In this document: in pieces, positions 1-64,000 of the stretch | Numbering within the stretch: position 1 is the first letter of the stretch | Layout of the letters: each line of letters opens with the position of its first letter | Source: Nitrosotalea devaniterrae | GTDB taxonomy: Archaea > Thermoproteota > Nitrososphaeria > Nitrososphaerales > Nitrosopumilaceae | DNA length: 64,000 nt | Direction of reading: 5' to 3' | NCBI GenBank assembly: GCA_900065925.1 | Contig: LN890280.1 | Span: 612,451 to 676,450, forward strand | Notes under the pieces: model-generated | The model's input: only the letters and a program-made list of their open reading frames with translations | Told to the model about the DNA's origin: nothing | Database searches by the model: none | Position numbers and translations under genes: made by a program

Positions 1-1371
1 TTTTACTTGCTTGAATAGATCGTATGTTTTTTTATTATACTGCATTTTTACAAACTCTGATCTGGCAAAACCATCTCCATGCTCTCCTGATATACTACCT
101 CCTATTGATATTACACCAGAGAAAAACTCTGATGCAATATTTTTGATGCGGTGGATGTCTCTTTGTCTGAGAATTGACATGACATGCAGGTTGCCATTTC
201 CTGCATGGCCATATATTATGACCTTAAAGCCATACTTTTTTGAAATCATCTCAAGTATCTTTAACAGAAGCGGGAGTCTTTTTACTGGGACCACTGCATC
301 CTCGATGAGGTGGGGCATTATCTCATTTTTTGTTATACTCTGTAGACTGTATGCAAGCGCAGAGTTTCTAAAGTTCCACAATTTCTTGATTTTGTCCCTG
401 TTTGTTTCAGTCTTGATTATTTGACCTGATGTGATTTTGTAAATCTTTTTTTTACTTGATTGTATCATGTTGTCAAACTCGACAAAAATGAGACAGCCTG
501 TCTTTGATGACATCTTGATCTTGATCTTGATGTGTTTTGTTATATTGCTGTCAAAAATCTCTACTGCTGATGGTTGTAATTTGATTATATTTGGAACATC
601 TCTTACTGCTTCTGTCAGTGTACCATAATGTATGATGCACAGACAGATATTTTTTGGTAATGGATAAGTCCTTAGTTTTGCAGAAACTATTATGCCAAGT
701 GTTCCCTCAGAGCCTGCAATTAATTTGTGTAAATCTTTTTCTAAAGAAACCTTGTCAATTCTATACCCACACGAGTTCTTGGATACCTTGGGAAATGACA
801 CATCTTCACTGGAACGTATCTTGTTTATGATTTTCTTAAAGTCGCGATTACCTGGAAAATTTATAACTGTTCCAGAACCGTCTACCATTCTGACTTGAAT
901 CAGGTTGTCTATTGTACTGCCATACTTTAGCGAGTGGATACCGCTTGCATTGGTTCCAATCATTCCACCTATTGTACAGTGTGGACCTATTGATGGGTCA
1001 GGACCTATGAATCTGTTCCGAGTCTGAAGTATTTTATCAAGACGACCCTTGAAGACTCCGCTTCCAACTTTGACATGGTCGTCTCCAAGTCTTATCTCAT
1101 CAAGATGTCTCATATCCAAAATGATTCCTCTACCAAGTGCACTACCAACAAGTCCTACACCTGCTCCACGTGGTGTTACTGGAATACCATATTTTCTTGC
1201 AAATTTTATTATCTTTACAATATCTGATTCATTGCGGGGAAATGCAACAACTTGCGGCTTTACAACATAAGAACTGGCATCAACTGAATAGAGATTGCGT
1301 ATCTGGGCATCCCATGAAACTGTGCATTTTACAATTCTTGATAAACTAGGCCCGACCTGACTTGGTTTCAT
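1..1371 (-). CDS. FAD-linked oxidase, GlcD/D-lactate dehydrogenase-like (3' end beyond window)
   Basis: The reverse strand is open from an ATG at 1371 to the window edge (457 codons, no stop). The N-terminal part reads as a PCMH-type FAD-binding domain: a VTPRGAGVGLVGSALGRG segment near residue 60, then IGPDPSIGPHCTIGGMIGTNASG and an AGSEGTLGII segment. The C-terminal part has the VIIYGHAGNGNLHV and ISGEHGDG signatures of the GlcD/LDH C-terminal domain. Family members oxidise a 2-hydroxy acid such as glycolate or D-lactate with FAD; the substrate here cannot be told. Single-domain relatives are about 460 residues, so only a short tail should be missing unless an Fe-S domain is fused. Forward-strand ORFs in this interval are shadows. 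Confidence 0.9.
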   Translation of the reverse strand, partial: MKPSQVGPSLSRIVKCTVSWDAQIRNLYSVDASSYVVKPQVVAFPRNESDIVKIIKFARKYGIPVTPRGAGVGLVGSALGRGIILDMRHLDEIRLGDDHVKVGSGVFKGRLDKILQTRNRFIGPDPSIGPHCTIGGMIGTNASGIHSLKYGSTIDNLIQVRMVDGSGTVINFPGNRDFKKIINKIRSSEDVSFPKVSKNSCGYRIDKVSLEKDLHKLIAGSEGTLGIIVSAKLRTYPLPKNICLCIIHYGTLTEAVRDVPNIIKLQPSAVEIFDSNITKHIKIKIKMSSKTGCLIFVEFDNMIQSSKKKIYKITSGQIIKTETNRDKIKKLWNFRNSALAYSLQSITKNEIMPHLIEDAVVPVKRLPLLLKILEMISKKYGFKVIIYGHAGNGNLHVMSILRQRDIHRIKNIASEFFSGVISIGGSISGEHGDGFARSEFVKMQYNKKTYDLFKQVK

Positions 1372-1836
1372 TGATGGTCTATATCATAAATGCTTAAAAA
1401 ATGATTTAATTTTTCTGGAAATTGTCTATTCTTTGTATAATTCTTGGTTCCTGTTTTTCGCTTGGATATACCGGATCTATATTGGTAGGTTTTTTATTCC
1501 ACGGTGCCGTATTAATGGACAGTCATCCGACTGACAAAAGTGAAGACACGCTTGAATCAGGTCATCAGGTAAGGACTTGGTTTTCTGACTCGGCGGTGTT
1601 TTGCATTTCTGTGCGGAAACTATGTGACAACACGTGGAAATCTCCAGGAATGGGAAAACAATGGCAAAGAGGGAAAGTAATAGATGCGTTGGCATGTTAT
1701 TGCTTGGGAAAAAATGCCATGTCCACCCAAGGCCGGATGACATTCTTTTTTGGTTTAATCTGGAAATTATATCCTGTCAAATCTTCATGCATAATCTCTG
1801 AAAGATTTAATTTAGTAAAACCGAGTCTTTTTACTA
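1372..1836. other. Long intergenic stretch, possible structured RNA
   Basis: These 465 bases separate the divergent oxidase and DUF1512 genes. The middle (about 1500-1740) is richer in G and C than ordinary intergenic DNA here and contains several self-complementary pieces: CAGTC/GACTG around 1520-1535, GTGTT/AACAC enclosing a smaller hairpin around 1597-1632, and GGCAT/ATGCC around 1690-1719. A T-run follows at about 1745. The overlapping 146-codon forward ORF does not look like a protein. I could not match SRP RNA, RNase P RNA or a tRNA. A non-coding RNA is possible but unproven. Confidence 0.25.
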
Positions 1837-2958
1837 TTGGATTTTTTGGGTACAAACCTTGACAAGCTTTTCAGTTCCACTGACAATTCCAATCCTCTGA
1901 TGTGGTTGGTCTGGATTCTTCCAATCTTTGTCTTTATGCTATATGGACAACGAATCCAGCTCCAAGTTACGTCCTCTGAAATCAACAAGGGGCTTGAGAA
2001 AATAAAGTCATATCGAGATGATACCAGAAAAGACCTAATCACTTATGTGAAGAACACTGTAAACCCGTCTGTAGATCCTACTACATTACTTGATAGATAT
2101 TTTGAGTACTTTACAATAATGCCCGTTGATATGGATCCTAATGGTATAGTGCCAAAGATAAAACACATCATGAGAACAAGGGAAGACTCGACCCGTGAAC
2201 AAGTAAAAAGTCTGTCTCCTAACATCAGTCATACTCAGGCAAGTCAGATAATCAATATCCTTGAAGCGGTAACCACACTGCACATGTTGTACAAGATGGT
2301 GCGACACTTTTTCCTTACTGCAAAAAAGCAAAACAACTTTCCATTGATATTGCCATTACAAATGATGATGCCATTTATTCTAGAAGAGGCAGAAGCACTC
2401 AAGGTTGCAGTCTCTGCATTCAAACAGGGACAGCCAATAGGGGATGGAATAGGTCCAATGATTGTTGGAAAAATGATGCTTGGTACAGAAAAAAAGACTG
2501 TTGCACTTGAAACTGTTATGAGCGAAAAAGACTTTGAGGGAAGAAAACTGTGTCTTCTAAAGGCAGAAGGTCCGGCTGCAACAGTTGGAAGGCCTGCAGA
2601 TGCACTTGAAAAAATGATCTCTGAAAACAAACCTGATATCATAATCATGGTGGATGCTGCGTTAAAACTGGAGGGAGAAGATACTGGCTCTATTGCTCAA
2701 GGTTTTGGTGCTGCAATAGGAGGAGTTGGCACTGAAAGGTTTCAGATAGAAGAAGTTGCAACAAAGTATGGCATTCCAATATATGCAATTGTAATAAAAC
2801 AGTCAATCAAGGAGGCAATCACTCTGATGAAAAAAGAGATTGCAGATTCTTCTGAAAGTGTGTCTTCTCAGGTCTATGATATCATAAAGGGTAACACAAA
2901 GACAGGACAGTGTGCTTTGGTAATTGGGGTTGGAAACACGTTGGGGGTATCACAATGA
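1837..2958 (+). CDS. DUF1512 family membrane-anchored protein
   Basis: The protein has 373 residues, with one hydrophobic segment near residues 22-37 (WLVWILPIFVFML) and then a soluble cytosolic-looking domain. Length and sequence agree with the archaeal DUF1512 family, which has no established function. The C-terminal half contains the glycine-rich stretches KAEGPAATVGRP and IAQGFGAAIGGVGTERF, typical of the family. The start shown is a TTG; an in-frame ATG lies at 1900 but would remove the residues before the membrane segment. The stop overlaps the next ATG (ATGA), so it probably shares a transcript with the zinc-ribbon gene that follows. Function unknown. Confidence 0.8.
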   Translation: MDFLGTNLDKLFSSTDNSNPLMWLVWILPIFVFMLYGQRIQLQVTSSEINKGLEKIKSYRDDTRKDLITYVKNTVNPSVDPTTLLDRYFEYFTIMPVDMDPNGIVPKIKHIMRTREDSTREQVKSLSPNISHTQASQIINILEAVTTLHMLYKMVRHFFLTAKKQNNFPLILPLQMMMPFILEEAEALKVAVSAFKQGQPIGDGIGPMIVGKMMLGTEKKTVALETVMSEKDFEGRKLCLLKAEGPAATVGRPADALEKMISENKPDIIIMVDAALKLEGEDTGSIAQGFGAAIGGVGTERFQIEEVATKYGIPIYAIVIKQSIKEAITLMKKEIADSSESVSSQVYDIIKGNTKTGQCALVIGVGNTLGVSQ

Positions 2959-3143
2959 GGCTTTTCAAGAAAAAAGAAGAGGTACTTGATCCATACACTG
3001 TAGAGCAGTGTAACAGCTGCAATAAAACATCCAAGCGCAAATTCAAGGAGGGTGATCATGTATTCAAAATGACTGAGAAATGTGCGTCATGTGGAAACGG
3101 GCAGATGATGGTGGCCAAAATTTTTGGCGAAGTTGTCAAATAG
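2955..3143 (+). CDS. Small zinc-ribbon protein
   Basis: A 62-residue protein starting at the ATG that overlaps the stop of the DUF1512 gene. It has two CxxC pairs (CNSC near residue 19 and CASC near residue 43), which would bind one zinc ion, in an otherwise charged small domain. A longer reading frame from 2910 exists, but it would run 49 nt into the upstream gene, so the 2955 start is preferred. The overlap suggests translational coupling. Its function is unknown; such ribbons often bind RNA or protein partners. Confidence 0.7.
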   Translation: MRLFKKKEEVLDPYTVEQCNSCNKTSKRKFKEGDHVFKMTEKCASCGNGQMMVAKIFGEVVK

Positions 3144-3240
3144 TGACATTCTTGGTATCTGCTCATTATTCTTGAAAATATCGATATGTCATGTTATTTT
3201 ACAACTTTTTTCAAGTATGTTTGTGATATGACATAGGTAG

Positions 3241-3249
3241 TCTTTTAAG
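3241..3249 (+). promoter_or_regulatory. TATA-like box
   Basis: The T/A-rich CTTTTAAG-type element lies about 26 nt before the ATG at 3269, the spacing expected for a leaderless archaeal transcript. Inferred from spacing only. Confidence 0.35.
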
Positions 3250-3268
3250 CAATGGTGTGGTACCGTAC

Positions 3269-3523
3269 ATGCCAAACATGAAGACTCTGGGTGCCATACT
3301 CATTGTGCTGGGTTTGCTTGTATCCATCATTGGATATGGCTTGTATGGAAATGTCATATGTCACTGTGCTGCTCAAACAGGGGGCAGCCCAATTGGGTGT
3401 CATTGTACAAGTGTCTTGCAGCAATACATTGGACACCTGCTGGTCTATTCGGGATTTGCAGTGGCAGGCAGTGGGATGATTGTATTCACCAAGTGGTGGA
3501 GAAAGAAGATTATCTTTAACTAG
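3269..3523 (+). CDS. Small two-TM membrane protein with Cys/His loop
   Basis: About 84 residues. A hydrophobic helix near residues 6-25 and a second near 56-73 flank a loop with four cysteines and two histidines (CHC, then CHC), which could bind metal or form disulfides outside the membrane. The frame is open further upstream to a GTG at 3257, but the TATA-like box at 3241-3249 favours 3269 or the ATG at 3278. It stands alone between the zinc-ribbon gene and the convergent methionine aminopeptidase. I do not recognise the family. Confidence 0.55.
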   Translation: MPNMKTLGAILIVLGLLVSIIGYGLYGNVICHCAAQTGGSPIGCHCTSVLQQYIGHLLVYSGFAVAGSGMIVFTKWWRKKIIFN

Positions 3524-3528
3524 AAATC

Positions 3529-4419
3529 TTAAATCGTAGTCACAAGGGCATTATTTTCTTGCGGGATAAACGTGTGTTCTGCCTGTGCAACTCTTTCCTC
3601 GTTTGCCTCTACTAATATTGGATAAGCCCTGACAACTTTGTTTTTGATTAATTTTTCAAGCAACTCTCTTGCAGTCTTTTCGTCATATTCTGGAATAAAC
3701 CACCTCAGCGCAAATGGTAGCATGTTGAATTTTTGCCATATGAAGTCAATCATCTTGTTTGCATCTTCATCTTTTGTTCTTTTTCTTGTCACAAGTGAGA
3801 AAATATTTCGTATTTTGCCTTCTCGCACAAAACCTGATCCTTCAGGAGTGGTGACAAATGGTTCACATGCATATGCTTCTGTGGACTGGAATGAAAAAGA
3901 GCCAATGGACCATATGTTTGGTACGGATCTGCCTGCATGGATAGTATACTGTTCAAGAGAATGGCCGCTGAGGTTTGCAATTGGTATGCCTCCCATCTGT
4001 TTTGTAGTGTTTTCTATTGCTTTTCCTACGTCACTTGATTTTGCACCAACTCGTATTATTGACATGGCCTCTTTGAGTGCGGATTCTGCAGCCTGTACTA
4101 GAAAGTCATACTTTGGCTCATAGCATACGGTTACTGCCGTATCTGCAATGTAACCATTTATCTGAACTCCCAAGTCAATTTTTAAAAGATCTGTATCCTT
4201 GACTGTAATCCTGTCATTTGGTTCCGCTGTGTAGTGTGCTGCAATTTCGTTTAGACTGACATTTACTGGAAATGCGCACTTGCCTCCTTTACTAGTGATT
4301 TCTTTTTCAATGGAATTGCATATCTCTTCAAGGGTTGAGCCTATGTGGTTTTTTCTCCTGGCATTTTCCCGTACCTCTGCTGCTATTTTTCCTGCATGAA
4401 TGTAATCTTGTAATTGCAA
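3529..4419 (-). CDS. map: Methionine aminopeptidase, type II (archaeal)
   Basis: This cytosolic dimetal enzyme removes the initiator methionine from new proteins. The 296-residue length is normal for archaeal MetAP. The expected residues can be read: substrate-binding H62 (AAHYT), metal ligands D82 (KIDLG) and D93 (YIADTAV), H153 (LSGHSL), E186 (ACEPF) and E281 (QAEHTF). The insert between H153 and E281 is of the type II kind. The start is a TTG; no in-frame ATG lies nearby. The gene is convergent with the small membrane gene and transcribed away from tRNA-Pro. Confidence 0.95.
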   Translation of the reverse strand: MQLQDYIHAGKIAAEVRENARRKNHIGSTLEEICNSIEKEITSKGGKCAFPVNVSLNEIAAHYTAEPNDRITVKDTDLLKIDLGVQINGYIADTAVTVCYEPKYDFLVQAAESALKEAMSIIRVGAKSSDVGKAIENTTKQMGGIPIANLSGHSLEQYTIHAGRSVPNIWSIGSFSFQSTEAYACEPFVTTPEGSGFVREGKIRNIFSLVTRKRTKDEDANKMIDFIWQKFNMLPFALRWFIPEYDEKTARELLEKLIKNKVVRAYPILVEANEERVAQAEHTFIPQENNALVTTI

Positions 4420-4504
4420 CGATCATGGCTTAATTTGGTTTATTATTTAAAATCATCACATACATGAGAAGATTAAATTGGGGACATTTTTGTGCAATCA
4501 CATC

Positions 4505-4577
4505 GGGATCGTGGTCTAGCTTGGTATGATTCGGGTTTTGGGTACCTGAGGTCGTCGGTTCAAATCCGGCCGATCCC
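4505..4577 (+). tRNA. tRNA-Pro (TGG)
   Basis: The acceptor arm GGGATCG pairs with CGATCCC. The anticodon arm CGGGT/ACCTG encloses the loop TTTGGGT with anticodon TGG, and the T arm contains GGTTCAAATCC. No intron is present. The discriminator is A at 4578 and CCA is not encoded. An AT-rich element about 30 nt upstream (near 4471-4479) can serve as the TATA box, and a T5 run follows. Confidence 0.95.
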
Positions 4578-4618
4578 ATTTTTCATATTGAACTCAAGAC
4601 AGCGTTATGCTCATCTGC

Positions 4619-4789
4619 TTAGGATATCATGCATAATTCACAATCACAAAGTGTATCTGGATTATTCTTAGCAAAACACTTGATGTGCTGACCTGCTTGG
4701 CATTGTACACATATGGCATTTTTTCCTTCTAGTTTGGAATATTTTGGTGCTCCATCAAAACCAAATCCGCCATCTTGTGGTCCAACCAT
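4619..4789 (-). CDS. Small Cys-rich protein, probable zinc binder
   Basis: A 56-residue ORF below common length cut-offs, starting at an ATG. It begins with a glycine-rich MVGPQDGGFGFDG segment and carries a CVQC pair near residue 27, then a single Cys near 38 and a CDCELC cluster at the end, enough for one or two zinc sites. Codon use looks like neighbouring genes. It sits between tRNA-Pro and the EamA transporter on the transporter's strand. The function is unknown, but the ordered cysteines argue for a real gene. Confidence 0.65.
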   Translation of the reverse strand: MVGPQDGGFGFDGAPKYSKLEGKNAICVQCQAGQHIKCFAKNNPDTLCDCELCMIS

Positions 4790-4896
4790 GCGTTGTATGT
4801 TCTTTACCTAGTATTTTTGTATACCCACAGATGTGGTGGTATGTCTATCATTATTTGTTGCTAAACTGCCTGAAATCTGAAAATCTTTCTCAGAAT

Positions 4897-5796
4897 TTAA
4901 TGCATTGGAGATTCTTGATTTTCTTTTATGCTTTCTTTTCTGTTTATTGTGTAAATTCCAGTCAACATTATGGCAATTGCAGATATCTGGTACAAGCTTA
5001 CCTGCTCGTGTAAAAATACTGATGCAAAAACAAGGCCAAAAACAGATGACATTGAAAATATCATTATTGTCCTAATTGTTCCAATTCTCTTTAGGCTCTG
5101 CAAGAAAAAGTACAGCGATCCACCAAATCCTATTGCACTAAGGAGTATCACATACGGTATCTGTTCTGTGCTGATTACAAGTGGTATTTGCAATACAAGT
5201 ATTGTCCCAAGTAGAATGGAGCCTCCTATGGCTGATTTTAGTTGGACAAGTCTTGCAGTGTCCATCTTTGTAGATATTATTCTGCTCAGGTTGTTGTCAA
5301 GCGCCCACAGTGCCATTGCCCCTAGGATGAAAAAATGCCCTGCATTTAGTTGCAGTATGGATCCTGAAAATTTGATGTTTGTTGTTATGATGACAACTCC
5401 TAACAAGACCAGTGCAACTGAAACAAAACCGATTGGCTTTAACCTCTCTTTAAAAAATAATAATCCAAATAATACTGTAAACATTATCTCAACATTTGAT
5501 AACAGCGAAGTATCTGTCGCACTTGACTGATGCAAGCCTACAAAGTACAAATAAGGAGCAGCAGCTGCACCGCACACTGATATTGCAACAAGTATGACAT
5601 AATCTTTCTTTGAAAGTAATATCTTGGATTTTTTTGATATTGGTGTAAACACTAGTGCTGCAATAAGATATGCTATTGATGAAAGAAGTAAAACATTGAT
5701 GTTTGATATTATTGGCTTTGCAATTGTAGGTACTGCACCAAATAGAACTGAAGCAAGTAATGCTGATAAGTATCCGATGATTTCTTTTTTGTTCAT
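4897..5796 (-). CDS. EamA/DMT superfamily transporter
   Basis: A 299-residue integral membrane protein with about ten hydrophobic helices arranged as two similar halves, the usual EamA duplication. The conserved end of the first half reads as SLLSNVEIMFTVLFGLLFF followed by ERLKP, and the second half ends VFGLVFASVFLHEQ. Members export or import small metabolites such as amino acids or drugs across the cytoplasmic membrane. The substrate cannot be deduced and the gene has no functional partner nearby. The ATG at 5796 is well placed before the first helix. Confidence 0.88.
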   Translation of the reverse strand: MNKKEIIGYLSALLASVLFGAVPTIAKPIISNINVLLLSSIAYLIAALVFTPISKKSKILLSKKDYVILVAISVCGAAAAPYLYFVGLHQSSATDTSLLSNVEIMFTVLFGLLFFKERLKPIGFVSVALVLLGVVIITTNIKFSGSILQLNAGHFFILGAMALWALDNNLSRIISTKMDTARLVQLKSAIGGSILLGTILVLQIPLVISTEQIPYVILLSAIGFGGSLYFFLQSLKRIGTIRTIMIFSMSSVFGLVFASVFLHEQVSLYQISAIAIMLTGIYTINRKESIKENQESPMH

Positions 5797-5983
5797 TTCC
5801 TGACTTGTGATTCAGGCGTATTATTATTTGAACAGAATGCAATTAGTTATTATCCGACTTTGACTGATTATGGTAGCCAGGCGATGAAGAAGAGTTAGAG
5901 ACATGACACAAAATGATTGTTAATTCAGTGACTCTGAGTACTGGCAATAGCTATTTATTGAAACATTCTAGTCCTAGATTAAA

Positions 5984-6223
5984 ATGAAGTTTGAGAAACG
6001 TGAAATTCTCTTAATTGTTGGAATCTTGTTTCTAATGATTGGCATGATGGCGTTTCTCCCACCTGTCATTGCTTTGGTGATTGCAGTTTTAATTTATTTT
6101 GGAATCAGGGTATTTGTAGGAAGGCGAAAAAGACAGATTCAAAAAGAGGTTGGCCAGGGCATCTGTGCTATATGTGGAGCAAAAGTTGTTGACGGTAAAT
6201 GTCCAAAATGTGACATGGCCTAG
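5984..6223 (+). CDS. Small membrane protein with C-terminal zinc ribbon
   Basis: A 79-residue protein. Two hydrophobic helices (about residues 8-24 and 26-44) are followed by a basic segment (GRRKRQ) and a C-terminal zinc ribbon with CAIC and CPKC pairs. The ribbon is predicted to face the cytosol by the positive-inside rule. A T/A-rich element at about 5951-5960 is correctly spaced for a leaderless start at the ATG. A similar arrangement of helices then zinc ribbon occurs in the gene at 28044-28370. Function unknown. Confidence 0.65.
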   Translation: MKFEKREILLIVGILFLMIGMMAFLPPVIALVIAVLIYFGIRVFVGRRKRQIQKEVGQGICAICGAKVVDGKCPKCDMA

Positions 6224-6374
6224 AAGTTTGTTGTTTATTTTGGTATGAATTCTACGTACGACTTATAATGTTTGCAGAGGATCTTTTGGCTATGCAGATT
6301 AAGGCATATTGGGCATTAACAACTAGCTCAACTTTTGTACCAGTAACACCTAAAATTACAAATCTGGCCTTGAA

Positions 6375-9300
6375 ATGGTAATACAGATGAAATATGCTAG
6401 CATTTACTCTATTGTCGGAATTCTCCTCTTACTTGTAGTTGGACAGGGTTATACAGCAAGTGGACAGACTGTTTCAATTGCAAACCATGTTGTCATCAAT
6501 GAAGTTGAAGTAAACCCGTTAAGCGATGATACAAAATATCCTGCACAATGGGTTGAACTGTATAATCCAACAAACTCTCCTGTAAATATTGGTGGTTGGA
6601 CGATTGGTGCAACTACTGGGCTAAAACAAGTCTATGTCATATCTTCCGGAACTATGATTCAAAGTCAACAGTTTATTGTGTATCATTATGTCCCAATATG
6701 GTTCCCACATGCTGGTGCAGTGATACAACTCAAAGGCCCTGACGGTACTATATTGGATCAAACTCCGCCACTTTCTGATACCCAAGGGGATGGTAACACA
6801 TGGCAAAGAATCTATGATGGACAAAACACCGGTTCCCAAAGTGACTGGGCATACAAGACTGGAACTCCAGGGTTTTCAAATGGAAAACCACCGACAACAA
6901 CTACTGTAAACCAACTTTCAATTTCTATATCGTCTGACAAGCAGGGATATACCTTTGGAGACTTTGTCAACATCAATGGACAAGTTTCACAGCTTGTCAA
7001 AGATCCTGCAGTGTCATCAATCCCGCAAACTGTTAGTATAGTGCTGTCAGGACCGCAAGGGTTCAAGAAAACATTTTCTCTCTATCCTGGAAATGATCTG
7101 AAATTTGCAACATCTACAAAAACTGATCAAGTTCTGGGATTTGTTGAAGGGACATATACAATTTCTGCATCATATGGTGGCGCACAGGCATCTTCGACAT
7201 TCTCACTTGGCTCAGCAGCATTTGTTCCCCCGACACAAGCTGCTGCAACAACCATGGTGGTATCAACAGACAAGTCAAACTATACTGTTGGACAACCCAT
7301 TATTTTGCTTGGTACTGTCTCAAATGTGATTCCGCTGACTCCTGTACAATACAAGGTCTATGATCCAACTAATGTCTTGATATACCAAGGAACACTATTT
7401 CCAGATGCACAAGGAAAAATAACTTCTGTAAATGCATATCAAAGCAGTGTTGGCAGTTCTGGACTGTCTATTAACAGTGTAAGTCCCGTATATGGAATAT
7501 ATCGAGTAACTGCTACGTATGGCGGTGCATCTGCTCTTACTAACTTTGTATTAAATCCTGCAGGAATGCAGAACCAAGCAATTTCTGTGATTACTGATAA
7601 ACTTGTTTATGCTCCGGGGGAAACCGTGTTAATCAGTGGAAGTACAAAACTGGCCGGATTGCAAAATGCCGGGCTTGCACCATCTGTTGAAATACGCCAA
7701 GCTTCTGTTACAAATGAATCTAGACCAATACCAGTATCTTTCGATATTAAGGATTTTGTGAACATACAATCAAGCAACAAATTCACGTACAAATTTACTA
7801 TACCTGCTTTGTCTGATCGAATTGGAAATTATGGGGTAACTGTCTCTTCACCTTTTGGAACCGCATATGTTAGCTTTGCAGTATCTAGTAATCCATCCAC
7901 TTATGTTCCAACAAACAATGGGTCATTTTCACTAAGCACAGACAAGTCTGTGTATGCATATGGTGATTCCATGGTTATTTCAGGCCAAGTCAGACCTGAT
8001 TTGATATCTGGTACTGGTGTACAAGTTAAGATATCTGTCTTGAATTCTAATGGAATTCAGATCATGTTTCAAGGTAGTACAGTTCTTGGTGGTGCTACAG
8101 TAGGTGCAGCATCTGGTGGAAGTGGCAATACACCTGGTCCTGGTGCTGTTGAATCTTATGCTCCTGTACCATTATCCCTCTCCGCACTTCCTGATGTGAA
8201 TGGGTATTATTCTATAAAACAAAATGTTGTATCGAATATTTTCAGCCCTGGTACTTACACATTGTCCGCTCATTATGGTTCTGCTTATAAAACAACATCC
8301 TCTTTTACAGTTTCTAATTTCATTGGTACTGGTGATCAAGGATCAATATCTGCAAGTACTGACAAAAAAGTCTATGGAATAGGAGACACTGTTAAGTTGT
8401 CTGGACAGGTTTCAGCACTGACAGACGCATCATCTTCTACACTGAGTCTAGTAAAGCCTGATGGTGAACAAACGTCATTTCCATTATCTGTTAACAATGG
8501 TGTCTTTTCATGGACTTGGATAATACCAAGTACTGCAAAAACTGGTACTCAAACAATAACTGACAGGTCAGTTTCTCCCGTATTTGATCCTACAATCAAT
8601 GTTTATGGTATTTACAGAATAAAAATAACTTCAGCTCATGCTAGTTCTGATCTATTCTTCCAAGTCTCTAAGAATCCTCAGCCAAACCAAGACATTGCCC
8701 CTATTGTATTGATGACTGACAAGACAGATTACCTGTCAACAGATGTGGCAAAAATCTGGGGAGAAGTTATCCCAATACAAAATGCTGCATCACAAGACAC
8801 TTCATCTACAGTTCAAGTTTTGATTTACTCGAATGATGGACAGCAGATATACCGTGGTGACGCTACTGTCAAACAAGGTGGGCAGTATTATGTTACAGTA
8901 CCATTCCACACCGGTATATGGAAGACTGGTACATACAAGGTCTATGTCCAGTACCTGACAAATAAAGTGATTGGAACATTCAACGTAACTGATCCATTTA
9001 CCACAAGTTCTGATAAATTACAACTCTTTATGACTACTGACACTGACAAATATCTACCTGGTCAAACTGTTCTCATAACCGGACGTACTAGCTATATTAT
9101 TTCTATCAATGATGTAGATCTTGCATTTGGTTTGACAAATGATACTAAAATTAATGAAGGTCAAGTCATGTCGCTGAAAGGAAATGTGGTGCCTAAAGCT
9201 ACTGTGGCATTTGATCAATACGGATCATTTAGTTATGACTATAAAATTCCAGTCAACACTGTACTTGGAAATTATACTATCATTGCTCAGGTGCCATTTG

Positions 9301-9902
9301 GAGCATACAATGCATACTTTAACGTGGTAGACAAACTACCTCAACAAATAGTTCTTGAACAAAATGAAACCAATGCAACAGCTTCCACTGGTACAAACCA
9401 GACTAATTCCACAAGCACTCCTATAATCACTGCACCTCTAACCATAGGCCCAACTCAAAAGCCCAAGTCAACTAACATGTTTGTAGAAAAAACAAATTCC
9501 ATCTCTGAATCTGTTGTTCCAGTAAATCTTTACTCAAAGTCAGTTGGAAATACAATGTATTATCCACAAAAACTCGATGGTCTTCTTAGGGTAAACCCTG
9601 GTGATGAAAACTCTGTCAGTGTCAAGATAAGTTCACAGGATGGCACATGTATAATTGGACCTGATGCGGGATGCAAAGTAATCCAGTCTACGGTCCATTC
9701 AGGCTCACTATATCAAACAGTTACTGTGGGTGGCATGGACTATCTTGTTGGCTATACTGGAACAGGGGTAAGGGTAGAACAATTCAGTGTAATGCCTGCA
9801 CATTCTGGTGATACGATACCTGATGGACAATGGGGCGTTGAAGTGATCAAAAAAGACCAAGTGACCAGGTTCTATTACCAGGTTACATATGCTAGCAAAT
9901 AG
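6375..9902 (+). CDS. Large secreted protein: lamin-tail domain plus seven Ig-like repeats
   Basis: The 1175-residue product begins with a signal peptide (residues 5-30; a second ATG at 6387 may be the true start). Residues about 35-165 resemble a lamin-tail domain (VVINEVEVNP, then WVELYNPTNSPVNIGGWTI). Seven beta-sandwich-like repeats follow, each opening with a TDK-x-x-Y-x-x-G-x-x-V-x-I-x-G pattern, at about residues 185, 295, 405, 518, 657, 778 and 885. A Thr/Ser/Asn-rich linker near 1010 leads to a C-terminal domain with two cysteines. No membrane anchor or PEFG motif is seen at the end. An extracellular surface or adhesion role is likely; the partner is unknown. Confidence 0.8.
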   Translation: MVIQMKYASIYSIVGILLLLVVGQGYTASGQTVSIANHVVINEVEVNPLSDDTKYPAQWVELYNPTNSPVNIGGWTIGATTGLKQVYVISSGTMIQSQQFIVYHYVPIWFPHAGAVIQLKGPDGTILDQTPPLSDTQGDGNTWQRIYDGQNTGSQSDWAYKTGTPGFSNGKPPTTTTVNQLSISISSDKQGYTFGDFVNINGQVSQLVKDPAVSSIPQTVSIVLSGPQGFKKTFSLYPGNDLKFATSTKTDQVLGFVEGTYTISASYGGAQASSTFSLGSAAFVPPTQAAATTMVVSTDKSNYTVGQPIILLGTVSNVIPLTPVQYKVYDPTNVLIYQGTLFPDAQGKITSVNAYQSSVGSSGLSINSVSPVYGIYRVTATYGGASALTNFVLNPAGMQNQAISVITDKLVYAPGETVLISGSTKLAGLQNAGLAPSVEIRQASVTNESRPIPVSFDIKDFVNIQSSNKFTYKFTIPALSDRIGNYGVTVSSPFGTAYVSFAVSSNPSTYVPTNNGSFSLSTDKSVYAYGDSMVISGQVRPDLISGTGVQVKISVLNSNGIQIMFQGSTVLGGATVGAASGGSGNTPGPGAVESYAPVPLSLSALPDVNGYYSIKQNVVSNIFSPGTYTLSAHYGSAYKTTSSFTVSNFIGTGDQGSISASTDKKVYGIGDTVKLSGQVSALTDASSSTLSLVKPDGEQTSFPLSVNNGVFSWTWIIPSTAKTGTQTITDRSVSPVFDPTINVYGIYRIKITSAHASSDLFFQVSKNPQPNQDIAPIVLMTDKTDYLSTDVAKIWGEVIPIQNAASQDTSSTVQVLIYSNDGQQIYRGDATVKQGGQYYVTVPFHTGIWKTGTYKVYVQYLTNKVIGTFNVTDPFTTSSDKLQLFMTTDTDKYLPGQTVLITGRTSYIISINDVDLAFGLTNDTKINEGQVMSLKGNVVPKATVAFDQYGSFSYDYKIPVNTVLGNYTIIAQVPFGAYNAYFNVVDKLPQQIVLEQNETNATASTGTNQTNSTSTPIITAPLTIGPTQKPKSTNMFVEKTNSISESVVPVNLYSKSVGNTMYYPQKLDGLLRVNPGDENSVSVKISSQDGTCIIGPDAGCKVIQSTVHSGSLYQTVTVGGMDYLVGYTGTGVRVEQFSVMPAHSGDTIPDGQWGVEVIKKDQVTRFYYQVTYASK

Positions 9903-9933
9903 TTTTTTCAATCTCAAACAATTTATTGCTTAC

Positions 9934-10446
9934 ATGTCTTTTCCTGATATGATGCAGATTCAAGTGCTAATGTTTGAACAAGATGACCCTTCAAAATGCA
10001 CAGCTGCAAAACTAGTAAAGTTTGGCATTGCAAAACGAATCAAACATCTCACAGGAAAAGACATGATCCTAAATCCATTTGCAAAAGAGTTTGTTCTAAA
10101 ATCCGACAGGGACCTGACAAAATCAATCACTGGGATTGACTGCTCTTGGGATCTTGCACAAAACATGTTTCTCAAAAGATTTGTAGGTCTGTCAAGAAAA
10201 CTTCCGCCATTGCTTGCTGGAAATCCTGTCAACTATTCCAAGGTTGGCAAACTCACAACTGCTGAAGCAATAGCTGGTGCTCTGTATATTATGGACTATG
10301 GCGAACTTGCAGACTCTATACTTGGCAAGTTCAAGTGGGGACATACATTTTTTGATCTAAATCAATATCTGTTGCAAGACTATGCTAATGCAAAAACCGT
10401 AGATGATGTAAATGTGACAGCACAAGAATATGGTCTTATGCCGTGA
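9934..10446 (+). CDS. Tsr3-like rRNA aminocarboxypropyltransferase (DUF367)
   Basis: The 170-residue product matches Tsr3, which transfers the aminocarboxypropyl group of S-adenosylmethionine to a hypermodified pseudouridine of small-subunit rRNA. Diagnostic pieces are QDDPSKCTAAKLVKFG near the N-terminus, the GIDCSWDLA motif, RKLPPLLAGNPVNYSK and the TTAEAIAGALYI helix. The frame extends upstream to 9889, but the ATG at 9934 (or 9949/9952) gives the normal N-terminus and avoids overlap with the surface-protein gene. It probably acts late in small-subunit maturation, by analogy with characterised Tsr3. Confidence 0.9.
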   Translation: MSFPDMMQIQVLMFEQDDPSKCTAAKLVKFGIAKRIKHLTGKDMILNPFAKEFVLKSDRDLTKSITGIDCSWDLAQNMFLKRFVGLSRKLPPLLAGNPVNYSKVGKLTTAEAIAGALYIMDYGELADSILGKFKWGHTFFDLNQYLLQDYANAKTVDDVNVTAQEYGLMP

Positions 10447-10479
10447 TCTTTACTTGCTGATATGACAGTGGAATATTTT

Positions 10480-12810
10480 TTAGATTTTTGCTGAAAAATA
10501 TTCCTCGTCGGAAGGTGCCTTTTTGACTGGCTTGAATCTGTATAGGCTGCGGTATATTTTGTAGATTACCCTGTTTTCCTTTAATCTTGGTGCAATCATT
10601 TGCCAAAAGTATCTTGCCTTGATGCTTGCAAATCTTGAATCTCTGACTACAAATACACTGTAGCGGGATTTTTCTACGATCTCCATTGTTCTGGGACTAA
10701 ATGCCTGCTCTGATTGGTTTCCTGCTCCTACAATTACAATCTCTGGGTTCCTGTTTAGGTTCTCAAGCAAGTCCTTTGTGATCTCAGAGCTTGTTGGGTA
10801 TACTCTTTCAACTGGCACTTTTCTGAGATCCAAGTCAAACATTTTTTCGTTGATCCTACTCAAAATGTCTCTTTCTTCCTCTGGGGATTCTACTACACCA
10901 CGTATGATTCGAATCTTACTTCCAAGAACATTTGAAAATGCATGCGCCACTTCAATTCCCAAATCAGAATGTCTTCCCTTGTCATATGAAACTACTATGT
11001 TGGGAATCTCTTGCTCAAACTCTTTTTTGATGCTCACTCCAAGTATGTCACATGTTGCAAGTGAAAGCAATTTTCTGTTGTTTCTAAGATCAAAGAAATC
11101 CATGATGAGTAGGTTTATCCCTTGTTCTTCTGTTGTTGCAAGAATTGCTTCCGTGTTGTCATGTGATAACCTGACTAGATATCTATGGTCTGAAAAGCCT
11201 GGCATGTTTTTGAGCTCGTCAAATGTCTTCATGATTGGTTCTGCAAACCTGTGGCCCATTGAGAGTGGTATCTGCAAAGGAATTGTTGCTACATTTAGTA
11301 GGGATATCTCGCCATCCTTGTCCTTTGCAATGGCAGATGCAATCTTGACTAGTTTTTCAATTGTCTTTTTGTTAAAGACCACCATTATTCTGTAACTTTT
11401 TCTTTCTGCAGGTCCAATGTTTGCAACAAGTGGTGCATAGTGGTCGATCTCTTTTTTGGATATGTACAACTTGTAAACTGAAAACCCGATTAGTATCCAA
11501 ATGATTGCAATTGCCCAGCTTAGTGGATTATAAATTAACAGAAAAATAGCAAGCCCTGCCTTGCAGATTATTCCTATGATTGGCATGAGGGGAAACAGCG
11601 GAATCTTGAATCCATAATCAAGTTTGTGACCATATAATCTTCTGATGTTGATTCCTGCCCAGTTTACTTGGGTGAACAAGAAAAGAAACATGACACCTGC
11701 AACAAGCGCAATCTGTTCAAGTGGGAGCCATGATGCCATTATTAACATGATAAACCCTGATGCAATTATTGCAAAATGTGGTGTATGATATTTTGAGTGA
11801 ATAGAACTAAAGATGTATGGTAAGTTATACTGTCTGCCCATTGCAAATGAAACACGACTTGACGAAAATGTGGTAGCACTAAGTGCTGCCACACTTGAAA
11901 CAAGCCCTCCTACAAAAACAAGTGTTGTTCCATATGGGATTAAATATTCTGCAGCTTTTGCAATTCCGACATCTTTGTTATCTCCAATGAATTGCCATAC
12001 TTCTTTTCCAACCTTTGATGAATCAATTCCTCCAAGAAAAACAAAAGTGAATACTATGTAAAGCACAGTTACTATGCCAAGCGTCGTGAAAATTGCTCTT
12101 GGTATGTTCTTCTTTGGATTTTTTACCTCTTCTCCGGCCTGTACGATTATCTCATAGCCTTCAAATGCAATAAACGTAATTCCCATTGCCAAGATAAATC
12201 CAGTTATTCCTTTTGGAACAAAATGCTGAAAGTTTACTGCCCAATCATGATTGACAAAACTCATTCCATAAATTCCAGATGATATTAACACAATGATGAT
12301 GACTATCTGTGTGAATGTGAGACCATTCCCAATTTTTCCTGTTAGTGAAACACCGCGATAATTTACATATGTGAAAAGCACTATTGATAATATTGCAATA
12401 ATTTTTTCTATTGGAATTCCAGCATATTGCGCCGAAGCTCCTATGCTTGTCAATATGCTTCCAAAGAAATCTCCAATTGAAACTGCATACAAGCTTCCTG
12501 CTATCATGTGGGCAAACCAAGCTATCCAACCGCTGATGAATGCATTTGGTCTTGGAAGTCCTTCTTTTACCCATCTGTAGCCTCCTCCAGCTTCCGGAAA
12601 CGCAGAACCTAATTCTGCATATGTCAAGGCTGTAAAGAAACTGATTATTCCACTTGCAAGAAATACGATCAAAAGTGATGGTCCTCCTTCGTGCATTGCG
12701 GGGCCTACTAGATTGAAGATAGAACCTCCAATCATTGATGCAATGCCTATCATTGTTATGTCAAGTAACGAGAGGCTTCGAACAAGTCCTGCGTGTGAAT
12801 CGTGTTCCAT
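10480..12810 (-). CDS. APC-family amino-acid permease fused to universal stress protein domains
   Basis: The 776-residue protein has two parts. Residues 1-455 are an amino acid-polyamine-organocation permease with about twelve helices, including the family GIASMIGGSIF segment in helix 1 and FIAFEGYE in helix 6. Residues 470-750 are cytosolic and read as two UspA-like alpha/beta domains (YRIMVVFNKKTIEKLVKIA, then IPNIVVSYDKGRHSDLG and a VIVGAGNQSEQAFSPRT nucleotide-loop-like segment). Such fusions are known in archaea and bacteria; the UspA part may tie transport to nucleotide binding, which is inference. The substrate is unknown. The ATG start precedes the first helix by about 18 residues. 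Confidence 0.9.
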   Translation of the reverse strand: MEHDSHAGLVRSLSLLDITMIGIASMIGGSIFNLVGPAMHEGGPSLLIVFLASGIISFFTALTYAELGSAFPEAGGGYRWVKEGLPRPNAFISGWIAWFAHMIAGSLYAVSIGDFFGSILTSIGASAQYAGIPIEKIIAILSIVLFTYVNYRGVSLTGKIGNGLTFTQIVIIIVLISSGIYGMSFVNHDWAVNFQHFVPKGITGFILAMGITFIAFEGYEIIVQAGEEVKNPKKNIPRAIFTTLGIVTVLYIVFTFVFLGGIDSSKVGKEVWQFIGDNKDVGIAKAAEYLIPYGTTLVFVGGLVSSVAALSATTFSSSRVSFAMGRQYNLPYIFSSIHSKYHTPHFAIIASGFIMLIMASWLPLEQIALVAGVMFLFLFTQVNWAGINIRRLYGHKLDYGFKIPLFPLMPIIGIICKAGLAIFLLIYNPLSWAIAIIWILIGFSVYKLYISKKEIDHYAPLVANIGPAERKSYRIMVVFNKKTIEKLVKIASAIAKDKDGEISLLNVATIPLQIPLSMGHRFAEPIMKTFDELKNMPGFSDHRYLVRLSHDNTEAILATTEEQGINLLIMDFFDLRNNRKLLSLATCDILGVSIKKEFEQEIPNIVVSYDKGRHSDLGIEVAHAFSNVLGSKIRIIRGVVESPEEERDILSRINEKMFDLDLRKVPVERVYPTSSEITKDLLENLNRNPEIVIVGAGNQSEQAFSPRTMEIVEKSRYSVFVVRDSRFASIKARYFWQMIAPRLKENRVIYKIYRSLYRFKPVKKAPSDEEYFSAKI

Positions 12811-12965
12811 TTGATCTATTCGTGAAGGGCTGACTGGTCGAATAAATCTCTACTTGTAGAATTATGGTAATCATGAATGACTTTTTGGCAAATTCTGGTA
12901 TTGTTGATTACTGCATTTTCTCTTGGTCCTAATGCTAAAATAACTACTTCATTGTTAGATGTCAA

Positions 12966-13246
12966 GTGCGAGCCGGTGAACGATCACTGCCACGGCAGAG
13001 GAAACTCCTCCCTCCATGCAGCAAGTGTGATCCGGAGACGGATAGTCAGAGATGATTGGCAACAGCACAGAAAAAAATCCGACCTGGCGTACTGTGATGG
13101 TAAAACCTGAGGTTTCCAGTATAGGAATGAAAAATCTGTCCCACGCGGAGAAAGGCCAAATCAAACAATAAGCGCTGCACTTTGTTTAGGTAGGCCGCAT
13201 AGCGTAATATCGTGAAAACAGAAGGAGGGTTACGGCTGGCGCGCAC
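12966..13246 (+). ncRNA. rnpB: RNase P RNA (archaeal)
   Basis: This is the catalytic RNA that removes tRNA 5' leaders. The ends pair as helix P1: GTGCGAGCCGGT at 12966-12977 with ACGGCTGGCGCGCAC at 13232-13246. The conserved 5' core GAGGAAACTCC occurs near 12999-13009. ACAGAA occurs in the middle (near 13066), and near the 3' end the invariant ACAGAA followed by GGAGGGTTACGG matches the CR-V/P4 region of the family. An AT-rich element at about 12932-12945 is spaced as a promoter. ORFs overlapping it on both strands are not believable. Confidence 0.9.
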
Positions 13247-13283
13247 TTTAAAATAAAATGCAAAAATATTTTTTTAAAAATAT

Positions 13284-14435
13284 TTACTCTTTCTTTTCTT
13301 CATCGAACTTGTCTGCCCAGTGTTTTCTGTCTTCATACTGGAATGTTGGTGGTGGGCTGTTGTCTACTCCTCTCTTTAATGATTCTTTCATCTTTCTATT
13401 GCTAAACCAGAATACTCCTGCTGCAATCACTGCCGCAAATCCTGCCATTACATATATCGTCATGGTTGAAAGGCCTTGGGCTGTTGTAGTACCTCCACTT
13501 GTAGATGCTCCACTGGTTGTTGAAATTGCTGGGTCTCCTTGGACTTCGTATCCATTTGCATGACCGTCTGCATCTATTGTCCCTGAACTTGCTCTTTCAA
13601 TTACTGTCAAGTGGTATTTTGCATCTGCTGTAAAGTCAACATCTGTGTCTTGTGGTTTTAATGATCCTTGATACAAGTCACTTTGTCCATATGCGAATCC
13701 TGTAACTGCTACTTTCTGTCCGCCATATCCATATCCTACTGCATCACTGAGTGTATATGCTGGGTCAAAAAGACTATTCCACTTTTCAATTGGGTATGAC
13801 ACTAGTGCACTTGCATCAATCAAGTTTGATTGTAATGTGGTCTCTGCTGCTGTGCCCTTGAGTACTGTATATACATCTGGTAACTGGTTCTGTATTATTC
13901 CTAGTGGGGAATTGATGTCCAAGTCTCCAAGTTTTGAAGAGATCACCACTGGACCTGTCATTTTGAATCCCATCCATGATATGTCAAATACTGTGGGAAC
14001 CGTTCCTTCTCCCTTGCTGAGGAGGTAACCATTTAATGTTGGAGTTAATGTTATCTTATAATCAATAGTGGCGCCCTTGTCATCACCATTTATCTGAACT
14101 TGGTAATCTAATTTTAGACTAGAAATTGTCGCTGTGGTTTTTCTGTCGGTTGCAAACTCTGTGTTTATGTTTTCCATGAATGCTTTGATGCTAGTATTAT
14201 TGTCAGAAGTATCAGAAAATGACACTGTCATGTTCTTGCCGTTCAAAAGATCCTTTAATTTTCCGCCGCCTGAGTAGTCTATTGCGACGTTCTTTGTAAA
14301 TTTGAATTCTGGTGTGATTGGAGTTCCTGCCATTGGTAAATATGCATTAAAATCTACAGTTGCAAATATTGGAGAAACTGTTCCTAAAACCAATAGACCC
14401 AAAATTGCTGATGCTAAAAGGAATCTCTTAGTCAC
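13284..14435 (-). CDS. Secreted surface protein with C-terminal membrane anchor
   Basis: A 383-residue protein with an N-terminal signal peptide (KRFLLASAILGLLVLGTVSPIFA, ending near residue 26). A beta-rich extracellular region of about 290 residues follows, then a Ser/Thr/Gly-rich linker, a hydrophobic helix (IYVMAGFAAVIAAGVFWF, about 331-348) and a charged cytosolic tail ending EEKKE. This type I topology fits a cell-surface protein of unknown function. It lies between RNase P RNA and the divergent cofD gene. No enzymatic motif was recognised, and no PEFG signal is present. Confidence 0.7.
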   Translation of the reverse strand: MTKRFLLASAILGLLVLGTVSPIFATVDFNAYLPMAGTPITPEFKFTKNVAIDYSGGGKLKDLLNGKNMTVSFSDTSDNNTSIKAFMENINTEFATDRKTTATISSLKLDYQVQINGDDKGATIDYKITLTPTLNGYLLSKGEGTVPTVFDISWMGFKMTGPVVISSKLGDLDINSPLGIIQNQLPDVYTVLKGTAAETTLQSNLIDASALVSYPIEKWNSLFDPAYTLSDAVGYGYGGQKVAVTGFAYGQSDLYQGSLKPQDTDVDFTADAKYHLTVIERASSGTIDADGHANGYEVQGDPAISTTSGASTSGGTTTAQGLSTMTIYVMAGFAAVIAAGVFWFSNRKMKESLKRGVDNSPPPTFQYEDRKHWADKFDEEKKE

Positions 14436-14567
14436 GGATGTGAATTTTCTTCAGGATAGTAATAAATCTTAGCATTGATTTTGACAAATGACAATTTTTA
14501 TGCCATGCATTGGCAAGAGTAATATTTAGTTGGTGTAAGTTACTAACTTCACGGTGCAAATAAAAAA

Positions 14568-15488
14568 ATGATTACAATTCTTGCAGGTGGAACAGGTTCT
14601 GTTAAACTAGTACGTGGTATAGCAACTCAAACTCGAGATATTTCTGTAATATCAAATGTTGGCGATAATTATTGGCTGTATGGTCTATACATCTGTCCTG
14701 ACATTGATACAATTCTCTACGGCTTGGCAGATATTTTGGATACTGACAAGGGCTGGGGAATAAAGAAGGATACATACGGATTTTTACGCCAAATGGAAAT
14801 GCTCGGAGAAGAAAATTGGTTCAACATTGGTGACAGAGATGCTGCAATCCACCTCTTGAGAACTAATATGCTCAAAAACGGAAAGAACTTGTCTGATATT
14901 ACAGAATGGATGTGCCAGAAATTTGCAATTGATGTAAAAATTATACCAGTTACTGATAACAGCGTAGAAACAAGAATTGTTACAACCAAAGGAGATCTTC
15001 ATCTTCAGGAATATTGGGTAAAACATAAAGGCCAAGACAAAGTTGATGGGATAAAATACGTGGGTGCTGACAAGGCGCGCGCAAATCCTGCTGCAGTAAA
15101 TGCAATCCATGATTCAAAATTGGTAATAATTGCACCAGGTAATCCTCTGACTAGCATTGGACCAATATTGTCCATAAAGGGAATCAGAAAAGAATTATCC
15201 AAGTCAAAGAAAAAAGTTGTAGTTGTCAGTCCTCTGATAGGAAATACTGCAATCAGCGGTCCTGCAACAAAATACATGGAAGCTGCTGGAATGGAAGTTT
15301 CAGTTTATGGTCTTGCAAAAATGTATTCTGAAGTTGCATCACACATGGTGATTGATTCTTCAGATAGATTGCTAACTAGAAAAATCGAAAACTTGGACAT
15401 GAAAGTTTATGAAACCAAGATAAAGATGAAAGACAAAAAGGATGAAGAAGCACTTGCATCCTTTATCCTAAAACAAGTACATGTCTAA
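14568..15488 (+). CDS. cofD: 2-phospho-L-lactate transferase (coenzyme F420 synthesis)
   Basis: CofD joins the phospholactate moiety to the deazaflavin Fo to give F420-0. The 306-residue product starts with the family TILAGGTGSVKLVRG loop, then VISNVGDNYWLYGLYICPDIDT, the NIGDRDAAIHL motif and APGNPLTSIGPIL, all CofD hallmarks. It overlaps cofC by eight nucleotides, so two successive steps of F420 assembly are coupled. Ammonia-oxidising archaea are known to make F420. The cofE and cofGH genes are not in the window. Confidence 0.96.
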   Translation: MITILAGGTGSVKLVRGIATQTRDISVISNVGDNYWLYGLYICPDIDTILYGLADILDTDKGWGIKKDTYGFLRQMEMLGEENWFNIGDRDAAIHLLRTNMLKNGKNLSDITEWMCQKFAIDVKIIPVTDNSVETRIVTTKGDLHLQEYWVKHKGQDKVDGIKYVGADKARANPAAVNAIHDSKLVIIAPGNPLTSIGPILSIKGIRKELSKSKKKVVVVSPLIGNTAISGPATKYMEAAGMEVSVYGLAKMYSEVASHMVIDSSDRLLTRKIENLDMKVYETKIKMKDKKDEEALASFILKQVHV

Positions 15489-16119
15489 TTTGCGCATTGG
15501 CGCAATAATTCCTGTAAAGACTTTTTCACGAGCCAAGACACGTCTTAATCTATCTCCAGAAAAGACTGAAAAAATTTGTAGGCTAATGCTAGAGTCTGTT
15601 TTGAAAACTGTATCACAATCTGATGTTATTGAAAAAATAGTTCTTGTAAGCAAGGATGAGAATGCACTTGATATTGGAAAAAAGTTTGGCGCACATGGAA
15701 TCTATGACGAGTCTGAGCAAGGTGTAAACAGCGCAGTCTTGCTTGCAGACAAGTATCTCACACAAGAGGGATTTGAGGGAACAATGGTATTTCCACAGGA
15801 TATTCCATTGATGGAACCTGGAGACATACACACTTTATCACAAATGAGGACATCTGAGAGGTGTGTCCTTGTGGTTCCGTCACGAAAATTTGATGGAACT
15901 AATGCCTTGTTTAGGACTCCTCCAAGTGTGATGGAGACACACTATGATGAGGACAGCTACAAGATACACCTAAACACTGCAGAAAAAAGAAATGCAAAAT
16001 CTGCGTTAGTGTTGATTCGAAGAATGATGCTTGACATTGATGACCAGTCTGATCTGCGTTTCATTTTATCATTTTCTGAAACTGAGATTGCACACTCGCT
16101 TAGAAAAATTCTTGATTGA
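15481..16119 (+). CDS. cofC: 2-phospho-L-lactate guanylyltransferase (coenzyme F420 synthesis)
   Basis: CofC activates 2-phospho-L-lactate (or a related three-carbon phosphate) with GTP to supply the CofD donor. The 212-residue product has the nucleotidyltransferase start IIPVKTFSRAKTRL near residue 9, the EQGVNSAV segment, the PQDIPLM aspartate motif and the VVPSRKFDGTNALF stretch typical of CofC. It begins inside the last codons of cofD in another frame, which indicates an operon. The downstream gene is convergent, so this is the end of the unit. Confidence 0.95.
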   Translation: MSNLRIGAIIPVKTFSRAKTRLNLSPEKTEKICRLMLESVLKTVSQSDVIEKIVLVSKDENALDIGKKFGAHGIYDESEQGVNSAVLLADKYLTQEGFEGTMVFPQDIPLMEPGDIHTLSQMRTSERCVLVVPSRKFDGTNALFRTPPSVMETHYDEDSYKIHLNTAEKRNAKSALVLIRRMMLDIDDQSDLRFILSFSETEIAHSLRKILD

Positions 16120-16121
16120 TT

Positions 16122-17117
16122 CTACGATATTTGTCTGGTAGATATTTTTCTTGATTCTGTGTATTCTAGAATTTTTATCGTTATGGCAAGTATTCCAGTG
16201 CCAACTAGTATTACCTCAAGAGTGTTGGAAAATGGATTTGATGAATCATTTATCGTTGCACTCTGGCTAAGGCCTGAGATAAAATACAAGTATGAAAACA
16301 AAAAGTAGTTTGTGGCCCAGTGAATAAGTACTGCTGGAGCAAAACCATATCTGACATAAACCCACCCAATTATTATTCCTGCAACTGTCGCCTGTGTTAC
16401 CTTTCCAGGACTCCATGGTGTGCCTGAAATTATGTGCGCTACACCAAAGAGCAATCCGATAGTTATGATAAGAATCATCGGTCTTTTGTAACTTGAAATG
16501 TCAAGATACTTTGAAGGCCTCCACAGGGACTTGAAAAATACTTTCCATGATGCACTATGTGAAAACATTAGAAACAGAGGAATTCCAATCAGGAGAACTC
16601 TAAACCCTGTCTCTTCAGTCAAAGGCGATGTGCCAAGCTGAAAGAATCTTATCAAGTCATTGCTGGACGCGGGTGATTCGATTTTTACTCCAAAGCTTTG
16701 CTGTATGGTCTCAATTATTACAGAAAATAAAATCAGGATTGAAAACCATGCCATCATGTTGACTAGCGCATTACCTCTAAGATCTTTTAATTTGTTTGAC
16801 ATCATGTTTGAGAGAGTCTTGAGCAGTGAATCTTCTGGACCAAAATATGATACTGAAAACAATATCAGAAAAATTGCCCATGCAATGATGAATGCATCGC
16901 CCATCTCAAAAGAGATGGGAACCTTGTAGCCAATTCCGCCCAAAAACAAACCAAGACCGTCCATTGGATATTGGTAGTTGATGTCTTTTCCAATGTCTGA
17001 ATTGTACATGACATATGCGCCAATTGGAAATGATAATATCATCACTCCAAATATTACTGATAAAAGTCCGGAATATGGAATGAAAAGAGTTTTTATGATT
17101 TTATCTATTGTTTGCAA
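16122..17117 (-). CDS. CPBP family intramembrane metalloprotease (CAAX protease-like)
   Basis: A 331-residue membrane protein with about eight helices. The three CPBP/Abi motifs are intact: E168-E169-x3-R173 (TEETGFR), F224-x3-H228 (FGVAH) and H266-x3-N270 (HWATN). These form the metal site of the Rce1-type glutamate-dependent proteases. Archaeal substrates are unknown; roles in processing membrane or prenylated proteins are inferred from eukaryotic relatives. The start is a TTG, with no ATG nearby. It follows the aIF1 gene on the same strand with a 9-nt gap, so the two may be cotranscribed. Confidence 0.88.
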   Translation of the reverse strand: MQTIDKIIKTLFIPYSGLLSVIFGVMILSFPIGAYVMYNSDIGKDINYQYPMDGLGLFLGGIGYKVPISFEMGDAFIIAWAIFLILFSVSYFGPEDSLLKTLSNMMSNKLKDLRGNALVNMMAWFSILILFSVIIETIQQSFGVKIESPASSNDLIRFFQLGTSPLTEETGFRVLLIGIPLFLMFSHSASWKVFFKSLWRPSKYLDISSYKRPMILIITIGLLFGVAHIISGTPWSPGKVTQATVAGIIIGWVYVRYGFAPAVLIHWATNYFLFSYLYFISGLSQSATINDSSNPFSNTLEVILVGTGILAITIKILEYTESRKISTRQIS

Positions 17118-17126
17118 ACTTGATTA

Positions 17127-17435
17127 TCAATGAACTTCAATGCTAGCTTCAGGAAATCCAAGCTTCACAAGTGTTGTTTTTATTGTGTCCCTGTGATCAC
17201 CTTGTAGAAATATGTAGCCTTCTTTTACAGTGCCACCGCAAGCATAACGCGCCTTCAATTCTTTTACAACTTTTCCTAGATCATTCATTTTTGGATTTAT
17301 CCCTTCGATCATTGTTCCTTTCTTTTTGAAACGTCTTTCTTCAATTCTAACAACAATCTGTGTTTGATCTTTTTCAAGTTCGCCACAGGCGCATAAATCA
17401 TTAGGAAGTCCGCAAGTGTTGCAGATTACCGCCAT
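17127..17435 (-). CDS. Translation initiation factor aIF1 (SUI1 family)
   Basis: aIF1 binds the small ribosomal subunit near the P site and checks start-codon selection. The 102-residue product has the SUI1 core: QIVVRIEERRFKKKGTMIEGI, then KELKARYACGGTVKEG and IFLQGDHRDTIKTTLVKLGF, all well conserved. It carries an N-terminal zinc-binding pattern (CNTCGLP, CAC), as in many archaeal SUI1 proteins. The start is an ATG at 17435. Confidence 0.95.
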   Translation of the reverse strand: MAVICNTCGLPNDLCACGELEKDQTQIVVRIEERRFKKKGTMIEGINPKMNDLGKVVKELKARYACGGTVKEGYIFLQGDHRDTIKTTLVKLGFPEASIEVH

Positions 17436-17515
17436 TCGAAATAAAAAGTCGCGATCCTACTATTAAGCCTTGTTTATCCCTCTATGTTTTTTTATTTGAT
17501 TGGGTATGTCATATC

Positions 17516-17848
17516 GTGTCAAAAGATCTTACAAAAAAAGCAGTTGAACTGTTGCTAAGCGGAGCCACATTGGTAAGTGATCCTTGTCCATATTGCAAGG
17601 GCGTTAGAGTGATGAAAAATGGCAGTGCATTATGTGTTAGCTGTGGCAAACAGGCAAAAGAAGAAAAAGTTGAATCGATCTTGACAAAAACAGAAAATAC
17701 TGGTGGTACCACAATTGAAAACCTGGATCAAAAATTAAAGGATCTAACAGTTGAGTTGCAATCAGAAAAGGACTTTGAGAAACAAAAACAGATCTTGCAT
17801 ACCATGAATGAGATAATCGCAATTAAAGAGAAACTAGGGGTTCGCTAG
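17516..17848 (+). CDS. p27/SSSCA1-like zinc-ribbon protein (UPF0148)
   Basis: A 110-residue protein that matches the Sjogren-syndrome autoantigen p27 family of archaea and eukaryotes. It has a helical N-terminus (LTKKAVELLLSGATLVSD), a zinc ribbon with CPYC and CVSC pairs (residues about 23-43), and a C-terminal coiled coil. The molecular function is unknown. The start is a GTG; an ATG ten bases upstream is out of frame. It is followed after 44 nt by Sec61-beta and DUF2070 on the same strand. Confidence 0.85.
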   Translation: MSKDLTKKAVELLLSGATLVSDPCPYCKGVRVMKNGSALCVSCGKQAKEEKVESILTKTENTGGTTIENLDQKLKDLTVELQSEKDFEKQKQILHTMNEIIAIKEKLGVR

Positions 17849-17892
17849 GCACAAAAAGGTATTTATTTAAAGATCCTTGAAGCAGAAACATT

Positions 17893-18057
17893 ATGAGCAG
17901 CAAAAAATCTGCACCATTGCCAGCATCAAGCGCAGGACTGCTAAGATTCTTTGAGGATGAGACTAAGGGATACAAGTTAAAACCAGAGGTGGTGGTAGCA
18001 ATACCTGCATCTTTGATTGGAATTTCGTGGATTCTCAAGTTCTTCTTCTCGCCATGA
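17893..18057 (+). CDS. Preprotein translocase subunit Sec61-beta (SecG-type)
   Basis: A 54-residue tail-anchored subunit of the Sec translocon, too short for usual ORF cut-offs. The sequence has the archaeal Sec61-beta pattern: a polar N-terminus with PLPASSAGLLRFFEDE, then GYKLKPEVVV and a single C-terminal helix (AIPASLIGISWILKFFF). It starts at an ATG 44 nt after the p27-like gene, and its stop overlaps the ATG of the DUF2070 gene (ATGA), so the three genes form a compact unit. Confidence 0.93.
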   Translation: MSSKKSAPLPASSAGLLRFFEDETKGYKLKPEVVVAIPASLIGISWILKFFFSP

Positions 18058-19793
18058 CGGAAAGCTCAGATGATGTATCCCGTATTCACAAGCGGTATAC
18101 TCTAACAACATTTACTCCTACTTCACACTATGTCTCTCTTGCAATCTCTATTGCAGTTGCGTGTGTCATAGTTGCAGTATCTTACATAAATTATTTCAAG
18201 TCCCCTGGCCAACTAATGTATGCAATTCCTATTGCGATTGGAGTGCTTGTAGTTACACAATTGCTTGACCCAAAAATTCTCAAGACAGAATATTCAAAAT
18301 CAATACACATGTCCGCATTTGGAACTCTCTTGTGGCTTGTAACAATTCTATGTGGAATTCTTTCTAGCTATGTCTTTTCAAAACCTGAACTGCTTCCAGT
18401 TTACATTACAGAAGGAATGTTCTTGTTTGCAAGTTTTCGAATTGCAATATTTACATCTGTACTTGGAGCAAAGCTAAAGACTGCTTGGATAGTCTGTTTG
18501 CTTCAACCACTTGCAGTCTTTCTTGCATTTGTTCCAACAAACATGTGGGTTCCAATGCTCTCTGACCCAAAAGCAATTGAATATGGAATTGTATTTTGTG
18601 TCCTTGGAAGCATCTGGACTTTGCTAAGTGACAGAATTGCAGGGAGCGGAAAACTCTCAAGCACACATGCATTTTTGCAAGCATATCTTGCAGCATGGAC
18701 AAATGATGATCCAGTTCCAATGGAATCCTTGATGGAGAAACGCTCCGAACCATCAAAAGTGTCAACATTTCAAATTTTATTCAAGACAACAAATCAGGAT
18801 TGCAGACTTGTCATACCTGACTTGCATCCTGGACCGTTTCACCCAATAGGTGGAAGCAACATTCCATATCTTATTTACAAAAATCTTGATTCATCTGCAA
18901 TGGTGATGCACAGCATCTCTGATCACGCACTTAACCTTCCTTCAAAATCTCAAGTTGACTTGTACATTACTAGTCTACAGAAAAACTTGAAAATCCAGCA
19001 AGGGTCAAAGAGCACAAAACCTGTTACAATCCAGGTAAACAAGGCACGAACAACTGGATTACTGTTTGACAAGACTGCAGTATTGATTCTCTCACTTTCT
19101 CCACACGGGATGGAAGATATTCCATATTATATCAAATCAGACCTTGAGCAGTACGGTAAGAATCGTGGATATGAGCGAGTGCTAATTGTTGACAGTCACA
19201 ATGCAATGGGAAAAGAAATTGAAAAACTTGATGCAGATGATCTTCTAAATGCTGCAAAATCAACACTTGATACTTTGATTACAAAAGAGACTTTACCTCT
19301 GGAAGTTGGCTATGCAAACTCTGAGAACCTGAATTTTCAGGCAGATGACCTTGGACCTGGAAAAGTTGCAATCATGTGCTTTAAGATTGGCGATGAGAAA
19401 TTCTTTCTTGCATGGGCTGATGCAAATAATATGTTAAACGGATTGCGCGAAGAAATTGCAAGTCATTTTTCAAAGATTGGGTACAACTTTCTTGAAATCT
19501 GTACATCTGATACACATTACAAGGCACGCACTGCCAAAAATAAGCATGGATATTTTGAGTTTGGAAGTCTGTCAAAAGCACCTGATGTTACATCATGGTT
19601 TACTGATCTTGCCAAAAAGGCAGAACAGACTACATCACCTACGTCCTATGAGCTGCTAGAAAGTGAAACAAATGTCAAGGTCATGGGGGGAAACCAGCTT
19701 GAACTTTATTCAAAATCACTTGACAATGCAATGCGAATCACCCAGGCGTTTCTCTTGATAACTACTGGATTTTTCATATATACAATGTTCTAG
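18054..19793 (+). CDS. DUF2070 family integral membrane protein
   Basis: A 579-residue protein whose first 200 residues hold about six or seven membrane helices and whose last 370 residues form a soluble domain. The soluble part contains IPDLHPGPFHPIGGSNIPY, SISDHALNLPSKSQ and LIVDSHNAMGKE, which resemble metal-binding His/Asp motifs and are characteristic of archaeal DUF2070. The function is not established. The frame extends back to 18027, but the ATG at 18054 overlaps the Sec61-beta stop and is the likely start. A final helix near the C-terminus (AFLLITTGFFIYTMF) may re-enter the membrane. Confidence 0.88.
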   Translation: MTESSDDVSRIHKRYTLTTFTPTSHYVSLAISIAVACVIVAVSYINYFKSPGQLMYAIPIAIGVLVVTQLLDPKILKTEYSKSIHMSAFGTLLWLVTILCGILSSYVFSKPELLPVYITEGMFLFASFRIAIFTSVLGAKLKTAWIVCLLQPLAVFLAFVPTNMWVPMLSDPKAIEYGIVFCVLGSIWTLLSDRIAGSGKLSSTHAFLQAYLAAWTNDDPVPMESLMEKRSEPSKVSTFQILFKTTNQDCRLVIPDLHPGPFHPIGGSNIPYLIYKNLDSSAMVMHSISDHALNLPSKSQVDLYITSLQKNLKIQQGSKSTKPVTIQVNKARTTGLLFDKTAVLILSLSPHGMEDIPYYIKSDLEQYGKNRGYERVLIVDSHNAMGKEIEKLDADDLLNAAKSTLDTLITKETLPLEVGYANSENLNFQADDLGPGKVAIMCFKIGDEKFFLAWADANNMLNGLREEIASHFSKIGYNFLEICTSDTHYKARTAKNKHGYFEFGSLSKAPDVTSWFTDLAKKAEQTTSPTSYELLESETNVKVMGGNQLELYSKSLDNAMRITQAFLLITTGFFIYTMF

Positions 19794-20410
19794 CTCTGCA
19801 TCTCTTCTAGATTTCCGTAAAACTCATCACAGAATGAATCAAGCTGGTGGATTGGAATTATTGGAACTTTATCAATAAACTGTACACTATGCTGGTATAG
19901 TGTGACAATTGCAGGAATTGCTCCCCTGACTTTGTGTTTTGATACAAACTGCTTGGTCCTGATCACCTGCTTTCTTACTGCTTCTTGTAGTGCTGACTGG
20001 GTCATGTTGTTCCAGTGCTTGCAGTCAATTAGTATGGCAACATCTGACTTGATACCAATCACGTCTATCTGCATCCTTGGGTTTTTCAAGATTACATTTT
20101 TTGTTACATCAAAATCTCTTTTCTCAAGAACCTCTGCTGCAAGTGACTCAAAATCCTGCCAGTCTAGCATGCGGGAGATCTCGTCAATTGGTGCACCCAT
20201 GCTGATTGCAAGAATGCTTGTCTTTAGCTTGTCCGAATCTTCAAACTGGATCTGACCTTCTTCATATCTTCCAATTCCATTTTGCATAAAGTTGTCTAGT
20301 ATCTCTTTTGCCATCTCTTCACTGGTACTAGTTGCCATGCTGAAATCCTTGACAGATAACCCCCCTGAAATTATTCCGGGTATTCCTTTTACAAGTGATC
20401 CAAGATTCAT
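19790..20410 (-). CDS. Mrr-like restriction-endonuclease-fold protein
   Basis: A 206-residue protein with an N-terminal helical, winged-helix-like region (residues 1-85) and a C-terminal PD-(D/E)xK nuclease domain. The nuclease signature can be read as DWQDFESLAAEVLEKRDFDV, then IDVIGIKSDVAILIDCKHW, with the catalytic D...D-x-K residues in place. Relatives include Mrr and archaeal DNA-repair nucleases. No methyltransferase or specificity subunit is nearby, so it is not an ordinary restriction system; a house-keeping repair role is as likely. Its 3' end overlaps the convergent DUF2070 gene by four nucleotides. Confidence 0.75.
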   Translation of the reverse strand: MNLGSLVKGIPGIISGGLSVKDFSMATSTSEEMAKEILDNFMQNGIGRYEEGQIQFEDSDKLKTSILAISMGAPIDEISRMLDWQDFESLAAEVLEKRDFDVTKNVILKNPRMQIDVIGIKSDVAILIDCKHWNNMTQSALQEAVRKQVIRTKQFVSKHKVRGAIPAIVTLYQHSVQFIDKVPIIPIHQLDSFCDEFYGNLEEMQS

Positions 20411-20509
20411 TATTGTATATTTTTTATTTCTTTTATAAAATACTATGCAGCTAAATCATGTTGATTCCGGAAAACTTTTGTTCAACTTTTTTTGCGACAT
20501 GATAAATAT

Positions 20510-20528
20510 CGTGGACCACGGTTAAATA
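20510..20528 (+). promoter_or_regulatory. Inverted repeat and TATA-like box before ABC transporter operon
   Basis: The perfect inverted repeat CGTGG-A-CCACG (20510-20520) is directly followed by TTAAATA (20522-20528). The TATA centre is about 25 nt upstream of the ATG at 20550, fitting a leaderless transcript. The repeat position, over the BRE, suggests a repressor or activator site. This is inference from one site. Confidence 0.4.
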
Positions 20529-20549
20529 CAGTTCATTGAAAAACATATC

Positions 20550-23012
20550 ATGAAATTCATGCTAGTTCTGCTGCTAGCACTTTTTGTTTTGGGACCTGTA
20601 ACTGTATTTGGGGAAAAGGGGACAAATTTTGATAAAGTAAATTTTATCCAATACTCTGATGATAACACTGCAGTTGAAGAAGTAAAAAATGGTCATCTTG
20701 ACATTTACTATTCTGCAATTCCAATTGACAGACTTGATGACCAGTCAAGGCAAAACCTACAAGTATTCCAATCTGCTGGGACAAGCTACAGTCTTTTGAT
20801 AAACCCTGAAGTCTCTGAAAAGTTTAATCCCTTTTCCATACAACAAGTCAGGTTTGCACTAAACTATCTCATAGATAGAGATCTCATTGTTGATGAGGTG
20901 CTCAATGGTTATGGTACCCCGATGATATCTGCATACAAGCCATACGACCCTGACTATCTTTTGATACTGGGAGAATTACAATCATTTAATTTCAAACACA
21001 ATCCTGCACTTGCGGAAAAAATGATATCTGATGCGCTAGAAAAAGCAGGCGCGCAAAAAACTGGAGCAACTTGGTACTATAAATCAAAACCAGTCACTGT
21101 AACAATTTTTATTCGAAATGATGATCCTGTCAGAAAATCAGTTGGAGAAATTCTTGCATCCCAGTTGCAGGGTATGGGGTTTGTGGTGAAAAAAGACTAT
21201 GGTGACCTGACAAAGGCATTCTCTACTGTATATGGTTCTAATCCATCTGATCTAAAATGGAGTATCTACACGGAAGGATGGACAATTGGAGGGTTTGTGC
21301 GATATGATTCTGTTCTCACAGCTCAGATGTACTCTCCGTGGTACTCTAGCATGCCTGGATTTAACAATCCATCATACTGGAATTTCCAGGACCCAGAAGT
21401 TGATTCTTTATCAAAGGCAATATTTTTTGGAAATTTTACATCATCTGAGCAGCGTGCTAGTCTGATAAACCAGGCAGTTGACCGCGGGATACATGACTCT
21501 GTTAGGATATTTCTTGCATGCAAGACTGACCAGTTTATCGCAAACAAAAAAGTTGATGGAATAATCAATGACTTTGGTGCAGGGGTGACAAGCAGGTTTA
21601 CACCAATCAATGCAAGATCAGACTCTGACACGCTGACAATTGGCGTCAAAAAAATATCCCAAGGATCGTGGAACCCAATAGCTGGATTTGTTGATTCAGC
21701 AAGCCAACAGATTTGGGGTGCACTAAGTGACCCTGGAAGCTTCAAGAATCCGTACACTGGATATACAATTCCGGTACGCTCTAACTGGGAAGTTCATGCA
21801 AAAGGGCCTCTTGATAAAATTGATGTTCCATCTGATGCTATATTGTGGGATGCCTCAAAACAAAAGTGGGTCCAAGTGGGAACTGGAGCCAAGGCAACAA
21901 GTGAGGTGACATTTCATCTCAAGTTTGGAAACTGGCACAACAAGATGCCCATGGACATGAATGATGTTTTGTATGGAATTTATTTCATGTACCAATGGGG
22001 TGCAGACCAGACAAATGGCACCATGACATTTGATTCTGAATATTCTCCCAAGGCAAACCAGGCTGCAAAGACACTTGTTGGTGTGAGAATAACTGGAAAT
22101 GATACAATTGAGGTCTACCAAAATTACTGGCACTTTGATGCCGGCGAAATTGCAGACTCGGCACAGGTCTGGCCTGCAATGCCATGGGAGATGTTGTATT
22201 CCATGGAAAAAGCGGTAACTGATGGCAAGCTTGCATTTTCAAGATCAGACGCAGTAAGCAAAAACATTGGATGGATGTCATTGATAATACCAAATGATGC
22301 AAAAATCATCCAGGCAAATCTTGAAGACTTTGAAAATGAAAAATCCGTTCCGCCTGCACTTGCATTTGTCAATGATTCAAAATATTTCCAATCAAGGTAC
22401 AATGCTTCTACGTCATGGATTGAAGAGCATGGACATGCTGTAGTAAGCAACGGTCCATACTATCTTGACAGTTACTCTCCTGATGCACGAAAGATAACGA
22501 TAAAGGCGTTTGATGATTCCACCTATCCATTTGGTGCGGGATATTGGAAAAAATTCGAAGAGGTAAGCATGCCCAAGATACAAAGTGTCCAGGTGCCTAC
22601 AAGCATATCCGTTGGCACAAGACTTGACATTCCAATATCTGTGACTCCAAATGCTACTGTATACTATTATTTTACAAACCCGCACGGAAAGATAATTGAT
22701 GAGGGAAACCAGGCATCTCAAAATGGTTCCATGGTAATAACTCTCTTGCCTGAAAAGACAATGAATCTTGATCTTGGCTCAAATGACGTACAGATGTTTG
22801 TAGTATCTGATGCTGCATACAAGCCAGACATGTACCACTCTAGTTTTCTTGTAACTTCTGGACCACTCTTAATTCCTAGGGAAAGTATGATTGCAAATAC
22901 TGTACCACTTGAGACAAGTTCTGGATATCTTGTTGTGGGTCTGATACTTGCAGGTGCTGCTATAGCAATTGTACTTGTTGCAAAAAAGAGGAGAGCAATT
23001 CATGGGGTTTAA
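20550..23012 (+). CDS. ABC transporter substrate-binding protein, family 5, motifs in permuted order
   Basis: An 820-residue extracytoplasmic peptide/nickel-type binding protein with a signal peptide (residues 1-22) and a C-terminal helix (YLVVGLILAGAAIAIVLVA, about 793-812) that would anchor it. The first part (about 24-350) resembles the C-terminal half of family-5 binding proteins: VKNGHLDIYYSAIP, then QQVRFALNYLIDRDLIVDEV. The second part (about 360-690) resembles their N-terminal half: LTIGVKKISQGSWNP, VTFHLKFGNWHNKMPMDMND and VVSNGPYYLDSYSPD. The order is reversed relative to DppA/OppA. It overlaps the permease gene by eleven nucleotides. The ligand is unknown, probably an oligopeptide. 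Confidence 0.88.
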   Translation: MKFMLVLLLALFVLGPVTVFGEKGTNFDKVNFIQYSDDNTAVEEVKNGHLDIYYSAIPIDRLDDQSRQNLQVFQSAGTSYSLLINPEVSEKFNPFSIQQVRFALNYLIDRDLIVDEVLNGYGTPMISAYKPYDPDYLLILGELQSFNFKHNPALAEKMISDALEKAGAQKTGATWYYKSKPVTVTIFIRNDDPVRKSVGEILASQLQGMGFVVKKDYGDLTKAFSTVYGSNPSDLKWSIYTEGWTIGGFVRYDSVLTAQMYSPWYSSMPGFNNPSYWNFQDPEVDSLSKAIFFGNFTSSEQRASLINQAVDRGIHDSVRIFLACKTDQFIANKKVDGIINDFGAGVTSRFTPINARSDSDTLTIGVKKISQGSWNPIAGFVDSASQQIWGALSDPGSFKNPYTGYTIPVRSNWEVHAKGPLDKIDVPSDAILWDASKQKWVQVGTGAKATSEVTFHLKFGNWHNKMPMDMNDVLYGIYFMYQWGADQTNGTMTFDSEYSPKANQAAKTLVGVRITGNDTIEVYQNYWHFDAGEIADSAQVWPAMPWEMLYSMEKAVTDGKLAFSRSDAVSKNIGWMSLIIPNDAKIIQANLEDFENEKSVPPALAFVNDSKYFQSRYNASTSWIEEHGHAVVSNGPYYLDSYSPDARKITIKAFDDSTYPFGAGYWKKFEEVSMPKIQSVQVPTSISVGTRLDIPISVTPNATVYYYFTNPHGKIIDEGNQASQNGSMVITLLPEKTMNLDLGSNDVQMFVVSDAAYKPDMYHSSFLVTSGPLLIPRESMIANTVPLETSSGYLVVGLILAGAAIAIVLVAKKRRAIHGV

Positions 23013-24054
23013 AAAATTTCTTGTCAAACGCGCATTTACCATGTTTGGCGTACTGATGGCAACACTTCTTGTTACAATAATTCTCGTGGGCTCTAACATG
23101 GACTCGATATCAAAACAAAGTGCTGCCCAAGAGATACGACAGCAGGTAACCAACAACAAGAGTCTTCTTTCAAGTTTCAAGACAACAGAGCAACTTGATT
23201 CGTATATTGCAAATGAAGTAAAACAAAGGATAACTGCGCTTGGTCTTGACCAGCCATGGTATTCTCCTCAAAGAATTGGTCTATCTATGTACAAAATCTT
23301 GACACTAGACTTTGGACATGCCAAGTTTCTTACAAGCGACAGCGGCTCGTCTGATGTCCGGGATATTATAATCGAAAAACTTCCAAGGACAATACTTCTT
23401 TTTACAACAGCCACTGTCATTGTATCTGTACTTGGAATATTCTTGGGAACAGTTGCGGCAAGCAAGGTAAATTCTAAACTTGACAAGATAACATCTGGAT
23501 TTGCAATAATATCAAGCAGCTTTCCTGTCTGGTGGATTGGTGTACTGATGATCTTTGTCTTTGCATTTTTGTATCCAATATTTCCCGCAAGGGCAACCCC
23601 TGATCTTTCGGTGACTGATCCTGGATACTGGGGCTCACTCTTGTATCACATGGCGCTTCCCTTGATTACACTTGTAATCATTGGGTTTGGCTCTTGGGCA
23701 TACTTGGTAAGAAATTTCTTGGTCGGTGTACTCCAAGAGGATTTTATCATGGCAAAAAGGGCTGCAGGAATTGATGAAAAGCGCATACTATACTCACATG
23801 CGCTCAAAAATGCGGCACCACCAATAGTTACAATCCTTGCACTAAGCCTGTCTAGCTCCCTTGGTGGCGCAATAATAACAGAGGCTGTATTTGACTGGCC
23901 TGGGATGGGCAGGCTATATTTTGAGGCAATCAGCGTCTTGGACTTGCCTGTAATCATTGGTGCAACATATGTTCTGACTGCATTCTTTCTTGTCAGTGTC
24001 TTTGTGGCAGATGTCTTGTATGGATACTTTGATCCTAGGGTGAGAAGAGAATGA
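23002..24054 (+). CDS. ABC transporter permease, DppB/OppB-like
   Basis: A 350-residue inner-membrane subunit. It has the family N-terminus (KKFLVKRAFTMFGVLMATLL), a typical extracytoplasmic region, TILLFTTATVIVSVLGIFLG, and the cytosolic EAA-type loop near residues 250-275 (KRAAGIDEKRILYSHALKNA) that contacts the ATPase. The upstream frame is open to 22969, but the ATG at 23002 gives the usual start. Its stop overlaps the DppC-like start by four nucleotides. It works with the adjacent binding protein. No ATP-binding subunit gene lies in the window, so an ATPase must be encoded elsewhere. Confidence 0.93.
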   Translation: MGFKKFLVKRAFTMFGVLMATLLVTIILVGSNMDSISKQSAAQEIRQQVTNNKSLLSSFKTTEQLDSYIANEVKQRITALGLDQPWYSPQRIGLSMYKILTLDFGHAKFLTSDSGSSDVRDIIIEKLPRTILLFTTATVIVSVLGIFLGTVAASKVNSKLDKITSGFAIISSSFPVWWIGVLMIFVFAFLYPIFPARATPDLSVTDPGYWGSLLYHMALPLITLVIIGFGSWAYLVRNFLVGVLQEDFIMAKRAAGIDEKRILYSHALKNAAPPIVTILALSLSSSLGGAIITEAVFDWPGMGRLYFEAISVLDLPVIIGATYVLTAFFLVSVFVADVLYGYFDPRVRRE

Positions 24055-25412
24055 GTTTTTCATCAAAAGTGGTATGGAAAGAATTTTCACATAGCAAAAT
24101 TGGAATTGCGGGAATTGTAATACTTCTCGTTCTTTTTTCCATGTCTGCTATTGCGTTTGTAGCAATACCCCTTGATAGTTTCAAGACATGGAACGATCCT
24201 GCAAGCTGGTTACTATATCCAAAATCTGCCCAGCCTGCATGGGTCAACTATTTCCAGTCTGAAAAAATTCCAGAACACTTGATACTACACCCTGTAAGGT
24301 TATCACAACAAATTGGCCCAGTTAATCTTCTTACAGACTCGTTTACAGTAAATTACCGGTATGATGGATTTCCAAGTGATTTTATCTACCAGTATACTGT
24401 ACAATATAGCGGATCTCCTTTATTGCAAATGTCTGTGACAAGGCCTGATGGCATTGAGATGAATCTAGTCTCCACATCTTTGCCTTTTGCAAACTCTACT
24501 GTATCCTACAGCAGCATGATATTTTCAACACAGGATGTGATTGCAAAAAATGTTGCAAGCGCAAAAACAAAGTATGCCTTTTCACTTGATGATATGTCAT
24601 CTGAAAAAATTGTCTTCTCGCAACTTGACACAAACCAGATCCTAAAGGGCCAGTATGTTTTCAGAGTTCATTTGTATGATGTATCGGGCAAACCAGTCCT
24701 TATCAAGTCAAACTTGGTCTTGGGAGGCAAAGTCTATGGTATCATGGGAACTGATGAGCTGAGGCGGGACCTTTCAGTTGGCCTGCTCTGGGGAACTCCA
24801 CTTGCACTCTTTATTGGAATTACTGTATCAATTGGCTCTGTTGTACTAGGGCTTGTCTATGGTGTCTATGCTGGATACAAGGGAAGGGCAACAGATGAGG
24901 TGCTAATGAGATTCAATGATATCATTTATGTCATGCCTGCACTACCACTCTTGATTATCCTAGCAGTGACTATAGGCAACAGCATATTTCTAATGGTGGG
25001 CTTTTTAGTGGTCTTTGGTTGGGTGGGAATTGCAAAGGTATCGCGAAGTATGGCGTTACAGATAAAGACACTACAATATGTGGAAGCGGCAAAACTGATG
25101 GGACAAAAAGACTATAAAATAATATTCAAGCATATCCTACCGCAACTTTTGCCATATGCATTTGCAAGCATTGCCATTTCAGTTCCAGCTGCAATTACTA
25201 CTGAAGCGGGCCTGAGTTTTTTGGGACTGGGTGATCCAAGTTTTCCTACATGGGGTCAGATACTCCATGATGCAAGTTCCTATAGTGCGGCAGCACGTGG
25301 GATGTGGTGGTGGATACTGCCTCCGGGAATAATGATTGCAGTAACTGGGCTTGCATTTGTGTTCATGGGTCAAGCAATGGATGGCATCATAAATCCAAAA
25401 CTGCGGCGTTGA
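24051..25412 (+). CDS. ABC transporter permease, DppC/OppC-like, with large extracytoplasmic insertion
   Basis: The 453-residue protein is about 150 residues longer than common DppC. After helix 1 (GIAGIVILLVLFSMSAIAFVA, about 19-39) comes a polar region to about residue 235 (including TVNYRYDGFPSDFIYQYTV), predicted to lie outside the membrane. The standard OppC core then begins with GTDELRRDLSVGLLWGTPLAL and contains the EAA loop (EAAKLMGQKDYKIIFKHILP) and TEAGLSFLGLGDPSFPTWG. The extra domain may contact the unusual binding protein. The gene ends the three-gene operon. Confidence 0.92.
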   Translation: MSFSSKVVWKEFSHSKIGIAGIVILLVLFSMSAIAFVAIPLDSFKTWNDPASWLLYPKSAQPAWVNYFQSEKIPEHLILHPVRLSQQIGPVNLLTDSFTVNYRYDGFPSDFIYQYTVQYSGSPLLQMSVTRPDGIEMNLVSTSLPFANSTVSYSSMIFSTQDVIAKNVASAKTKYAFSLDDMSSEKIVFSQLDTNQILKGQYVFRVHLYDVSGKPVLIKSNLVLGGKVYGIMGTDELRRDLSVGLLWGTPLALFIGITVSIGSVVLGLVYGVYAGYKGRATDEVLMRFNDIIYVMPALPLLIILAVTIGNSIFLMVGFLVVFGWVGIAKVSRSMALQIKTLQYVEAAKLMGQKDYKIIFKHILPQLLPYAFASIAISVPAAITTEAGLSFLGLGDPSFPTWGQILHDASSYSAAARGMWWWILPPGIMIAVTGLAFVFMGQAMDGIINPKLRR

Positions 25413-25579
25413 TATCTACCCCTGATTTTTCCCTGAAAGGACAACAAAAAACCTCTACTTGATGCTTGAAAATTTAATAAAATCTTGTAGCCGCCTGTTG
25501 TCTTACATGGTTACGTTTTGTTGAATTATTTTCTAAAACAGAATTGCTTTAATATTATGTAACGAAATAAACTGACAGA

Positions 25580-26206
25580 TTGAAAACAAGACAGATTTTT
25601 GCATTACTCTTTGTAATGATTACTGGTATACTGATGACATCTGGTATCTTGTCTGCTTTTGCATCGTCGGAATCTTGCTCGTCTGATAATAGTGGTGCAT
25701 GTGTCGCATGGTATTTTGTGGATCAAAATGGTAAACAAGTAGACGTGCCATCTCCTGTCGTAATTGATACTGCACACACTCATGAAACGACAATCAAGTG
25801 GTATGTTGTAAGCGAGACTGGCAATGGCGCATTTCAATTCAAGACCATACCACATGTTTCAAGGGGAACTCCTGGCATGATTGAAAACTGCCAATCGTTT
25901 CCCATTGAATCATTTAATGGGTCTACTCAGGTTGTAAAACAATACGAATGTACCATCAAGGCAAGTCAAGATGTAGGCATTGGAACATTGGAAATTGATC
26001 TAGCAGTAAACAATGGAAAAAGTCTGCCGTTTTATGATGCTAATAACCACTTTGTAGGAACCTCATTCCAATATTCTACTGATGTTGTTGTTGGTCCAAA
26101 CGCAGTTCCAGAGTTTGGGCAGACTAGTATGCTAGTACTAGTCATTTCCATTGTAGCGATAACTTTGATCTCAACAAAATCAAAACTAAATACGATGTTT
26201 CGATAA
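25580..26206 (+). CDS. Secreted PEFG-CTERM protein
   Basis: A 208-residue exported protein starting at a TTG. Residues 1-30 form a signal peptide (IFALLFVMITGILMTSGIL, then AFAS). The mature part is beta-rich with four cysteines. The C-terminus has the tripartite sorting signal: VPEFG, a hydrophobic helix (TSMLVLVISIVAITLI) and a basic tail (KSKLNTMFR). PEFG-CTERM tails are known in thaumarchaea and are thought to be processed by an archaeosortase that fixes the protein at the surface. No archaeosortase is in the window. The role of the mature domain is unknown. Confidence 0.82.
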   Translation: MKTRQIFALLFVMITGILMTSGILSAFASSESCSSDNSGACVAWYFVDQNGKQVDVPSPVVIDTAHTHETTIKWYVVSETGNGAFQFKTIPHVSRGTPGMIENCQSFPIESFNGSTQVVKQYECTIKASQDVGIGTLEIDLAVNNGKSLPFYDANNHFVGTSFQYSTDVVVGPNAVPEFGQTSMLVLVISIVAITLISTKSKLNTMFR

Positions 26207-26289
26207 TTTTTAACAAATACTATCAAAATAGATCTCAAAAAATTATGGGATAACCTTAAGAGAAAGTATGGCTAATGGTGGTTTAAGAA

Positions 26290-26472
26290 ATGAAGTATGT
26301 ATCACAATGGTACAGACAGGTCATGGGCTTGTCGCCTAGGAAGAAAAAGGTCCTATTAGTCTGTCTGTGGTGTATTGCACCAATTGAGATGGGAATTATT
26401 ACAGGTGCATTTTATCTGGGAAAGCGATTACACCAGAAAAGTGTTGCATTCCAAGTTCCACTACCTCAGTAG
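26290..26472 (+). CDS. Small single-TM protein
   Basis: A 60-residue product from an ATG at 26290. A basic stretch (SPRKKK) is followed by a hydrophobic helix (VLLVCLWCIAPIEMGIITGAFYLG, residues 21-44) and a short basic tail. Topology by charge puts the N-terminus inside. No family is recognised. It stands alone with about 80 nt on each side. Confidence 0.45.
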   Translation: MKYVSQWYRQVMGLSPRKKKVLLVCLWCIAPIEMGIITGAFYLGKRLHQKSVAFQVPLPQ

Positions 26473-26520
26473 ATCTTTTGCATCTGAATTCTGGATTTAA
26501 TTGATTTTAGGACTACCTAA

Positions 26521-26664
26521 ATGCAATGTCATATACTGATTATTGTGCCGTCTTCTGTAACTGGGTCATGCATAAAGTGTGGATATCAAGCAAAACCCAG
26601 AAAATACAATTCTATTGATGGCGAAGTTCATGCTTGCCCCAAATGCCATAATGAATTGACTTGA
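26521..26664 (+). CDS. Tiny zinc-ribbon ORF
   Basis: A 47-residue reading frame with CIKCGYQ and CPKCH pairs about 22 residues apart, a normal single zinc-ribbon spacing. The start could be the ATG at 26521 or an internal GTG at 26545. Support is limited to the ordered cysteines and coding-like codon use. Confidence 0.45.
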   Translation: MQCHILIIVPSSVTGSCIKCGYQAKPRKYNSIDGEVHACPKCHNELT

Positions 26665-26759
26665 CACTTTTATCTTCTGGGTTGTATCTGTGTCAGTTGT
26701 TTTAGCTGATTTGCATATCTTGGTCTTCATAGACATTGTTAAATTCACCGTCTAGTCTG

Positions 26760-26939
26760 ATGTATGCTATGAACAAGAAAAAAGCCATGGCTGCATCTAT
26801 TGCAATCTACAAAATGAGACTTGATCAAGTAAACGAGAAACTCAAAGGACCAAATCTTAGTAATGAACAAAGGTCCACTTTGGAATCTGAAAAACAAATT
26901 GCCAGCGAAGAAATGACAAAGCTGGAAAATACAAAATAG
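26760..26939 (+). CDS. Small helical (coiled-coil) protein
   Basis: A 59-residue highly charged protein predicted to be almost entirely alpha-helical: a basic N-terminus (MNKKKAMAASIAIYKMRLDQVNEKL), a short turn (GPNLSNEQ) and a second helix, so a helical hairpin is likely. An ATG at 26769 is an alternative start. No known motif and no operon partner; function unknown. Confidence 0.5.
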   Translation: MYAMNKKKAMAASIAIYKMRLDQVNEKLKGPNLSNEQRSTLESEKQIASEEMTKLENTK

Positions 26940-26972
26940 GTATTAAACTCAAATCTGTTTTTTATTTTACAG

Positions 26973-26999
26973 GGCTTGTGTCGTAGGCAAGTCCAAGCC
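26973..26999 (+). other. Small hairpin downstream of coiled-coil gene
   Basis: GGCTTG at 26973-26978 pairs with CAAGCC at 26994-26999 across a 15-nt loop, shortly after a T-rich run. It may be part of the 3' untranslated region or a small RNA. Confidence 0.2.
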
Positions 27000-27103
27000 T
27001 ATGGCATAAAACCATGATAGTAAGTACAAATCAATGCAAAATGAAAATTCGTCATTTTATTCTCAAAGGCAATTGCTAAACGCTAGTACGACCTAATGAT
27101 TGT

Positions 27104-27226
27104 ATGAAAAAGAAGCCTGAGAACCTCATGAAAAAGGAATATTTGGAATCATATGAGGAATTGAAAAAATCTGTAAAGGAAAATCAAGAAAGACAAGAAA
27201 AAGCAAAGACTGTATCTGAAAAATAG
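27104..27226 (+). CDS. Very small charged helical protein
   Basis: A 40-residue reading frame from an ATG, made of Lys, Glu, Gln and Ser with a single predicted helix (MKKEYLESYEELKKSVKENQ). It lies 29 nt upstream of the next gene on the same strand and could share its transcript. Composition is protein-like, but there is no recognisable motif. Confidence 0.4.
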   Translation: MKKKPENLMKKEYLESYEELKKSVKENQERQEKAKTVSEK

Positions 27227-27255
27227 CCTATATACTATTGACGATAACTTAGGGT

Positions 27256-27627
27256 ATGACCACTGAAAACATTACTGAGATGATTCCTGAAGTGGAATAC
27301 AAGCCAGTCAAAAAGATAATCATACACCATATCTCAAAGCATGCCTCTGTAGAAAAATTCCTGACAAATGCAATACCTCCAAACACTCCTTCTATTGGAT
27401 GGTGTGGTGGATACCTGATAAGTTTTACAAACTTTCCAGAGTCTGATGATATCACAAGAGAGGTACTCAATGGGACTACTCATGTAGCGTCTGTATACTA
27501 TTGCGAAATGGCAGAATACAAGTCTACAATCAAGACCCAGTACAACCAGGAGATCTCGATAATAGACCAGTCAAATGAAATCCCTGTAGTTGCAATAGCC
27601 CAGTTTCTCAAGAAACGTAAAAGCTAG
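27256..27627 (+). CDS. Hypothetical protein
   Basis: A 123-residue soluble protein from an ATG at 27256. It has an acidic N-terminus, a beta-rich middle (KKIIIHHISKHASVEKFL, then SIGWCGGYLISFTNFP) and a basic C-terminus (KKRKS). Two cysteines are present without a CxxC pattern. No family recognised; codon use and length argue for a real gene. The next gene is convergent. Confidence 0.6.
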   Translation: MTTENITEMIPEVEYKPVKKIIIHHISKHASVEKFLTNAIPPNTPSIGWCGGYLISFTNFPESDDITREVLNGTTHVASVYYCEMAEYKSTIKTQYNQEISIIDQSNEIPVVAIAQFLKKRKS

Positions 27628-27704
27628 TCGTTTTCATAACTTGTTCTCTTTTCTAATGATATCTTTACAGTTGGTATGTGGCTTGTTTTTGTGCTAGATT
27701 TTTT

Positions 27705-28034
27705 TTATGTAATTGTGACAGTGTTGAACTGGCGAATTATGTTAATTGTGCTATCTGAAAGCCTGATTGTATAAGCCGCTGCATTTGGATCAGTTGATTG
27801 GGCTAGAGTCTCTGCAAACTGGGTCTTGTCTTTTCCTCTCTGATACATTCCGCCAGTTTCTTTTATGCACAAGGGAAACTTTTGCAGTTTCAGTCCACTC
27901 TGGAATAGATGTGCGATAAACTTTTTGTAGTCTTCAGGCAAGTACCAGTCTGCTTTTTTTTCCTCGCATAACATTATCCATGTGTCAATTGTATTTTGGA
28001 ATAATGCTTTGCTTCTGAGCTCTTCAAGGGTCAT
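27705..28034 (-). CDS. Hypothetical protein
   Basis: A 109-residue soluble protein starting at an ATG (MTLEELRSKALFQNTIDTW). The N-terminal half is helical with many aromatic and charged residues; the C-terminal half includes GGMYQRGKDKTQF and a serine/threonine-rich end. It starts nine nucleotides after the stop of the upstream zinc-ribbon membrane gene, so the two likely share a transcript. No domain recognised. Confidence 0.6.
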   Translation of the reverse strand: MTLEELRSKALFQNTIDTWIMLCEEKKADWYLPEDYKKFIAHLFQSGLKLQKFPLCIKETGGMYQRGKDKTQFAETLAQSTDPNAAAYTIRLSDSTINIIRQFNTVTIT

Positions 28035-28043
28035 TTTTCTTGT

Positions 28044-28370
28044 TTAGAAATCTGCTCTCTTCATTTTGGAGCCGCATCTTGGACACATTCCGCCCTTGTA
28101 TCTATTGTTGCATGCAAGGCAGATGTATTTGACACCTTGACTCTGTCCGAAAAATCCGCCACCGCCGCCAGCACCTGTGTCTGAGCCCATTCCGCCCATG
28201 CGCTTGAGTGACCTGTTTCGTAGTACCAACGGGAAGATTATGAATACTGCAAGTGCTATTGCAACTCCTGAAAATGGAGGCCAGTTTAGGTATGATGCTA
28301 ATAGCTGTATTCCTATGCTAAAAGCTAAAGAACCGAAAAGAAATACGAGATAAGTCTTGTAATTAATCAA
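28044..28370 (-). CDS. Membrane protein with C-terminal zinc ribbon
   Basis: A 108-residue protein with two hydrophobic helices (about residues 7-25 and 33-49), a basic and glycine-rich linker (GAGGGGGFFG) and a C-terminal zinc ribbon with CLAC and CPRC pairs. The start is a TTG. The arrangement resembles the small gene at 5984-6223, suggesting a recurring design of membrane-tethered zinc ribbons. Function unknown. It probably leads a short operon with the gene at 27705-28034. Confidence 0.65.
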   Translation of the reverse strand: MINYKTYLVFLFGSLAFSIGIQLLASYLNWPPFSGVAIALAVFIIFPLVLRNRSLKRMGGMGSDTGAGGGGGFFGQSQGVKYICLACNNRYKGGMCPRCGSKMKRADF

Positions 28371-28406
28371 TGATAGAGGTTACATCAAAAAGCTTATAAA
28401 TTTTTG

Positions 28407-28820
28407 TCAGGATTGGTCCGGACTTATTGTGGTTTCAAGTAGGTTGCCGTCTCTGTCATAGGCAAAAATGTCACCGTCTTCATACGGTGATTGTATTATA
28501 ATCGATACAAAACCAAAAAAATTATGCAAGTCCGTGACTGAGGGTTTTGCAAGGCCTGTTGGGTGTGAGTGGACTGTTCCGATATAGCTAGTATCAAGTG
28601 GCAAAAAAGAATGTGGAAATCCTGCAAATGTGGGCCCTGTATGAAAAAACGGTGGAATCACAAGACCGTCGACAAATATGTTACCCTTTCTTGATTTTCC
28701 CCTAAGTATCAGAATGCACTCGTTTGGGTGATTCATTTTACAATATGATAAAATTCCGTCCCTGACATCTTTTTTTATCGTTACACTTCGCCTGAGTTTT
28801 TCTTTTTTGGAGAATATCAA
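28407..28820 (-). CDS. JAMM/MPN+ metalloprotease
   Basis: A 137-residue single-domain JAB1/MPN protein. The zinc protease motif is complete: E34 (NECILIL), then H84-x-H86 (VHSHP), S94 and D97 (HxH-x7-S-x2-D). Family members cleave isopeptide bonds of ubiquitin-like proteins; archaeal members are reported to act on SAMP-like modifiers. No ubiquitin-like, E1 or proteasome gene is adjacent, so the substrate is unknown. The start is a TTG in front of a basic N-terminus (SKKEKLRRSV). Confidence 0.88.
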   Translation of the reverse strand: MIFSKKEKLRRSVTIKKDVRDGILSYCKMNHPNECILILRGKSRKGNIFVDGLVIPPFFHTGPTFAGFPHSFLPLDTSYIGTVHSHPTGLAKPSVTDLHNFFGFVSIIIQSPYEDGDIFAYDRDGNLLETTISPDQS

Positions 28821-28866
28821 CTGGAATTATTTCCGTCTAGTTACTAATTAAGATGTGATGGTATAA

Positions 28867-30144
28867 TCACTTGAGTGAGACTTTGGAGTTTGTCAGCCTT
28901 GCAAGGCCTGATTCTAGTTCTTCTATATTCTTTGACAGGGAATGGTTGCCGTCCTTTATCTCTGACTCTAGTTTCTTTTTGACTGATTCAATGTTTGCAA
29001 GATCTGCCCTTGTTTTTACAAGTTCATGTTCTTTTGACTCGAGTGATTTTATGTCAAAGACTGCCAAATCTTTTTCCAACGCTGATACTTTACCAGAATA
29101 TGATTCCTTTAGTTTGATAAACTCGTCAAGCCTTGATATTGTCTCCTGGACCTGTTCTAGTGACTTGTCTGCATCCTTGACAGAAATAGAACCTGACACT
29201 ATGGATTTTTCCACTGCTTCTAATATCTGAATTATGCCAGTCTTGTTCTGTGGAGAGATTACCTCATACGGGTTTGCAACAAGCTCGTCCATCATCTTTC
29301 TTACCGGCTTTTCAAACGACGAGATGTAGCTGTATCTTCCAAGGGGCCTTGAGATCTTTGAGAATTGGAAATCTATGACATTTTTTACTTCTGACTTTTC
29401 AGATGACATGGAATCTATCTTGTGTCGTATCTCTGAGAATTTAGAGTGGGCATCGCTTGATTTTAAATCATGAATCTGTTTTTCAAGGCTTGAGATGGTA
29501 TTTTTCAGGGTGTTTATTTCTGATATGATTTGTGACACTCTCTCGTTTTTCTGTGATATTGAATTTCTATACTCTGCAATTTTTTGACCTTTATCAATGA
29601 TATCCTTGCTTCCTGCCCTGAGGTTTTCTATGAAATTAATTGATGACTGTAACTGGTTTCTGCTTTTTGCAACCTTGGCAATCTCATCTTTGAGATTGTC
29701 TGCATATTTTTTTGCAAAGATGTGGATTATTCTAGAGTTTAGTCCGAGGACATCGCCTATCTTTTTTAGCATCTGGCTTATCTCGGAGTTGAGCAGGACT
29801 GCTTGGTCATACTTTGCAGCACTTGTAAAAGTAGATGATGTCTCTTTTTTAATAGTTGATACAATTGCGTCCTTGCCGCGTTTTACAATGACTCCCAAAT
29901 TCCTGTCCACGTCATCGAGTTTTAGGCCATCTGATTCTAGATGTAAAATCAATTCACGAATTTTTTTCTTGTGTACCTCTACTTCCTCCTTTGTAGTTTT
30001 TGCAATGCTGATTATTTCTGCAACTCGTGGAGACTCTATCTCTTGGAGCATGCTGGGTATGTCTTCAAGTGTGACTGTCTTTTCATTTTGAACTGGTGCA
30101 GTGGGCTGCTCTTGTGTTTTTTTCTTGCCAAAGCCGAAAACCAT
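28867..30144 (-). CDS. Long coiled-coil protein
   Basis: A 425-residue cytosolic protein that is helical over nearly its whole length. The N-terminus is short and basic (MVFGFGKKK), followed by a proline-rich linker, then heptad-rich segments (about residues 45-270 and 330-420) with a break near 275-320 (RPLGRYSYISSFEKP). No Walker motifs are present, so it is not an SMC ATPase. The frame begins four codons earlier with TTG, but the ATG at 30144 is preferred. A structural role is plausible but unproven. Confidence 0.7.
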   Translation of the reverse strand: MVFGFGKKKTQEQPTAPVQNEKTVTLEDIPSMLQEIESPRVAEIISIAKTTKEEVEVHKKKIRELILHLESDGLKLDDVDRNLGVIVKRGKDAIVSTIKKETSSTFTSAAKYDQAVLLNSEISQMLKKIGDVLGLNSRIIHIFAKKYADNLKDEIAKVAKSRNQLQSSINFIENLRAGSKDIIDKGQKIAEYRNSISQKNERVSQIISEINTLKNTISSLEKQIHDLKSSDAHSKFSEIRHKIDSMSSEKSEVKNVIDFQFSKISRPLGRYSYISSFEKPVRKMMDELVANPYEVISPQNKTGIIQILEAVEKSIVSGSISVKDADKSLEQVQETISRLDEFIKLKESYSGKVSALEKDLAVFDIKSLESKEHELVKTRADLANIESVKKKLESEIKDGNHSLSKNIEELESGLARLTNSKVSLK

Positions 30145-30178
30145 TTTTCTTATCAATTGTTATAGAAATGTAGGAACG

Positions 30179-30186
30179 TTAAATAT
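30179..30186 (+). promoter_or_regulatory. TATA-like box
   Basis: TTAAATAT centred about 28 nt before the ATG at 30211 gives the spacing of a leaderless archaeal promoter. Confidence 0.4.
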
Positions 30187-30210
30187 TGTGCAGAATCAAA
30201 TCATACCATC

Positions 30211-30519
30211 ATGAGTGACATCAGGCTTGTCATGATGGGTGCGGTTATCGTTTTTGCAGGCTTTGTGGTTGGGGATTTTGCAAACTCTGGTTATTCACAA
30301 TATGCACTCCAGCAGCAAAACTTTGATGATTGTTTTGATTATTCTACAGGTACAGCAGTTCATGTAAAATGCTCAGACAAGATCTATGATCATTTACTCT
30401 ATCTTATGCTAGCACTTGTTCTGCTGGGCATTGGTGGATTTGTGATATACAAGGGAATTCGTGGCAAGTGGGATCATGACGTTAAAGACAATGAGATGCT
30501 AGGACCAAAAGATACTTAG
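30211..30519 (+). CDS. Small two-TM membrane protein
   Basis: A 102-residue product. Helix 1 covers about residues 7-23 (VMMGAVIVFAGFVVGDF) and helix 2 about 64-81 (LLYLMLALVLLGIGGFVIY). The roughly 40-residue loop between them holds two cysteines that could form an extracellular disulfide. The C-terminal tail is charged. The 3' end overlaps the convergent NodB-like gene by four nucleotides. No family recognised. Confidence 0.6.
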   Translation: MSDIRLVMMGAVIVFAGFVVGDFANSGYSQYALQQQNFDDCFDYSTGTAVHVKCSDKIYDHLLYLMLALVLLGIGGFVIYKGIRGKWDHDVKDNEMLGPKDT

Positions 30520-32468
30520 CTTATGACATGTATCTCTACAAGATATTTTATCGCATTTAGGAACTCGTCATCAGAAATTGCACCTGATGACTGGAGCCTT
30601 GCATTGTGCTTTACCCAACTTGGGATTGTGGTAAAATCAGGACTAGATGTACTGTTTAGCATGGACTTGACTGTCTTGAGATATTCTGAGGTTGGGGTCT
30701 TGTCTTGCAGCCATTGTTGTGTACTTGATGCCCATGGGGCAGGTGTCTTAAACGAAGATGATATTTTGTTTATTGTAGTTATCTGGTATCCTTTGTTTCG
30801 TATACTGTCAATTAGGGACTGGAGATTTTGTATCTTTTCTATATCCGGTGCGTTTATCTTGACTGTTCCATTGCTCTGGGCAAAATCCTGGAAACTGATT
30901 GCAACTATTGCATAACCATTATTTTGCATGCTGTCCTGTACACTTGACATTATTTTTCCATTTAGCATGCTTTGATTTGTACTCTGAGATAACACCCCTG
31001 AAAATACACTTGTGGGATAGCTCTGGATTTTTTCTGTCAAGTTTTGCGGAATCTTTAGTGTTGAGCTACTACTTATGATGCGAATGTTGTCATCTACCAT
31101 TGCATAAAATGTATCGTCATTAGTTTTTTCATATGGTGGCATGAATACTGATGGGCTGATGCCAAGCAAACTTGAGATCTTGGCTTTTGATTCCTGTAAC
31201 AGCTGCGACTGTTGATCCTTGGTAAATGTAGTAAAGTCTTCAAAACTCCATCCGTTTATTGCGATATCTATATTGCCCGTCTGAGCTTTTGATTCTAGAT
31301 AACCTACAAGCTTTGAATCATTTCCAAATGCTTTTCCTATTGTTCCAACCGTAATTCCTGCATCCTTGCTGTCAAAACTATCTATTACCTTGATCTGTAT
31401 GTTATCAAGCCAATAATCCTGGATATTATCAAGTCTGAATGCAACACAGTTGCAAGTAGGCATTGGTGGTTTTGATACTGGTGGAACTGGAGTAATAGTG
31501 GGGGGAACAATCGGTGGAACTGTAACTGGACTGGATGAATTTGTTACTGGAGTCTTGAGGGTTGGCAGTATCTGAAAAGTTGTAAGCAACCCGTTTTCTG
31601 TTATGCTTGCAGTTGCCCACTCTGAATTGTCATCTGTTTTTGTGACCTTTAGGGTATAATCACCAACTTTTAGGTTGGAAAAGTATGCCTCTCCACGAGA
31701 CGTGACAGGCGAGTCTGTTATCTTGTTACCTATGCTATCATACAGGCTGACTGAAAACTTGCCATCCGAAGACGTGACTGGGTGTGATTGTACATTTAGA
31801 ACTTTGACTGTTACAAGTGAATTTACAACAGGAGGCCAGTTTGTTGTTATCTTTATCTCTTGACCTATTCCTGGTCTGAGATATACTGGAGAATCAGAAT
31901 ATACTAGATGGTTGCCAATGTGCACATCTACGATATAATGATCATCTGGTGCTGTAGTGGGTTCTATCCAAAAACGCAGCGAGTCCCCATTTGCATTTGT
32001 GGGACTGTGACCCCATGTCTTGTTGTCTTGTGCTGCTCTGACGTATACTGTGGCGTTTACAATTGGTGTGACACCATCATTGTAGAAAGCATTGATACGC
32101 ATTCCTCCTGGTAGTGGTAGATTAATTGTTACATCCTGGTGAGACTGTTGCAAGTTGACATATGTCACACTGGAATACATGCTGTTTGCATACGCCACAA
32201 TTTTGTACTGGTGGTTTATCGGAAGCGCAACAATGTTGAAAGGATTTCCTGTGATTGATTCAATTACTTTGTAGGGTGTTTGCGTAGAATCTTGGTAAAT
32301 CTTGAGCGAGACTGGCCAATAGTCCGCAGTGTCTCCATTTGTATAAGTCAGGGTAACTGCAATGGAACCACTTGTATCTGCAAATACGGTAACTGGAACT
32401 AGAGCAAGCAAAAATACTGGAAGCAATTTTAAAATGAATTTTTTATCTGATGATCTAAATATATTCAA
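30516..32468 (-). CDS. Secreted NodB-like polysaccharide deacetylase homologue, catalytic residues lost
   Basis: A 650-residue exported protein with a signal peptide (residues 9-30). Residues about 31-315 form carboxypeptidase-regulatory/Ig-like beta domains (PGGMRINAFYNDGVTPI; VKVLNVQSHPVTSSDGKF). A proline-rich linker (about 316-340) leads to a NodB-like domain beginning CNCVAFRLDNIQDYWLDN. Compared with the paralogue at 34139, the catalytic RMDD is RLDN and the NHGWNHEHF metal motif is INGWSFEDF, so deacetylase activity is unlikely. The C-terminus ends with an IPSWVKHNARLQSSG motif common in thaumarchaeal secreted proteins. It lies 95 nt downstream of the glycosyltransferase. TTG start. 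Confidence 0.82.
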   Translation of the reverse strand: MNIFRSSDKKFILKLLPVFLLALVPVTVFADTSGSIAVTLTYTNGDTADYWPVSLKIYQDSTQTPYKVIESITGNPFNIVALPINHQYKIVAYANSMYSSVTYVNLQQSHQDVTINLPLPGGMRINAFYNDGVTPIVNATVYVRAAQDNKTWGHSPTNANGDSLRFWIEPTTAPDDHYIVDVHIGNHLVYSDSPVYLRPGIGQEIKITTNWPPVVNSLVTVKVLNVQSHPVTSSDGKFSVSLYDSIGNKITDSPVTSRGEAYFSNLKVGDYTLKVTKTDDNSEWATASITENGLLTTFQILPTLKTPVTNSSSPVTVPPIVPPTITPVPPVSKPPMPTCNCVAFRLDNIQDYWLDNIQIKVIDSFDSKDAGITVGTIGKAFGNDSKLVGYLESKAQTGNIDIAINGWSFEDFTTFTKDQQSQLLQESKAKISSLLGISPSVFMPPYEKTNDDTFYAMVDDNIRIISSSSTLKIPQNLTEKIQSYPTSVFSGVLSQSTNQSMLNGKIMSSVQDSMQNNGYAIVAISFQDFAQSNGTVKINAPDIEKIQNLQSLIDSIRNKGYQITTINKISSSFKTPAPWASSTQQWLQDKTPTSEYLKTVKSMLNSTSSPDFTTIPSWVKHNARLQSSGAISDDEFLNAIKYLVEIHVIS

Positions 32469-32563
32469 ATGATTTCTATCTTGTTGCAGTTGCGCCTACT
32501 ATTAAAAGTCAATATTGAAAGATTCGACAAACATGTTTGATTTTTAAAAATGACATGTCCCGT

Positions 32564-34018
32564 TCACATGCCGACTCTATCCGCACTGGTCCAAACTTGC
32601 TCTTTTTTGCTCAGGTGCTCAAAGACTGCACCAAGAAGTAAAATGTCCAGGATCTGCTTGAATCCTACTACAAGAAAGACTCCATATAGGATTAGCCTTG
32701 GGTCCTCATTGTCAAGTCTTACTGCAAGTGCCACTTGAAGGCACTGCAAGGCTGAAAATATTGCAAACATCAAGAGTACAAACAACCAGTCGCCAAAGAT
32801 TCCTGCGTATATTGCACTGGCTATTGTTATAAAACTGACAAATGGCATGATACAGCTTGCAAATATCATGTATGGAAAGACAAACTTTTGCAAGATTCCA
32901 AATCTTGGGTTTGTCAGTGCATCTGAATGTCTTGAAAACACTTGAAGGTTGCCGCCATACCACCTCTTTCTCTGCTTGTACATGCTCTTCAGTGATTCTG
33001 GTGCCTCGGTGTATGCAGTTGCATCTGTGCTTCCAGCTATGAACATTTTTGTCTTGAGAATTTTTAGTGTCAGATCAAAGTCTTCTACAAGTGTATCCTT
33101 GTGGTAGCTTCCGATATCTTCTAGAATGTTTTTTCTAAATGACCCTAGTGCACCTGGCACAACAGAGATTGCGCCAAAGACATCAAGTGCTCTTCTTGCA
33201 ATTTGAATCCCTGCAACATATTCTATTGCCTGGCACCATGTGAGCCAGTTCTTTCTGTTTCTAACCTTGATGTTTCCTGCAACTGCTGCCACGTTTTTGT
33301 CACTTGAAAATCCCTTGACTAGGTGTATGAGTGACTCGTGTCCAATTATTGTATCTGCATCAACAATTACAATTATCTCTCCTGTTGCATATGCAAGACC
33401 AAAGTTTATCGCACTGGCCTTTCCGCCATTAGTTTTTTGCAAAACCTTTGCCTGTTTTTTGTACTTGGACATCATCTCCCATGTCTTGTCCTTACTTCCG
33501 TCATCAACTAGGATGATTTCCTTGTCTTGGTATTTTGTATCGATGATTGCTTGGATTGTTCTTTCAATTACTTTTTCTTCGTTGTATGCAGGAACTATTA
33601 TTGATACACGGGGAAATGATGCCAGTTCTGGAATTGACATCTCACGGCGCTTGCTGTATAGTGCAAGCGGAATAAACAAGAGTGTGCTCCAAAACGTCAT
33701 GGTCAGACCCCATAGTAAAATTGCCTTTGATATTGAATTTTGGATGTGATATGTGTCAAAGCCTACTATTGCTCCGAGCACAATGGGGGATGCTAGAAGG
33801 AAAATGAAAAAAGGCGAAGGAAACTTTCTTGTATTACTTGATCTTATGACCTGTCCTCTTTGCAAGGCTACCATTTGGTACATCACAACTGCTGCGCCAA
33901 GGCCTATTGCAATCATGCTGATGACAGAGAAGACCAAAAATGCCATCAATATCAAAAGAGAAAAAATTGCTCCGCTTATCACTAGTAAGATAGGATCGAA
34001 TCTTTTTTGATGCGACAC
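32564..34018 (-). CDS. Processive family-2 glycosyltransferase (polysaccharide synthase)
   Basis: A 484-residue membrane enzyme resembling poly-N-acetylglucosamine and hyaluronan synthases. Several N-terminal helices precede the catalytic domain, which begins FPRVSIIVPAYNEEKVIE. All processive GT2 motifs are visible: VDDGSKD, the DxD in VIVDADT, the catalytic ED in VEDFDL and QRKRW (QxxRW). Three or four helices follow and would form the export channel. It should polymerise a UDP-sugar and extrude the chain. The start is a GTG. It shares a strand with the degenerate NodB gene and is divergent from the active-looking NodB gene. Confidence 0.9.
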   Translation of the reverse strand: MSHQKRFDPILLVISGAIFSLLILMAFLVFSVISMIAIGLGAAVVMYQMVALQRGQVIRSSNTRKFPSPFFIFLLASPIVLGAIVGFDTYHIQNSISKAILLWGLTMTFWSTLLFIPLALYSKRREMSIPELASFPRVSIIVPAYNEEKVIERTIQAIIDTKYQDKEIILVDDGSKDKTWEMMSKYKKQAKVLQKTNGGKASAINFGLAYATGEIIVIVDADTIIGHESLIHLVKGFSSDKNVAAVAGNIKVRNRKNWLTWCQAIEYVAGIQIARRALDVFGAISVVPGALGSFRKNILEDIGSYHKDTLVEDFDLTLKILKTKMFIAGSTDATAYTEAPESLKSMYKQRKRWYGGNLQVFSRHSDALTNPRFGILQKFVFPYMIFASCIMPFVSFITIASAIYAGIFGDWLFVLLMFAIFSALQCLQVALAVRLDNEDPRLILYGVFLVVGFKQILDILLLGAVFEHLSKKEQVWTSADRVGM

Positions 34019-34077
34019 GCATGATGTAAAACCCTGATGTTAATTGGTGTTTTGTGCAGTCTTGGTATGTGATAAAA

Positions 34078-34093
34078 TGTTCGTATCTGAACA
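34078..34093. promoter_or_regulatory. Inverted repeat in divergent promoter region
   Basis: The perfect inverted repeat TGTTC-GTATCT-GAACA lies between the divergent glycosyltransferase and NodB genes. Its position allows joint control of both; no regulator is identified. Confidence 0.35.
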
Positions 34094-34138
34094 CCTAATT
34101 ACATAAGTAATGGAAAGTACGAAATTCTGATACGCTTG

Positions 34139-35677
34139 ATGAAAATAATTCTTGTCTTGGTTTTTCTGGTATCCTTAGGTGTTGTCCACCAAGCACATGC
34201 CATACCGTCTTGTAATTGTGTTGCATTTAGGATGGATGACCTCCAGGACTATTGGCTAGATGATGTGCAAGTGGGTACAATAAATGAGTTTGAGCACAAA
34301 AACGCAAGCCTGACAGTTGGAATAATTGGAAATTATTTTGGCCAAGATGATAAAGTAGTTGGGTCAATATCTAATGCACTAGGACATGACCTGCCAAAAT
34401 TTGCAGTTGCAAACCATGGTTGGAACCATGAACACTTTAACACTTTTTCACGTGATGAACAGTCTGCACTGATTCATAATGCTAACCAAAAGATTTCAAG
34501 TATACTTGGAATATTGCCAAATATCTTCATTGCACCGTACAATGCAATTAACAATGACACTATCATTTCTCTGCTTGACAATAACATGGTGTACCTGAGT
34601 ACCAATGAGACTCAGGATACACCGCCTTATGTCCTGTCTGGTGCAGCATTTTTTAGATTTCCTGAAACTGCTGAGATTGGGGACCTGAACCGGGAAAATA
34701 CTGCCTGGGTGAGCGTAAATCATGACCAGACATATGCTGCGGTTCTTCGAAGCTTGGTCAAGTATGGGTTTGCTGTAGTCTTATTGCACCCACAAGACTA
34801 TGCCAACAAAAAATCTGGTCCTGTGTACGATAATATGATAAACCAAACACAGATTCATGAGCTTGATCTGCTAATCGATAAAATACGAAATGATGGGTAT
34901 ACAATGGTGACAATGGATGACATTTCTAAAAATGCCATATATGATACAAAATATCCAAAATGGCTTGACAGAAATCTAGACTTGTACTCTAAGGGAAATG
35001 TAACTGATGCTGATATGACAAACTCTATAGAATATTTGAAAAGTAAAAAAATAATCTCAACTAGCCTTGCTGGCGGAAAATATCCTTTGCACCAAAATAT
35101 AGTAACTACGTACTTTTGGGTAGGTGAGCCTGCTGATGCAGACAATTCGTACAATGATAATATCTCCAGTGCCTGGGATGGTGACTGGACAAGTCACTAT
35201 GGCGGTGTAGATGATCCCAAGAACCGTAATGGGTATCTTCCGTCACAGTTTACTCCAAAAGAAAATCCGTTTTACTTTGCATTGCCGTACAATGATTTTT
35301 ACGATAATGGAACACGCAAGGCAGACTCGTATGGTACCGTATACTGGGGTTCCCAACAATCATGGAACGATTCTGAATCGATGCTAAAGAACAAGTGGAT
35401 TGAAATCACAAAGGGTAACAAGACTGCGTATGCCCAGTGGGAAGATTCAGGTCCGTTTGTGTATGATGACTCTGGATATGTATTTGGAAACTCTTCTCCA
35501 GAGAATACCCTGAACCATAATGCTGGACTAGATGTGTCCCCCGCAGTAAAAGATTACATCAATTTGCAACATGGAAAAAATGTTGTAGACTGGAGGTTTG
35601 TTGATTTTGGTGATGTTCCCGATGGGCCATGGAAAGATGTTGTAACAACTTCCCAAGTGTTCCATCCACAGCACTAG
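34139..35677 (+). CDS. Secreted NodB-type polysaccharide deacetylase with C-terminal beta-barrel-like domain
   Basis: A 512-residue exported protein (signal peptide residues 1-22). The NodB-like domain starts CNCVAFRMDDLQDYWLDD and keeps the catalytic aspartates and a metal-binding NHGWNHEHF motif (HxxxH) near residue 99. A short helical segment (KYPKWLDRNLDLYSKGN, about 280) resembles the thaumarchaeal surface motif. Residues about 315-512 form a separate domain with KNKWIEITKGNKTAYAQWED, SGPF and GLDVSPAVKDYI, reminiscent of RlpA-like double-psi barrels. The ATG at 34139 follows a TTG. It is expected to remove acetyl groups from an extracellular glycan. Confidence 0.85.
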   Translation: MKIILVLVFLVSLGVVHQAHAIPSCNCVAFRMDDLQDYWLDDVQVGTINEFEHKNASLTVGIIGNYFGQDDKVVGSISNALGHDLPKFAVANHGWNHEHFNTFSRDEQSALIHNANQKISSILGILPNIFIAPYNAINNDTIISLLDNNMVYLSTNETQDTPPYVLSGAAFFRFPETAEIGDLNRENTAWVSVNHDQTYAAVLRSLVKYGFAVVLLHPQDYANKKSGPVYDNMINQTQIHELDLLIDKIRNDGYTMVTMDDISKNAIYDTKYPKWLDRNLDLYSKGNVTDADMTNSIEYLKSKKIISTSLAGGKYPLHQNIVTTYFWVGEPADADNSYNDNISSAWDGDWTSHYGGVDDPKNRNGYLPSQFTPKENPFYFALPYNDFYDNGTRKADSYGTVYWGSQQSWNDSESMLKNKWIEITKGNKTAYAQWEDSGPFVYDDSGYVFGNSSPENTLNHNAGLDVSPAVKDYINLQHGKNVVDWRFVDFGDVPDGPWKDVVTTSQVFHPQH

Positions 35678-35737
35678 GTTTGTTATTTGAGACTGCACTA
35701 GAACTAATTTTTACTTGAATTTGGAGATTTTTTAATT

Positions 35738-36778
35738 TTAGACAAGTGACTTGATGTCAATTACAAACCTGTACCTGACATCGCTTGCAAGTATTCTCTT
35801 GTATGCCTCGTTTACCTTTTGAATTGGAATGAGTTCAATCTCACTTGCAATGTTGTTCTTGCCACAAAAGTCAAGCATTTCTTGTGTCTCTTTTATTCCT
35901 CCAATGAGGGAGCCTGCAAGGCTTCGCCTGCCTGCAACTAGAGGAAAAGCGCCAACAGATGTCTGTTTTTCTGGAATTCCCACAACTACCATAGAACCAT
36001 CAAGTGAGAGAAGTTCAAGATACTGGTTCCAGTCTATATCTGCAGAGACTGTATTGATTATCAAGTCAAAATGTCCCTTTAGTTTTTCAAATGTTGCAGG
36101 GTCTGATGTGGTATAAAAATAATCTGCGCCAAGCTTTTTTCCATCTTCTTGTTTTTTCAGTGAATGACTAAGGACTGTAACCTCTGCACCTAGTGCATGT
36201 GCAATTTTTACTCCCATGTGACCAATGCCACCTAGACCTATGATTGCAACTTTTTTTCCAGGTCCTGCCTTCCAGTGCATCAATGGGGAATATAGTGTAA
36301 TGCCGGCACACAACAACGGTGCTGCACTGTCAAGTGGAATTGATTCTGGAATTCTTAGAACATAATTTTCATCCACTACAATTTTATTTGAATATCCTCC
36401 CTGTGTTATGGAACCGTCTTTTCCAGTCCCGTTGTATGTTGTAACCATTCCGTTTGTGCAATATTGTTCCAAGTTTTTGTTGCATGCATCACACTTACGG
36501 CATGAATCTACAAAACATCCTACTCCAACCCTGTCACCTGTCTTGTATCTTGTTACCTTGAGTCCTGTCTTTGATACAATTCCTGTGATCTCATGTCCTG
36601 GTACCATTGGAAATATGGAGCCTCCCCACTCGTCGCCAACCTGATGAATATCGGTGTGACAGATTCCGCAGTATTCAATGTCTATTAAGATATCATGATC
36701 TCCTGGTTCACGTCTTTCAAACGAAAATGGACCAAGAGGCGACTTTGCTTGTTGTGCTGCATATCCCTGTACTTTCAT
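35738..36778 (-). CDS. Zinc-dependent alcohol dehydrogenase (YahK/CAD type)
   Basis: A 346-residue medium-chain dehydrogenase. Catalytic zinc ligands are C40 (CGICHTD) and H62-E63 (PGHEITG). The structural zinc site has four cysteines in [17 protein letters not shown]. The cofactor loop is [18 protein letters not shown], and the sequence matches the cinnamyl-alcohol/YahK subfamily, which usually reduces aldehydes with NADPH. The physiological substrate is unknown; aldehyde detoxification is a reasonable guess. No operon partner. Confidence 0.93.
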
Positions 36779-36876
36779 GTTATTACCTAGATGTTTGAAT
36801 TAGGGCTTGATTCTATTTAATGATTGACTGGCATGATATCTTTCTAACATGGTTTTTTGCGCGGCATGTATTTTTC

Positions 36877-37896
36877 TTATTTCAAATTAAACAGATATGA
36901 AAAGAGCTGGACTATATTATTCCAAATGTCATTGTTTGCAGCCTGCGACTTTTCACTCTCTGAGATGACATAGACAATTCCTGGACTGTCATTTCCTGCG
37001 TATATTGTACTTGTAGAAGGGTCTACAGCAATGCCATACACATGTGTGCCAGCAGGGATGGTCTCAGATATGGTATTTGTCTTACCATCAATTACTGAAA
37101 TGGTGCCATCACCAGAGTTTGCAACATAGATTTTGTTAATCTTCGAATCTACTGATACACCATCTGGGTTTGCACCTACTGTGATGTTGGCAGTTATTGT
37201 ATTGGTGTTTCCGTCAATGACAAACACTTGTGCTGTCTTGGAACTTGTAATGTAAATCTGATTTGTTTCTTGGTTTATTGAAACTCCGATGGGACCAGAA
37301 CCTACTGGTATAGTTTTGATGATATCATTTGTTTTTCCATCAATCACTGATACTGAATCATTTCCAGAGTTTGTTACATATGCAATGTTTGTTGATGGGT
37401 TTATGGCAACTGCAGTAGGACGTGCTGCAACAGGTATGGTTACAATCACACTATTTGTTTTCCCATCTATCACTGAGACTGATGCCGAGCCTGTATTTGT
37501 TACATAGATTTGATTTGTAATTTCGTTAATGCCAATGCCGTTTGGCTGGGTTTTAACAGGTATGGTTGCAGTTACTGTATTTGTATTTCCGTCAATTACT
37601 GATACTGTTGGTGCGCTAAACTTTGAAACATAGATAAAATTGGTTGCCTGGTTTACCGCAACACCTGTGGGGCTCTCGCCGACTATGATATTCTTGATAA
37701 TGTCATTTGTTTTTCCATCAATCACTGATACCGAATCATTTCCAGAGTTTGTCACATAGATTCTATCTGTCATGGGATTTACTGATACTGCCCAGGGGCT
37801 TGCACCAACCTTTACCTGTGATATCTCAAATGAAAATACGGGCAAGATGCTAATGGATGATATGAAAATGATGACGAGAACTATTTTTGATTGCAT
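36877..37896 (-). CDS. Secreted YVTN-repeat beta-propeller protein
   Basis: A 339-residue exported protein with an N-terminal signal peptide (IVLVIIFISSISILPVFSF). It is built of seven or so repeats of about 42 residues with the pattern NPxTxxIYVTNSGxxSVSVIDGKTN, the YVTN/NHL-like beta-propeller signature. Two repeats are almost identical (around residues 50-75 and 176-201), pointing to recent duplication. The C-terminus is a short hydrophobic segment. Such propellers act as surface layer or binding proteins; no ligand can be named. It follows FEN1 by 35 nt on the same strand. Confidence 0.85.
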   Translation of the reverse strand: MQSKIVLVIIFISSISILPVFSFEISQVKVGASPWAVSVNPMTDRIYVTNSGNDSVSVIDGKTNDIIKNIIVGESPTGVAVNQATNFIYVSKFSAPTVSVIDGNTNTVTATIPVKTQPNGIGINEITNQIYVTNTGSASVSVIDGKTNSVIVTIPVAARPTAVAINPSTNIAYVTNSGNDSVSVIDGKTNDIIKTIPVGSGPIGVSINQETNQIYITSSKTAQVFVIDGNTNTITANITVGANPDGVSVDSKINKIYVANSGDGTISVIDGKTNTISETIPAGTHVYGIAVDPSTSTIYAGNDSPGIVYVISESEKSQAANNDIWNNIVQLFSYLFNLK

Positions 37897-37931
37897 TATT
37901 TATTTTAAAAAATGCAATGTAAAATAGGTGT

Positions 37932-38957
37932 TTACTTGAACCACTGCTCTAGATTCTGGCTCTTTTTCTCTAGCGCTTTTTTTAGCCTGTTAAGCGATGT
38001 ATCTACACGGTCAAGTGAGAAGCTTCGCTCCTTTGTAAGATAGTTGACAATTCCTCCATAATCCACGTCTCCGAACTTTATCTCAGGTACGTCTACCACC
38101 TGGGGTTTTAGGAAGATATCGCGTATCTGCTGATAGTCTATCTCTGACAACTTGTCCTGTATTTGGGACACATCCTCTAGTCTTCCATGGTCTTTTATCA
38201 TCTTTAGTGCAGTCTTGGGACCTATCCTCTCAAAGCCATCTGGGTTAAAGTCTGTCCCTATGAGTATGCCAATGTCTACAAGCTGTTCTCGTGTGACACC
38301 AAGTTCTGTTAATGTCTTGTCAAGCTGGATTATTTCGGGTTCAATTTCGATTGTGGTATTTCTGTTTGGAAGTTTTCTTTTTCCGCTGTTTGTAAAGTTT
38401 CTAACAAGCCTTTTTGTACCAAATAGCATTGAATCAAAATCTTGGCTTGCAGATGCATAGGCTTTTCCTGTTGTAGTAAGATGTGCGGCAGTTGCCTCTC
38501 CTTCTGATGGTGCCTGGATTGATGGTATGCCAAACAACTCCAAGAATTTTTTTGATTCTTCCACCATGTCATCTCTTAGAACAGATGTCTGTTGTGCAAA
38601 CTTTTTTGCTTCTGCATAGTTGCCTTCACTTATTGCTTTTTCATATTTGATAGTGGCATCTTTTTTGACTTGTTTTCTTCTTTGAATCTCTGCAGACTTT
38701 AATGATGGTGGTCTGCCGTCAAAGACATAGACTGGTTTTATTCCAAGGGATAGGAAATTGATATTTCTATAAAACAGTCCACTGATGTGGCTTGTTATCT
38801 TTCCATTATAGTCTGTTAGTGGTAGTCCGTCAGGTCCTCGTATGATTGACAAAAATTGGTAAATGGCATTGTATGCATCAATTGCTACAATTTTTGATGT
38901 AAATGATTCAAGGTTTGTTCTTTCACGTACACAAAGCTGTTTTAGATCTAGACCCAT
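37932..38957 (-). CDS. fen: Flap endonuclease 1
   Basis: FEN1 cuts 5' flaps during Okazaki-fragment maturation and repair. The 341-residue length is standard. Active-site acidic residues are visible in [11 protein letters not shown] (D27), [28 protein letters not shown] and [19 protein letters not shown] (the H3TH DNA-binding element). The C-terminus (SQNLEQWFK) is a PIP-like box for PCNA with Ser where Gln is usual. The small RHH gene is 37 nt upstream on the same strand. Confidence 0.97.
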
Positions 38958-38994
38958 TTGTTTTACTCTCTAGATAGTTGTGGATTTTGTCTTC

Positions 38995-39174
38995 TTATTT
39001 CTTTTTTGCAAAAGACTTGTCCCAGCCTTTTTCTATGATTTCTTCATAGATGTTTGAGAGTTTTGGTATTGCCTCGCCTTTTTCTGCTGCATTTTTTACC
39101 TTTTCTCTATAGTATAACTCGATTGCCTTTGCAATCTGGTCGTCAATTGTTATTGAGATTCTAGTCTTTGCCAA
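38995..39174 (-). CDS. Small ribbon-helix-helix-type protein
   Basis: A 59-residue ORF beginning with TTG. The N-terminus (TRISITIDDQIAKAIELYY) has the beta-strand then helix pattern of ribbon-helix-helix DNA-binding proteins, as in CopG-type antitoxins. The C-terminal half is lysine-rich (EKGWDKSFAKKK). It lies between FEN1 and another 59-residue ORF on the same strand. No toxin is recognised, so a regulator role is safer than an antitoxin call. Confidence 0.6.
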   Translation of the reverse strand: MAKTRISITIDDQIAKAIELYYREKVKNAAEKGEAIPKLSNIYEEIIEKGWDKSFAKKK

Positions 39175-39222
39175 TTGGACTCACTTTCGTATTGGTAAAT
39201 ATCAATAATAAACTATCTACTA

Positions 39223-39402
39223 TCAATTTTTCTCTGTCTGTGGTATAATTAGAAAGCCTTCTCGTGTAGTTTGCATTCTGACGGGAGTATCTTCTGGAAG
39301 ACCAATCTGGGCCAAGAACATGCCTACTGTAAAATCGTCTGGTAATACATGCTTTTTGCCCTCAAACTCTATTGAGACTGTCTTCTTTGTGATTGTCTCC
39401 AT
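39223..39402 (-). CDS. Small hypothetical protein
   Basis: A 59-residue ORF from an ATG, with KKTVSIEFEGKKHVLPDDFT and VRMQTTREGFLIIPQTE, a short beta-rich pattern somewhat like AbrB/MazE swapped-hairpin proteins. The similarity is weak. A very AT-rich tract (39403-39480) upstream can hold its promoter. It precedes the RHH gene by 48 nt on the same strand, so the two and FEN1 may be one transcript. Confidence 0.5.
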   Translation of the reverse strand: METITKKTVSIEFEGKKHVLPDDFTVGMFLAQIGLPEDTPVRMQTTREGFLIIPQTEKN

Positions 39403-39513
39403 TTGTTGTTTATATAATAAATTGTCTACTTTATATCTTTTATTATATATTTGATCTACTGATCAGTTGATTGTCATGTTATTTATGTACCAAAATCTGA
39501 ATTCTTGTCAAGT

Positions 39514-39608
39514 GCTAGGTTAGCCAAGTGGAACGGCGACCGCCTCGAGATCAAAACAAGGTAGCGGTTATGCGCAAGCATGCAGGGGTTCGAATCCCTT
39601 ACCTAGCG
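39514..39608 (+). tRNA. tRNA-Ser (CGA) with 13-nt intron
   Basis: The acceptor GCTAGGT pairs with ACCTAGC and the discriminator is G. The D arm is GCC/GGC. The anticodon arm ACCGC/GCGGT encloses CTCGAG, then a 13-nt insert at 39550-39562, then A, which places the intron after position 37, the canonical archaeal site. A long variable arm (ATGC-GCAA-GCAT) and G discriminator identify a serine tRNA. CCA is not encoded. Confidence 0.92.
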
Positions 39609-39731
39609 CTTTTCAAATATCAAATTAGCTCATGTACAGTACAATTCTCTGGATGAAACATGATCTCATGTGACAAATTTTGACGCAACTTGCTCCTAAA
39701 TTCCTATTAAAGGTATTTCAAGCAACTCGGT

Positions 39732-39836
39732 GTGGGAAACAAATCCAAGTTTGATGTTATTAACAATGATCTCATTGATTTTGATACGTCAGAATTTGAA
39801 GAACATGATGATCTTCAAGAGTTTTTTATTGATTGA
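39732..39836 (+). CDS. Possible 34-residue acidic peptide
   Basis: A GTG-started frame encodes a strongly acidic peptide (KFDVINNDLIDFDTSEFEEH). It follows tRNA-Ser and has no clear promoter. It is reported only because codon use looks coding; it may be chance. Confidence 0.25.
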   Translation: MGNKSKFDVINNDLIDFDTSEFEEHDDLQEFFID

Positions 39837-39909
39837 TAAAAGATGTTTTGATACTGTCTAAAATACAGTTTTCTATCATTTCACATGACAAAATGATTCT
39901 ACCAAAAAA

Positions 39910-40650
39910 CTATTGTCTTAAACTCTTTGATTTTTCATAACACTTTTCAGCTTCTTTTTCCTTGCCAATTTTTGCGAGCACTCCTCCCTTGTTATGCCAT
40001 GCAACTACAAACTCGGGTCTTATTTTTATTGCCTTGTCAAAGCAATCAAGTGCCATCTCCATTTTTCCTAAAGTGAAAAAACAAACACCCTTGAAATTCC
40101 ATGCAGGTGCATGTGTTGGATCAAGTACAGTTGCCTCGTCAAAAGATTCTAGTGCATCTTCGTATTTTCTCAAGTCTGAAAGGCATATTCCTTGTAGATT
40201 CCATGCATCTGCCGAGTCTGGATTTATCTGCAAAACTTTACTAAAACACAAAAGTGCATCCTCATGTCTTTTCAGGTGGTATAATGCGTCTCCTTTTTTG
40301 AGCCAAGCGTTTGCATATCGCGGCAATCGCTCTAACGCCTTGTCGTAAAATACAATTGCCTCTTCATACTGGTGTTTTACAACTAGTGTCTGGGCTTGTT
40401 CATATGCCACTACAGCATCTTCTGGGTAAATGTCATCAAATTTCTGTACAACTTTTTGCACCTTTTTACTCTGTATCCTAAGCGTTTGATATGCATCTGA
40501 AATTTGCCTAAACCTTGACTCACTTTCTTCTGTCGGGTCTTTGTCTGGGTGGTGTCTGAGTACTAGTCCCCTGTATGCCTGTTTTATCTCGTCAACAGAC
40601 GCATCTGGCTTGAGCCCCAGTATTTCATAGCACCTGAAAATGTCCAACAC
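39910..40650 (-). CDS. DnaJ-domain protein with TPR repeats
   Basis: A 246-residue cytosolic co-chaperone-like protein. Residues 5-60 form a J domain with the HPD motif (LRHHPDKDP, about residue 34), which stimulates DnaK/Hsp70 ATPase. Residues about 80-245 are four to five tetratricopeptide repeats (YEEAIVFYDKALERLPRYAN; HEDALLCFSKVLQINPDSAD). The glycine/phenylalanine and zinc domains of true DnaJ are absent, so it is a class C type J protein. The start is a GTG. The preceding ORF ends one nucleotide before it. Confidence 0.9.
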   Translation of the reverse strand: MLDIFRCYEILGLKPDASVDEIKQAYRGLVLRHHPDKDPTEESESRFRQISDAYQTLRIQSKKVQKVVQKFDDIYPEDAVVAYEQAQTLVVKHQYEEAIVFYDKALERLPRYANAWLKKGDALYHLKRHEDALLCFSKVLQINPDSADAWNLQGICLSDLRKYEDALESFDEATVLDPTHAPAWNFKGVCFFTLGKMEMALDCFDKAIKIRPEFVVAWHNKGGVLAKIGKEKEAEKCYEKSKSLRQ

Positions 40651-40651
40651 T

Positions 40652-40840
40652 CTAGGGTATCACCAAAGTACGAATAAACCAATCTTTCCTTGAAAAACTC
40701 ACGAACCCGTCAAAATTATAAAAAATAACAGATTCAAGCGGTTGTTCTAGGGGATTTTTAGCCCAGAGAACAGTTACCGCCAGTAGAGAATCTGCATCAA
40801 TATCTACAGTATTGGTATTGAAAAGAACGTGTTCGTTCAT
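40652..40840 (-). CDS. Small hypothetical protein upstream of DnaJ-TPR
   Basis: A 62-residue ORF from an ATG (MNEHVLFNTNTVDIDADSLL) that ends one nucleotide before the DnaJ-TPR start codon, which suggests translational coupling. No motif is recognised. The opposite strand has no competing gene. Confidence 0.45.
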   Translation of the reverse strand: MNEHVLFNTNTVDIDADSLLAVTVLWAKNPLEQPLESVIFYNFDGFVSFSRKDWFIRTLVIP

Positions 40841-40944
40841 TGTGAAATTGTACCGTACCCGTACACAAAATGGATTTGGTCCTGAGTCTCATTTGATGAT
40901 AAGATTCGTCAATCTTTTAAACAACAGTACCGGACGATTATTCC

Positions 40945-41088
40945 ATGGCTTTGAATTGTCCTGACTGTGACTCTAAACTAGTAGAGTTTGACCTAGGCTC
41001 TGGTATATACCACTGCCCAAATTCTACTTGTACTTTCATATACTTTGACAAAAATACGGGCAAAAAATACAGGAAAAATAACGAGTGA
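40945..41088 (+). CDS. Tiny zinc-ribbon protein
   Basis: A 47-residue ORF from an ATG with CPDC (residue 5) and CPNSTC (residue 24) pairs and a basic tail (KKYRKNNE). The spacing fits one zinc ribbon. It stands alone between the divergent 62-residue ORF and the PAS kinase. Confidence 0.6.
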   Translation: MALNCPDCDSKLVEFDLGSGIYHCPNSTCTFIYFDKNTGKKYRKNNE

Positions 41089-41241
41089 CACTTGTCACCT
41101 GGCCTTTGTGCTCTTGCAAGAAAAGTCAAAAATCTAGTTGTTATACCATGATATGAAATTCATTCCTAGTTACCAAGACACTCACATACTTTCTACTAAC
41201 ATTTTATTAACTAAAAAGTACCACATCACATACAAGAAAGC

Positions 41242-43251
41242 ATGATTCCACCACATATCTTTGATCAGAGATACAAGACATTCTATGAAATGTCTCCAGA
41301 TCTTGTATGTACTCTAGATGAAAATGGAGTAATACTTGATGCCAACAAACACATGCTAGAATATTCTGGTTATTCTAAAAACGAGATTGTAGGAAAACCC
41401 TGTTTTGATTTTATCACGCCCGGATACAAAAAGACTGCACTTGATGGGTTCAAAGAGATGCGGGAAAAAGGAGTAGGGCCATTAATAGAAATCCAGCTAC
41501 GAAAAAAAGACAGTACCACATTTTTTGGTGTATGCAAGGGTGCAAAAATAGGTGACGAAAAAGAGTCTATCATCTACCTGATTACAATCCAAGATATTTC
41601 ACCCATACATGATGCCATGGAAAAGGCAAGACATGCAGAAGAACAGGTAGAAAAAAAATATGACGAACTCAAAAAAGCATATGATACTTTACTTCTTGCA
41701 GAGGCCAAATACCAAAACCTCTATGACAATTCTCCTGATCTTTTGCGTACAATTGACCTTGACGGCATAATCATTGATTGCAACAAGTCTTATGCAAAAA
41801 ACCTGGGATACACAAAATCCGAGATTGTTGGAGCATCTATAATCAAGCATACTGCTGAGCGAAGCTTTGATGATCTTGAAAGAGGAATCAAGGATTGGAA
41901 AGTAACAGGAATAATTTCAAACATTGAAATCTGGCTCAAAAGAAAAGATGGAACTTTATTTCCAACACTGCTTTCTGGAAACAACCTGTATGGAGAAAAG
42001 GGCCAACTCATGGGCAGAACCGTTTCACTTAGAGACATATCTGACATTTATGCCGCAAGGCTCACAATAGAACAGGATCAAAAAAAGATAAACCAACAGT
42101 ACGAGGATCTAAAAAAAGCAAATCTCTTACTTACAGAAGCTGAGCAAAAATTTCGAAGCTTGTATGATACATCACCTGATCTGATGCGTACAATTGACCA
42201 TGATGGAATAATAACTGACTGCAACGATGCGTATGCACTAAACCTGGGATATGCCAAAAAAGAAATCCTTGGAATGTCAATTTTTGACCATACTGCAGAA
42301 AAAAGCATTGACAATATGCGACAGTCATTTGACTCGTGGAAATCAGGCCTGAGTATTACAAACAAAGAAGTCTGGATGAAAAGACAGAATGGTACAGTTT
42401 TTCCAGTACTCTTGAGTGCAACAACGTTTCATGAAGGAGATGGAAAAATGAGAAGCAATACAATAATCAAAGATATCACAGAGCTTTACAATGCACGACA
42501 AAAGATAGAGGAAAACGAGGCACATATACGAGAACAATATGATGCACTGCGAAAGATAGACAAATCAAAAGAGGAATTTTTGACAATGATAACACATGAA
42601 CTAAAGACTCCTCTTGTGCCAATACAAGGATATGTGGATATATTGCTCACAGATACGTTTGGAACTCTGACTGATGCACAAAGGCAAAGACTTGATATCA
42701 TAAAGTCAAACACAAAAAATCTCTTAAAACTCATGACTGACCTTTTGGATGTACAAAAAATTGAGCTAGGTCAGCTAAGGGTGACAAAAGCAAGACACAA
42801 CTTGGTTGGCATTATACAAAGAATGGTTGAAAACATAAAACCGACTTTGGAAAAACACAGAATAGAAATCAAGACACATCTCCAGCCTGAACTTTTTTGT
42901 CTATGTGACTCGCTAAGAATCGAACAAGTAATAAATAATTTAATCAATAACGCAATTGACTTTTGTCCAAAAGGCAGTGGTAAAATTTTCATAAAGTTGT
43001 ATGCTGAAGGTGACAATGCAAAAATAATTGTAAAAGACAATGGAATCGGAATAGTGAAAAATAAACTGGACCAAATCTTTGTCAAGTTTTACCAGATTGA
43101 TACGTCTGTCACAAGGGAACATGGAGGTTCTGGTCTGGGTCTTGTAGTGTGTAAGGGAATAGTAGAGGCACATGGGGGAAAGATATGGGCAGAATCTGAA
43201 GGAGAAGAAAAGGGGGCTGAAATTCATATCAGGTTACCTCTTGTTGATTGA
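41242..43251 (+). CDS. Triple-PAS sensor histidine kinase (soluble)
   Basis: A 669-residue kinase without membrane helices. Three PAS domains occupy about residues 8-125, 155-275 and 300-420, each opening with a YxxSPDL-type motif and ending in a coiled-coil linker; PAS2 and PAS3 are close copies (SPDLLRTIDLDGIIIDCN, SPDLMRTIDHDGIITDCN). The HisKA helix contains EFLTMITHELKTPLVPIQGY, with the phospho-accepting His near residue 453. HATPase_c shows NLINNAIDF, VKDNGIGI and HGGSGLGL. The ligand is unknown. The next gene starts just after the stop. Confidence 0.95.
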   Translation: MIPPHIFDQRYKTFYEMSPDLVCTLDENGVILDANKHMLEYSGYSKNEIVGKPCFDFITPGYKKTALDGFKEMREKGVGPLIEIQLRKKDSTTFFGVCKGAKIGDEKESIIYLITIQDISPIHDAMEKARHAEEQVEKKYDELKKAYDTLLLAEAKYQNLYDNSPDLLRTIDLDGIIIDCNKSYAKNLGYTKSEIVGASIIKHTAERSFDDLERGIKDWKVTGIISNIEIWLKRKDGTLFPTLLSGNNLYGEKGQLMGRTVSLRDISDIYAARLTIEQDQKKINQQYEDLKKANLLLTEAEQKFRSLYDTSPDLMRTIDHDGIITDCNDAYALNLGYAKKEILGMSIFDHTAEKSIDNMRQSFDSWKSGLSITNKEVWMKRQNGTVFPVLLSATTFHEGDGKMRSNTIIKDITELYNARQKIEENEAHIREQYDALRKIDKSKEEFLTMITHELKTPLVPIQGYVDILLTDTFGTLTDAQRQRLDIIKSNTKNLLKLMTDLLDVQKIELGQLRVTKARHNLVGIIQRMVENIKPTLEKHRIEIKTHLQPELFCLCDSLRIEQVINNLINNAIDFCPKGSGKIFIKLYAEGDNAKIIVKDNGIGIVKNKLDQIFVKFYQIDTSVTREHGGSGLGLVVCKGIVEAHGGKIWAESEGEEKGAEIHIRLPLVD

Positions 43252-43253
43252 TT

Positions 43254-43793
43254 ATGGACTCGTCTCAGATTGTAATTTTTTTACTAGTGCTTGTAATAGT
43301 GATGGTTTTCAGGTTTCGCAAGATGCTTTCCGGTGGTCCTGTAAATAAAAACCGAATAATTATTTCCACTGTCTCTTATTTTGGCATCAGTTTGTTGGCA
43401 GTGTTTAGTTCGTTCCAAGTGGGAGTGTCCACTTGGTATATTTTTGCATATGCTGGCATGCTAGTTGGTGCAACGTACATCTCGCACAGGTTTGTTGGTA
43501 AAAAAATCATAATCTGGAAAGCAGATGATGGAAAAATTCATGCAAAAGGTGGAAACATTCCTTATGTAATTTGGCTAGTGGGACTTGTATCAAGATTCAT
43601 TCTGGGATACACTTTCATCGGTCCAGATTATTTCATGACTGCATATGGTGCACCAAAAACACTTGATGTATTTGCAGTCCACATTACATTGGTTGTTGAT
43701 TTAATCATGATGCTAGGTGTTGGTGCACTGGCTGGAAGAAATATCCAGTTGTTATCCAAATTAAGAAATTTCAAAACAGAATCATCTATCTAA
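43254..43793 (+). CDS. CcdC/DUF1453-like membrane protein
   Basis: A 179-residue protein with about five hydrophobic helices; the sequence VMVFRFRKMLSGGPVN, then FGISLLAVFSSF, resembles the CcdC/DUF1453 family. Bacterial CcdC sits with cytochrome-c biogenesis genes, but the biochemical role is unknown. The frame starts two codons earlier with TTG; the ATG at 43254 is three nucleotides past the kinase stop, so the two genes are probably cotranscribed. That may mean the kinase controls or senses through this membrane protein; this is inference. Confidence 0.7.
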   Translation: MDSSQIVIFLLVLVIVMVFRFRKMLSGGPVNKNRIIISTVSYFGISLLAVFSSFQVGVSTWYIFAYAGMLVGATYISHRFVGKKIIIWKADDGKIHAKGGNIPYVIWLVGLVSRFILGYTFIGPDYFMTAYGAPKTLDVFAVHITLVVDLIMMLGVGALAGRNIQLLSKLRNFKTESSI

Positions 43794-43833
43794 TGTGATA
43801 CAACATTGCAACTAAATATTAGAAAAAAAGAAG

Positions 43834-43886
43834 GTCACTGGCTAATACAACTATTCTTTGGTCTGAGCACTTGTTGTGCCAGTGAC
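43834..43886. repeat. Extended hairpin in intergenic region
   Basis: GTCACTGGC (43834-43842) and ACAAC (43847-43851) pair with GTTGT (43873-43877) and GCCAGTGAC (43878-43886), leaving a TAAT bulge and a 21-nt loop. It lies within the 357-nt gap 43794-44150, which has no ORF. Confidence 0.45.
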
Positions 43887-43907
43887 TTCTATGACCTATA
43901 CACATGT

Positions 43908-43933
43908 GTCATACAAGAAAAAATCTGTATGAC
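43908..43933. repeat. Perfect hairpin in same intergenic region
   Basis: GTCATACA (43908-43915) pairs with TGTATGAC (43926-43933) across a 10-nt A-rich loop. ATGACCTATA occurs twice, at 43891-43900 and 43929-43938, so direct and inverted repeats overlap here. Confidence 0.4.
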
Positions 43934-44150
43934 CTATAACGCACAACAACAAAAAGTGATATCAAATTATTAAAAACAATGGATGTCGTATGTCTGTATT
44001 CTAATTATTTGAAACAGATATCTGTAATACATGACTTACATTCCTGTATGTGTGAAGATTGATCTAGTGCATTAGCTGATTTTTCATGTATTCAGCTTAG
44101 TAACTTGTATAAGCAAATGATATGTATGGCATGTACTGGAACTAACACAC

Positions 44151-44567
44151 ATGGTAGACGCAACTCTTAGAACACACAAGTTTCATGATCTCAGTCATTT
44201 TGGACTGAGAATTTCTGTAGGTGTATTGCTCATAGTTCACAGTCTTGGCAAGTTTAGCAGTGGCGGTGCGGGTTTTTTCTCAAGTATTGGTCTTCCTCCT
44301 GAAATGGCACTATTGATAGGATTATTGGAATCAATAGGTGGTGCACTACTTGTTGCAGGTGTGCTTACAAGAATAGCTGCAAGCCTTCTTGCCATGGAGA
44401 TGCTTGTAATTATGATACACATCAAAAAATTGCAAGCCTTTTCTGGACCTAATGGACTTGAACTTGATTTACTTGTATTTGTGATTGTATTGACCGTGGC
44501 AGTTCTTGGACCTGGAAGAATTTCTATATCACATGCTGTAAAAAAACTTCCAAGATTCCTGCAATGA
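44151..44567 (+). CDS. DoxX family membrane protein
   Basis: A 138-residue protein with four helices that matches DoxX: LRISVGVLLIVHSLGKFSSG at the start, then ESIGGALLVAGVLTRIAA and an ELDLLVFVIVLTVAVLGPG C-terminal helix. DoxX-like proteins are linked to thiosulfate:quinone oxidoreductase in Acidianus and to oxidative-stress membrane complexes in bacteria, but most have no proven activity. Its neighbours downstream are a Cys-rich protein and an HxlR regulator, compatible with a thiol or redox role. Confidence 0.85.
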   Translation: MVDATLRTHKFHDLSHFGLRISVGVLLIVHSLGKFSSGGAGFFSSIGLPPEMALLIGLLESIGGALLVAGVLTRIAASLLAMEMLVIMIHIKKLQAFSGPNGLELDLLVFVIVLTVAVLGPGRISISHAVKKLPRFLQ

Positions 44568-44644
44568 TTTGTTTGGATATCGTATCCTCTCGTATGTTGA
44601 TTAAAAAAATAAAAGCTTGAGATTTTCTGCTTTTGGGGAGTAGT

Positions 44645-44980
44645 CTATCTCTTGCTTGTTTCGGAAAATATTTTCTGCAACTTTGACTCGAGTTCTTTTT
44701 TTGCCTCTGATTGTACTAGATTTGATTGCCATACCTTGGCGGCAGTTTCAATCATTGCATCAGATGCTTTATCCAATGCAGGACCAAATGCTGCATCAAT
44801 TCTCTTTTTGAGTCGTTCTACATGTGCTTGGTACAGTGCATCATGAAATGCCTTGTGCAGTAACTCCATCGATTGTGCTACAGGATCAGCTGTTCCACAA
44901 CCACAGTCATTGCATTCCATTTCAGAGGTACATGAGCATGTTGCTTCTTCTGTATTGCATGTTCCTGATTCACATTTCAT
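44645..44980 (-). CDS. Protein with Cys-rich N-terminus, divergent from HxlR regulator
   Basis: A 111-residue protein. The first 33 residues hold eight cysteines (CESGTC, CSC, CNDCGCG), a pattern suited to metal binding. The rest is one long amphipathic helix region (LLHKAFHDALYQAHVERLKKRI) without cysteine. It starts at an ATG and is transcribed away from the HxlR gene across a palindromic operator region, so it is probably the regulated target. No database family is recognised; metal storage, metal delivery or thiol buffering are possible roles. Confidence 0.7.
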   Translation of the reverse strand: MKCESGTCNTEEATCSCTSEMECNDCGCGTADPVAQSMELLHKAFHDALYQAHVERLKKRIDAAFGPALDKASDAMIETAAKVWQSNLVQSEAKKELESKLQKIFSETSKR

Positions 44981-45048
44981 CTTACTTTCTTATAGTCACT
45001 ATAGAAAGGTAAGTATATAAATCGGAAAGTGACGAAATAGAAAGTAAG
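44981..45048. promoter_or_regulatory. Palindromic operator between HxlR regulator and Cys-rich gene
   Basis: The 86-nt divergent intergenic region is almost wholly symmetric. CTTACTTTC at 44981-44989 is the inverse of GAAAGTAAG at 45040-45048. A TATAG-TCA-CTATA inverted repeat lies at 44991-45003, GAAAGGTAAG recurs at 45004-45013, and TCAC/GTGA copies lie further inside. The only TATA-like element (TATATAA, near 45014) is in the centre. Autoregulation by the adjacent HxlR protein is the simplest reading. Confidence 0.6.
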
Positions 45049-45066
45049 TGAGATTTTAGTAAGTTG

Positions 45067-45471
45067 ATGCCTCAAGAACTCAAAGAAATGTCAGACCAGA
45101 TAAAGTGCTGTCCTGTGGACAATACATTCCGACTTGTCGGCAAAAAATTTACAATACACATACTTCGCAACATGATAATTTTGAATCAAACAAGGTTTAA
45201 CCAATTTCTAGAATCCGTAGAGGGAATAAATCCAAAGACACTTTCTATACGATTACGTGAAATGGAAAAAAGTGGTCTGATTAAAAGACAAGTATATGCT
45301 CAAACCCCAATCAAGATCGAGTATACTGTTACAGACAAAGGAAAAGAACTAAAATCAATCATAATGCAGATGGCAGCTTTTTCAATGAAACATTGCAGCT
45401 CAGATGTATTCAAAGATGGAAAGCCTAGGACACTGGAACAGGTATTTGGCAAATCCAAAAAGACTTTCTAG
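45067..45471 (+). CDS. HxlR family transcriptional regulator
   Basis: A 134-residue winged-helix protein. The HxlR pattern is clear: CPVDNTFRLVGKKFTIHILR, RFNQFLESVEGINPKTLSIR, LREMEKSGLIKRQ and YTVTDKGKEL. Two adjacent cysteines (KCCPVDN, near residue 14) lie where bacterial relatives such as HypR carry the redox-sensing cysteine. A preceding TTG is possible, but the ATG at 45067 is preferred. It likely binds the palindromes at 44981-45048 and controls itself and the Cys-rich gene; it may respond to disulfide, electrophile or metal stress. Confidence 0.88.
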   Translation: MPQELKEMSDQIKCCPVDNTFRLVGKKFTIHILRNMIILNQTRFNQFLESVEGINPKTLSIRLREMEKSGLIKRQVYAQTPIKIEYTVTDKGKELKSIIMQMAAFSMKHCSSDVFKDGKPRTLEQVFGKSKKTF

Positions 45472-45514
45472 TAATGAAGTGACATGTAATACTGTCTCTT
45501 GATCTGTTTGTGCT

Positions 45515-45678
45515 CTATTGTTCTTCTACCGTTTGACTCCATAGTATTTCTCGAACAATTTTGAGATATTCTATGCCGTTTTGATGCTCTACAAAGTCAG
45601 GAATGTTTGCCATTTGTGTAGGTATGTTTTCTGGTTTCTTTATGAGTAACCCACGATTGTTTCAGAAGAAATACTCAT
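45515..45678 (-). pseudogene. Possible frameshifted small gene
   Basis: An ATG at 45678 with a TTTAAAAT element about 20-27 nt upstream opens MSISSETIVGYS and then meets TAA. One base away, a different frame runs without stop for about 50 codons (IKKPENIPTQMANIPDFVEH onward) to a TAG at 45515. The pieces together would give a protein of about 58 residues. Either a sequencing error or a decayed gene; the second frame alone could also start at the ATG at 45613. Confidence 0.3.
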
Positions 45679-45784
45679 TTCCTTTATGCGTAAATTTTAA
45701 AACTGTTGTTGCATGAGTTTATTGAAAATTTCTAGTAAATGCCGTTGATATCATATTTGAGATCTGTTAATGTCTAGTCTTGAT

Positions 45785-45898
45785 CTATTTTTTGTTTGAA
45801 CTACAATGACATGATGGACCACATGTGCATATTCCTGTAGTTGCACAATTACAATCTGGTGATACACACTTGTCATCTTTTCCGCATCCACAATTCAT
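45785..45898 (-). CDS. Metallothionein-like Cys-rich micro-protein
   Basis: A 37-residue ORF from an ATG holding nine cysteines in mostly CxC pairs (CGC, C, CNC, CTC, CHC). There are no aromatic residues and there is a short polar lysine tail. This composition is the hallmark of metallothioneins, which chelate Cu, Zn or Cd through thiolate clusters. It sits in a 509-nt stretch free of larger genes, a few hundred bases from the HxlR regulator and the Cys-rich protein. No known metallothionein family could be matched by reading. Confidence 0.6.
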   Translation of the reverse strand: MNCGCGKDDKCVSPDCNCATTGICTCGPSCHCSSNKK

Positions 45899-45980
45899 AC
45901 CACTGACTTTGTGTTTCTGATATTTAATCATTAAATCTAGTTGTGATATCTATGTAGTGACCAGTATGCGTTCTACACTG

Positions 45981-47597
45981 CTAGGCAAGTTTTTTGCGTT
46001 TTTCTTCAATTCTTTTTTCCGCTTCTAGTCTTTCAAGGCTGTATGATTTCATGTCTGCAAACTTGATTATGTTGGACAGGTTTGGATGGACCTTTTTGAT
46101 TGCCTTGAACATTTCCTGTGCTGCTTTTCTGTAATCTTGGTGTCCCTGTGGAACAGTTCGCAGTTCAATTAGGTGTGCTGCTTCTCGCAGATTTAGTTTC
46201 ATAAAGTATGGATAGTTGTATGCAAAGTTTACTACATACTGGGCCTGTTCGGGCATTTTTGATTTCATGGCATCAAAGACTTCCTTTGACTTGTACATGC
46301 AATCCTCAAAGTCTTTTTTGATTCCAAGTTGTTTTATTTCGTCTGGCATAAAGTATCCACGGTTTGCTGCAAGTAATTGTCGCTCTAGTGTAAGCACCCG
46401 GTGTCTATGAAAGTCTCGGAACATTCCAAAATTTGTAAGAAGATCAAATGTGTAATCTGTCATTTCAAATGCACGTGAAGGTCTCTGTCTTCTGTTCTGC
46501 CTTAGACCTGCAAGTGTCTTGATTATTTTTTTCCTCTTTGATGATTTTATTTTTTTTACCTGACCGAGTATTTCTCTATATGACATTCCGTTTGATTGCT
46601 CGTATAATACGGCAGAAATTATTTTCTCTTCTGCTTTTTTCTCTTGTTCGTAATCAACCAAGTCTGCAAGATGGCTTGCACTTTTCTTTAACTTTAGATA
46701 TTTTTTACCTAGTGACAACGATTTTACCTTGACATCGTTTAGATATTTTTGTAAGGCCTTACCGTGAATATCATCTGCTCGTCTTACAAATGATCTTATT
46801 GTTGTGTTCAACTCTCTCTGGATTTTTCCTGCAAGAATTTTTTCTTCCTGAAGGCCTGAAGAATAAAGTATGGTCAGCAAATATTCAAACGCCCTTCCAT
46901 TGCCTGTAATTCCAACATTGGTAAGAGTGGATGCGGGAAGTATTCCCCTGAGTATGTCTAGTGCCTTTGCTCGAATTGTAGCATTGTAAATTCTAGTTGC
47001 AGACTTTGCCTCATCTTCATTGAGTTTTGAATATGATACATCTGTTCCTGCAGAGTCTCGAAACTTTTGCTTCTCGATTGGCTCTCGCTCCTTCATAAAA
47101 TCAATTGTAGTCTGGATGTTTTTTGAATACACATCAAAATCAAGATTGCATGCTTCAAGATACATGTCAGCATACTTTGAGCTCATTATCTCTGGTTCTC
47201 TGTAAAACTTGTACTCGCCATTTACTTTTTTATCCCATGCAACATATCTTGAAGATTTTTCAAGATATGATAAACCAATTCTACGGTCTTCAATTTTTTT
47301 TACTGCAATATTTGATAGTCCTTCTATTGCTATCTGCGCTTCTCCAAGCTCTGCAACTGAATCATCACCGTATTCAAGCAAGACTTTATTGTAAAACTCT
47401 TCACCACGATTTTCATTTTGAGAAAACTCGTCTAGGAAAATTCTTCGCATGCTCTTGTCAGTCCTGCTATATCTTGACATTAGGGCGCCCCTGTCTACTT
47501 GCCTTGGACTAATTATTGCAAATACAGAGTCGTCAACATTTGAAAAATGTTTCAAAAGAATTTCATTTTCAGAATTTGAAAATTCAGATGACAACAT
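45981..47597 (-). CDS. Tandem ThyX-like flavin-dependent thymidylate synthase
   Basis: A 538-residue protein made of two ThyX-like halves. ThyX methylates dUMP with flavin and methylenetetrahydrofolate; normal proteins are 220-250 residues. The N-terminal half has [15 protein letters not shown], which resembles the RHRxxSxNExSxRY motif with the first His missing. The C-terminal half has [11 protein letters not shown] and VPQGHQDYR. Neither copy has the complete motif, so an active site may be assembled from both halves or activity may be altered. The ATG start is clear. Confidence 0.85.
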
Positions 47598-47626
47598 TAT
47601 CGTTCAAACCCACTGTAGATAATAAA

Positions 47627-47911
47627 CTACTTCTTTCCAATCTGGATCAGATCGGATGGTCCAAGCTTTGGGGCATTATGTTTTGCCTGCCATCGCAACA
47701 AGACTTCCTTGAATGATTCTGCTTCTTGCACATCTTCTGTATACATTAGCATTGTTACCCATTTGCCTGGACCTGCAGTCCCACCCATGGAGTTCATCCA
47801 AAAATCTGTTGGCATGTTTTCAAACGCTTTGTTCTTTTCGTCCCGGCTCATGTCTACCCAACGCTTGGAGACAAAGTGTAGTATCTGATCTAGTTCTTCC
47901 TTTGTAATCAT
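47627..47911 (-). CDS. Hypothetical protein
   Basis: A soluble protein of about 94 residues (MITKEELDQILHFVSKRWVD). It contains a GGTAGPGKWVTMLMYT segment and ends with DLIQIGKK. An upstream in-frame start at 47932 would add seven residues. It is on the same strand as, and 29 nt upstream of, the ThyX-like gene. No family recognised. Confidence 0.6.
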   Translation of the reverse strand: MITKEELDQILHFVSKRWVDMSRDEKNKAFENMPTDFWMNSMGGTAGPGKWVTMLMYTEDVQEAESFKEVLLRWQAKHNAPKLGPSDLIQIGKK

Positions 47912-48052
47912 TATTGTACCATTACTAAACAAGTGATTATAAAATTACGTATTTTTTGCAATTTTACATGATCATTAGCTAAAATGATCTTACCAAAACT
48001 GGAAAGCTTGTTAACACTTTGCTGATTATATGAAATTTAAAACATCTACCCA

Positions 48053-48874
48053 ATGAGCAAGGAAGAGATCGAATTTATCGGCAAGCAAGTTAAGGACATG
48101 TACGGAACCTATATCGGCAAAGTCATAGGTACTATAACTGACATCGATGGAAGTGTACAAACCGTTGGTGTTGATTGTGGTTCTGAAGGACTCAAGCAGA
48201 TAGCATTCGAGCAATTGGTCATACAGGGACAATTTGTAATCTTTATCCCTAGATGGAGATTAGATGCCCAAAGACTGTTGCGAGAGAAGGGACTTACCAT
48301 GCGCCGTATACGAGCCCTGATGGATATCGTATCTGAAAACGATGACATGAAAGAGGATGCTGAACTGATCCATGAAAAATATAAGATGAAATTGTTAACT
48401 CTAGATGAGACCGAAAGACAAATCAAAGAAAAACTTGAGAAAAGACTTGCAGAACTTGATGGTCAGCTAAAGTCAATTCGGATGCTACGATTTGACGCAA
48501 AGTTGCAAAACAAGAGCAATGAGATATCTGATAGCAAGTACGACCTAGTCAAGACTCATACGGTTGAAATCATCGAACACATCGAGCACGAAAAGGCGGA
48601 GATAACAAGCATCCAGCGTCGCATCAACGATCTTTCAGTTGAGAGTGGAGAGCGCATAGAAAGTCCAAAGCAGGACGTTCATTCAGCCGCCATTTCATAT
48701 CTTGGAAAGGTAGAAAGTCCTTCTCCTTCACAGCCAACGACTCCGATATCTGCAAACGTTGGAGTTGGTAACAGTATTCCCACTGCACCGACACCAAAGC
48801 CTGTGGCAATTGGAGCCGATGGTGACGAAGCCCCTCAAGATTCAGATTGGCTCAAGAGAATATCATCATCTTAG
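48053..48874 (+). CDS. cdvA: CdvA cell-division protein
   Basis: CdvA forms the membrane- and DNA-associated scaffold that recruits the ESCRT-III-like CdvB in the Cdv division system of Thermoproteota and thaumarchaea. The 273-residue product has an N-terminal PRC-barrel-like domain (about residues 8-75, KQVKDMYGTYIGKVIGTITD), a long coiled coil (about 80-215), a Pro/Ser/Thr linker and a short C-terminal segment (DSDWLKRISSS) where CdvB contacts are expected. A TTATATG element about 26 nt upstream fits a leaderless start. The cdvB and cdvC genes are not adjacent, as is known for thaumarchaea. Confidence 0.88.
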   Translation: MSKEEIEFIGKQVKDMYGTYIGKVIGTITDIDGSVQTVGVDCGSEGLKQIAFEQLVIQGQFVIFIPRWRLDAQRLLREKGLTMRRIRALMDIVSENDDMKEDAELIHEKYKMKLLTLDETERQIKEKLEKRLAELDGQLKSIRMLRFDAKLQNKSNEISDSKYDLVKTHTVEIIEHIEHEKAEITSIQRRINDLSVESGERIESPKQDVHSAAISYLGKVESPSPSQPTTPISANVGVGNSIPTAPTPKPVAIGADGDEAPQDSDWLKRISSS

Positions 48875-48955
48875 TACAACTGACGGGATTGAAGGATTCG
48901 CTCCCAACTCCATTTGAGCGAACCTTTTTTTTGACACACCAATTATCTGATAGTA

Positions 48956-50862
<1,907 letters not shown>

Positions 50863-50866
<4 letters not shown>

Positions 50867-51357
50867 ATTGAAATTATCTGCATCTTTGAGCTTTCAGTGA
50901 TATGGAACTTGTCTGTAAATCCGCCAGTTACTTCTAAAACATATTTTGCCTTTTTACCGTCTGCGTTTTGAACTGTACATGTGACAGTCTCCAGTGCGGA
51001 TTTACATGGTGGGACATTTTTTGCTATATGGATAACATTTCCATCTGCATCAAACCAAATGATATCTAATGGAAACTGCATGTTTAACATCCATATCGGG
51101 ACAATCTGCTCTTGGCTGAATACAAATATCATGCCCTGATCGTCTGCAAGTTCATTTTGAAACATCAGGCCTCTTACTTTTTGTGCATCTGTTTCTGCAA
51201 TTTGCACATCTAACATCTTGTCATCAAGTTTGATTGTTCCCATTGGAAACTTGACTTCTGAAAGTTTAGAGTCTGCAGGAATTGTCAAAACACCGACTAT
51301 GCCAATTATCACTGCTGCAATTGCAATAGGAATTAAAACTTGGGCCCTTGTTGCCAC
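50863..51357 (-). CDS. DUF192 family exported protein
   Basis: A 164-residue protein with an N-terminal hydrophobic helix (VLIPIAIAAVIIGIVGVL) acting as signal or anchor. The DUF192 domain follows: EVKFPMGTIKLDDKMLDVQI, then QKVRGLMFQNEL, GMIFVF and MQFPLDIIWFDADGNVIHIA. The biochemical role is unknown. Two cysteines (PPCKSALETVTC) can pair outside the cell. The start is a GTG. It overlaps the convergent synthetase gene by four nucleotides. Confidence 0.88.
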
Positions 51358-51419
51358 AAAGAACCTAGTCGATATCTAGTTAAAAACCAATGCAAAAAAT
51401 AATGAAGAGTTTTTGAATC

Positions 51420-51764
51420 TTAACTCATCTTATCTTTTAGATGTGAATAGTCACTGAAAAAGTTCTTTGTTTCCTGACCGACATCTTTTATGGTTGCACC
51501 ATTGTATACTTTCTCCAAGTATTTTCCAGCAATTATCATAGGAATGCCAATAGGTGTTGTGATTGGGTCTGGTGAAAGAAGGAAAATGAATCCAATTTTT
51601 GTAATCTTTTTTCCTGGTGCAGGTGCTCTCTGGAGTGCGCCCAAGGCACGTGCGGTACCTCTATCATCCATCTTTCCAAGTTCAGAGTAAATTTTGGCTC
51701 TTCTGTGAAGGGAATCTCTTACTTTCTTTATTTTATCAATACCTTGCTTTACTCCCTCATCCAT
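51420..51764 (-). CDS. Hypothetical thaumarchaeal-type protein
   Basis: A 114-residue basic protein. The N-terminal half is helical (GIDKIKKVRDSLHRRAKIYS). A hydrophobic segment (KIGFIFLLSPDPITTPIGIPMIIAGKYL) near residues 57-84 could be a membrane-associated hairpin. It is one gene upstream of DUF192 on the same strand. No family recognised. Confidence 0.6.
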   Translation of the reverse strand: MDEGVKQGIDKIKKVRDSLHRRAKIYSELGKMDDRGTARALGALQRAPAPGKKITKIGFIFLLSPDPITTPIGIPMIIAGKYLEKVYNGATIKDVGQETKNFFSDYSHLKDKMS

Positions 51765-51881
51765 GCATCCCTCATTTTACAAAAAATAGTTAAAACTCCA
51801 TGCAAAAGATCAATCACAACTGGGTGAACATTTCTGATCAAGAGATTAGGTTATATGATTTCGTGTATACTAAACAAAAAC

Positions 51882-52337
51882 ATGAAAGAAAAGCGTGCTG
51901 AACGGCTGGAATCCATAAAAGAGGCCCATAAATCGGCAAAAACCGACTATTCTAGGATAGAAGACTATCTGGAGGTGATATCCGAACTTGTGGAGCTCAA
52001 AGGGTACGCAAACACACTTGACATATCACGATACCTTACAGTCAGCGCACCGTCTGTTACAAAGATGCTACAAAAGCTTGCAGAAGGAGGGTATCTTGAA
52101 TATGAGAAATATCGTGGAATCAACCTTACGCCAAAAGGCTCTGCACTGGCAGATGCAGTACGACAAAAACATGGCACATTACTTGAATTCTTCAAGATGC
52201 TTGGCATTAGTCATGATATTGCAAGCCAAGATGTTGAAGGAATGGAACACCATCTAAACCCACAAACAATAAAACAATTAAGAAAACTTGTTACGTTTCT
52301 AAAATCAAATCCGAAAATTCTTGATAATTTCCAATAA
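51882..52337 (+). CDS. DtxR/MntR family metal-dependent regulator
   Basis: A 151-residue winged-helix regulator. The DNA-binding domain reads YLEVISELVELKGYANTLDI, then LTVSAPSVTKMLQKLAEGGY and GINLTPKGSALA, as in DtxR/MntR. The dimerisation domain includes VEGMEHHLNP, which supplies Glu/His metal ligands. No SH3-like FeoA domain is present, as in MntR. It probably senses Mn or Fe. The frame is open upstream to 51855, but the ATG at 51882 gives a family-like N-terminus. It converges with the PIN-ATPase gene. Confidence 0.9.
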   Translation: MKEKRAERLESIKEAHKSAKTDYSRIEDYLEVISELVELKGYANTLDISRYLTVSAPSVTKMLQKLAEGGYLEYEKYRGINLTPKGSALADAVRQKHGTLLEFFKMLGISHDIASQDVEGMEHHLNPQTIKQLRKLVTFLKSNPKILDNFQ

Positions 52338-54167
52338 CTAATCGTGTACCGTTATCTTGATGTCGTCTTTTGACATTACTGCATTTATTAATCTCTTACC
52401 TGCTGAAGATTTTTTTGCAATAATTATTCTGCCGCTTTTTCCAACCCTTGTGGATGTGATGTTTCTATCATTGACATAAACATCTGCATCCATACCAGAT
52501 TTTGAAATATCAACTTCTAAAACAAAATTGTTACCTGATTCTGACATTTCAAACCACTCCCCACCTCTGGAAGATCCTCCATCCTTTGAAACTACGTCAA
52601 TGTGGACACCAAGTGTTTTTTCTAGTTCATTTACTGTGGAGCCCCCCCTGCCAATGATTGCAGGTATGGACTCCTTGTCAACTCGTACCCTTATGCTATT
52701 GTTTGATAAAATCTCAATCTCTGCATCAGAATCAAACCTTCGTATGGTATCTTTGATCTTTGACTCTGCCAATTTTTCAATGCCTCCACTCTTACTTTCT
52801 TTTGTTATTGGAATGACAATGTTTTCCTCACCATATGTGTAGATTTCATACTCTAGGTTGTGGTCTTCAAAGTTTCTGACTTCGATGACTGGTCTTGCCA
52901 AGTCTTGCTCTGTCATTCCTGTTGGAACTTTAACCTTGAATTCTAACTCGTACACTTTGGAAATCTGACCTGCTTTTACAAAGACTACTGTATCCAATAT
53001 GTGAGGGATCATTCCAAGCTCAACTTTTCCTATGAATCTCTGTATTGCATCAAGTGGTGCATGTGCATGAACTACTCCTACCATGCCTACACCTGCAAGT
53101 CTTAGGTCTGAAAATACTCTAAAATCTTGATACCTTCTTACCTCATCAAATATTGTATAATCTGGTCTTACCAAAAGAAGAATGTCTGCAGCATTTTCAA
53201 AACTTCCCTCTAGATGAGTATACTGGGTCACTTGCTTGCTTACCTGAAGATCTCTTGGAGACTCGAATGTCTTTACTATCTTGCCTTTTTTTGCATAATA
53301 ATCTGCAAGACTTGATGCAAGTGTACTTTTTCCAGACCCTGGTGCTCCTGAAATAAGTATACCTTCTGCTTTTTCAGACAAGCGTTGCATCAATTTTTCA
53401 GAAATTGTATATTGTTCTAATGACATTTTCACTATTGGATGCGTTATTGTAATTTCGTAACCATTTGAAAATGGTGAATGGGTTACAACAACTCTAAAGT
53501 CTTTGTATTGAATCACAAGCGTACCAGATTTTGATATTTCAATAATGCCAAGCTGCGTTGCCCTTGACACCTCGAGTATTTCACTAGTTATTCCTTCCAG
53601 GTATTCTTTGGTAAGTATGGTCTCCCCGATTGTTACTAGGGAAAATGTACCGGGCTTTCCTTGCTTTGCAAGTGGAAGTGTTCCCTCCTTGAGGTGAATA
53701 CTCATGGTCTGATTGTCAAAGTACTTTTCAAATTCTAGGTCTGAAATTTTGATCTGCGGTTTTGAATACATTGTCTTTACTCCCTCTGCTTGAGCAACTA
53801 ATGCCTGGACATAATCTGCAGTGTAAAATGTAGCACCATTCTTTTTTGCAATATCTTTTATTATTGCGTCAATTCTGCCGTGCCTTGCAAGCTTGATATC
53901 TTCCATACTGGGTCGTTCGCCTTCGAATCTGAGGGTTATGTTGTTCTTCTCTGAGAGTTCACGAATTTTTTTAATCTCTTCTAGGCCTACAAACCCATAG
54001 TCTTTGTGCTGAGATGCTTGTGATTGTAGCTCGTCTAAAACTGCAACAGGTATTATTATCTCACAATTTATCAGAGTGCCTGCTTCTATTAATTTGGTAA
54101 TTTCTCCGTCTATTATGATACTAGTATCTACTACGAATTTTTCCACACGTGTACTCGTTTCTAGCAC
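52338..54167 (-). CDS. PIN-KH-domain ATPase (PINA-like)
   Basis: A 609-residue archaeal protein in three parts. Residues 8-135 form a PIN domain (FVVDTSIIIDG, AVLDELQSQ, RIDAIIKDIA and FYTADYVQA supply acidic residues). Residues about 230-470 form a secretion-type hexameric ATPase (Walker A GAPGSGKST, Walker B TIFDEVR, GVVHAHAP). Residues about 515-560 contain a KH domain with IPAIIGRGGSTVNELE. The Sulfolobus homologue PINA is reported to be a hexameric ATPase acting with Hjm/Hel308 on Holliday junctions; a similar role is likely. GTG start. Confidence 0.92.
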   Translation of the reverse strand: MLETSTRVEKFVVDTSIIIDGEITKLIEAGTLINCEIIIPVAVLDELQSQASQHKDYGFVGLEEIKKIRELSEKNNITLRFEGERPSMEDIKLARHGRIDAIIKDIAKKNGATFYTADYVQALVAQAEGVKTMYSKPQIKISDLEFEKYFDNQTMSIHLKEGTLPLAKQGKPGTFSLVTIGETILTKEYLEGITSEILEVSRATQLGIIEISKSGTLVIQYKDFRVVVTHSPFSNGYEITITHPIVKMSLEQYTISEKLMQRLSEKAEGILISGAPGSGKSTLASSLADYYAKKGKIVKTFESPRDLQVSKQVTQYTHLEGSFENAADILLLVRPDYTIFDEVRRYQDFRVFSDLRLAGVGMVGVVHAHAPLDAIQRFIGKVELGMIPHILDTVVFVKAGQISKVYELEFKVKVPTGMTEQDLARPVIEVRNFEDHNLEYEIYTYGEENIVIPITKESKSGGIEKLAESKIKDTIRRFDSDAEIEILSNNSIRVRVDKESIPAIIGRGGSTVNELEKTLGVHIDVVSKDGGSSRGGEWFEMSESGNNFVLEVDISKSGMDADVYVNDRNITSTRVGKSGRIIIAKKSSAGKRLINAVMSKDDIKITVHD

Positions 54168-54222
54168 CTTTTAATCATAACTGTGTTCAAGAATAATATA
54201 GTCTGATGATAGCATCTAGCCT

Positions 54223-55140
54223 ATGAGCGGAAACAAAAATGATGTTCTTATAATTGAAGATAGTAAGGCTACAACTATTCTGTTAAGAGACTTTCTAAAA
54301 AAACTAGGATATGAAAATATCACTACTACTGATACTGGAAAGACAGGTATCCAGTTATTTGCCGATCTTGAGAGTGCCGGAAAAAAACCAATAGTTCTTC
54401 TTGACTTTCATCTTCCTGACATGAATGCAAATGAAGTGATGGCAAGCATCTTTAACGTACGTCCTGACGCAAAAATTATTCTTGAAACTGCTGATGCCAA
54501 GTCTGATGAGCAGATAAAAGATGCACTTAGAGGAGGCGCATATCTGTACATTGAAAAACCAATAAGATATGAAAACCTAAAAAATGTCTTTGAGACTCTG
54601 GAAAAAGAGCAATCTATTCTTGAAGAGGCACCTTCTGGAGATCTTGAAAGAATAGTCTTGCACTTGAAATCTTCTTCTAGGATAAGTTTTGCAAGACTTG
54701 CTGAATATTCTAAAACAGAAAATGATTCACTTCAAAAATATCTTTTACATCTTGAAAATGAAAAAAAGATAATAAAAATTTCAGAAATGAAAGAAGTCTC
54801 ATGCCCACAATGTAGTTCAATACGAGTTCTTCCAAACTTTTTCTGTCCTGCCTGTAAAAGCACTAATTTTGTTCAAGGGAAACTAATAGAGCATTTCAAG
54901 TGTGGAAATGTCTCAATTGAAGATTCGTACAAAGAAAATAAATGTCCAAAATGTAAAAAAGAGATAAAGATTTTGGGAGTTGATTACAAGTCAATGGATA
55001 ACTATTACATGTGCAATGACTGTGGAGACAAGTTTCCTGATCCGTCTCAAGACTATGTCTGTGTAAAATGCAGCAACAGATTCCAGCTGGAAAAAGCAAA
55101 ATGGGTTACAAGTGCTGGATACAAGTTAGCCAGTATGTGA
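54223..55140 (+). CDS. Response regulator with winged-helix and zinc-ribbon output
   Basis: A 305-residue regulator. Residues 6-120 are a receiver domain with acidic residues E12-D13, phospho-acceptor D61 (VLLDFHLPDMN), ETAD and EKP. Residues about 140-190 look like a winged helix (LERIVLHLKSSSRISFARLA, LQKYLLHLENEKKI). The rest has four CxxC pairs (CPQC, CPAC, CPKC with CNDC, CVKC), suggesting three zinc ribbons like the thaumarchaeal output domain TackOD1. The receiver lacks the usual paired acidic DD (ED instead). Partners are probably the kinase and Hpt nearby. Confidence 0.86.
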   Translation: MSGNKNDVLIIEDSKATTILLRDFLKKLGYENITTTDTGKTGIQLFADLESAGKKPIVLLDFHLPDMNANEVMASIFNVRPDAKIILETADAKSDEQIKDALRGGAYLYIEKPIRYENLKNVFETLEKEQSILEEAPSGDLERIVLHLKSSSRISFARLAEYSKTENDSLQKYLLHLENEKKIIKISEMKEVSCPQCSSIRVLPNFFCPACKSTNFVQGKLIEHFKCGNVSIEDSYKENKCPKCKKEIKILGVDYKSMDNYYMCNDCGDKFPDPSQDYVCVKCSNRFQLEKAKWVTSAGYKLASM

Positions 55141-55497
55141 TTATGCAACTCTGCTAATCACGTTTAGCACTTCTTGAAAATTAAATGGTTTTAAAATATA
55201 TGCACTAGCCCCTGCATTGATACAGTCCTTGACAGTCTCCTGATTGTCACTAGCTGAAATCATGATTACTTTTGCTTTTGAATTGTGTGCAATGATTTCT
55301 TTGAGTACTGCAAGACCATCTTTTTTTGGCATTGCCATGTCAAGCAAAACAATATCTGGATTAGATTTTTTATATGCATCTAATGCGTCGATACCGCTTG
55401 GCAGTTCTGCAACCAATTTGTGTTTCCCAATTACAAGTATGTCCTTTAGGACCATTCGTATTGCATCAGAATCATCAATTATCATTACATTTACCAT
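55141..55497 (-). CDS. CheY-like stand-alone receiver
   Basis: A 118-residue single receiver domain. The phosphorylation site is complete: D8-D9, D53 (LLDMAMPKKDG), the Ser of MISAS and the Lys of LKPF. No output domain is present, so it signals by protein contact or passes phosphate to the adjacent Hpt. The frame is open to 55533, but the ATG at 55497 fits the domain. It lies 43 nt downstream of the Hpt gene on the same strand and converges with the receiver-zinc gene. Confidence 0.93.
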   Translation of the reverse strand: MVNVMIIDDSDAIRMVLKDILVIGKHKLVAELPSGIDALDAYKKSNPDIVLLDMAMPKKDGLAVLKEIIAHNSKAKVIMISASDNQETVKDCINAGASAYILKPFNFQEVLNVISRVA

Positions 55498-55540
55498 GTA
55501 TGATTCTACAGAATATGTGATATATAATAACAAGTATAAT

Positions 55541-55909
55541 TTAAAATCCTAAAATCTGAGGATATGCATCTTTCACAGTCTTTTTGAAATCATCTGTATC
55601 AACACTGGTCTGTCCGTCAAAGATGCCAGACATTTTCTGGACTGCATGTGAAATTGTACCATGGGAACCTTTTAACACACCCTGACTTGCTATGTGTTTC
55701 AAAATTATGTCACTTATTCTTGCAATCTCACCTATTTTTTCCTGTTCCATCATGGGTGCCAAACCTTTGATCTTGTGCATGTGCTTTTCAATGTCTGCTG
55801 ATTTCTCATAAATCTGAGTATCATTGGTACAAACAACAAAAATGTCTTTCAAACTGTCTATCTCTGATTGTATCTCTTGCCTTGCAACCCTGAGAAATTC
55901 ATCAGACAT
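55541..55909 (-). CDS. Stand-alone Hpt (histidine phosphotransfer) protein
   Basis: A 122-residue all-helical protein. The Hpt motif HxxKG is present as H45-K-I-K48-G49 (HMHKIKGLAPMM), in a helical bundle of typical length. Hpt proteins carry phosphate between two receivers and have no catalytic activity. Gene order Hpt then CheY on one strand, with a kinase starting 65 nt away on the other, suggests a phosphorelay. The upstream kinase has no receiver, so phosphate would have to come from the CheY-like protein. Confidence 0.78.
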   Translation of the reverse strand: MSDEFLRVARQEIQSEIDSLKDIFVVCTNDTQIYEKSADIEKHMHKIKGLAPMMEQEKIGEIARISDIILKHIASQGVLKGSHGTISHAVQKMSGIFDGQTSVDTDDFKKTVKDAYPQILGF

Positions 55910-55974
55910 TTTAACTACTTGCTACATATCTTTTATACTAACTTTTATACCCGCCCACTGCCTTTTTTTTCTTT

Positions 55975-57849
55975 GTGAATCTTACCCAAAAGACCTATCT
56001 TTTGCTTGCAGTAATAATTGGGGTCTCTGCCATCAACTTTTACCTTCTCATATTTACGTCCCAGCAGAATCAGGACATCTTGCACTCTATTAGCTATGCA
56101 AGTGATCTAAAAGTTATAGTTGAAAGAATAGGTGGTACTGCAAATTCCATTGCAAGTGGTAATGAGGGGGACAGGGTAACTTTGGAAAACCAACTGGCTG
56201 ATTTTGATACCACATATGCAAGACTTGGGGTGGGTGGAAACATTGACGGACTCAATGTGGTTGCAGTTCCATCAGAGCTACAGCCCGCATATGAAAAAGT
56301 AGGAGAGGCATGGATACCATACAAAGAAGATGCAGAAAAAATCAAAAAAGAAACCATTTTTGATTCAAAGGTAAAAGATGGATTGACATACACGCTTGGT
56401 AAAAACGGTGAACTGATTTCATTAACAAATGGTATTGAAAATGATCTTTCACCATTGGACAGAAATTACAACAGACACAAAATGATTGCACTTGAAATGA
56501 TAAACATTGCAAAAGACATTGGAGAGAAAACATTATTGTATTCTATTGGTGAAGGAGGAAATGTATCCTCATCGCTGAAAAAAGACCGAGTACAATTTGA
56601 TGCTGACTTGAAAAAATTGGAAGGATTACCTCTGGATGATCCAGAGTATGCACAATATGGTATAACCCCTGAGACACTGCAAGAAATTCCGAGACAAAAC
56701 TCTGATTCTATAAGACAGATTGATCCTCTCTGGGAGTCTGTCAAGGCAAAACTAGTCTATATTGAATCAAACACGTTACTGTCAAAAGACTTTGGAACTG
56801 CATTATTTCAATTAAATACTCAAAGAAACGTATTACTTTCTGCTACTACTGACTTTGTAGGTCAGTGGAACGGAATGATTGATTCTCAATTGCACGATAA
56901 AGTTCTCGTGGTGCAATTGTTTGTAATTGCAGATATTGTGGTATTTGTAACAGTCGTATTATCGATTAGAAAATCACTGTCTCCACTTGCTACCCTGACA
57001 AAGGCAATCAGCCGTGTCAGAGAGGGTATTTACGATGATAAAATTGTGTATTCTGCAAAAGACGAGATTGGTGAATTGGCAGAAACATTCAATGCCATGT
57101 CTTCTACAATCCGGGAGAAAGAGGAAGAATCAAAGAAAATCGAAATCGCAAAAGATGAATTCCTTGCAATGGTTACACATGAATTAAAAACACCACTTGT
57201 GCCGATTCAAGGTTATTCTGACATATTGCTAGGTGAACATCTTGGACCGCTAAATGCAACACAAAAGGAAAGACTACAAATCATCAGCTCCAGTGCTTCA
57301 ACTTTACTACAACTCATTTCTGACTTGCTTGATGCTCAAAAACTAGAACTGGGACAACTCAGAATCAAAAAAGAGAAAAACAACATCAAGGATACTGTAG
57401 AAAAAACAATACTTGCTATATTACCAACTGCAATTTCTGATGATATATCACTTAGTTATGGTCCGAAAAAAGACGTCTATGCAATTTATGATGATGAAAG
57501 GATAAAACAAGTACTTACAAACTTGATCAAAAATAGTCTAAAGGCAACTTCTCCAAAGACTGGTAAAGTAGAAGTAGACATCGAAGAAAAAGAAAATGAA
57601 ATAGTAATATCTGTCAAGGATAATGGTAGAGGAATACCTCTTGATGCAAAGGACAAGATCTTTAAAAAATTCTACCAGGTTGATACTACTAGCACAAGAG
57701 AAAAGGGAGGCAGTGGACTAGGGTTGTCAATCTGTAAAGGAATTGTAGAAGCACATGGTGGCAAAATATGGATGCAAAGTAACCAGCCACAAGGAACAAT
57801 ATTCTTGTTTACAATTCTAAAATCTGAGGTAAATAGAACACCGATATAG
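55975..57849 (+). CDS. Membrane sensor histidine kinase with HAMP domain
   Basis: A 624-residue kinase. A helix near residues 7-26 and another near 306-327 flank an extracytoplasmic helical sensor of about 280 residues with no recognised fold. A HAMP domain (SPLATLTKAISRVREGIYDD, then GELAETFNAMSSTIRE) leads to HisKA with EFLAMVTHELKTPLVPIQGY, the His being near residue 403. HATPase_c shows NLIKNSLKA, VKDNGRGI and KGGSGLGLS. The kinase core is close to the one at 41242. GTG start. Divergent from Hpt, so likely its partner. Confidence 0.94.
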   Translation: MNLTQKTYLLLAVIIGVSAINFYLLIFTSQQNQDILHSISYASDLKVIVERIGGTANSIASGNEGDRVTLENQLADFDTTYARLGVGGNIDGLNVVAVPSELQPAYEKVGEAWIPYKEDAEKIKKETIFDSKVKDGLTYTLGKNGELISLTNGIENDLSPLDRNYNRHKMIALEMINIAKDIGEKTLLYSIGEGGNVSSSLKKDRVQFDADLKKLEGLPLDDPEYAQYGITPETLQEIPRQNSDSIRQIDPLWESVKAKLVYIESNTLLSKDFGTALFQLNTQRNVLLSATTDFVGQWNGMIDSQLHDKVLVVQLFVIADIVVFVTVVLSIRKSLSPLATLTKAISRVREGIYDDKIVYSAKDEIGELAETFNAMSSTIREKEEESKKIEIAKDEFLAMVTHELKTPLVPIQGYSDILLGEHLGPLNATQKERLQIISSSASTLLQLISDLLDAQKLELGQLRIKKEKNNIKDTVEKTILAILPTAISDDISLSYGPKKDVYAIYDDERIKQVLTNLIKNSLKATSPKTGKVEVDIEEKENEIVISVKDNGRGIPLDAKDKIFKKFYQVDTTSTREKGGSGLGLSICKGIVEAHGGKIWMQSNQPQGTIFLFTILKSEVNRTPI

Positions 57850-57877
57850 GAATGAATCTAATCTAGTAAACTCTGAC

Positions 57878-59296
57878 ATGTCCCTAGAAGATTATGCTGA
57901 TAAAGCACTCAAAGTTGCACTTGATGCAGGTTCTCAATACTGTGATGTGCGAGCCGAGTCTGTACAGGCCACTGGATTTGTCATAGAAAACGGCGAGGTT
58001 GAAAATTTTGTCTCATCTGGTGATTCCGGCCTTGGAATAAGAGTTCTGGTAAACGGTGCATGGGGATTCTATTCTATATCTACCCCAAAATCATTTGATG
58101 ATATCAAAGAGAACATCTTGGATGCAGTACAAGCGGCACGATATTATTCAGAATCTAAAAAACACAAAGTAAAACTTGCAGAAGTTCGCTCTTTTACTGA
58201 TCAAGTAAATTTCAAGGTGACAATCGAGCCGGATATTGAGGAGATGGTAAAAATCGGTCTTGAATCTGACAAAATAATTCATGACAAAAAAAGAATAATC
58301 AAGTCATCTGTATCAATACACCATGATAAATTTCACAAATATTTTACAAATAGCGAAGGATCAAAGATTACTCAACGCTTTGATGATGTGATGGCAAACC
58401 TTTCTGCAACAGCACATTATTCTGGTCTCACAGAATCGGTGAATACAACTGAAGGGGGAAGAGGTGGACTTGAAATGATAACTGGAAAAAATGACATACT
58501 TGAAGTATCAAAATCAATATCTGAAAAAGCAGATGCATTACTTGATGCAAAAACAGTAAAAGAAGAAAAAGCTACGGTGGTAATGAACCCAGATTTTGTT
58601 GCATTACTTTCACATGAAATCTTGGGACATCCATCTGAAGCTGACCGGGTTCTTGGAAAAGAGATGGCATGGGCTGGTGGTGCATGGTGGGCAGGAAAAC
58701 TTGGAACAAAAATTGGCTCTTCTGAATTAAATGTAATAGACGATCCTACAATACCGTCCAGTCTTGGATGGTACAAGTATGATGATGAAGGTGTACCTGC
58801 AACAAAAAAAGTACTGGTAGAAGATGGAAACTTGTGCAGTCACATGCAAAGCAGGGAGACTGCATCTCTGTTTGACACTACTCCGAACTCCTCTATGAGA
58901 GCAACAGGATACTCGTTTATGCCGCTTGTGCGAATGGCATGCACCTGTATCGCACCTGGAAATTGGAATCCTGATGAGATGATAAAAGATGTAAAAAATG
59001 GCTTTTTGATTTGTAACATGAAAATACCATCAATAGACATGATGAGATATAATTGGAGCATCTCTTGTCAGTATGCCCAAAAAATTGAGAACGGTGAACT
59101 TGGTGAATTATTGAGGGATGTCATTGTAATGGGTAACTCTCCGGAGTTTTTCGAATCAATTGATGCCAGAGGAAAAGATTTCAAAGTAAGGCCAATTGCA
59201 AACTGTGGAAAAGGTGATCCAATGCAAATAATGCGGATGGGTAATGGCGGTCCACATATACGTGGCAAATCAATTGTAAAAAGTGTGGCAACATAA
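57878..59296 (+). CDS. tldD: TldD family metalloprotease
   Basis: TldD with TldE forms a heterodimeric protease that degrades unfolded peptides and, in bacteria, processes microcin and CcdA-type proteins. The 472-residue product has the family N-terminus (VRAESVQATGFVIENGEVE) and the zinc site H246-E247-x3-H251 (HEILGHPSEADR), with the third ligand (Cys) plausibly in a MACTCIAPG segment. No TldE/PmbA gene is in the window, so it may form a homodimer or pair with a distant subunit. Its stop overlaps the UDG start by one base (TAATG). Confidence 0.94.
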   Translation: MSLEDYADKALKVALDAGSQYCDVRAESVQATGFVIENGEVENFVSSGDSGLGIRVLVNGAWGFYSISTPKSFDDIKENILDAVQAARYYSESKKHKVKLAEVRSFTDQVNFKVTIEPDIEEMVKIGLESDKIIHDKKRIIKSSVSIHHDKFHKYFTNSEGSKITQRFDDVMANLSATAHYSGLTESVNTTEGGRGGLEMITGKNDILEVSKSISEKADALLDAKTVKEEKATVVMNPDFVALLSHEILGHPSEADRVLGKEMAWAGGAWWAGKLGTKIGSSELNVIDDPTIPSSLGWYKYDDEGVPATKKVLVEDGNLCSHMQSRETASLFDTTPNSSMRATGYSFMPLVRMACTCIAPGNWNPDEMIKDVKNGFLICNMKIPSIDMMRYNWSISCQYAQKIENGELGELLRDVIVMGNSPEFFESIDARGKDFKVRPIANCGKGDPMQIMRMGNGGPHIRGKSIVKSVAT

Positions 59297-59877
59297 TGTC
59301 TTCAAAACTAGGCGATGTAAAAAACAGAGTAGTATCTTGCGTTAATTGTAACCTTTCAAAAACAAGAACAAATGCAGTACCAGGTATTGGAAATGAAAAG
59401 TCTGATATAATTTTTGTTGGAGAAGCTCCTGGCAGAAATGAAGACATGCAAGGAAAACCATTTGTGGGAACTGCCGGACAGATTCTATCTGAGGCGCTCG
59501 AATATGCCGGGTTTGCAAGAGATCAAGTATACATAACAAATGTAGTAAAATGCAGACCGCCAAATAATCGACAGCCAATTACAGAAGAGCGTACTGCATG
59601 CAGACCATATCTTTCAGAAGAACTGGAAATAATTAAACCAAAAATAATCTGCATATTGGGAAATACTGCATACAGCTCATTACTGGATGGCCGTGAAATT
59701 ACAAAAAATCGTGGCAAGATTGTAAAAAATAATGGCCAGCTTTACTTTGTAACTGTCCACCCCGCAGCGATAATTTACAATCCGGGTCTAAGGCAGGTTC
59801 TCAAGGATGACTTTGTGCTTCTGGCACAAGCCTTGGATAAATTAAGAAAGGGTTTGGACGTAGAAATTTCACAATGA
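59296..59877 (+). CDS. Uracil-DNA glycosylase, family 4 (Fe-S)
   Basis: This enzyme removes uracil from DNA. The 193-residue product has the family-4 catalytic motif GEAPGRNED (residues 42-50), the HPAA motif near 155 and four cysteines for a [4Fe-4S] cluster: CVNC near residue 15-18, KCRPP and ACRPY. It is coupled to TldD by a one-base overlap and to the 3-methyladenine glycosylase by four bases, forming a repair-linked operon. Confidence 0.96.
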   Translation: MSSKLGDVKNRVVSCVNCNLSKTRTNAVPGIGNEKSDIIFVGEAPGRNEDMQGKPFVGTAGQILSEALEYAGFARDQVYITNVVKCRPPNNRQPITEERTACRPYLSEELEIIKPKIICILGNTAYSSLLDGREITKNRGKIVKNNGQLYFVTVHPAAIIYNPGLRQVLKDDFVLLAQALDKLRKGLDVEISQ

Positions 59878-60434
59878 CGATACTTACTCGTTCATTTTAT
59901 GACAGAGATACGGTTGACGTTGCCAAAGACCTGCTTGGGAAAATGTTGGTTCGAAAAATTGATGGAAATATCATATCTGGAGTCATAGCAGAAACTGAAG
60001 CTTATCGGTACAAGGATGATCCTGCGAGTCACACGTATGGGGGAATGACTGAGCGAAACCAGGCAATGTTTGGCCAAGTGGGAAGGGCTTATGTCTATTT
60101 TACATACGGCATGCATTATTGTGTAAATGCTGTAGCACGTAGTCCTGATTATGAAGCAGGAGCAGTTTTGATACGCTCTCTTGTACCAAAAAAAGGAATT
60201 GACTTTATGTCAAAGCAGCGCAAAATTCATGACATCTCTAATCTTACAAACGGTCCTGCTAAGCTGACCCAGGCATTGAAGATAACAAAAAAAGAATATG
60301 GTGAAGATCTCACAAAGAGATCTAGTCTGTACGTAACCGATGGATTGGAAATAAAAAAATCTGAAATCTTGTCTGGACCACGGATTGGAATAAAAAAAGC
60401 AAATGACAAGATGTGGAATTTTAAAATTATCTAA
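59874..60434 (+). CDS. 3-methyladenine DNA glycosylase (MPG/AAG family)
   Basis: This monofunctional glycosylase removes alkylated and deaminated purines. The 186-residue product begins RSFYDRDTVDVAKDLLGKML and contains the catalytic glutamate in VIAETEAYRYKDD, followed by SHTYGGMTERNQAMF and YVYFTYGMHYCVN, all MPG family motifs. It overlaps the UDG gene by four nucleotides, so two base-excision enzymes with different lesion ranges are produced together. The 3' neighbour is convergent. Confidence 0.95.
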   Translation: MTILTRSFYDRDTVDVAKDLLGKMLVRKIDGNIISGVIAETEAYRYKDDPASHTYGGMTERNQAMFGQVGRAYVYFTYGMHYCVNAVARSPDYEAGAVLIRSLVPKKGIDFMSKQRKIHDISNLTNGPAKLTQALKITKKEYGEDLTKRSSLYVTDGLEIKKSEILSGPRIGIKKANDKMWNFKII

Positions 60435-60451
60435 AATATTTTTCTGGAAAA

Positions 60452-61666
60452 CTAGGAAGATGGTGTAGGTCTTGCACCCAGTGTAGCAGTCAAGTCAACT
60501 GATTTTCCTTGTCTGTGTACTGTCACTATTACCTTGTCTCCTACATTTTTCTCTTCGTCAAGATAAGCAATAACATCATAAATTGTCTTGATTGGGTGCC
60601 CATCTATTGCAGTTATGATGTCTCCGCCATGAAGTATGTTATTCTGATCTGGTGTTGCGGGTGTGATTCCTGCCTTGTCTGCAGGTCCTCCTTGAGTTAT
60701 GCTTTCAACTATTACTCCTTTGAAGTTTCTGGCAAGTCCGTTTGCAAGTGCTACATCTGGATCAAGACTTCTTCCGGATATGCCAAGATATGGATGAGCA
60801 TAGGTTCCATTTTTGATCAAGACAGGAACTATCTTGCTTATTGCGTTAGATGGTACCGCAAATCCAATTCCTGCAAAATCACCCGTACTGGTACTAATTG
60901 CAGTGTTCATCCCAACTACTTTACCATCTAAATCTAAAAGTGGACCACCGGAATTTCCTGGATTGATTGCAGCATCAACTTGAATCACATCAGGTATTGA
61001 AAATCCTGCGGCATTCTCATTTGGAAGCAGTCTTCCAATCTGGCTTATTATTCCAGTTGTCATTGTATCGCTTAGTCCAAATGGATTTCCTATTGCAATG
61101 ACCTGCTGCCCAACATCAAGATTTGCAGAATCTCCAAGTGTTAAAGGAACAAGGGATTCATCAGTAAAATTATCTATTATCTGTATTACTGCAATATCAT
61201 TTCCTGGATCAGTTCCTACAACCTTTGCTGTGTAGGTGTTTCCGTCCACAAATGATACATTTACTGTCTTTGATCCTTCCACTACGTGATTGTTGGTGAC
61301 TATTCGTCCTTCCTTGTCATAGACAAATCCTGAACCAAGTCTTGTGGATTGGCTTTCAAGTGGCTGGCCATTGATTATTACATTATTATCAACTGATGAC
61401 ACCTTGCTTGTTATCTGTACTACAGAATTTTCTGTATTCTTGAATATGTGTGAAAGAGTAGAATCAATTGTAGCAGAACTTGATGTTCCAGCAGATCCTG
61501 CAGGTCCAGGTGGTCCTTGTGGACCGGGTGGTCCTTGCGGTCCTGGTGGACCTTGTACTGTTGCCTGGGACAAATCGCTCAATAATCTACCATTGCTAAA
61601 TTGAAGCATGACTGTAACTGCAAGAATAATGGTTACTCCAATGAGGATGGTCTCAAGTTTTCTCAT
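60452..61666 (-). CDS. HtrA/DegP-like serine protease with collagen-like stalk
   Basis: A 404-residue membrane-anchored protease. Residues 5-23 form an N-terminal anchor. Residues 39-57 are collagen-like Gly-Pro-Pro repeats ([19 protein letters not shown]). The trypsin-like domain has the triad H127 (NNHVVE), D158 (GNDIAV) and S239 (GNSGG). A PDZ domain covers about 300-395 ([17 protein letters not shown]). The collagen-like piece may space the protease from the membrane or drive trimerisation. The likely role is extracytoplasmic protein quality control. Runs of Gly/Pro codons make the DNA repetitive near 61500-61555. Confidence 0.94.
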
Positions 61667-61824
61667 GTCTAAATCTCTGTCAAAATACTCTGAATCGAAA
61701 TATTATATTTTACTATCAATTGTTCCATGAACTAGCCGAGTTAACAACTTGATTTTTTGGTATTATATTTTGCTAAACTTTGGTAATCATTACATAAATA
61801 TACACACCAATCAATAATTTCACC

Positions 61825-62316
61825 GTGGTAAAGAAACAGAAGAACAAGGCTAAGTCTAGTCCAGTTTCTAGGGGTATGATAATTACAGTTGCAGTTATCG
61901 TAGCAGTTGTTGCAGGCGGTGTGTACTATATCTGGAACGATGCAATTCCAGTGAATGTAGATCATCCTGTATTTGCAACATCTTCTAATGTTTACATCTT
62001 GGCAACTCACAATGATCAAGGGTATTACTATGATGAACAATCAACTAAGACTGGAAAGAAGTCAATCTCTAGTACTAATGTTGATCCCGCAATACACATT
62101 CCGGTAGGAACACTTGTTGCATTGCATGTGATAAATGAAGACAAGGACACAAGTTCAGACCAAGACCTAAACATTGATGCGTTCAATGTTCACACAAAAC
62201 ACTTGAAGTACTTTGAGGCTCAGACCATAAAGTTCCTTGCAAATAAGGCAGGTACATATTCATATTATTCTGTAATTCACCCTGAAATGAAAGGTACCTT
62301 AACCGTGGATCCGTAA
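61825..62316 (+). CDS. Membrane-anchored cupredoxin-like protein lacking the Cys ligand
   Basis: A 163-residue protein with a basic N-terminus and one helix (MIITVAVIVAVVAGGVYYIW, residues 18-37) anchoring an extracytoplasmic beta domain. The C-terminal AGTYSYYSVIHPEMKGTLTV matches the type 1 copper loop (usually YYC-x2-H-P-x-M), but the Cys is Ser149; H152 and M155 remain. A histidine that could be the fourth ligand occurs in FNVHTKH. A type 2 copper site or a non-copper role is possible. Cupredoxins are abundant in ammonia-oxidising archaea. GTG start. Confidence 0.75.
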   Translation: MVKKQKNKAKSSPVSRGMIITVAVIVAVVAGGVYYIWNDAIPVNVDHPVFATSSNVYILATHNDQGYYYDEQSTKTGKKSISSTNVDPAIHIPVGTLVALHVINEDKDTSSDQDLNIDAFNVHTKHLKYFEAQTIKFLANKAGTYSYYSVIHPEMKGTLTVDP

Positions 62317-62377
62317 AATTGACTGGTAAAATGTTTTCTAGAACATCAAACCGCTTTGAACAGGAAAGGCTCAATTC

Positions 62378-62761
62378 ATGAGCGAAGACAAGATCCAATC
62401 CTCCCGTTTTGACGTACTTGATTTAATGGATAGTTTCATCAAAAAAATTCTTGAAATACGACGAACCCTTCTTGGAGTTTCAATCTCTGGTTTTATTCTA
62501 GCGCCTTTTGCAATAGGACTCTCTATATTCCTGATAACTCATCAGCACTTTTTCATTGTTCTTGAACGCGAATATGACTTTGGCATTGCTCTGAGTATCT
62601 TGCTTGGAGTAGTCATTGCAATATCTGTGGGCTGGATGATAACTGGATTCAAGCAATACAAGACACTAAAATCGTGGAATAAAAAATACCAAGAATACCA
62701 ACAACAAAAAGACGATATTGACAAAAAGATTGCATCACAATACGGGCTAGACCAAGATTAG
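62378..62761 (+). CDS. Small two-TM membrane protein
   Basis: A 127-residue protein with a charged N-terminus, two helices (GVSISGFILAPFAIGLSIFL, about 33-52; ALSILLGVVIAISVGWMITG, about 70-89) and a charged helical C-terminus (SWNKKYQEYQQQKDDIDKKI). The ends are probably cytosolic. It overlaps the convergent winged-helix gene by four nucleotides. No family recognised. Confidence 0.6.
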   Translation: MSEDKIQSSRFDVLDLMDSFIKKILEIRRTLLGVSISGFILAPFAIGLSIFLITHQHFFIVLEREYDFGIALSILLGVVIAISVGWMITGFKQYKTLKSWNKKYQEYQQQKDDIDKKIASQYGLDQD

Positions 62762-63072
62762 ATCTCTTTTTTTCCAGAGTCATTCTTTTTTCTTGGAAAT
62801 AATGTTTCATATGGATCCAAAATAGTTTTACAGAATTCGATACCTTTTGCGGTTGGTTTGTACATTGTAATGATGCGTTTTCCAAGGTGTCTTTCTTCAC
62901 TTTGAATAAGGCCGTTTGATTCAAGTTCTTCAAGTATTGACTTGTGTTTTTTCAGATTCAGTCCGCAAAAACTCACAAGGGCTGTCTGGTTGAGTTCTCC
63001 GTATTGAACCAATATGAGGATGATATCCTTGATTATGTAAATTCTGTCACGATATGATGCTGTCCCAGACAT
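62758..63072 (-). CDS. Winged-helix transcriptional regulator
   Basis: A 104-residue DNA-binding protein. The fold is visible as IIKDIILILVQYGELNQTAL, then LKKHKSILEELESNGLIQSE and a wing (RHLGKRIITMYKPTAKGIEF). This short winged-helix type is abundant in thaumarchaea and has no assigned targets. It starts at an ATG 64 nt downstream of the ProRS stop, on the same strand. Confidence 0.75.
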   Translation of the reverse strand: MSGTASYRDRIYIIKDIILILVQYGELNQTALVSFCGLNLKKHKSILEELESNGLIQSEERHLGKRIITMYKPTAKGIEFCKTILDPYETLFPRKKNDSGKKEI

Positions 63073-63136
63073 TAGCTATATCACAATCCACTTGGCATAA
63101 TATGATATCTTGTTTTCATGATTTCCCTAATCATCG

Positions 63137-64000
63137 TTAATAACTTCTTGCAAAAATTGCATATGTCTTGCTTGGATTGTTACATACAATGCATTTAGAA
63201 TCTTCAGTTTTTGCATCAAATGGAATTACTCTGATATCTGCCCCCGTTGATTCTTTGATTATTTCCTCACATTTTGTCTGTCCACACCATGGAGAATAAA
63301 GAAAAGCGCCCGCTTCCATCTCTAACTTGAAAACTTCAAGATCTGTAACTTCACGTGTCTTTTCTTTTAGCAATTTTTTAGCATTTTCAAAAAGACTCTT
63401 CTGAATCTCATCTAGCATGGTAAGAATTCCTGTTTCTATGTTTTCAAATACAAGATCAGTCTTTTTGAGATCATCTCTGCGGACAAGGACCACTTTGCCT
63501 TTTGCAATGTCTTTTGGACCTATCTCAATACGCAAGGGAACACCTTTCATCTCCCAATCATGGAACTTGTATCCCGGAGTCACTTCATCTCTTACATCCA
63601 TGTGTACACGAAGGTTGTGTTTTGCCAATGTCTGTTTTATTTCTGAAGCTTTGCTGAGTACTAGTTCCATGTCTTGTGGTGAATAGTAAATTGGTACAAT
63701 GACTACCTGGATTGGTGCAACTCTTGGTGGTAGTACTAGCCCCTTGTCATCTCCGTGGATCATGATGAGTGCTCCTATAAGACGCCATGATACTCCCCAT
63801 GATGTCTGCCAGGCAAATGTCTCTACATTTTGCTTGTCCAAGAATTTTACATCAAATGGTTTTGAAAAGTTCTGTCCCAAAAAGTGTGAAGTTCCCATTT
63901 GTAATGCTTTACCATCTGGCATGATTGATTCCATCGTTGTGGTGTATACCGCACCAACAAATTTTTCCTTCTCACTTTTTCTACCTGTAATTACTGGAAT
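63137..64000 (-). CDS. proS: Prolyl-tRNA synthetase, archaeal/eukaryotic type (5' part beyond window)
   Basis: The reverse strand is open from the right edge to a stop at 63137, giving 287 C-terminal codons. The fragment holds the end of the catalytic domain (ALQMGTSHFLGQNFSKPFDV, class II motif 3 region GVSWRLIGALIMIHGDD), the anticodon-binding domain (QVVIVPIYYSPQDME) and the archaeal/eukaryotic C-terminal zinc domain (SPWCGQTKCEE, SKCIVCN, ending in FARSY). It charges tRNA-Pro, whose gene is at 4505. The N-terminal half of roughly 190 residues is outside the window. Confidence 0.96.
   Translation of the reverse strand: MPVITGRKSEKEKFVGAVYTTTMESIMPDGKALQMGTSHFLGQNFSKPFDVKFLDKQNVETFAWQTSWGVSWRLIGALIMIHGDDKGLVLPPRVAPIQVVIVPIYYSPQDMELVLSKASEIKQTLAKHNLRVHMDVRDEVTPGYKFHDWEMKGVPLRIEIGPKDIAKGKVVLVRRDDLKKTDLVFENIETGILTMLDEIQKSLFENAKKLLKEKTREVTDLEVFKLEMEAGAFLYSPWCGQTKCEEIIKESTGADIRVIPFDAKTEDSKCIVCNNPSKTYAIFARSY

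Follow-up and report, generated by a model that had tools for sequence, protein, structure and literature searches.

A circularly permuted family-5 solute-binding protein of Nitrosotalea devaniterrae and the probable repeated rotation of its subfamily

Solute-binding proteins (SBPs) of family 5 (Pfam SBP_bac_5, PF00496), to which the bacterial DppA, OppA, NikA and AppA belong, are promiscuous in their ligands. The closest solved relative of the protein described here is OppA of Thermococcus kodakaraensis (T. kodakarensis; 7fi3), which has the two halves of the fold in the canonical N-to-C order and whose entry title names a bound pentapeptide. Natural circular permutation reportedly occurred in another family, VKOR/DsbB, and the usual model for such events is a duplication followed by truncation. 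In the open-access literature we came across no report of SBPs that are circularly permuted in nature, and nothing on permutation in papers on archaeal OppA or archaeal peptide-binding SBPs; as far as the literature can be searched, natural permutants among the binding proteins of ABC transporters appear to be undescribed.

The window (the whole stretch of 64,000 nucleotides of N. devaniterrae DNA that was analyzed) encodes an SBP of 820 amino acids (ATG at 20550, TAA at 23010-23012; Table 1). It belongs to the same subfamily as T. kodakaraensis OppA, whose sequence is matched by its halves with E values from 1e-22 to 1e-42 and whose relatives are encoded in the same type of operon, SBP-oppB-oppC-oppD-oppF. 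Unlike the window SBP, T. kodakaraensis OppA has the canonical order and an insertion of ~45 amino acids that is found in Thermococcota, and its close relatives lack the C-terminal beta tail that the window SBP carries. With the bacterial family members the window SBP shares the fold family, its Pfam score lying above the gathering score, but compared with them the order of the halves is swapped, the first half is larger, and a C-terminal beta tail and a transmembrane (TM) anchor are present.

Table 1. Features of the SBP gene and the adjoining permease genes (window positions; residues are those of the encoded protein)
Feature	Position	Strand	Basis
Gene of the circularly permuted family-5 solute-binding protein, order P1	20550..23012	+	ORF, Pfam, phmmer, rotation control
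Signal peptide as judged from a hydrophobic N-terminus, residues 1-25	20550..20624	+	Sequence MKFMLVLLLALFVLGPVTVFG; variable in alignment A1
Second (C-terminal) half of the family-5 fold, placed first, residues 24-352	20619..21605	+	Pfam and 7fi3 match
New covalent junction, ancestral C-terminus to ancestral N-terminus, residues about 345-362	21582..21635	+	Bridged in relatives
First (N-terminal) half of the family-5 fold, placed second, residues 360-665	21627..22544	+	7fi3 match; 231-bit match after rotation
C-terminal all-beta tail, residues about 675-768	22572..22853	+	Strands in model; tail HMM
C-terminal transmembrane helix, residues about 792-818	22923..23003	+	Hydrophobic helix in model; anchors in archaeal relatives
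OppB-type permease gene	23002..24054	+	Pfam BPD_transp_1, E 7e-39; only OppB in genome
OppC-type permease gene, ~180-aa insert before the permease core	24051..25412	+	Pfam; core from residue 231

From the N- to the C-terminus, the protein consists of a signal peptide, the second half of the family-5 fold (residues 24-352, containing NPFSIQQVRFALNYLIDRDLIV), the first half (360-665, with the motifs LTIG, VTFHLKFGNWHNKMPMDMNDV and NGPYYLDSY), the beta tail and the TM anchor. Its sole Pfam domain is SBP_bac_5, which aligns residues 24-247 to profile positions 145-349 (E 1.8e-27), so that the protein opens with the part that forms the second half in other family members. The score of 96.9 bits against a gathering score of 32.4 satisfies membership of SBP_bac_5 by sequence; the canonical order of the halves is not met. 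A phmmer search against the PDB returned 7fi3_A as the best solved relative, in two reversed blocks, with residues 369-662 matching chain positions 18-311 (i-E 1.2e-25) and residues 35-272 matching 330-593 (i-E 2.4e-22); with profile A1 as query the two blocks were stronger (1e-42 and 2e-30). Against an HMM of canonical-order relatives the unrotated protein likewise gave two matches, of 126 bits (hmm 53-344 to residues 369-660) and 99 bits (hmm 357-624 to residues 27-267), and rotation of the sequence at residue 355 merged them into one match of 231 bits (hmm 53-623). As a control, rotation at points away from the junction split the match again.

The window SBP meets what defines a natural circular permutation, namely swapped segments from one parent that become collinear with it upon rotation, and unpermuted relatives exist (canonical SBP_5 proteins in the class, and 7fi3). 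Judged from these alignments, the window SBP is a family-5 protein in circularly permuted order. A preliminary description of the locus had proposed this from the motif order alone; the swap it noticed is borne out by the Pfam match, the 7fi3 blocks and the rotation control, its estimates of the half borders (24-350 and 360-690) were accurate, and the predicted structure and the collinear conservation of the order agree with its reading. Two findings would have spoken against that reading, a collinear match of both halves to one full-length family-5 protein and an N-terminal lobe within the leading half of the chain, and neither applies: the order of the matches is swapped, and there is no such lobe.

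Structure prediction, which the preliminary description had suggested as a check, gave a single confident domain for residues 24-675 (AlphaFold with 90 relatives, alignment A3; pLDDT 94.9, pTM 0.92). Foldseek searches with this model returned SBP_5 structures, 7fi3 at the top, in alignments mostly of 310-395 columns; the coverage is partial because the alignment is sequential, as expected for a permutant. The model predicts a complete SBP fold formed by the permuted chain, although no permutation-aware superposition supports this. Relative to ordinary family-5 proteins, the chain is cut between 'NpnYWg' and 'pkidkivfki', immediately behind the NGPYxL motif region of the first half, and a short linker connects the ancestral N- and C-termini. 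This junction (residues about 345-362) is bridged collinearly in the 22 rows of alignment A1 and in all 65 of the 65 classified ORFs of the phylum. Because the chain starts at the strand after NGPY and the first half ends there, the signal peptide and the anchor are attached at sites that differ from those in canonical SBPs. The strands of the beta tail and the TM helix appear in a separate AlphaFold model made from 22 close relatives (pLDDT 68). An HMM of the tail matches the C-terminal regions of many relatives, and bacterial members end in a comparable stretch. The anchor, which had been called unusual, is common among archaeal members, and we rejected it as a special feature of the window SBP.

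The SBP gene is tightly linked to two permease genes. The ATG of oppB, read from the sequence, overlaps it by 11 nucleotides, and oppC in turn overlaps oppB (ATGA). Co-encoded OppB and OppC, together with oligo_HPY ATPases of the OppD/OppF type in the genome, meet the gene-content criteria for an Opp/Dpp importer, whose binding and import of peptides is inferred. Relatives of the SBP, in all of the four chain orders described below, adjoin OppB-OppC and mostly also OppD-OppF (SBP-oppB-oppC(-oppD-oppF)); the exceptions are L352, L364, L369 and L370, which have no opp genes in the stretch fetched, and L355, whose permeases lie on the opposite strand. The genome of the window contains a single SBP_5, a single OppB and two oligo_HPY ATPases, the latter at L351:6170-9315 (G000:C1:1042169-1045314), about 407 kb from the window operon; that these OppD and OppF serve it is inferred by elimination, as they are not adjacent. 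Their separation from the permeases is unlike the arrangement in most relatives examined. The insert in OppC (residues about 40-230, window positions 24168-24740) separates the first TM helix from the permease core, and could be an extracellular docking domain. It had made the permease appear unusual, a view we do not share: a long N-terminal part of about 245-290 residues before the core is present in all operon relatives examined (about 400 in L357 and L358), also with canonical-order SBPs, and is a constant trait of this transporter family.

We consider it very likely that the window SBP binds substrate for an Opp/Dpp-type ABC importer and has a fold that was permuted anciently and rotated again in Thermococcota. 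The permuted order, the complete predicted fold, its conservation, the operon linkage and the single-copy partners are observed; ligand, docking and transport are inferred without biochemical evidence. Once folded, the receptor would trap peptides between two lobes in the usual way, with its C-terminal helix fixing it to the cell surface. It would hand its ligand, most likely oligopeptides, to OppB-OppC, and transport would be driven by the distantly encoded OppD/OppF ATPases. The peptide ligand is an inference by analogy, extrapolated from T. kodakaraensis OppA at about 24-30% identity. A transport receptor for a nickel complex, a sugar or another SBP_5 ligand is possible, if doubtful: the window SBP weakly resembles the NCBIfam models of NikA and OppA alike, comes near none of the cut-offs and reaches no NCBIfam equivalog cut-off, but the closest solved relative binds a pentapeptide.

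The permuted order is widespread. The permuted SBP was present in 57 of the 61 genomes of the same family, collinear in nearly all of them, and we rejected an ORF artefact or frameshift on this ground; its closest named relative is in Candidatus Nitrosotalea (86%). A profile search matched 177 of 250 genomes of the phylum, and half-specific HMMs classified every one of 65 ORFs as permuted, in a sample that leans to permuted forms since the search profile is itself permuted. With the canonical-order protein (7fi3) as query, only half-matches and none spanning both halves were found in the phylum among the matches listed. Ordinary canonical SBP_5 paralogues coexist in the class. When named archaeal and bacterial genomes were scanned and the hits classified, 74 loci were permuted and 5 canonical, all 5 in Thermococcales. 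The permuted loci lie in Thermoproteota and Baldrarchaeota among the archaea and in Thermotogota, Atribacterota, Spirochaetota (including Brachyspira isolates), Halanaerobiales and Chloroflexota (Dehalococcoidia and Thermomicrobiales) among the bacteria. This ancient spread led us to reject a recent chimera. A plasmid search returned distant canonical C-terminal halves only.

Within Thermococcota, the chain occurs in four circular orders, which we mapped with L203 as a ruler (L203 numbering throughout). P1 is the order of the window SBP. P0, the canonical-looking order that includes T. kodakarensis OppA, consists of residues 441-743 followed by 22-450. In P2, residues 321-748 precede 28-322, the cut lying inside the insertion specific to Thermococcota, and in P3, residues 688-748 precede 28-684. 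The N-terminal piece of P3 is short (33-47% identity over 34-67 residues) but has the NGPY motif, and the cut points of three P2 assignments (L343, L346 and L348) are slightly different or uncertain. Both P2 and P3 contain the P1 junction as well as the canonical junction. In one P2/P3 pair (L336 and L309), the signal peptide and the anchor are alike almost letter for letter; P2 and P3 genes can also lie in orthologous operons (OppB 83%, OppC 76%, OppD 95% and OppF 93%), and once rotated, the cores of the best-matching P2 and P3 proteins reach 70-77% identity. One Thermococcota ORF of 2085 amino acids (L329) contains two P1 units in tandem. Tandem fusions of SBP units do occur, then, but L329 has not been shown to be an ancestor or intermediate of any permutant.

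To reconstruct the history, sequences were rotated to one order and generic canonical SBP_5 proteins were used as outgroup. In the rooted trees the subfamily forms one clade with P1 basal, and all Thermococcota forms make up one nested clade (support 100/100) within which P0, P2 and P3 arise, P0 itself with support 100/100; eight order changes are needed. Holding P0 with the outgroup was rejected on a careful tree of 62 rows (AU p 1.8e-5) and was borderline on a quick tree of 89 rows with long branches (AU p 0.0501). These AU tests were named after the first tree had been seen, and the deep root rests on distant outgroups. Independently of the tree, the insertion of ~45 amino acids is common to Thermococcota forms of all orders and absent elsewhere: the spacing between two motifs is about 70-82 residues in most non-Thermococcota P1 proteins and about 111-135 in most Thermococcota proteins regardless of their order, by a crude measure that misreads some rows. 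On the rooted trees, with the larger one borderline, P1 would be ancestral to the subfamily. The basal position of P1, the nested Thermococcota clade and the shared insertion together make the canonical order of T. kodakarensis OppA look like a reversion, that is, a secondary re-permutation.

We think it probable, on these grounds, that one receptor family was permuted repeatedly: once anciently, in a lineage now spread over archaea and bacteria, and several times in Thermococcota, where the core would have rotated between a signal peptide and an anchor that were kept, without a change of operon locus in some species; T. kodakarensis OppA would be a reversion. That the canonical order of Thermococcales is instead ancestral to the subfamily, with a single permutation afterwards and few secondary changes, would fit the canonical order of ordinary family-5 proteins and the borderline test on the 89-row tree, but we regard it as improbable given the rejection on the 62-row tree, the fully supported P0 clade inside the Thermococcota clade, and the insertion that P0 shares with Thermococcota P1, P2 and P3 and with nothing else. 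Slightly less plausible still is a surface sensor or scavenger that binds peptides without importing them. The C-terminal anchor, the fusion of one Thermococcus relative with a protein kinase, and the position of the ATPases outside the operon in the window genome could be taken that way; the overlaps of the SBP gene with oppB and of oppB with oppC, the full operons conserved elsewhere, and the lack of a second SBP_5 or a second OppB in the genome oppose it. That the halves come from two distinct family-5 proteins is conceivable, as each is SBP_5 and paralogues of this kind occur side by side in the class, but it can practically be dismissed, since the halves share 7fi3 as best canonical relative, sum to one collinear match once rotated and are predicted to fold as one domain, and since P2 and P3 hold both junctions, as rotations of one ring do. 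The preliminary description had also considered a fusion of two truncated copies, which is no separate alternative to permutation if the copies derived from a single gene, being then the usual way in which permutations arise.

The rotation of a single gene, our preferred reading, would begin with a single permutation basal to the subfamily. Its most likely route, which is inferred, is an in-frame tandem duplication whose outer halves were subsequently lost. In Thermococcota the core would then have been rotated again several times, with the signal peptide and the anchor kept at the ends, to give P0, P2 and P3. Circular permutation is a natural event here as in VKOR/DsbB, but the present case differs in concerning a two-lobed extracellular receptor with several rotations, some at orthologous loci. 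The permuted SBP is carried by most of the ammonia-oxidizing archaea sampled and by many thermophiles. The rotations in Thermococcota, some in orthologous operons and with core identities of 70-77%, provide natural pairs for testing the origin and tolerance of permutation. There is also a warning here: for a large archaeal SBP family, motif order and annotation of the halves one at a time are misleading. The solved archaeal OppA probably does not represent the order of this family.

Some Thermococcota relatives have further architectures. In place of the anchor, four P2 SBPs (L340, L341, L342 and L343) have a domain with DTSGFSAGDDITIVAMG or a similar sequence at its end, which may be a different mode of surface attachment. 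Three others (L330, an ORF of 2891 amino acids, L331 and L332) have the SBP unit inside a very long surface protein, and in L330 long repeat-rich parts precede it. A Thermococcus sp. MAG encodes a canonical-order SBP with a TM helix and, behind it, an entire protein kinase domain (L207:2301-6644, + strand). The kinase domain was tested in this protein only (PF00069, E 3.6e-48), which looks like an archaeal peptide-binding receptor kinase; similar ORFs of ~1450 amino acids are present in three further genomes (G505, G519 and G550).

Follow-up and report, generated by a model that had tools for sequence, protein, structure and literature searches.

Does the gene for a membrane glycosyltransferase that lies between two NodB-like genes in Nitrosotalea devaniterrae mark an archaeal poly-N-acetylglucosamine (PNAG) system, or another kind of surface-glycan unit? 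Ammonia-oxidising archaea are abundant organisms whose surface polymers remain poorly characterised. Within the window, by which we mean the whole 64,000-nucleotide stretch of DNA analyzed, the three open reading frames (A, B, and C) lie exactly where a preliminary description had placed them (Table 1).

Table 1. Coordinates of the locus and adjoining features (positions in the window; aa, amino acids)
Feature	Position	Strand	Description
Gene A	30516..32468	-	secreted protein: N-terminal beta-sandwich domains, degenerate NodB-like domain, ~35-aa C-terminal module
Degenerate NodB-like domain of A	30741..31460	-	aa 337-576
Gene B	32564..34018	-	membrane GT2; motifs of processive synthases; 3 hydrophobic segments before and 3 after the catalytic domain
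Intergenic region, 117 bp	34019..34135	.	separates C from the divergent B-A pair; from coordinates
Gene C	34136..35677	+	secreted NodB deacetylase (predicted), intact CE4 motifs, plus undescribed C-terminal domain
NodB domain of C	34211..34930	+	aa 26-265
C_ct (C-terminal ~200-aa domain of C)	35066..35674	+	aa 311-513
Small two-TM gene, 102 aa	30211-30519		beside A
Coiled-coil/JAB/zinc-ribbon block	28044-30156		

B matches the Pfam Glycos_transf_2 model at 121 bits and carries the motifs DDGS (residue 172), DADT (220), EDFD (312), and QRKRW (349); all four corresponding patterns (D, DxD, ED, and QxxRW) occur in 56 of 61 B ORFs. Hydropathy, a crude method, places hydrophobic segments at residues 10-28, 69-87, and 100-118 before the catalytic domain and at 385-403, 412-430, and 447-465 after it. 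As judged from the sequence, these motifs and helices fit a processive GT2 polysaccharide synthase. The best NCBIfam model is TIGR03937 (PgaC_IcaA), with 211 bits over residues 122-481, which is half of the equivalog cut-off of 422.3 bits. Thus, the GT2 synthase with complete motifs proposed in the preliminary description stands, but its likeness to PgaC/IcaA is not supported at the level of that cut-off.

The pairing of B with A is a conserved feature of the family. Across 136 family genomes, A lies directly downstream of B on the same strand at 52 of 55 B orthologues, and only these 55 places give a linkage count unselected on A or C, the other loci having been fetched for matching A, B, or C. 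Of the three places without A, two lie at contig ends and the third is a second copy. The preliminary description had proposed a compact unit of glycan synthase and NodB proteins and had named the absence of a conserved neighbourhood as its own refuter; the unit proves to be conserved. C is less widespread: C_ct is present in 14 of 400 class genomes, and in 11 of these C is divergent from B and adjoins it, with C lying apart from B at two loci (L055 and L121) and in a B-less genome at a third (L057). At 11 B-A loci of relatives, the neighbours include a protein with a 3D domain (PF06725) or a BLAST relative of that protein. In two loci of relatives, A is adjoined by a GH18 protein with an intact GVD[LI]DWE motif, a protein found in only 4 of the 136 family genomes and absent from that of N. 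devaniterrae. A similar C-terminal module of ~35 aa is common to A, C, some 3D proteins, and the GH18 protein, the matches of A and C being by construction since the model was seeded with them.

B might make no polymer and glycosylate a lipid or the S-layer, with the NodB proteins trimming that glycan. Many GT2 proteins act in this way, several lipid- or protein-glycan GT2 models also match B at lower scores, and surface glycosylation clusters are discussed in the accessible part of the N. devanaterra genome paper (PMC4836417). We nonetheless regard this explanation as unlikely, because QRKRW and the six hydrophobic segments fit processive synthases, and the neighbours present in relatives, extracellular GH18 and 3D-domain proteins, are in keeping with a secreted polymer.

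A and C are the only PF01522 matches in the 1.8-Mb genome (30.4 and 36.3 bits, respectively, above the 23.1 cut-off). They share 32% identity over 322 aa (E 3e-51), and each has a single N-terminal hydrophobic segment. The NodB motifs of C are RMDD, NHGWNHE, APYN, and LHPQD; in A, RLDN replaces RxDD, INGWSFED replaces NHGWNHE, and the late His is missing. The full CE4 residue set (the Asp-His-His metal site plus the motif-5 His) is present in 13 of 13 C proteins and in 10 of 11 unlinked NodB proteins, compared with 6 of 59 synthase-linked A ORFs overall and 0 of 17 A proteins from Nitrosotalea-type loci; these tallies omit domains gapped at a metal column and count two A-linked ORFs for each of L088 and L098. 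Among the 17 Nitrosotalea-type loci, 16 retain the initial Asp of motif 1, and both motif-2 His residues and the motif-5 His are gone. Motif columns were taken from MAFFT alignments; one motif comparison was limited to domains with 150 or more aligned residues and omitted most loci duplicating G-handle regions. The underlying domain listing held 183 matches in 101 ORFs, many of them the short C-terminal module only, and one domain set restricted to at least 180 residues kept 117 of the 183.

The loss of these residues has not released A from constraint, as its NodB domain shows a dN/dS of 0.15-0.18 (five pairs). The predicted structure (pLDDT 69 overall, higher across the NodB part) matches 3rxz (VIA Z 21.6, rmsd 3.3, 227 aligned), the CE4 pseudoenzyme 7bkf (VIA Z 20.3), and 3cl6, the allantoinase PuuE (Z 19.5). 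The sequences indicate that A of the Nitrosotalea-type loci is a pseudo-deacetylase under purifying selection. This would not hold for A everywhere, because six A-linked NodB proteins with the full motif set belong to other genera. Since A lacks the CE4 metal ligands, C alone is a plausible deacetylase on its motifs. The two secreted, deacetylase-like proteins of the preliminary description are therefore NodB paralogues, as it held, but not both working ones.

The C-terminal domain of C, C_ct, has the invariant motifs YAQWEDxGPF and AGxDxSPA and found no match in Pfam, NCBIfam, or PDB sequence searches. Against the PDB, the A3 profile of C_ct gave one chance-level row and the A4 profile none; a Pfam search with every A3 member gave one chance row only. 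A phage search with C and a plasmid search with C_ct led to nothing. Of 286 genomes in one bacterial class, 157 contain C_ct, and GH114 fusions of the domain exist in two other bacteria; C_ct is a common bacterial domain that lacks an entry in the family libraries searched. GH114 is described in the part of the source available as an alpha-galactosaminidase family (PMC12054363), and these fusions are hard to square with beta links in the product of B. The AlphaFold prediction for C, built from 15 sequences, is of poor quality (pLDDT 47), and fold matches made with it count for little. In this low-confidence model, C_ct matches kiwellin 6fpg (Z 7.7, rmsd 3.7, 95 aligned, 24% identity) as well as 4pmk and 4x9u (both Z 7.4), and the weak kiwellin match suggests that the domain is perhaps a double-psi beta-barrel. 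We also considered whether C_ct is homologous to the 3D-domain neighbours and rejected this as unproved (hhalign probability 0.1%).

On balance, we lean towards a locus for the synthesis and remodelling of a secreted polysaccharide at the cell surface, with A as a non-catalytic glycan handler and C as the deacetylase. From its family and motifs, B would sit in the membrane, polymerise UDP-N-acetylhexosamine inside the cell, and extrude the chain, with beta links expected of an inverting GT2; the sequence evidence makes a beta-linked N-acetylhexosamine surface polymer the most likely product. A, which is probably transcribed together with B and exported, would bind or guide the emerging chain. 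Because its NodB fold is without a metal site, it would act as a glycan-binding pseudo-deacetylase rather than an enzyme. C, from the divergent gene, would deacetylate the polymer with its intact NodB domain, and C_ct may bind or cut the same polymer.

C could also serve a different chain. A Pel/galactosaminogalactan-like locus elsewhere in the genome contains PelF, an epimerase, GlmS, and Spherulin4, and C might deacetylate its alpha-1,4-GalNAc chain and stand beside B by chance. The genome has a single PelF match (C1:1291044-1292438, well away from the window), which scores 159.9 bits against a cut-off of 100, and one of three nearby Spherulin4 proteins carries a fused domain that shares 48% identity with the N-terminal part of A. 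The C_ct-GH114 fusions point the same way, as does the absence of any other intact PF01522 protein from the genome. However, in the 136-genome set, where the C of G403 was taken from the domain listing and not from the C_ct genome search, PelF is found in only 3 of 9 C-bearing genomes (G000, G117, and G015) and 6 of 9 PelF genomes are without C, whereas B is present in 8 of the 9 genomes with C. Since the distributions of C and PelF do not follow one another, we rejected this as the main reading and consider it quite improbable.

A true archaeal PNAG system (pga/ica), with B as a poly-beta-1,6-GlcNAc synthase and A and C as PgaB/IcaB-like deacetylases, is very improbable, although PgaC_IcaA is the top NCBIfam model for B. 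B falls far below the cut-off of that model, and the metal site is missing from A. According to the part of the source available (PMC10967932), PNAG deacetylases belong to the NodB2 type, in which MT5 precedes MT1; the order in C is MT1-MT2-MT3-MT5, which is NodB1. The small two-TM gene seems a poor candidate for a PgaD partner of B, as it goes with the coiled-coil/JAB/zinc-ribbon block and is missing at many B-A loci (e.g. L064-L066, L068, and L071). The PNAG likeness drawn in the preliminary description is thus not upheld. Least probable of all is that A remains an enzyme by a metal-independent route like that of PuuE, which its fold match to 3cl6 and the retained motif-1 Asp would favor, since A has also lost both motif-2 His residues and the motif-5 His, whereas 3cl6 retains catalytically significant motif 4 and 5 residues (PMC10967932, in the part available).

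Returning to the polysaccharide reading, a broader scheme is possible, and we offer it tentatively. In archaeal synthases of the B family, a conserved operon NodB pseudoenzyme may be an obligatory non-catalytic glycan handler, with catalysis left to an intact deacetylase that can be exchanged: the first, semi-intact domain in tandem-NodB genera, C in Nitrosotalea-type genomes, or a canonical NodB protein nearby in G115. A double-psi-barrel protein would accompany them, and C_ct would found a widespread undescribed glycan-acting family common to bacteria and archaea. The locus offers a defined, conserved three-gene unit for work on the surface polymers of ammonia-oxidising archaea. A clearly exemplifies a deacetylase fold that selection has maintained although the metal site is lost and an intact paralogue is present, and the A/C pair allows direct testing of a non-catalytic role in polymer secretion.

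Several known systems resemble parts of this unit. Among kiwellin and double-psi beta-barrel proteins, the C_ct model aligns with kiwellin at 21-24% identity over 84-95 residues, but with Z below 8 on a low-confidence model and with no sequence match to Pfam DPBB or 3D models. Like A, the CE4 pseudoenzymes or inactive members BA3943 (7bkf), BA0150 (4m1b), and EcCDA (2vyo) keep the NodB fold and have lost catalytic or metal residues. The first two are close fold matches of A, and EcCDA is also missing both motif-2 His residues; unlike A, none is described with a synthase operon or intact paralogue in the parts of the sources available. Our literature search found nothing on BA3943 as a pseudoenzyme, nor on polysaccharide deacetylases together with exopolysaccharide in Thaumarchaeota. 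Fungal galactosaminogalactan and bacterial Pel share the logic of a deacetylase with a galactosaminidase, which the bacterial C_ct-GH114 fusions recall, and the N-terminal domain type of A is fused to Spherulin4 in the N. devaniterrae genome; the Pel synthase, however, is the GT4 protein PelF, encoded elsewhere and not tracking C, whereas B is a GT2. From pgaABCD and icaADBC, the locus differs in a synthase below the equivalog cut-off, a NodB1 rather than NodB2 deacetylase, an operon-linked NodB protein without a metal site, and the extra C_ct domain, but it shares with them a GT2 for which PgaC/IcaA is the best model and a secreted NodB-fold partner.

The segment at 30516-35677 is occupied by three ORFs, A, B and C, in a genome that forms a single contig of 1,805,304 bp, and on its sequence features it is a real, conserved locus for predicted glycan synthesis and modification. 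The outline of the preliminary description, a synthase placed between two paralogous secreted NodB-like proteins, stands: the NodB proteins A and C are paralogues (32% identity over 322 aa), each has one N-terminal hydrophobic segment, and they are the only PF01522 matches genome-wide. The GT2 protein B has the full set of processive-synthase motifs and three hydrophobic segments per side. PgaC/IcaA is its best NCBIfam model, but the score reaches only half of that model's cut-off, and we do not retain the proposed analogy with bacterial poly-N-acetylglucosamine systems. Among named sequences, C has its nearest relatives in Candidatus Nitrosotalea records, with identities of up to 84%.

Layout of the synthase locus and of the C-terminal domain of C
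Feature	Position	Strand	Arrangement
A, secreted NodB-fold protein	30516-32468	-	follows B, 95 bp between
B, membrane GT2	32564-34018	-	precedes A
C, secreted NodB protein	34136-35677	+	divergent from B, 117 bp between
C_ct, C-terminal domain of C	C aa 311-513		

A survey of 136 family genomes (completeness setting 90%, E <=1e-60) found orthologues of B in 53 of them, in 55 places, all of which were fetched and inspected. This synteny check bore out the conserved neighbourhood, with a same-strand NodB protein directly downstream of B in 52 places; of the other three, L100 and L107 lie at contig ends, and L117 holds a second, divergent copy. Many other genera have an A with two tandem NodB domains and a B with a longer N-terminus. 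The B orthologues of L062, L063 and L082 have an N-terminal extension of 130-215 aa ahead of the first membrane segment; its CxxC...HxxC pattern resembles a small zinc finger, and it gave no match in a Pfam search, and the tandem A proteins of L064 (1284 aa) and L065 (1433 aa) end in long pentapeptide-repeat tails. Beside A in the window, zinc-ribbon, JAB-domain, coiled-coil and two-TM genes form a block (27705-30519). In distant genera too (L063, L080) this block adjoins A, yet other B-A loci lack it.

C is distributed more narrowly than the B-A pair. Its C-terminal domain occurs in 14 of 400 class genomes, confined to two genera, and C is divergent from and adjacent to B in 11 of these 14 (position checked in all but G320); it is not adjacent in G096 or in G094, the latter having no B. 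Some genomes with Nitrosotalea-type loci have B and A and lack C.

For CE4 deacetylases the required residues are an Asp pair in motif 1, a His pair in motif 2 and one His in motif 5 (PMC10967932). The reading of both NodB proteins as deacetylase-like holds for C, as C and its orthologues have the complete set (13/13), but not for A, in which it is complete at none of the 17 loci of Nitrosotalea type (genus g1 contributes 14, the window among them, and genus g5 three). There, INGWSFE or a similar sequence takes the place of NHGWNHE as motif 2, and motif 5 has no His. Among NodB proteins away from the synthase the set is complete in 10 of 11, against 6 of 59 synthase-linked A ORFs. A in Nitrosotalea-type loci is thus a predicted pseudo-deacetylase. 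It is not decaying, since dN/dS of its NodB domain is low (0.15-0.18, five pairs), like that of its own N-terminal half (0.12-0.19); for comparison, C gave 0.10-0.14 and B 0.085-0.145. Structure prediction gives A a good NodB barrel, matching 3rxz at VIA Z 21.6 and 7bkf, an entry with CE4 pseudoenzyme in its title, at Z 20.3.

When 117 domains were placed in a midpoint-rooted tree, A of the Nitrosotalea type clustered with degenerate second domains from several tandem A proteins, and C clustered with unlinked NodB proteins. This grouping suggests that the dead domain is an old partner of the synthase, with an intact NodB supplied separately. Six A-linked proteins of other genera that keep the full set (L063, L105, L110, L112, L118, L115) count against a simple story of a dead partner, as does the commonest form of the first domain in tandem A proteins, which has lost only the second motif-2 His and so may still be active. 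In G105 (97% complete) A is the sole PF01522 match, and in G115 a canonical NodB (74 bits) lies upstream of B, one gene between, roughly at the place of C. In these few genomes the pattern agrees with a pseudoenzyme that stays fixed and an enzyme beside it that can be exchanged.

As to the polymer that B would make, A has as its neighbour, at two loci of genus g12, a GH18 protein whose active-site motif is intact (L084:6899-8269 and L109:6252-7622). GH18 enzymes use the N-acetyl group of their substrate and cut beta-linked GlcNAc, and GT2 enzymes are inverting and yield beta links. Together these point, by analogy, to a beta-linked N-acetylhexosamine polymer as the probable product; it is an analogy because GH18 occurs in only 4 of the 136 family genomes and was not found in the genome of the window. 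In other genera, 11 B-A loci have a 3D-domain protein, or its BLAST relative, next to or inside the pair. PF06725 was over its cut-off in five of seven such proteins scanned (L081, L101, L065, L116 and L083, the last being no B locus) and absent in L063 and L106. A module of ~35 aa, possibly a surface-anchoring or sorting tag, recurs at the C-terminus of A, at C aa 274-308, in the GH18 protein and in some 3D-domain neighbours; outside the window it was seen at L084, L101, L110 and other loci, and in a scan of 153 window frames it was present in A and C only.

Elsewhere in the genome, at ~1,285,000-1,305,000 of the contig (L125, L126), lies a Pel/galactosaminogalactan-like locus. It encodes PelF (GT4; 159.9 bits, cut-off 100), a GalE-like epimerase (203 bits, under its cut-off), GlmS, a PIG-L protein and three Spherulin4 proteins (family GH135); one of the three is fused to a domain 48% identical to the N-terminal part of A. 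PelF occurs in 9 of the 136 family genomes, and these nine all belong to the 10 that have Spherulin4. C most likely serves the product of B, since the nine genomes of this set with C share the distribution of B (8/9) and not that of PelF (3/9). Cross-talk with the Pel-like polymer is possible, because this genome has no other intact PF01522 protein than C.

The C-terminal domain of C is a common bacterial domain without a name. Sequence searches of Pfam, NCBIfam and PDB gave chance rows at most. Its bacterial relatives (loci titled Gracilibacteria, Deltaproteobacteria and Chthoniobacterales) have best-segment identities of 47-58%, and in the class to which G406, one of the Chthoniobacterales-titled genomes, belongs, 157 of 286 genomes have it; the open frames that carry it are mostly ~250-430 aa long. 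In two bacteria the same protein continues C-terminally into a GH114 domain (282 and 279 bits). Its invariant positions include YAQWEDxGPF and AG-D-SPA, which resemble the catalytic part of RlpA and other double-psi-barrel proteins. Computed support for this putative likeness consists only of a fold match to kiwellin (Z 7.4-7.7, from a poor model) and a Foldseek row for SPI (5ntb); direct profile comparison failed to link the domain to the 3D-domain neighbours.

In the literature searched, mostly outside subscription papers, we found neither a conserved pseudo-deacetylase within a synthase operon nor this C-terminal domain described, and the N. devanaterra genome paper (PMC4836417) has no word in its main text that begins with "polysaccharide" or "deacetylase". 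For ammonia-oxidising archaea, a link of exported polysaccharide deacetylases and glycosyltransferases to EPS has been made earlier, as these were up-regulated on filters in N. viennensis (PMC11561398), and a GH114 enzyme has been reported from Nitrosomirales (PMC10811736). Loss of catalytic residues is already known for single NodB proteins: EcCDA, which has neither of the two motif-2 His, is described as a probably inactive protein, and BA0150 is called catalytically inert (PMC10967932).
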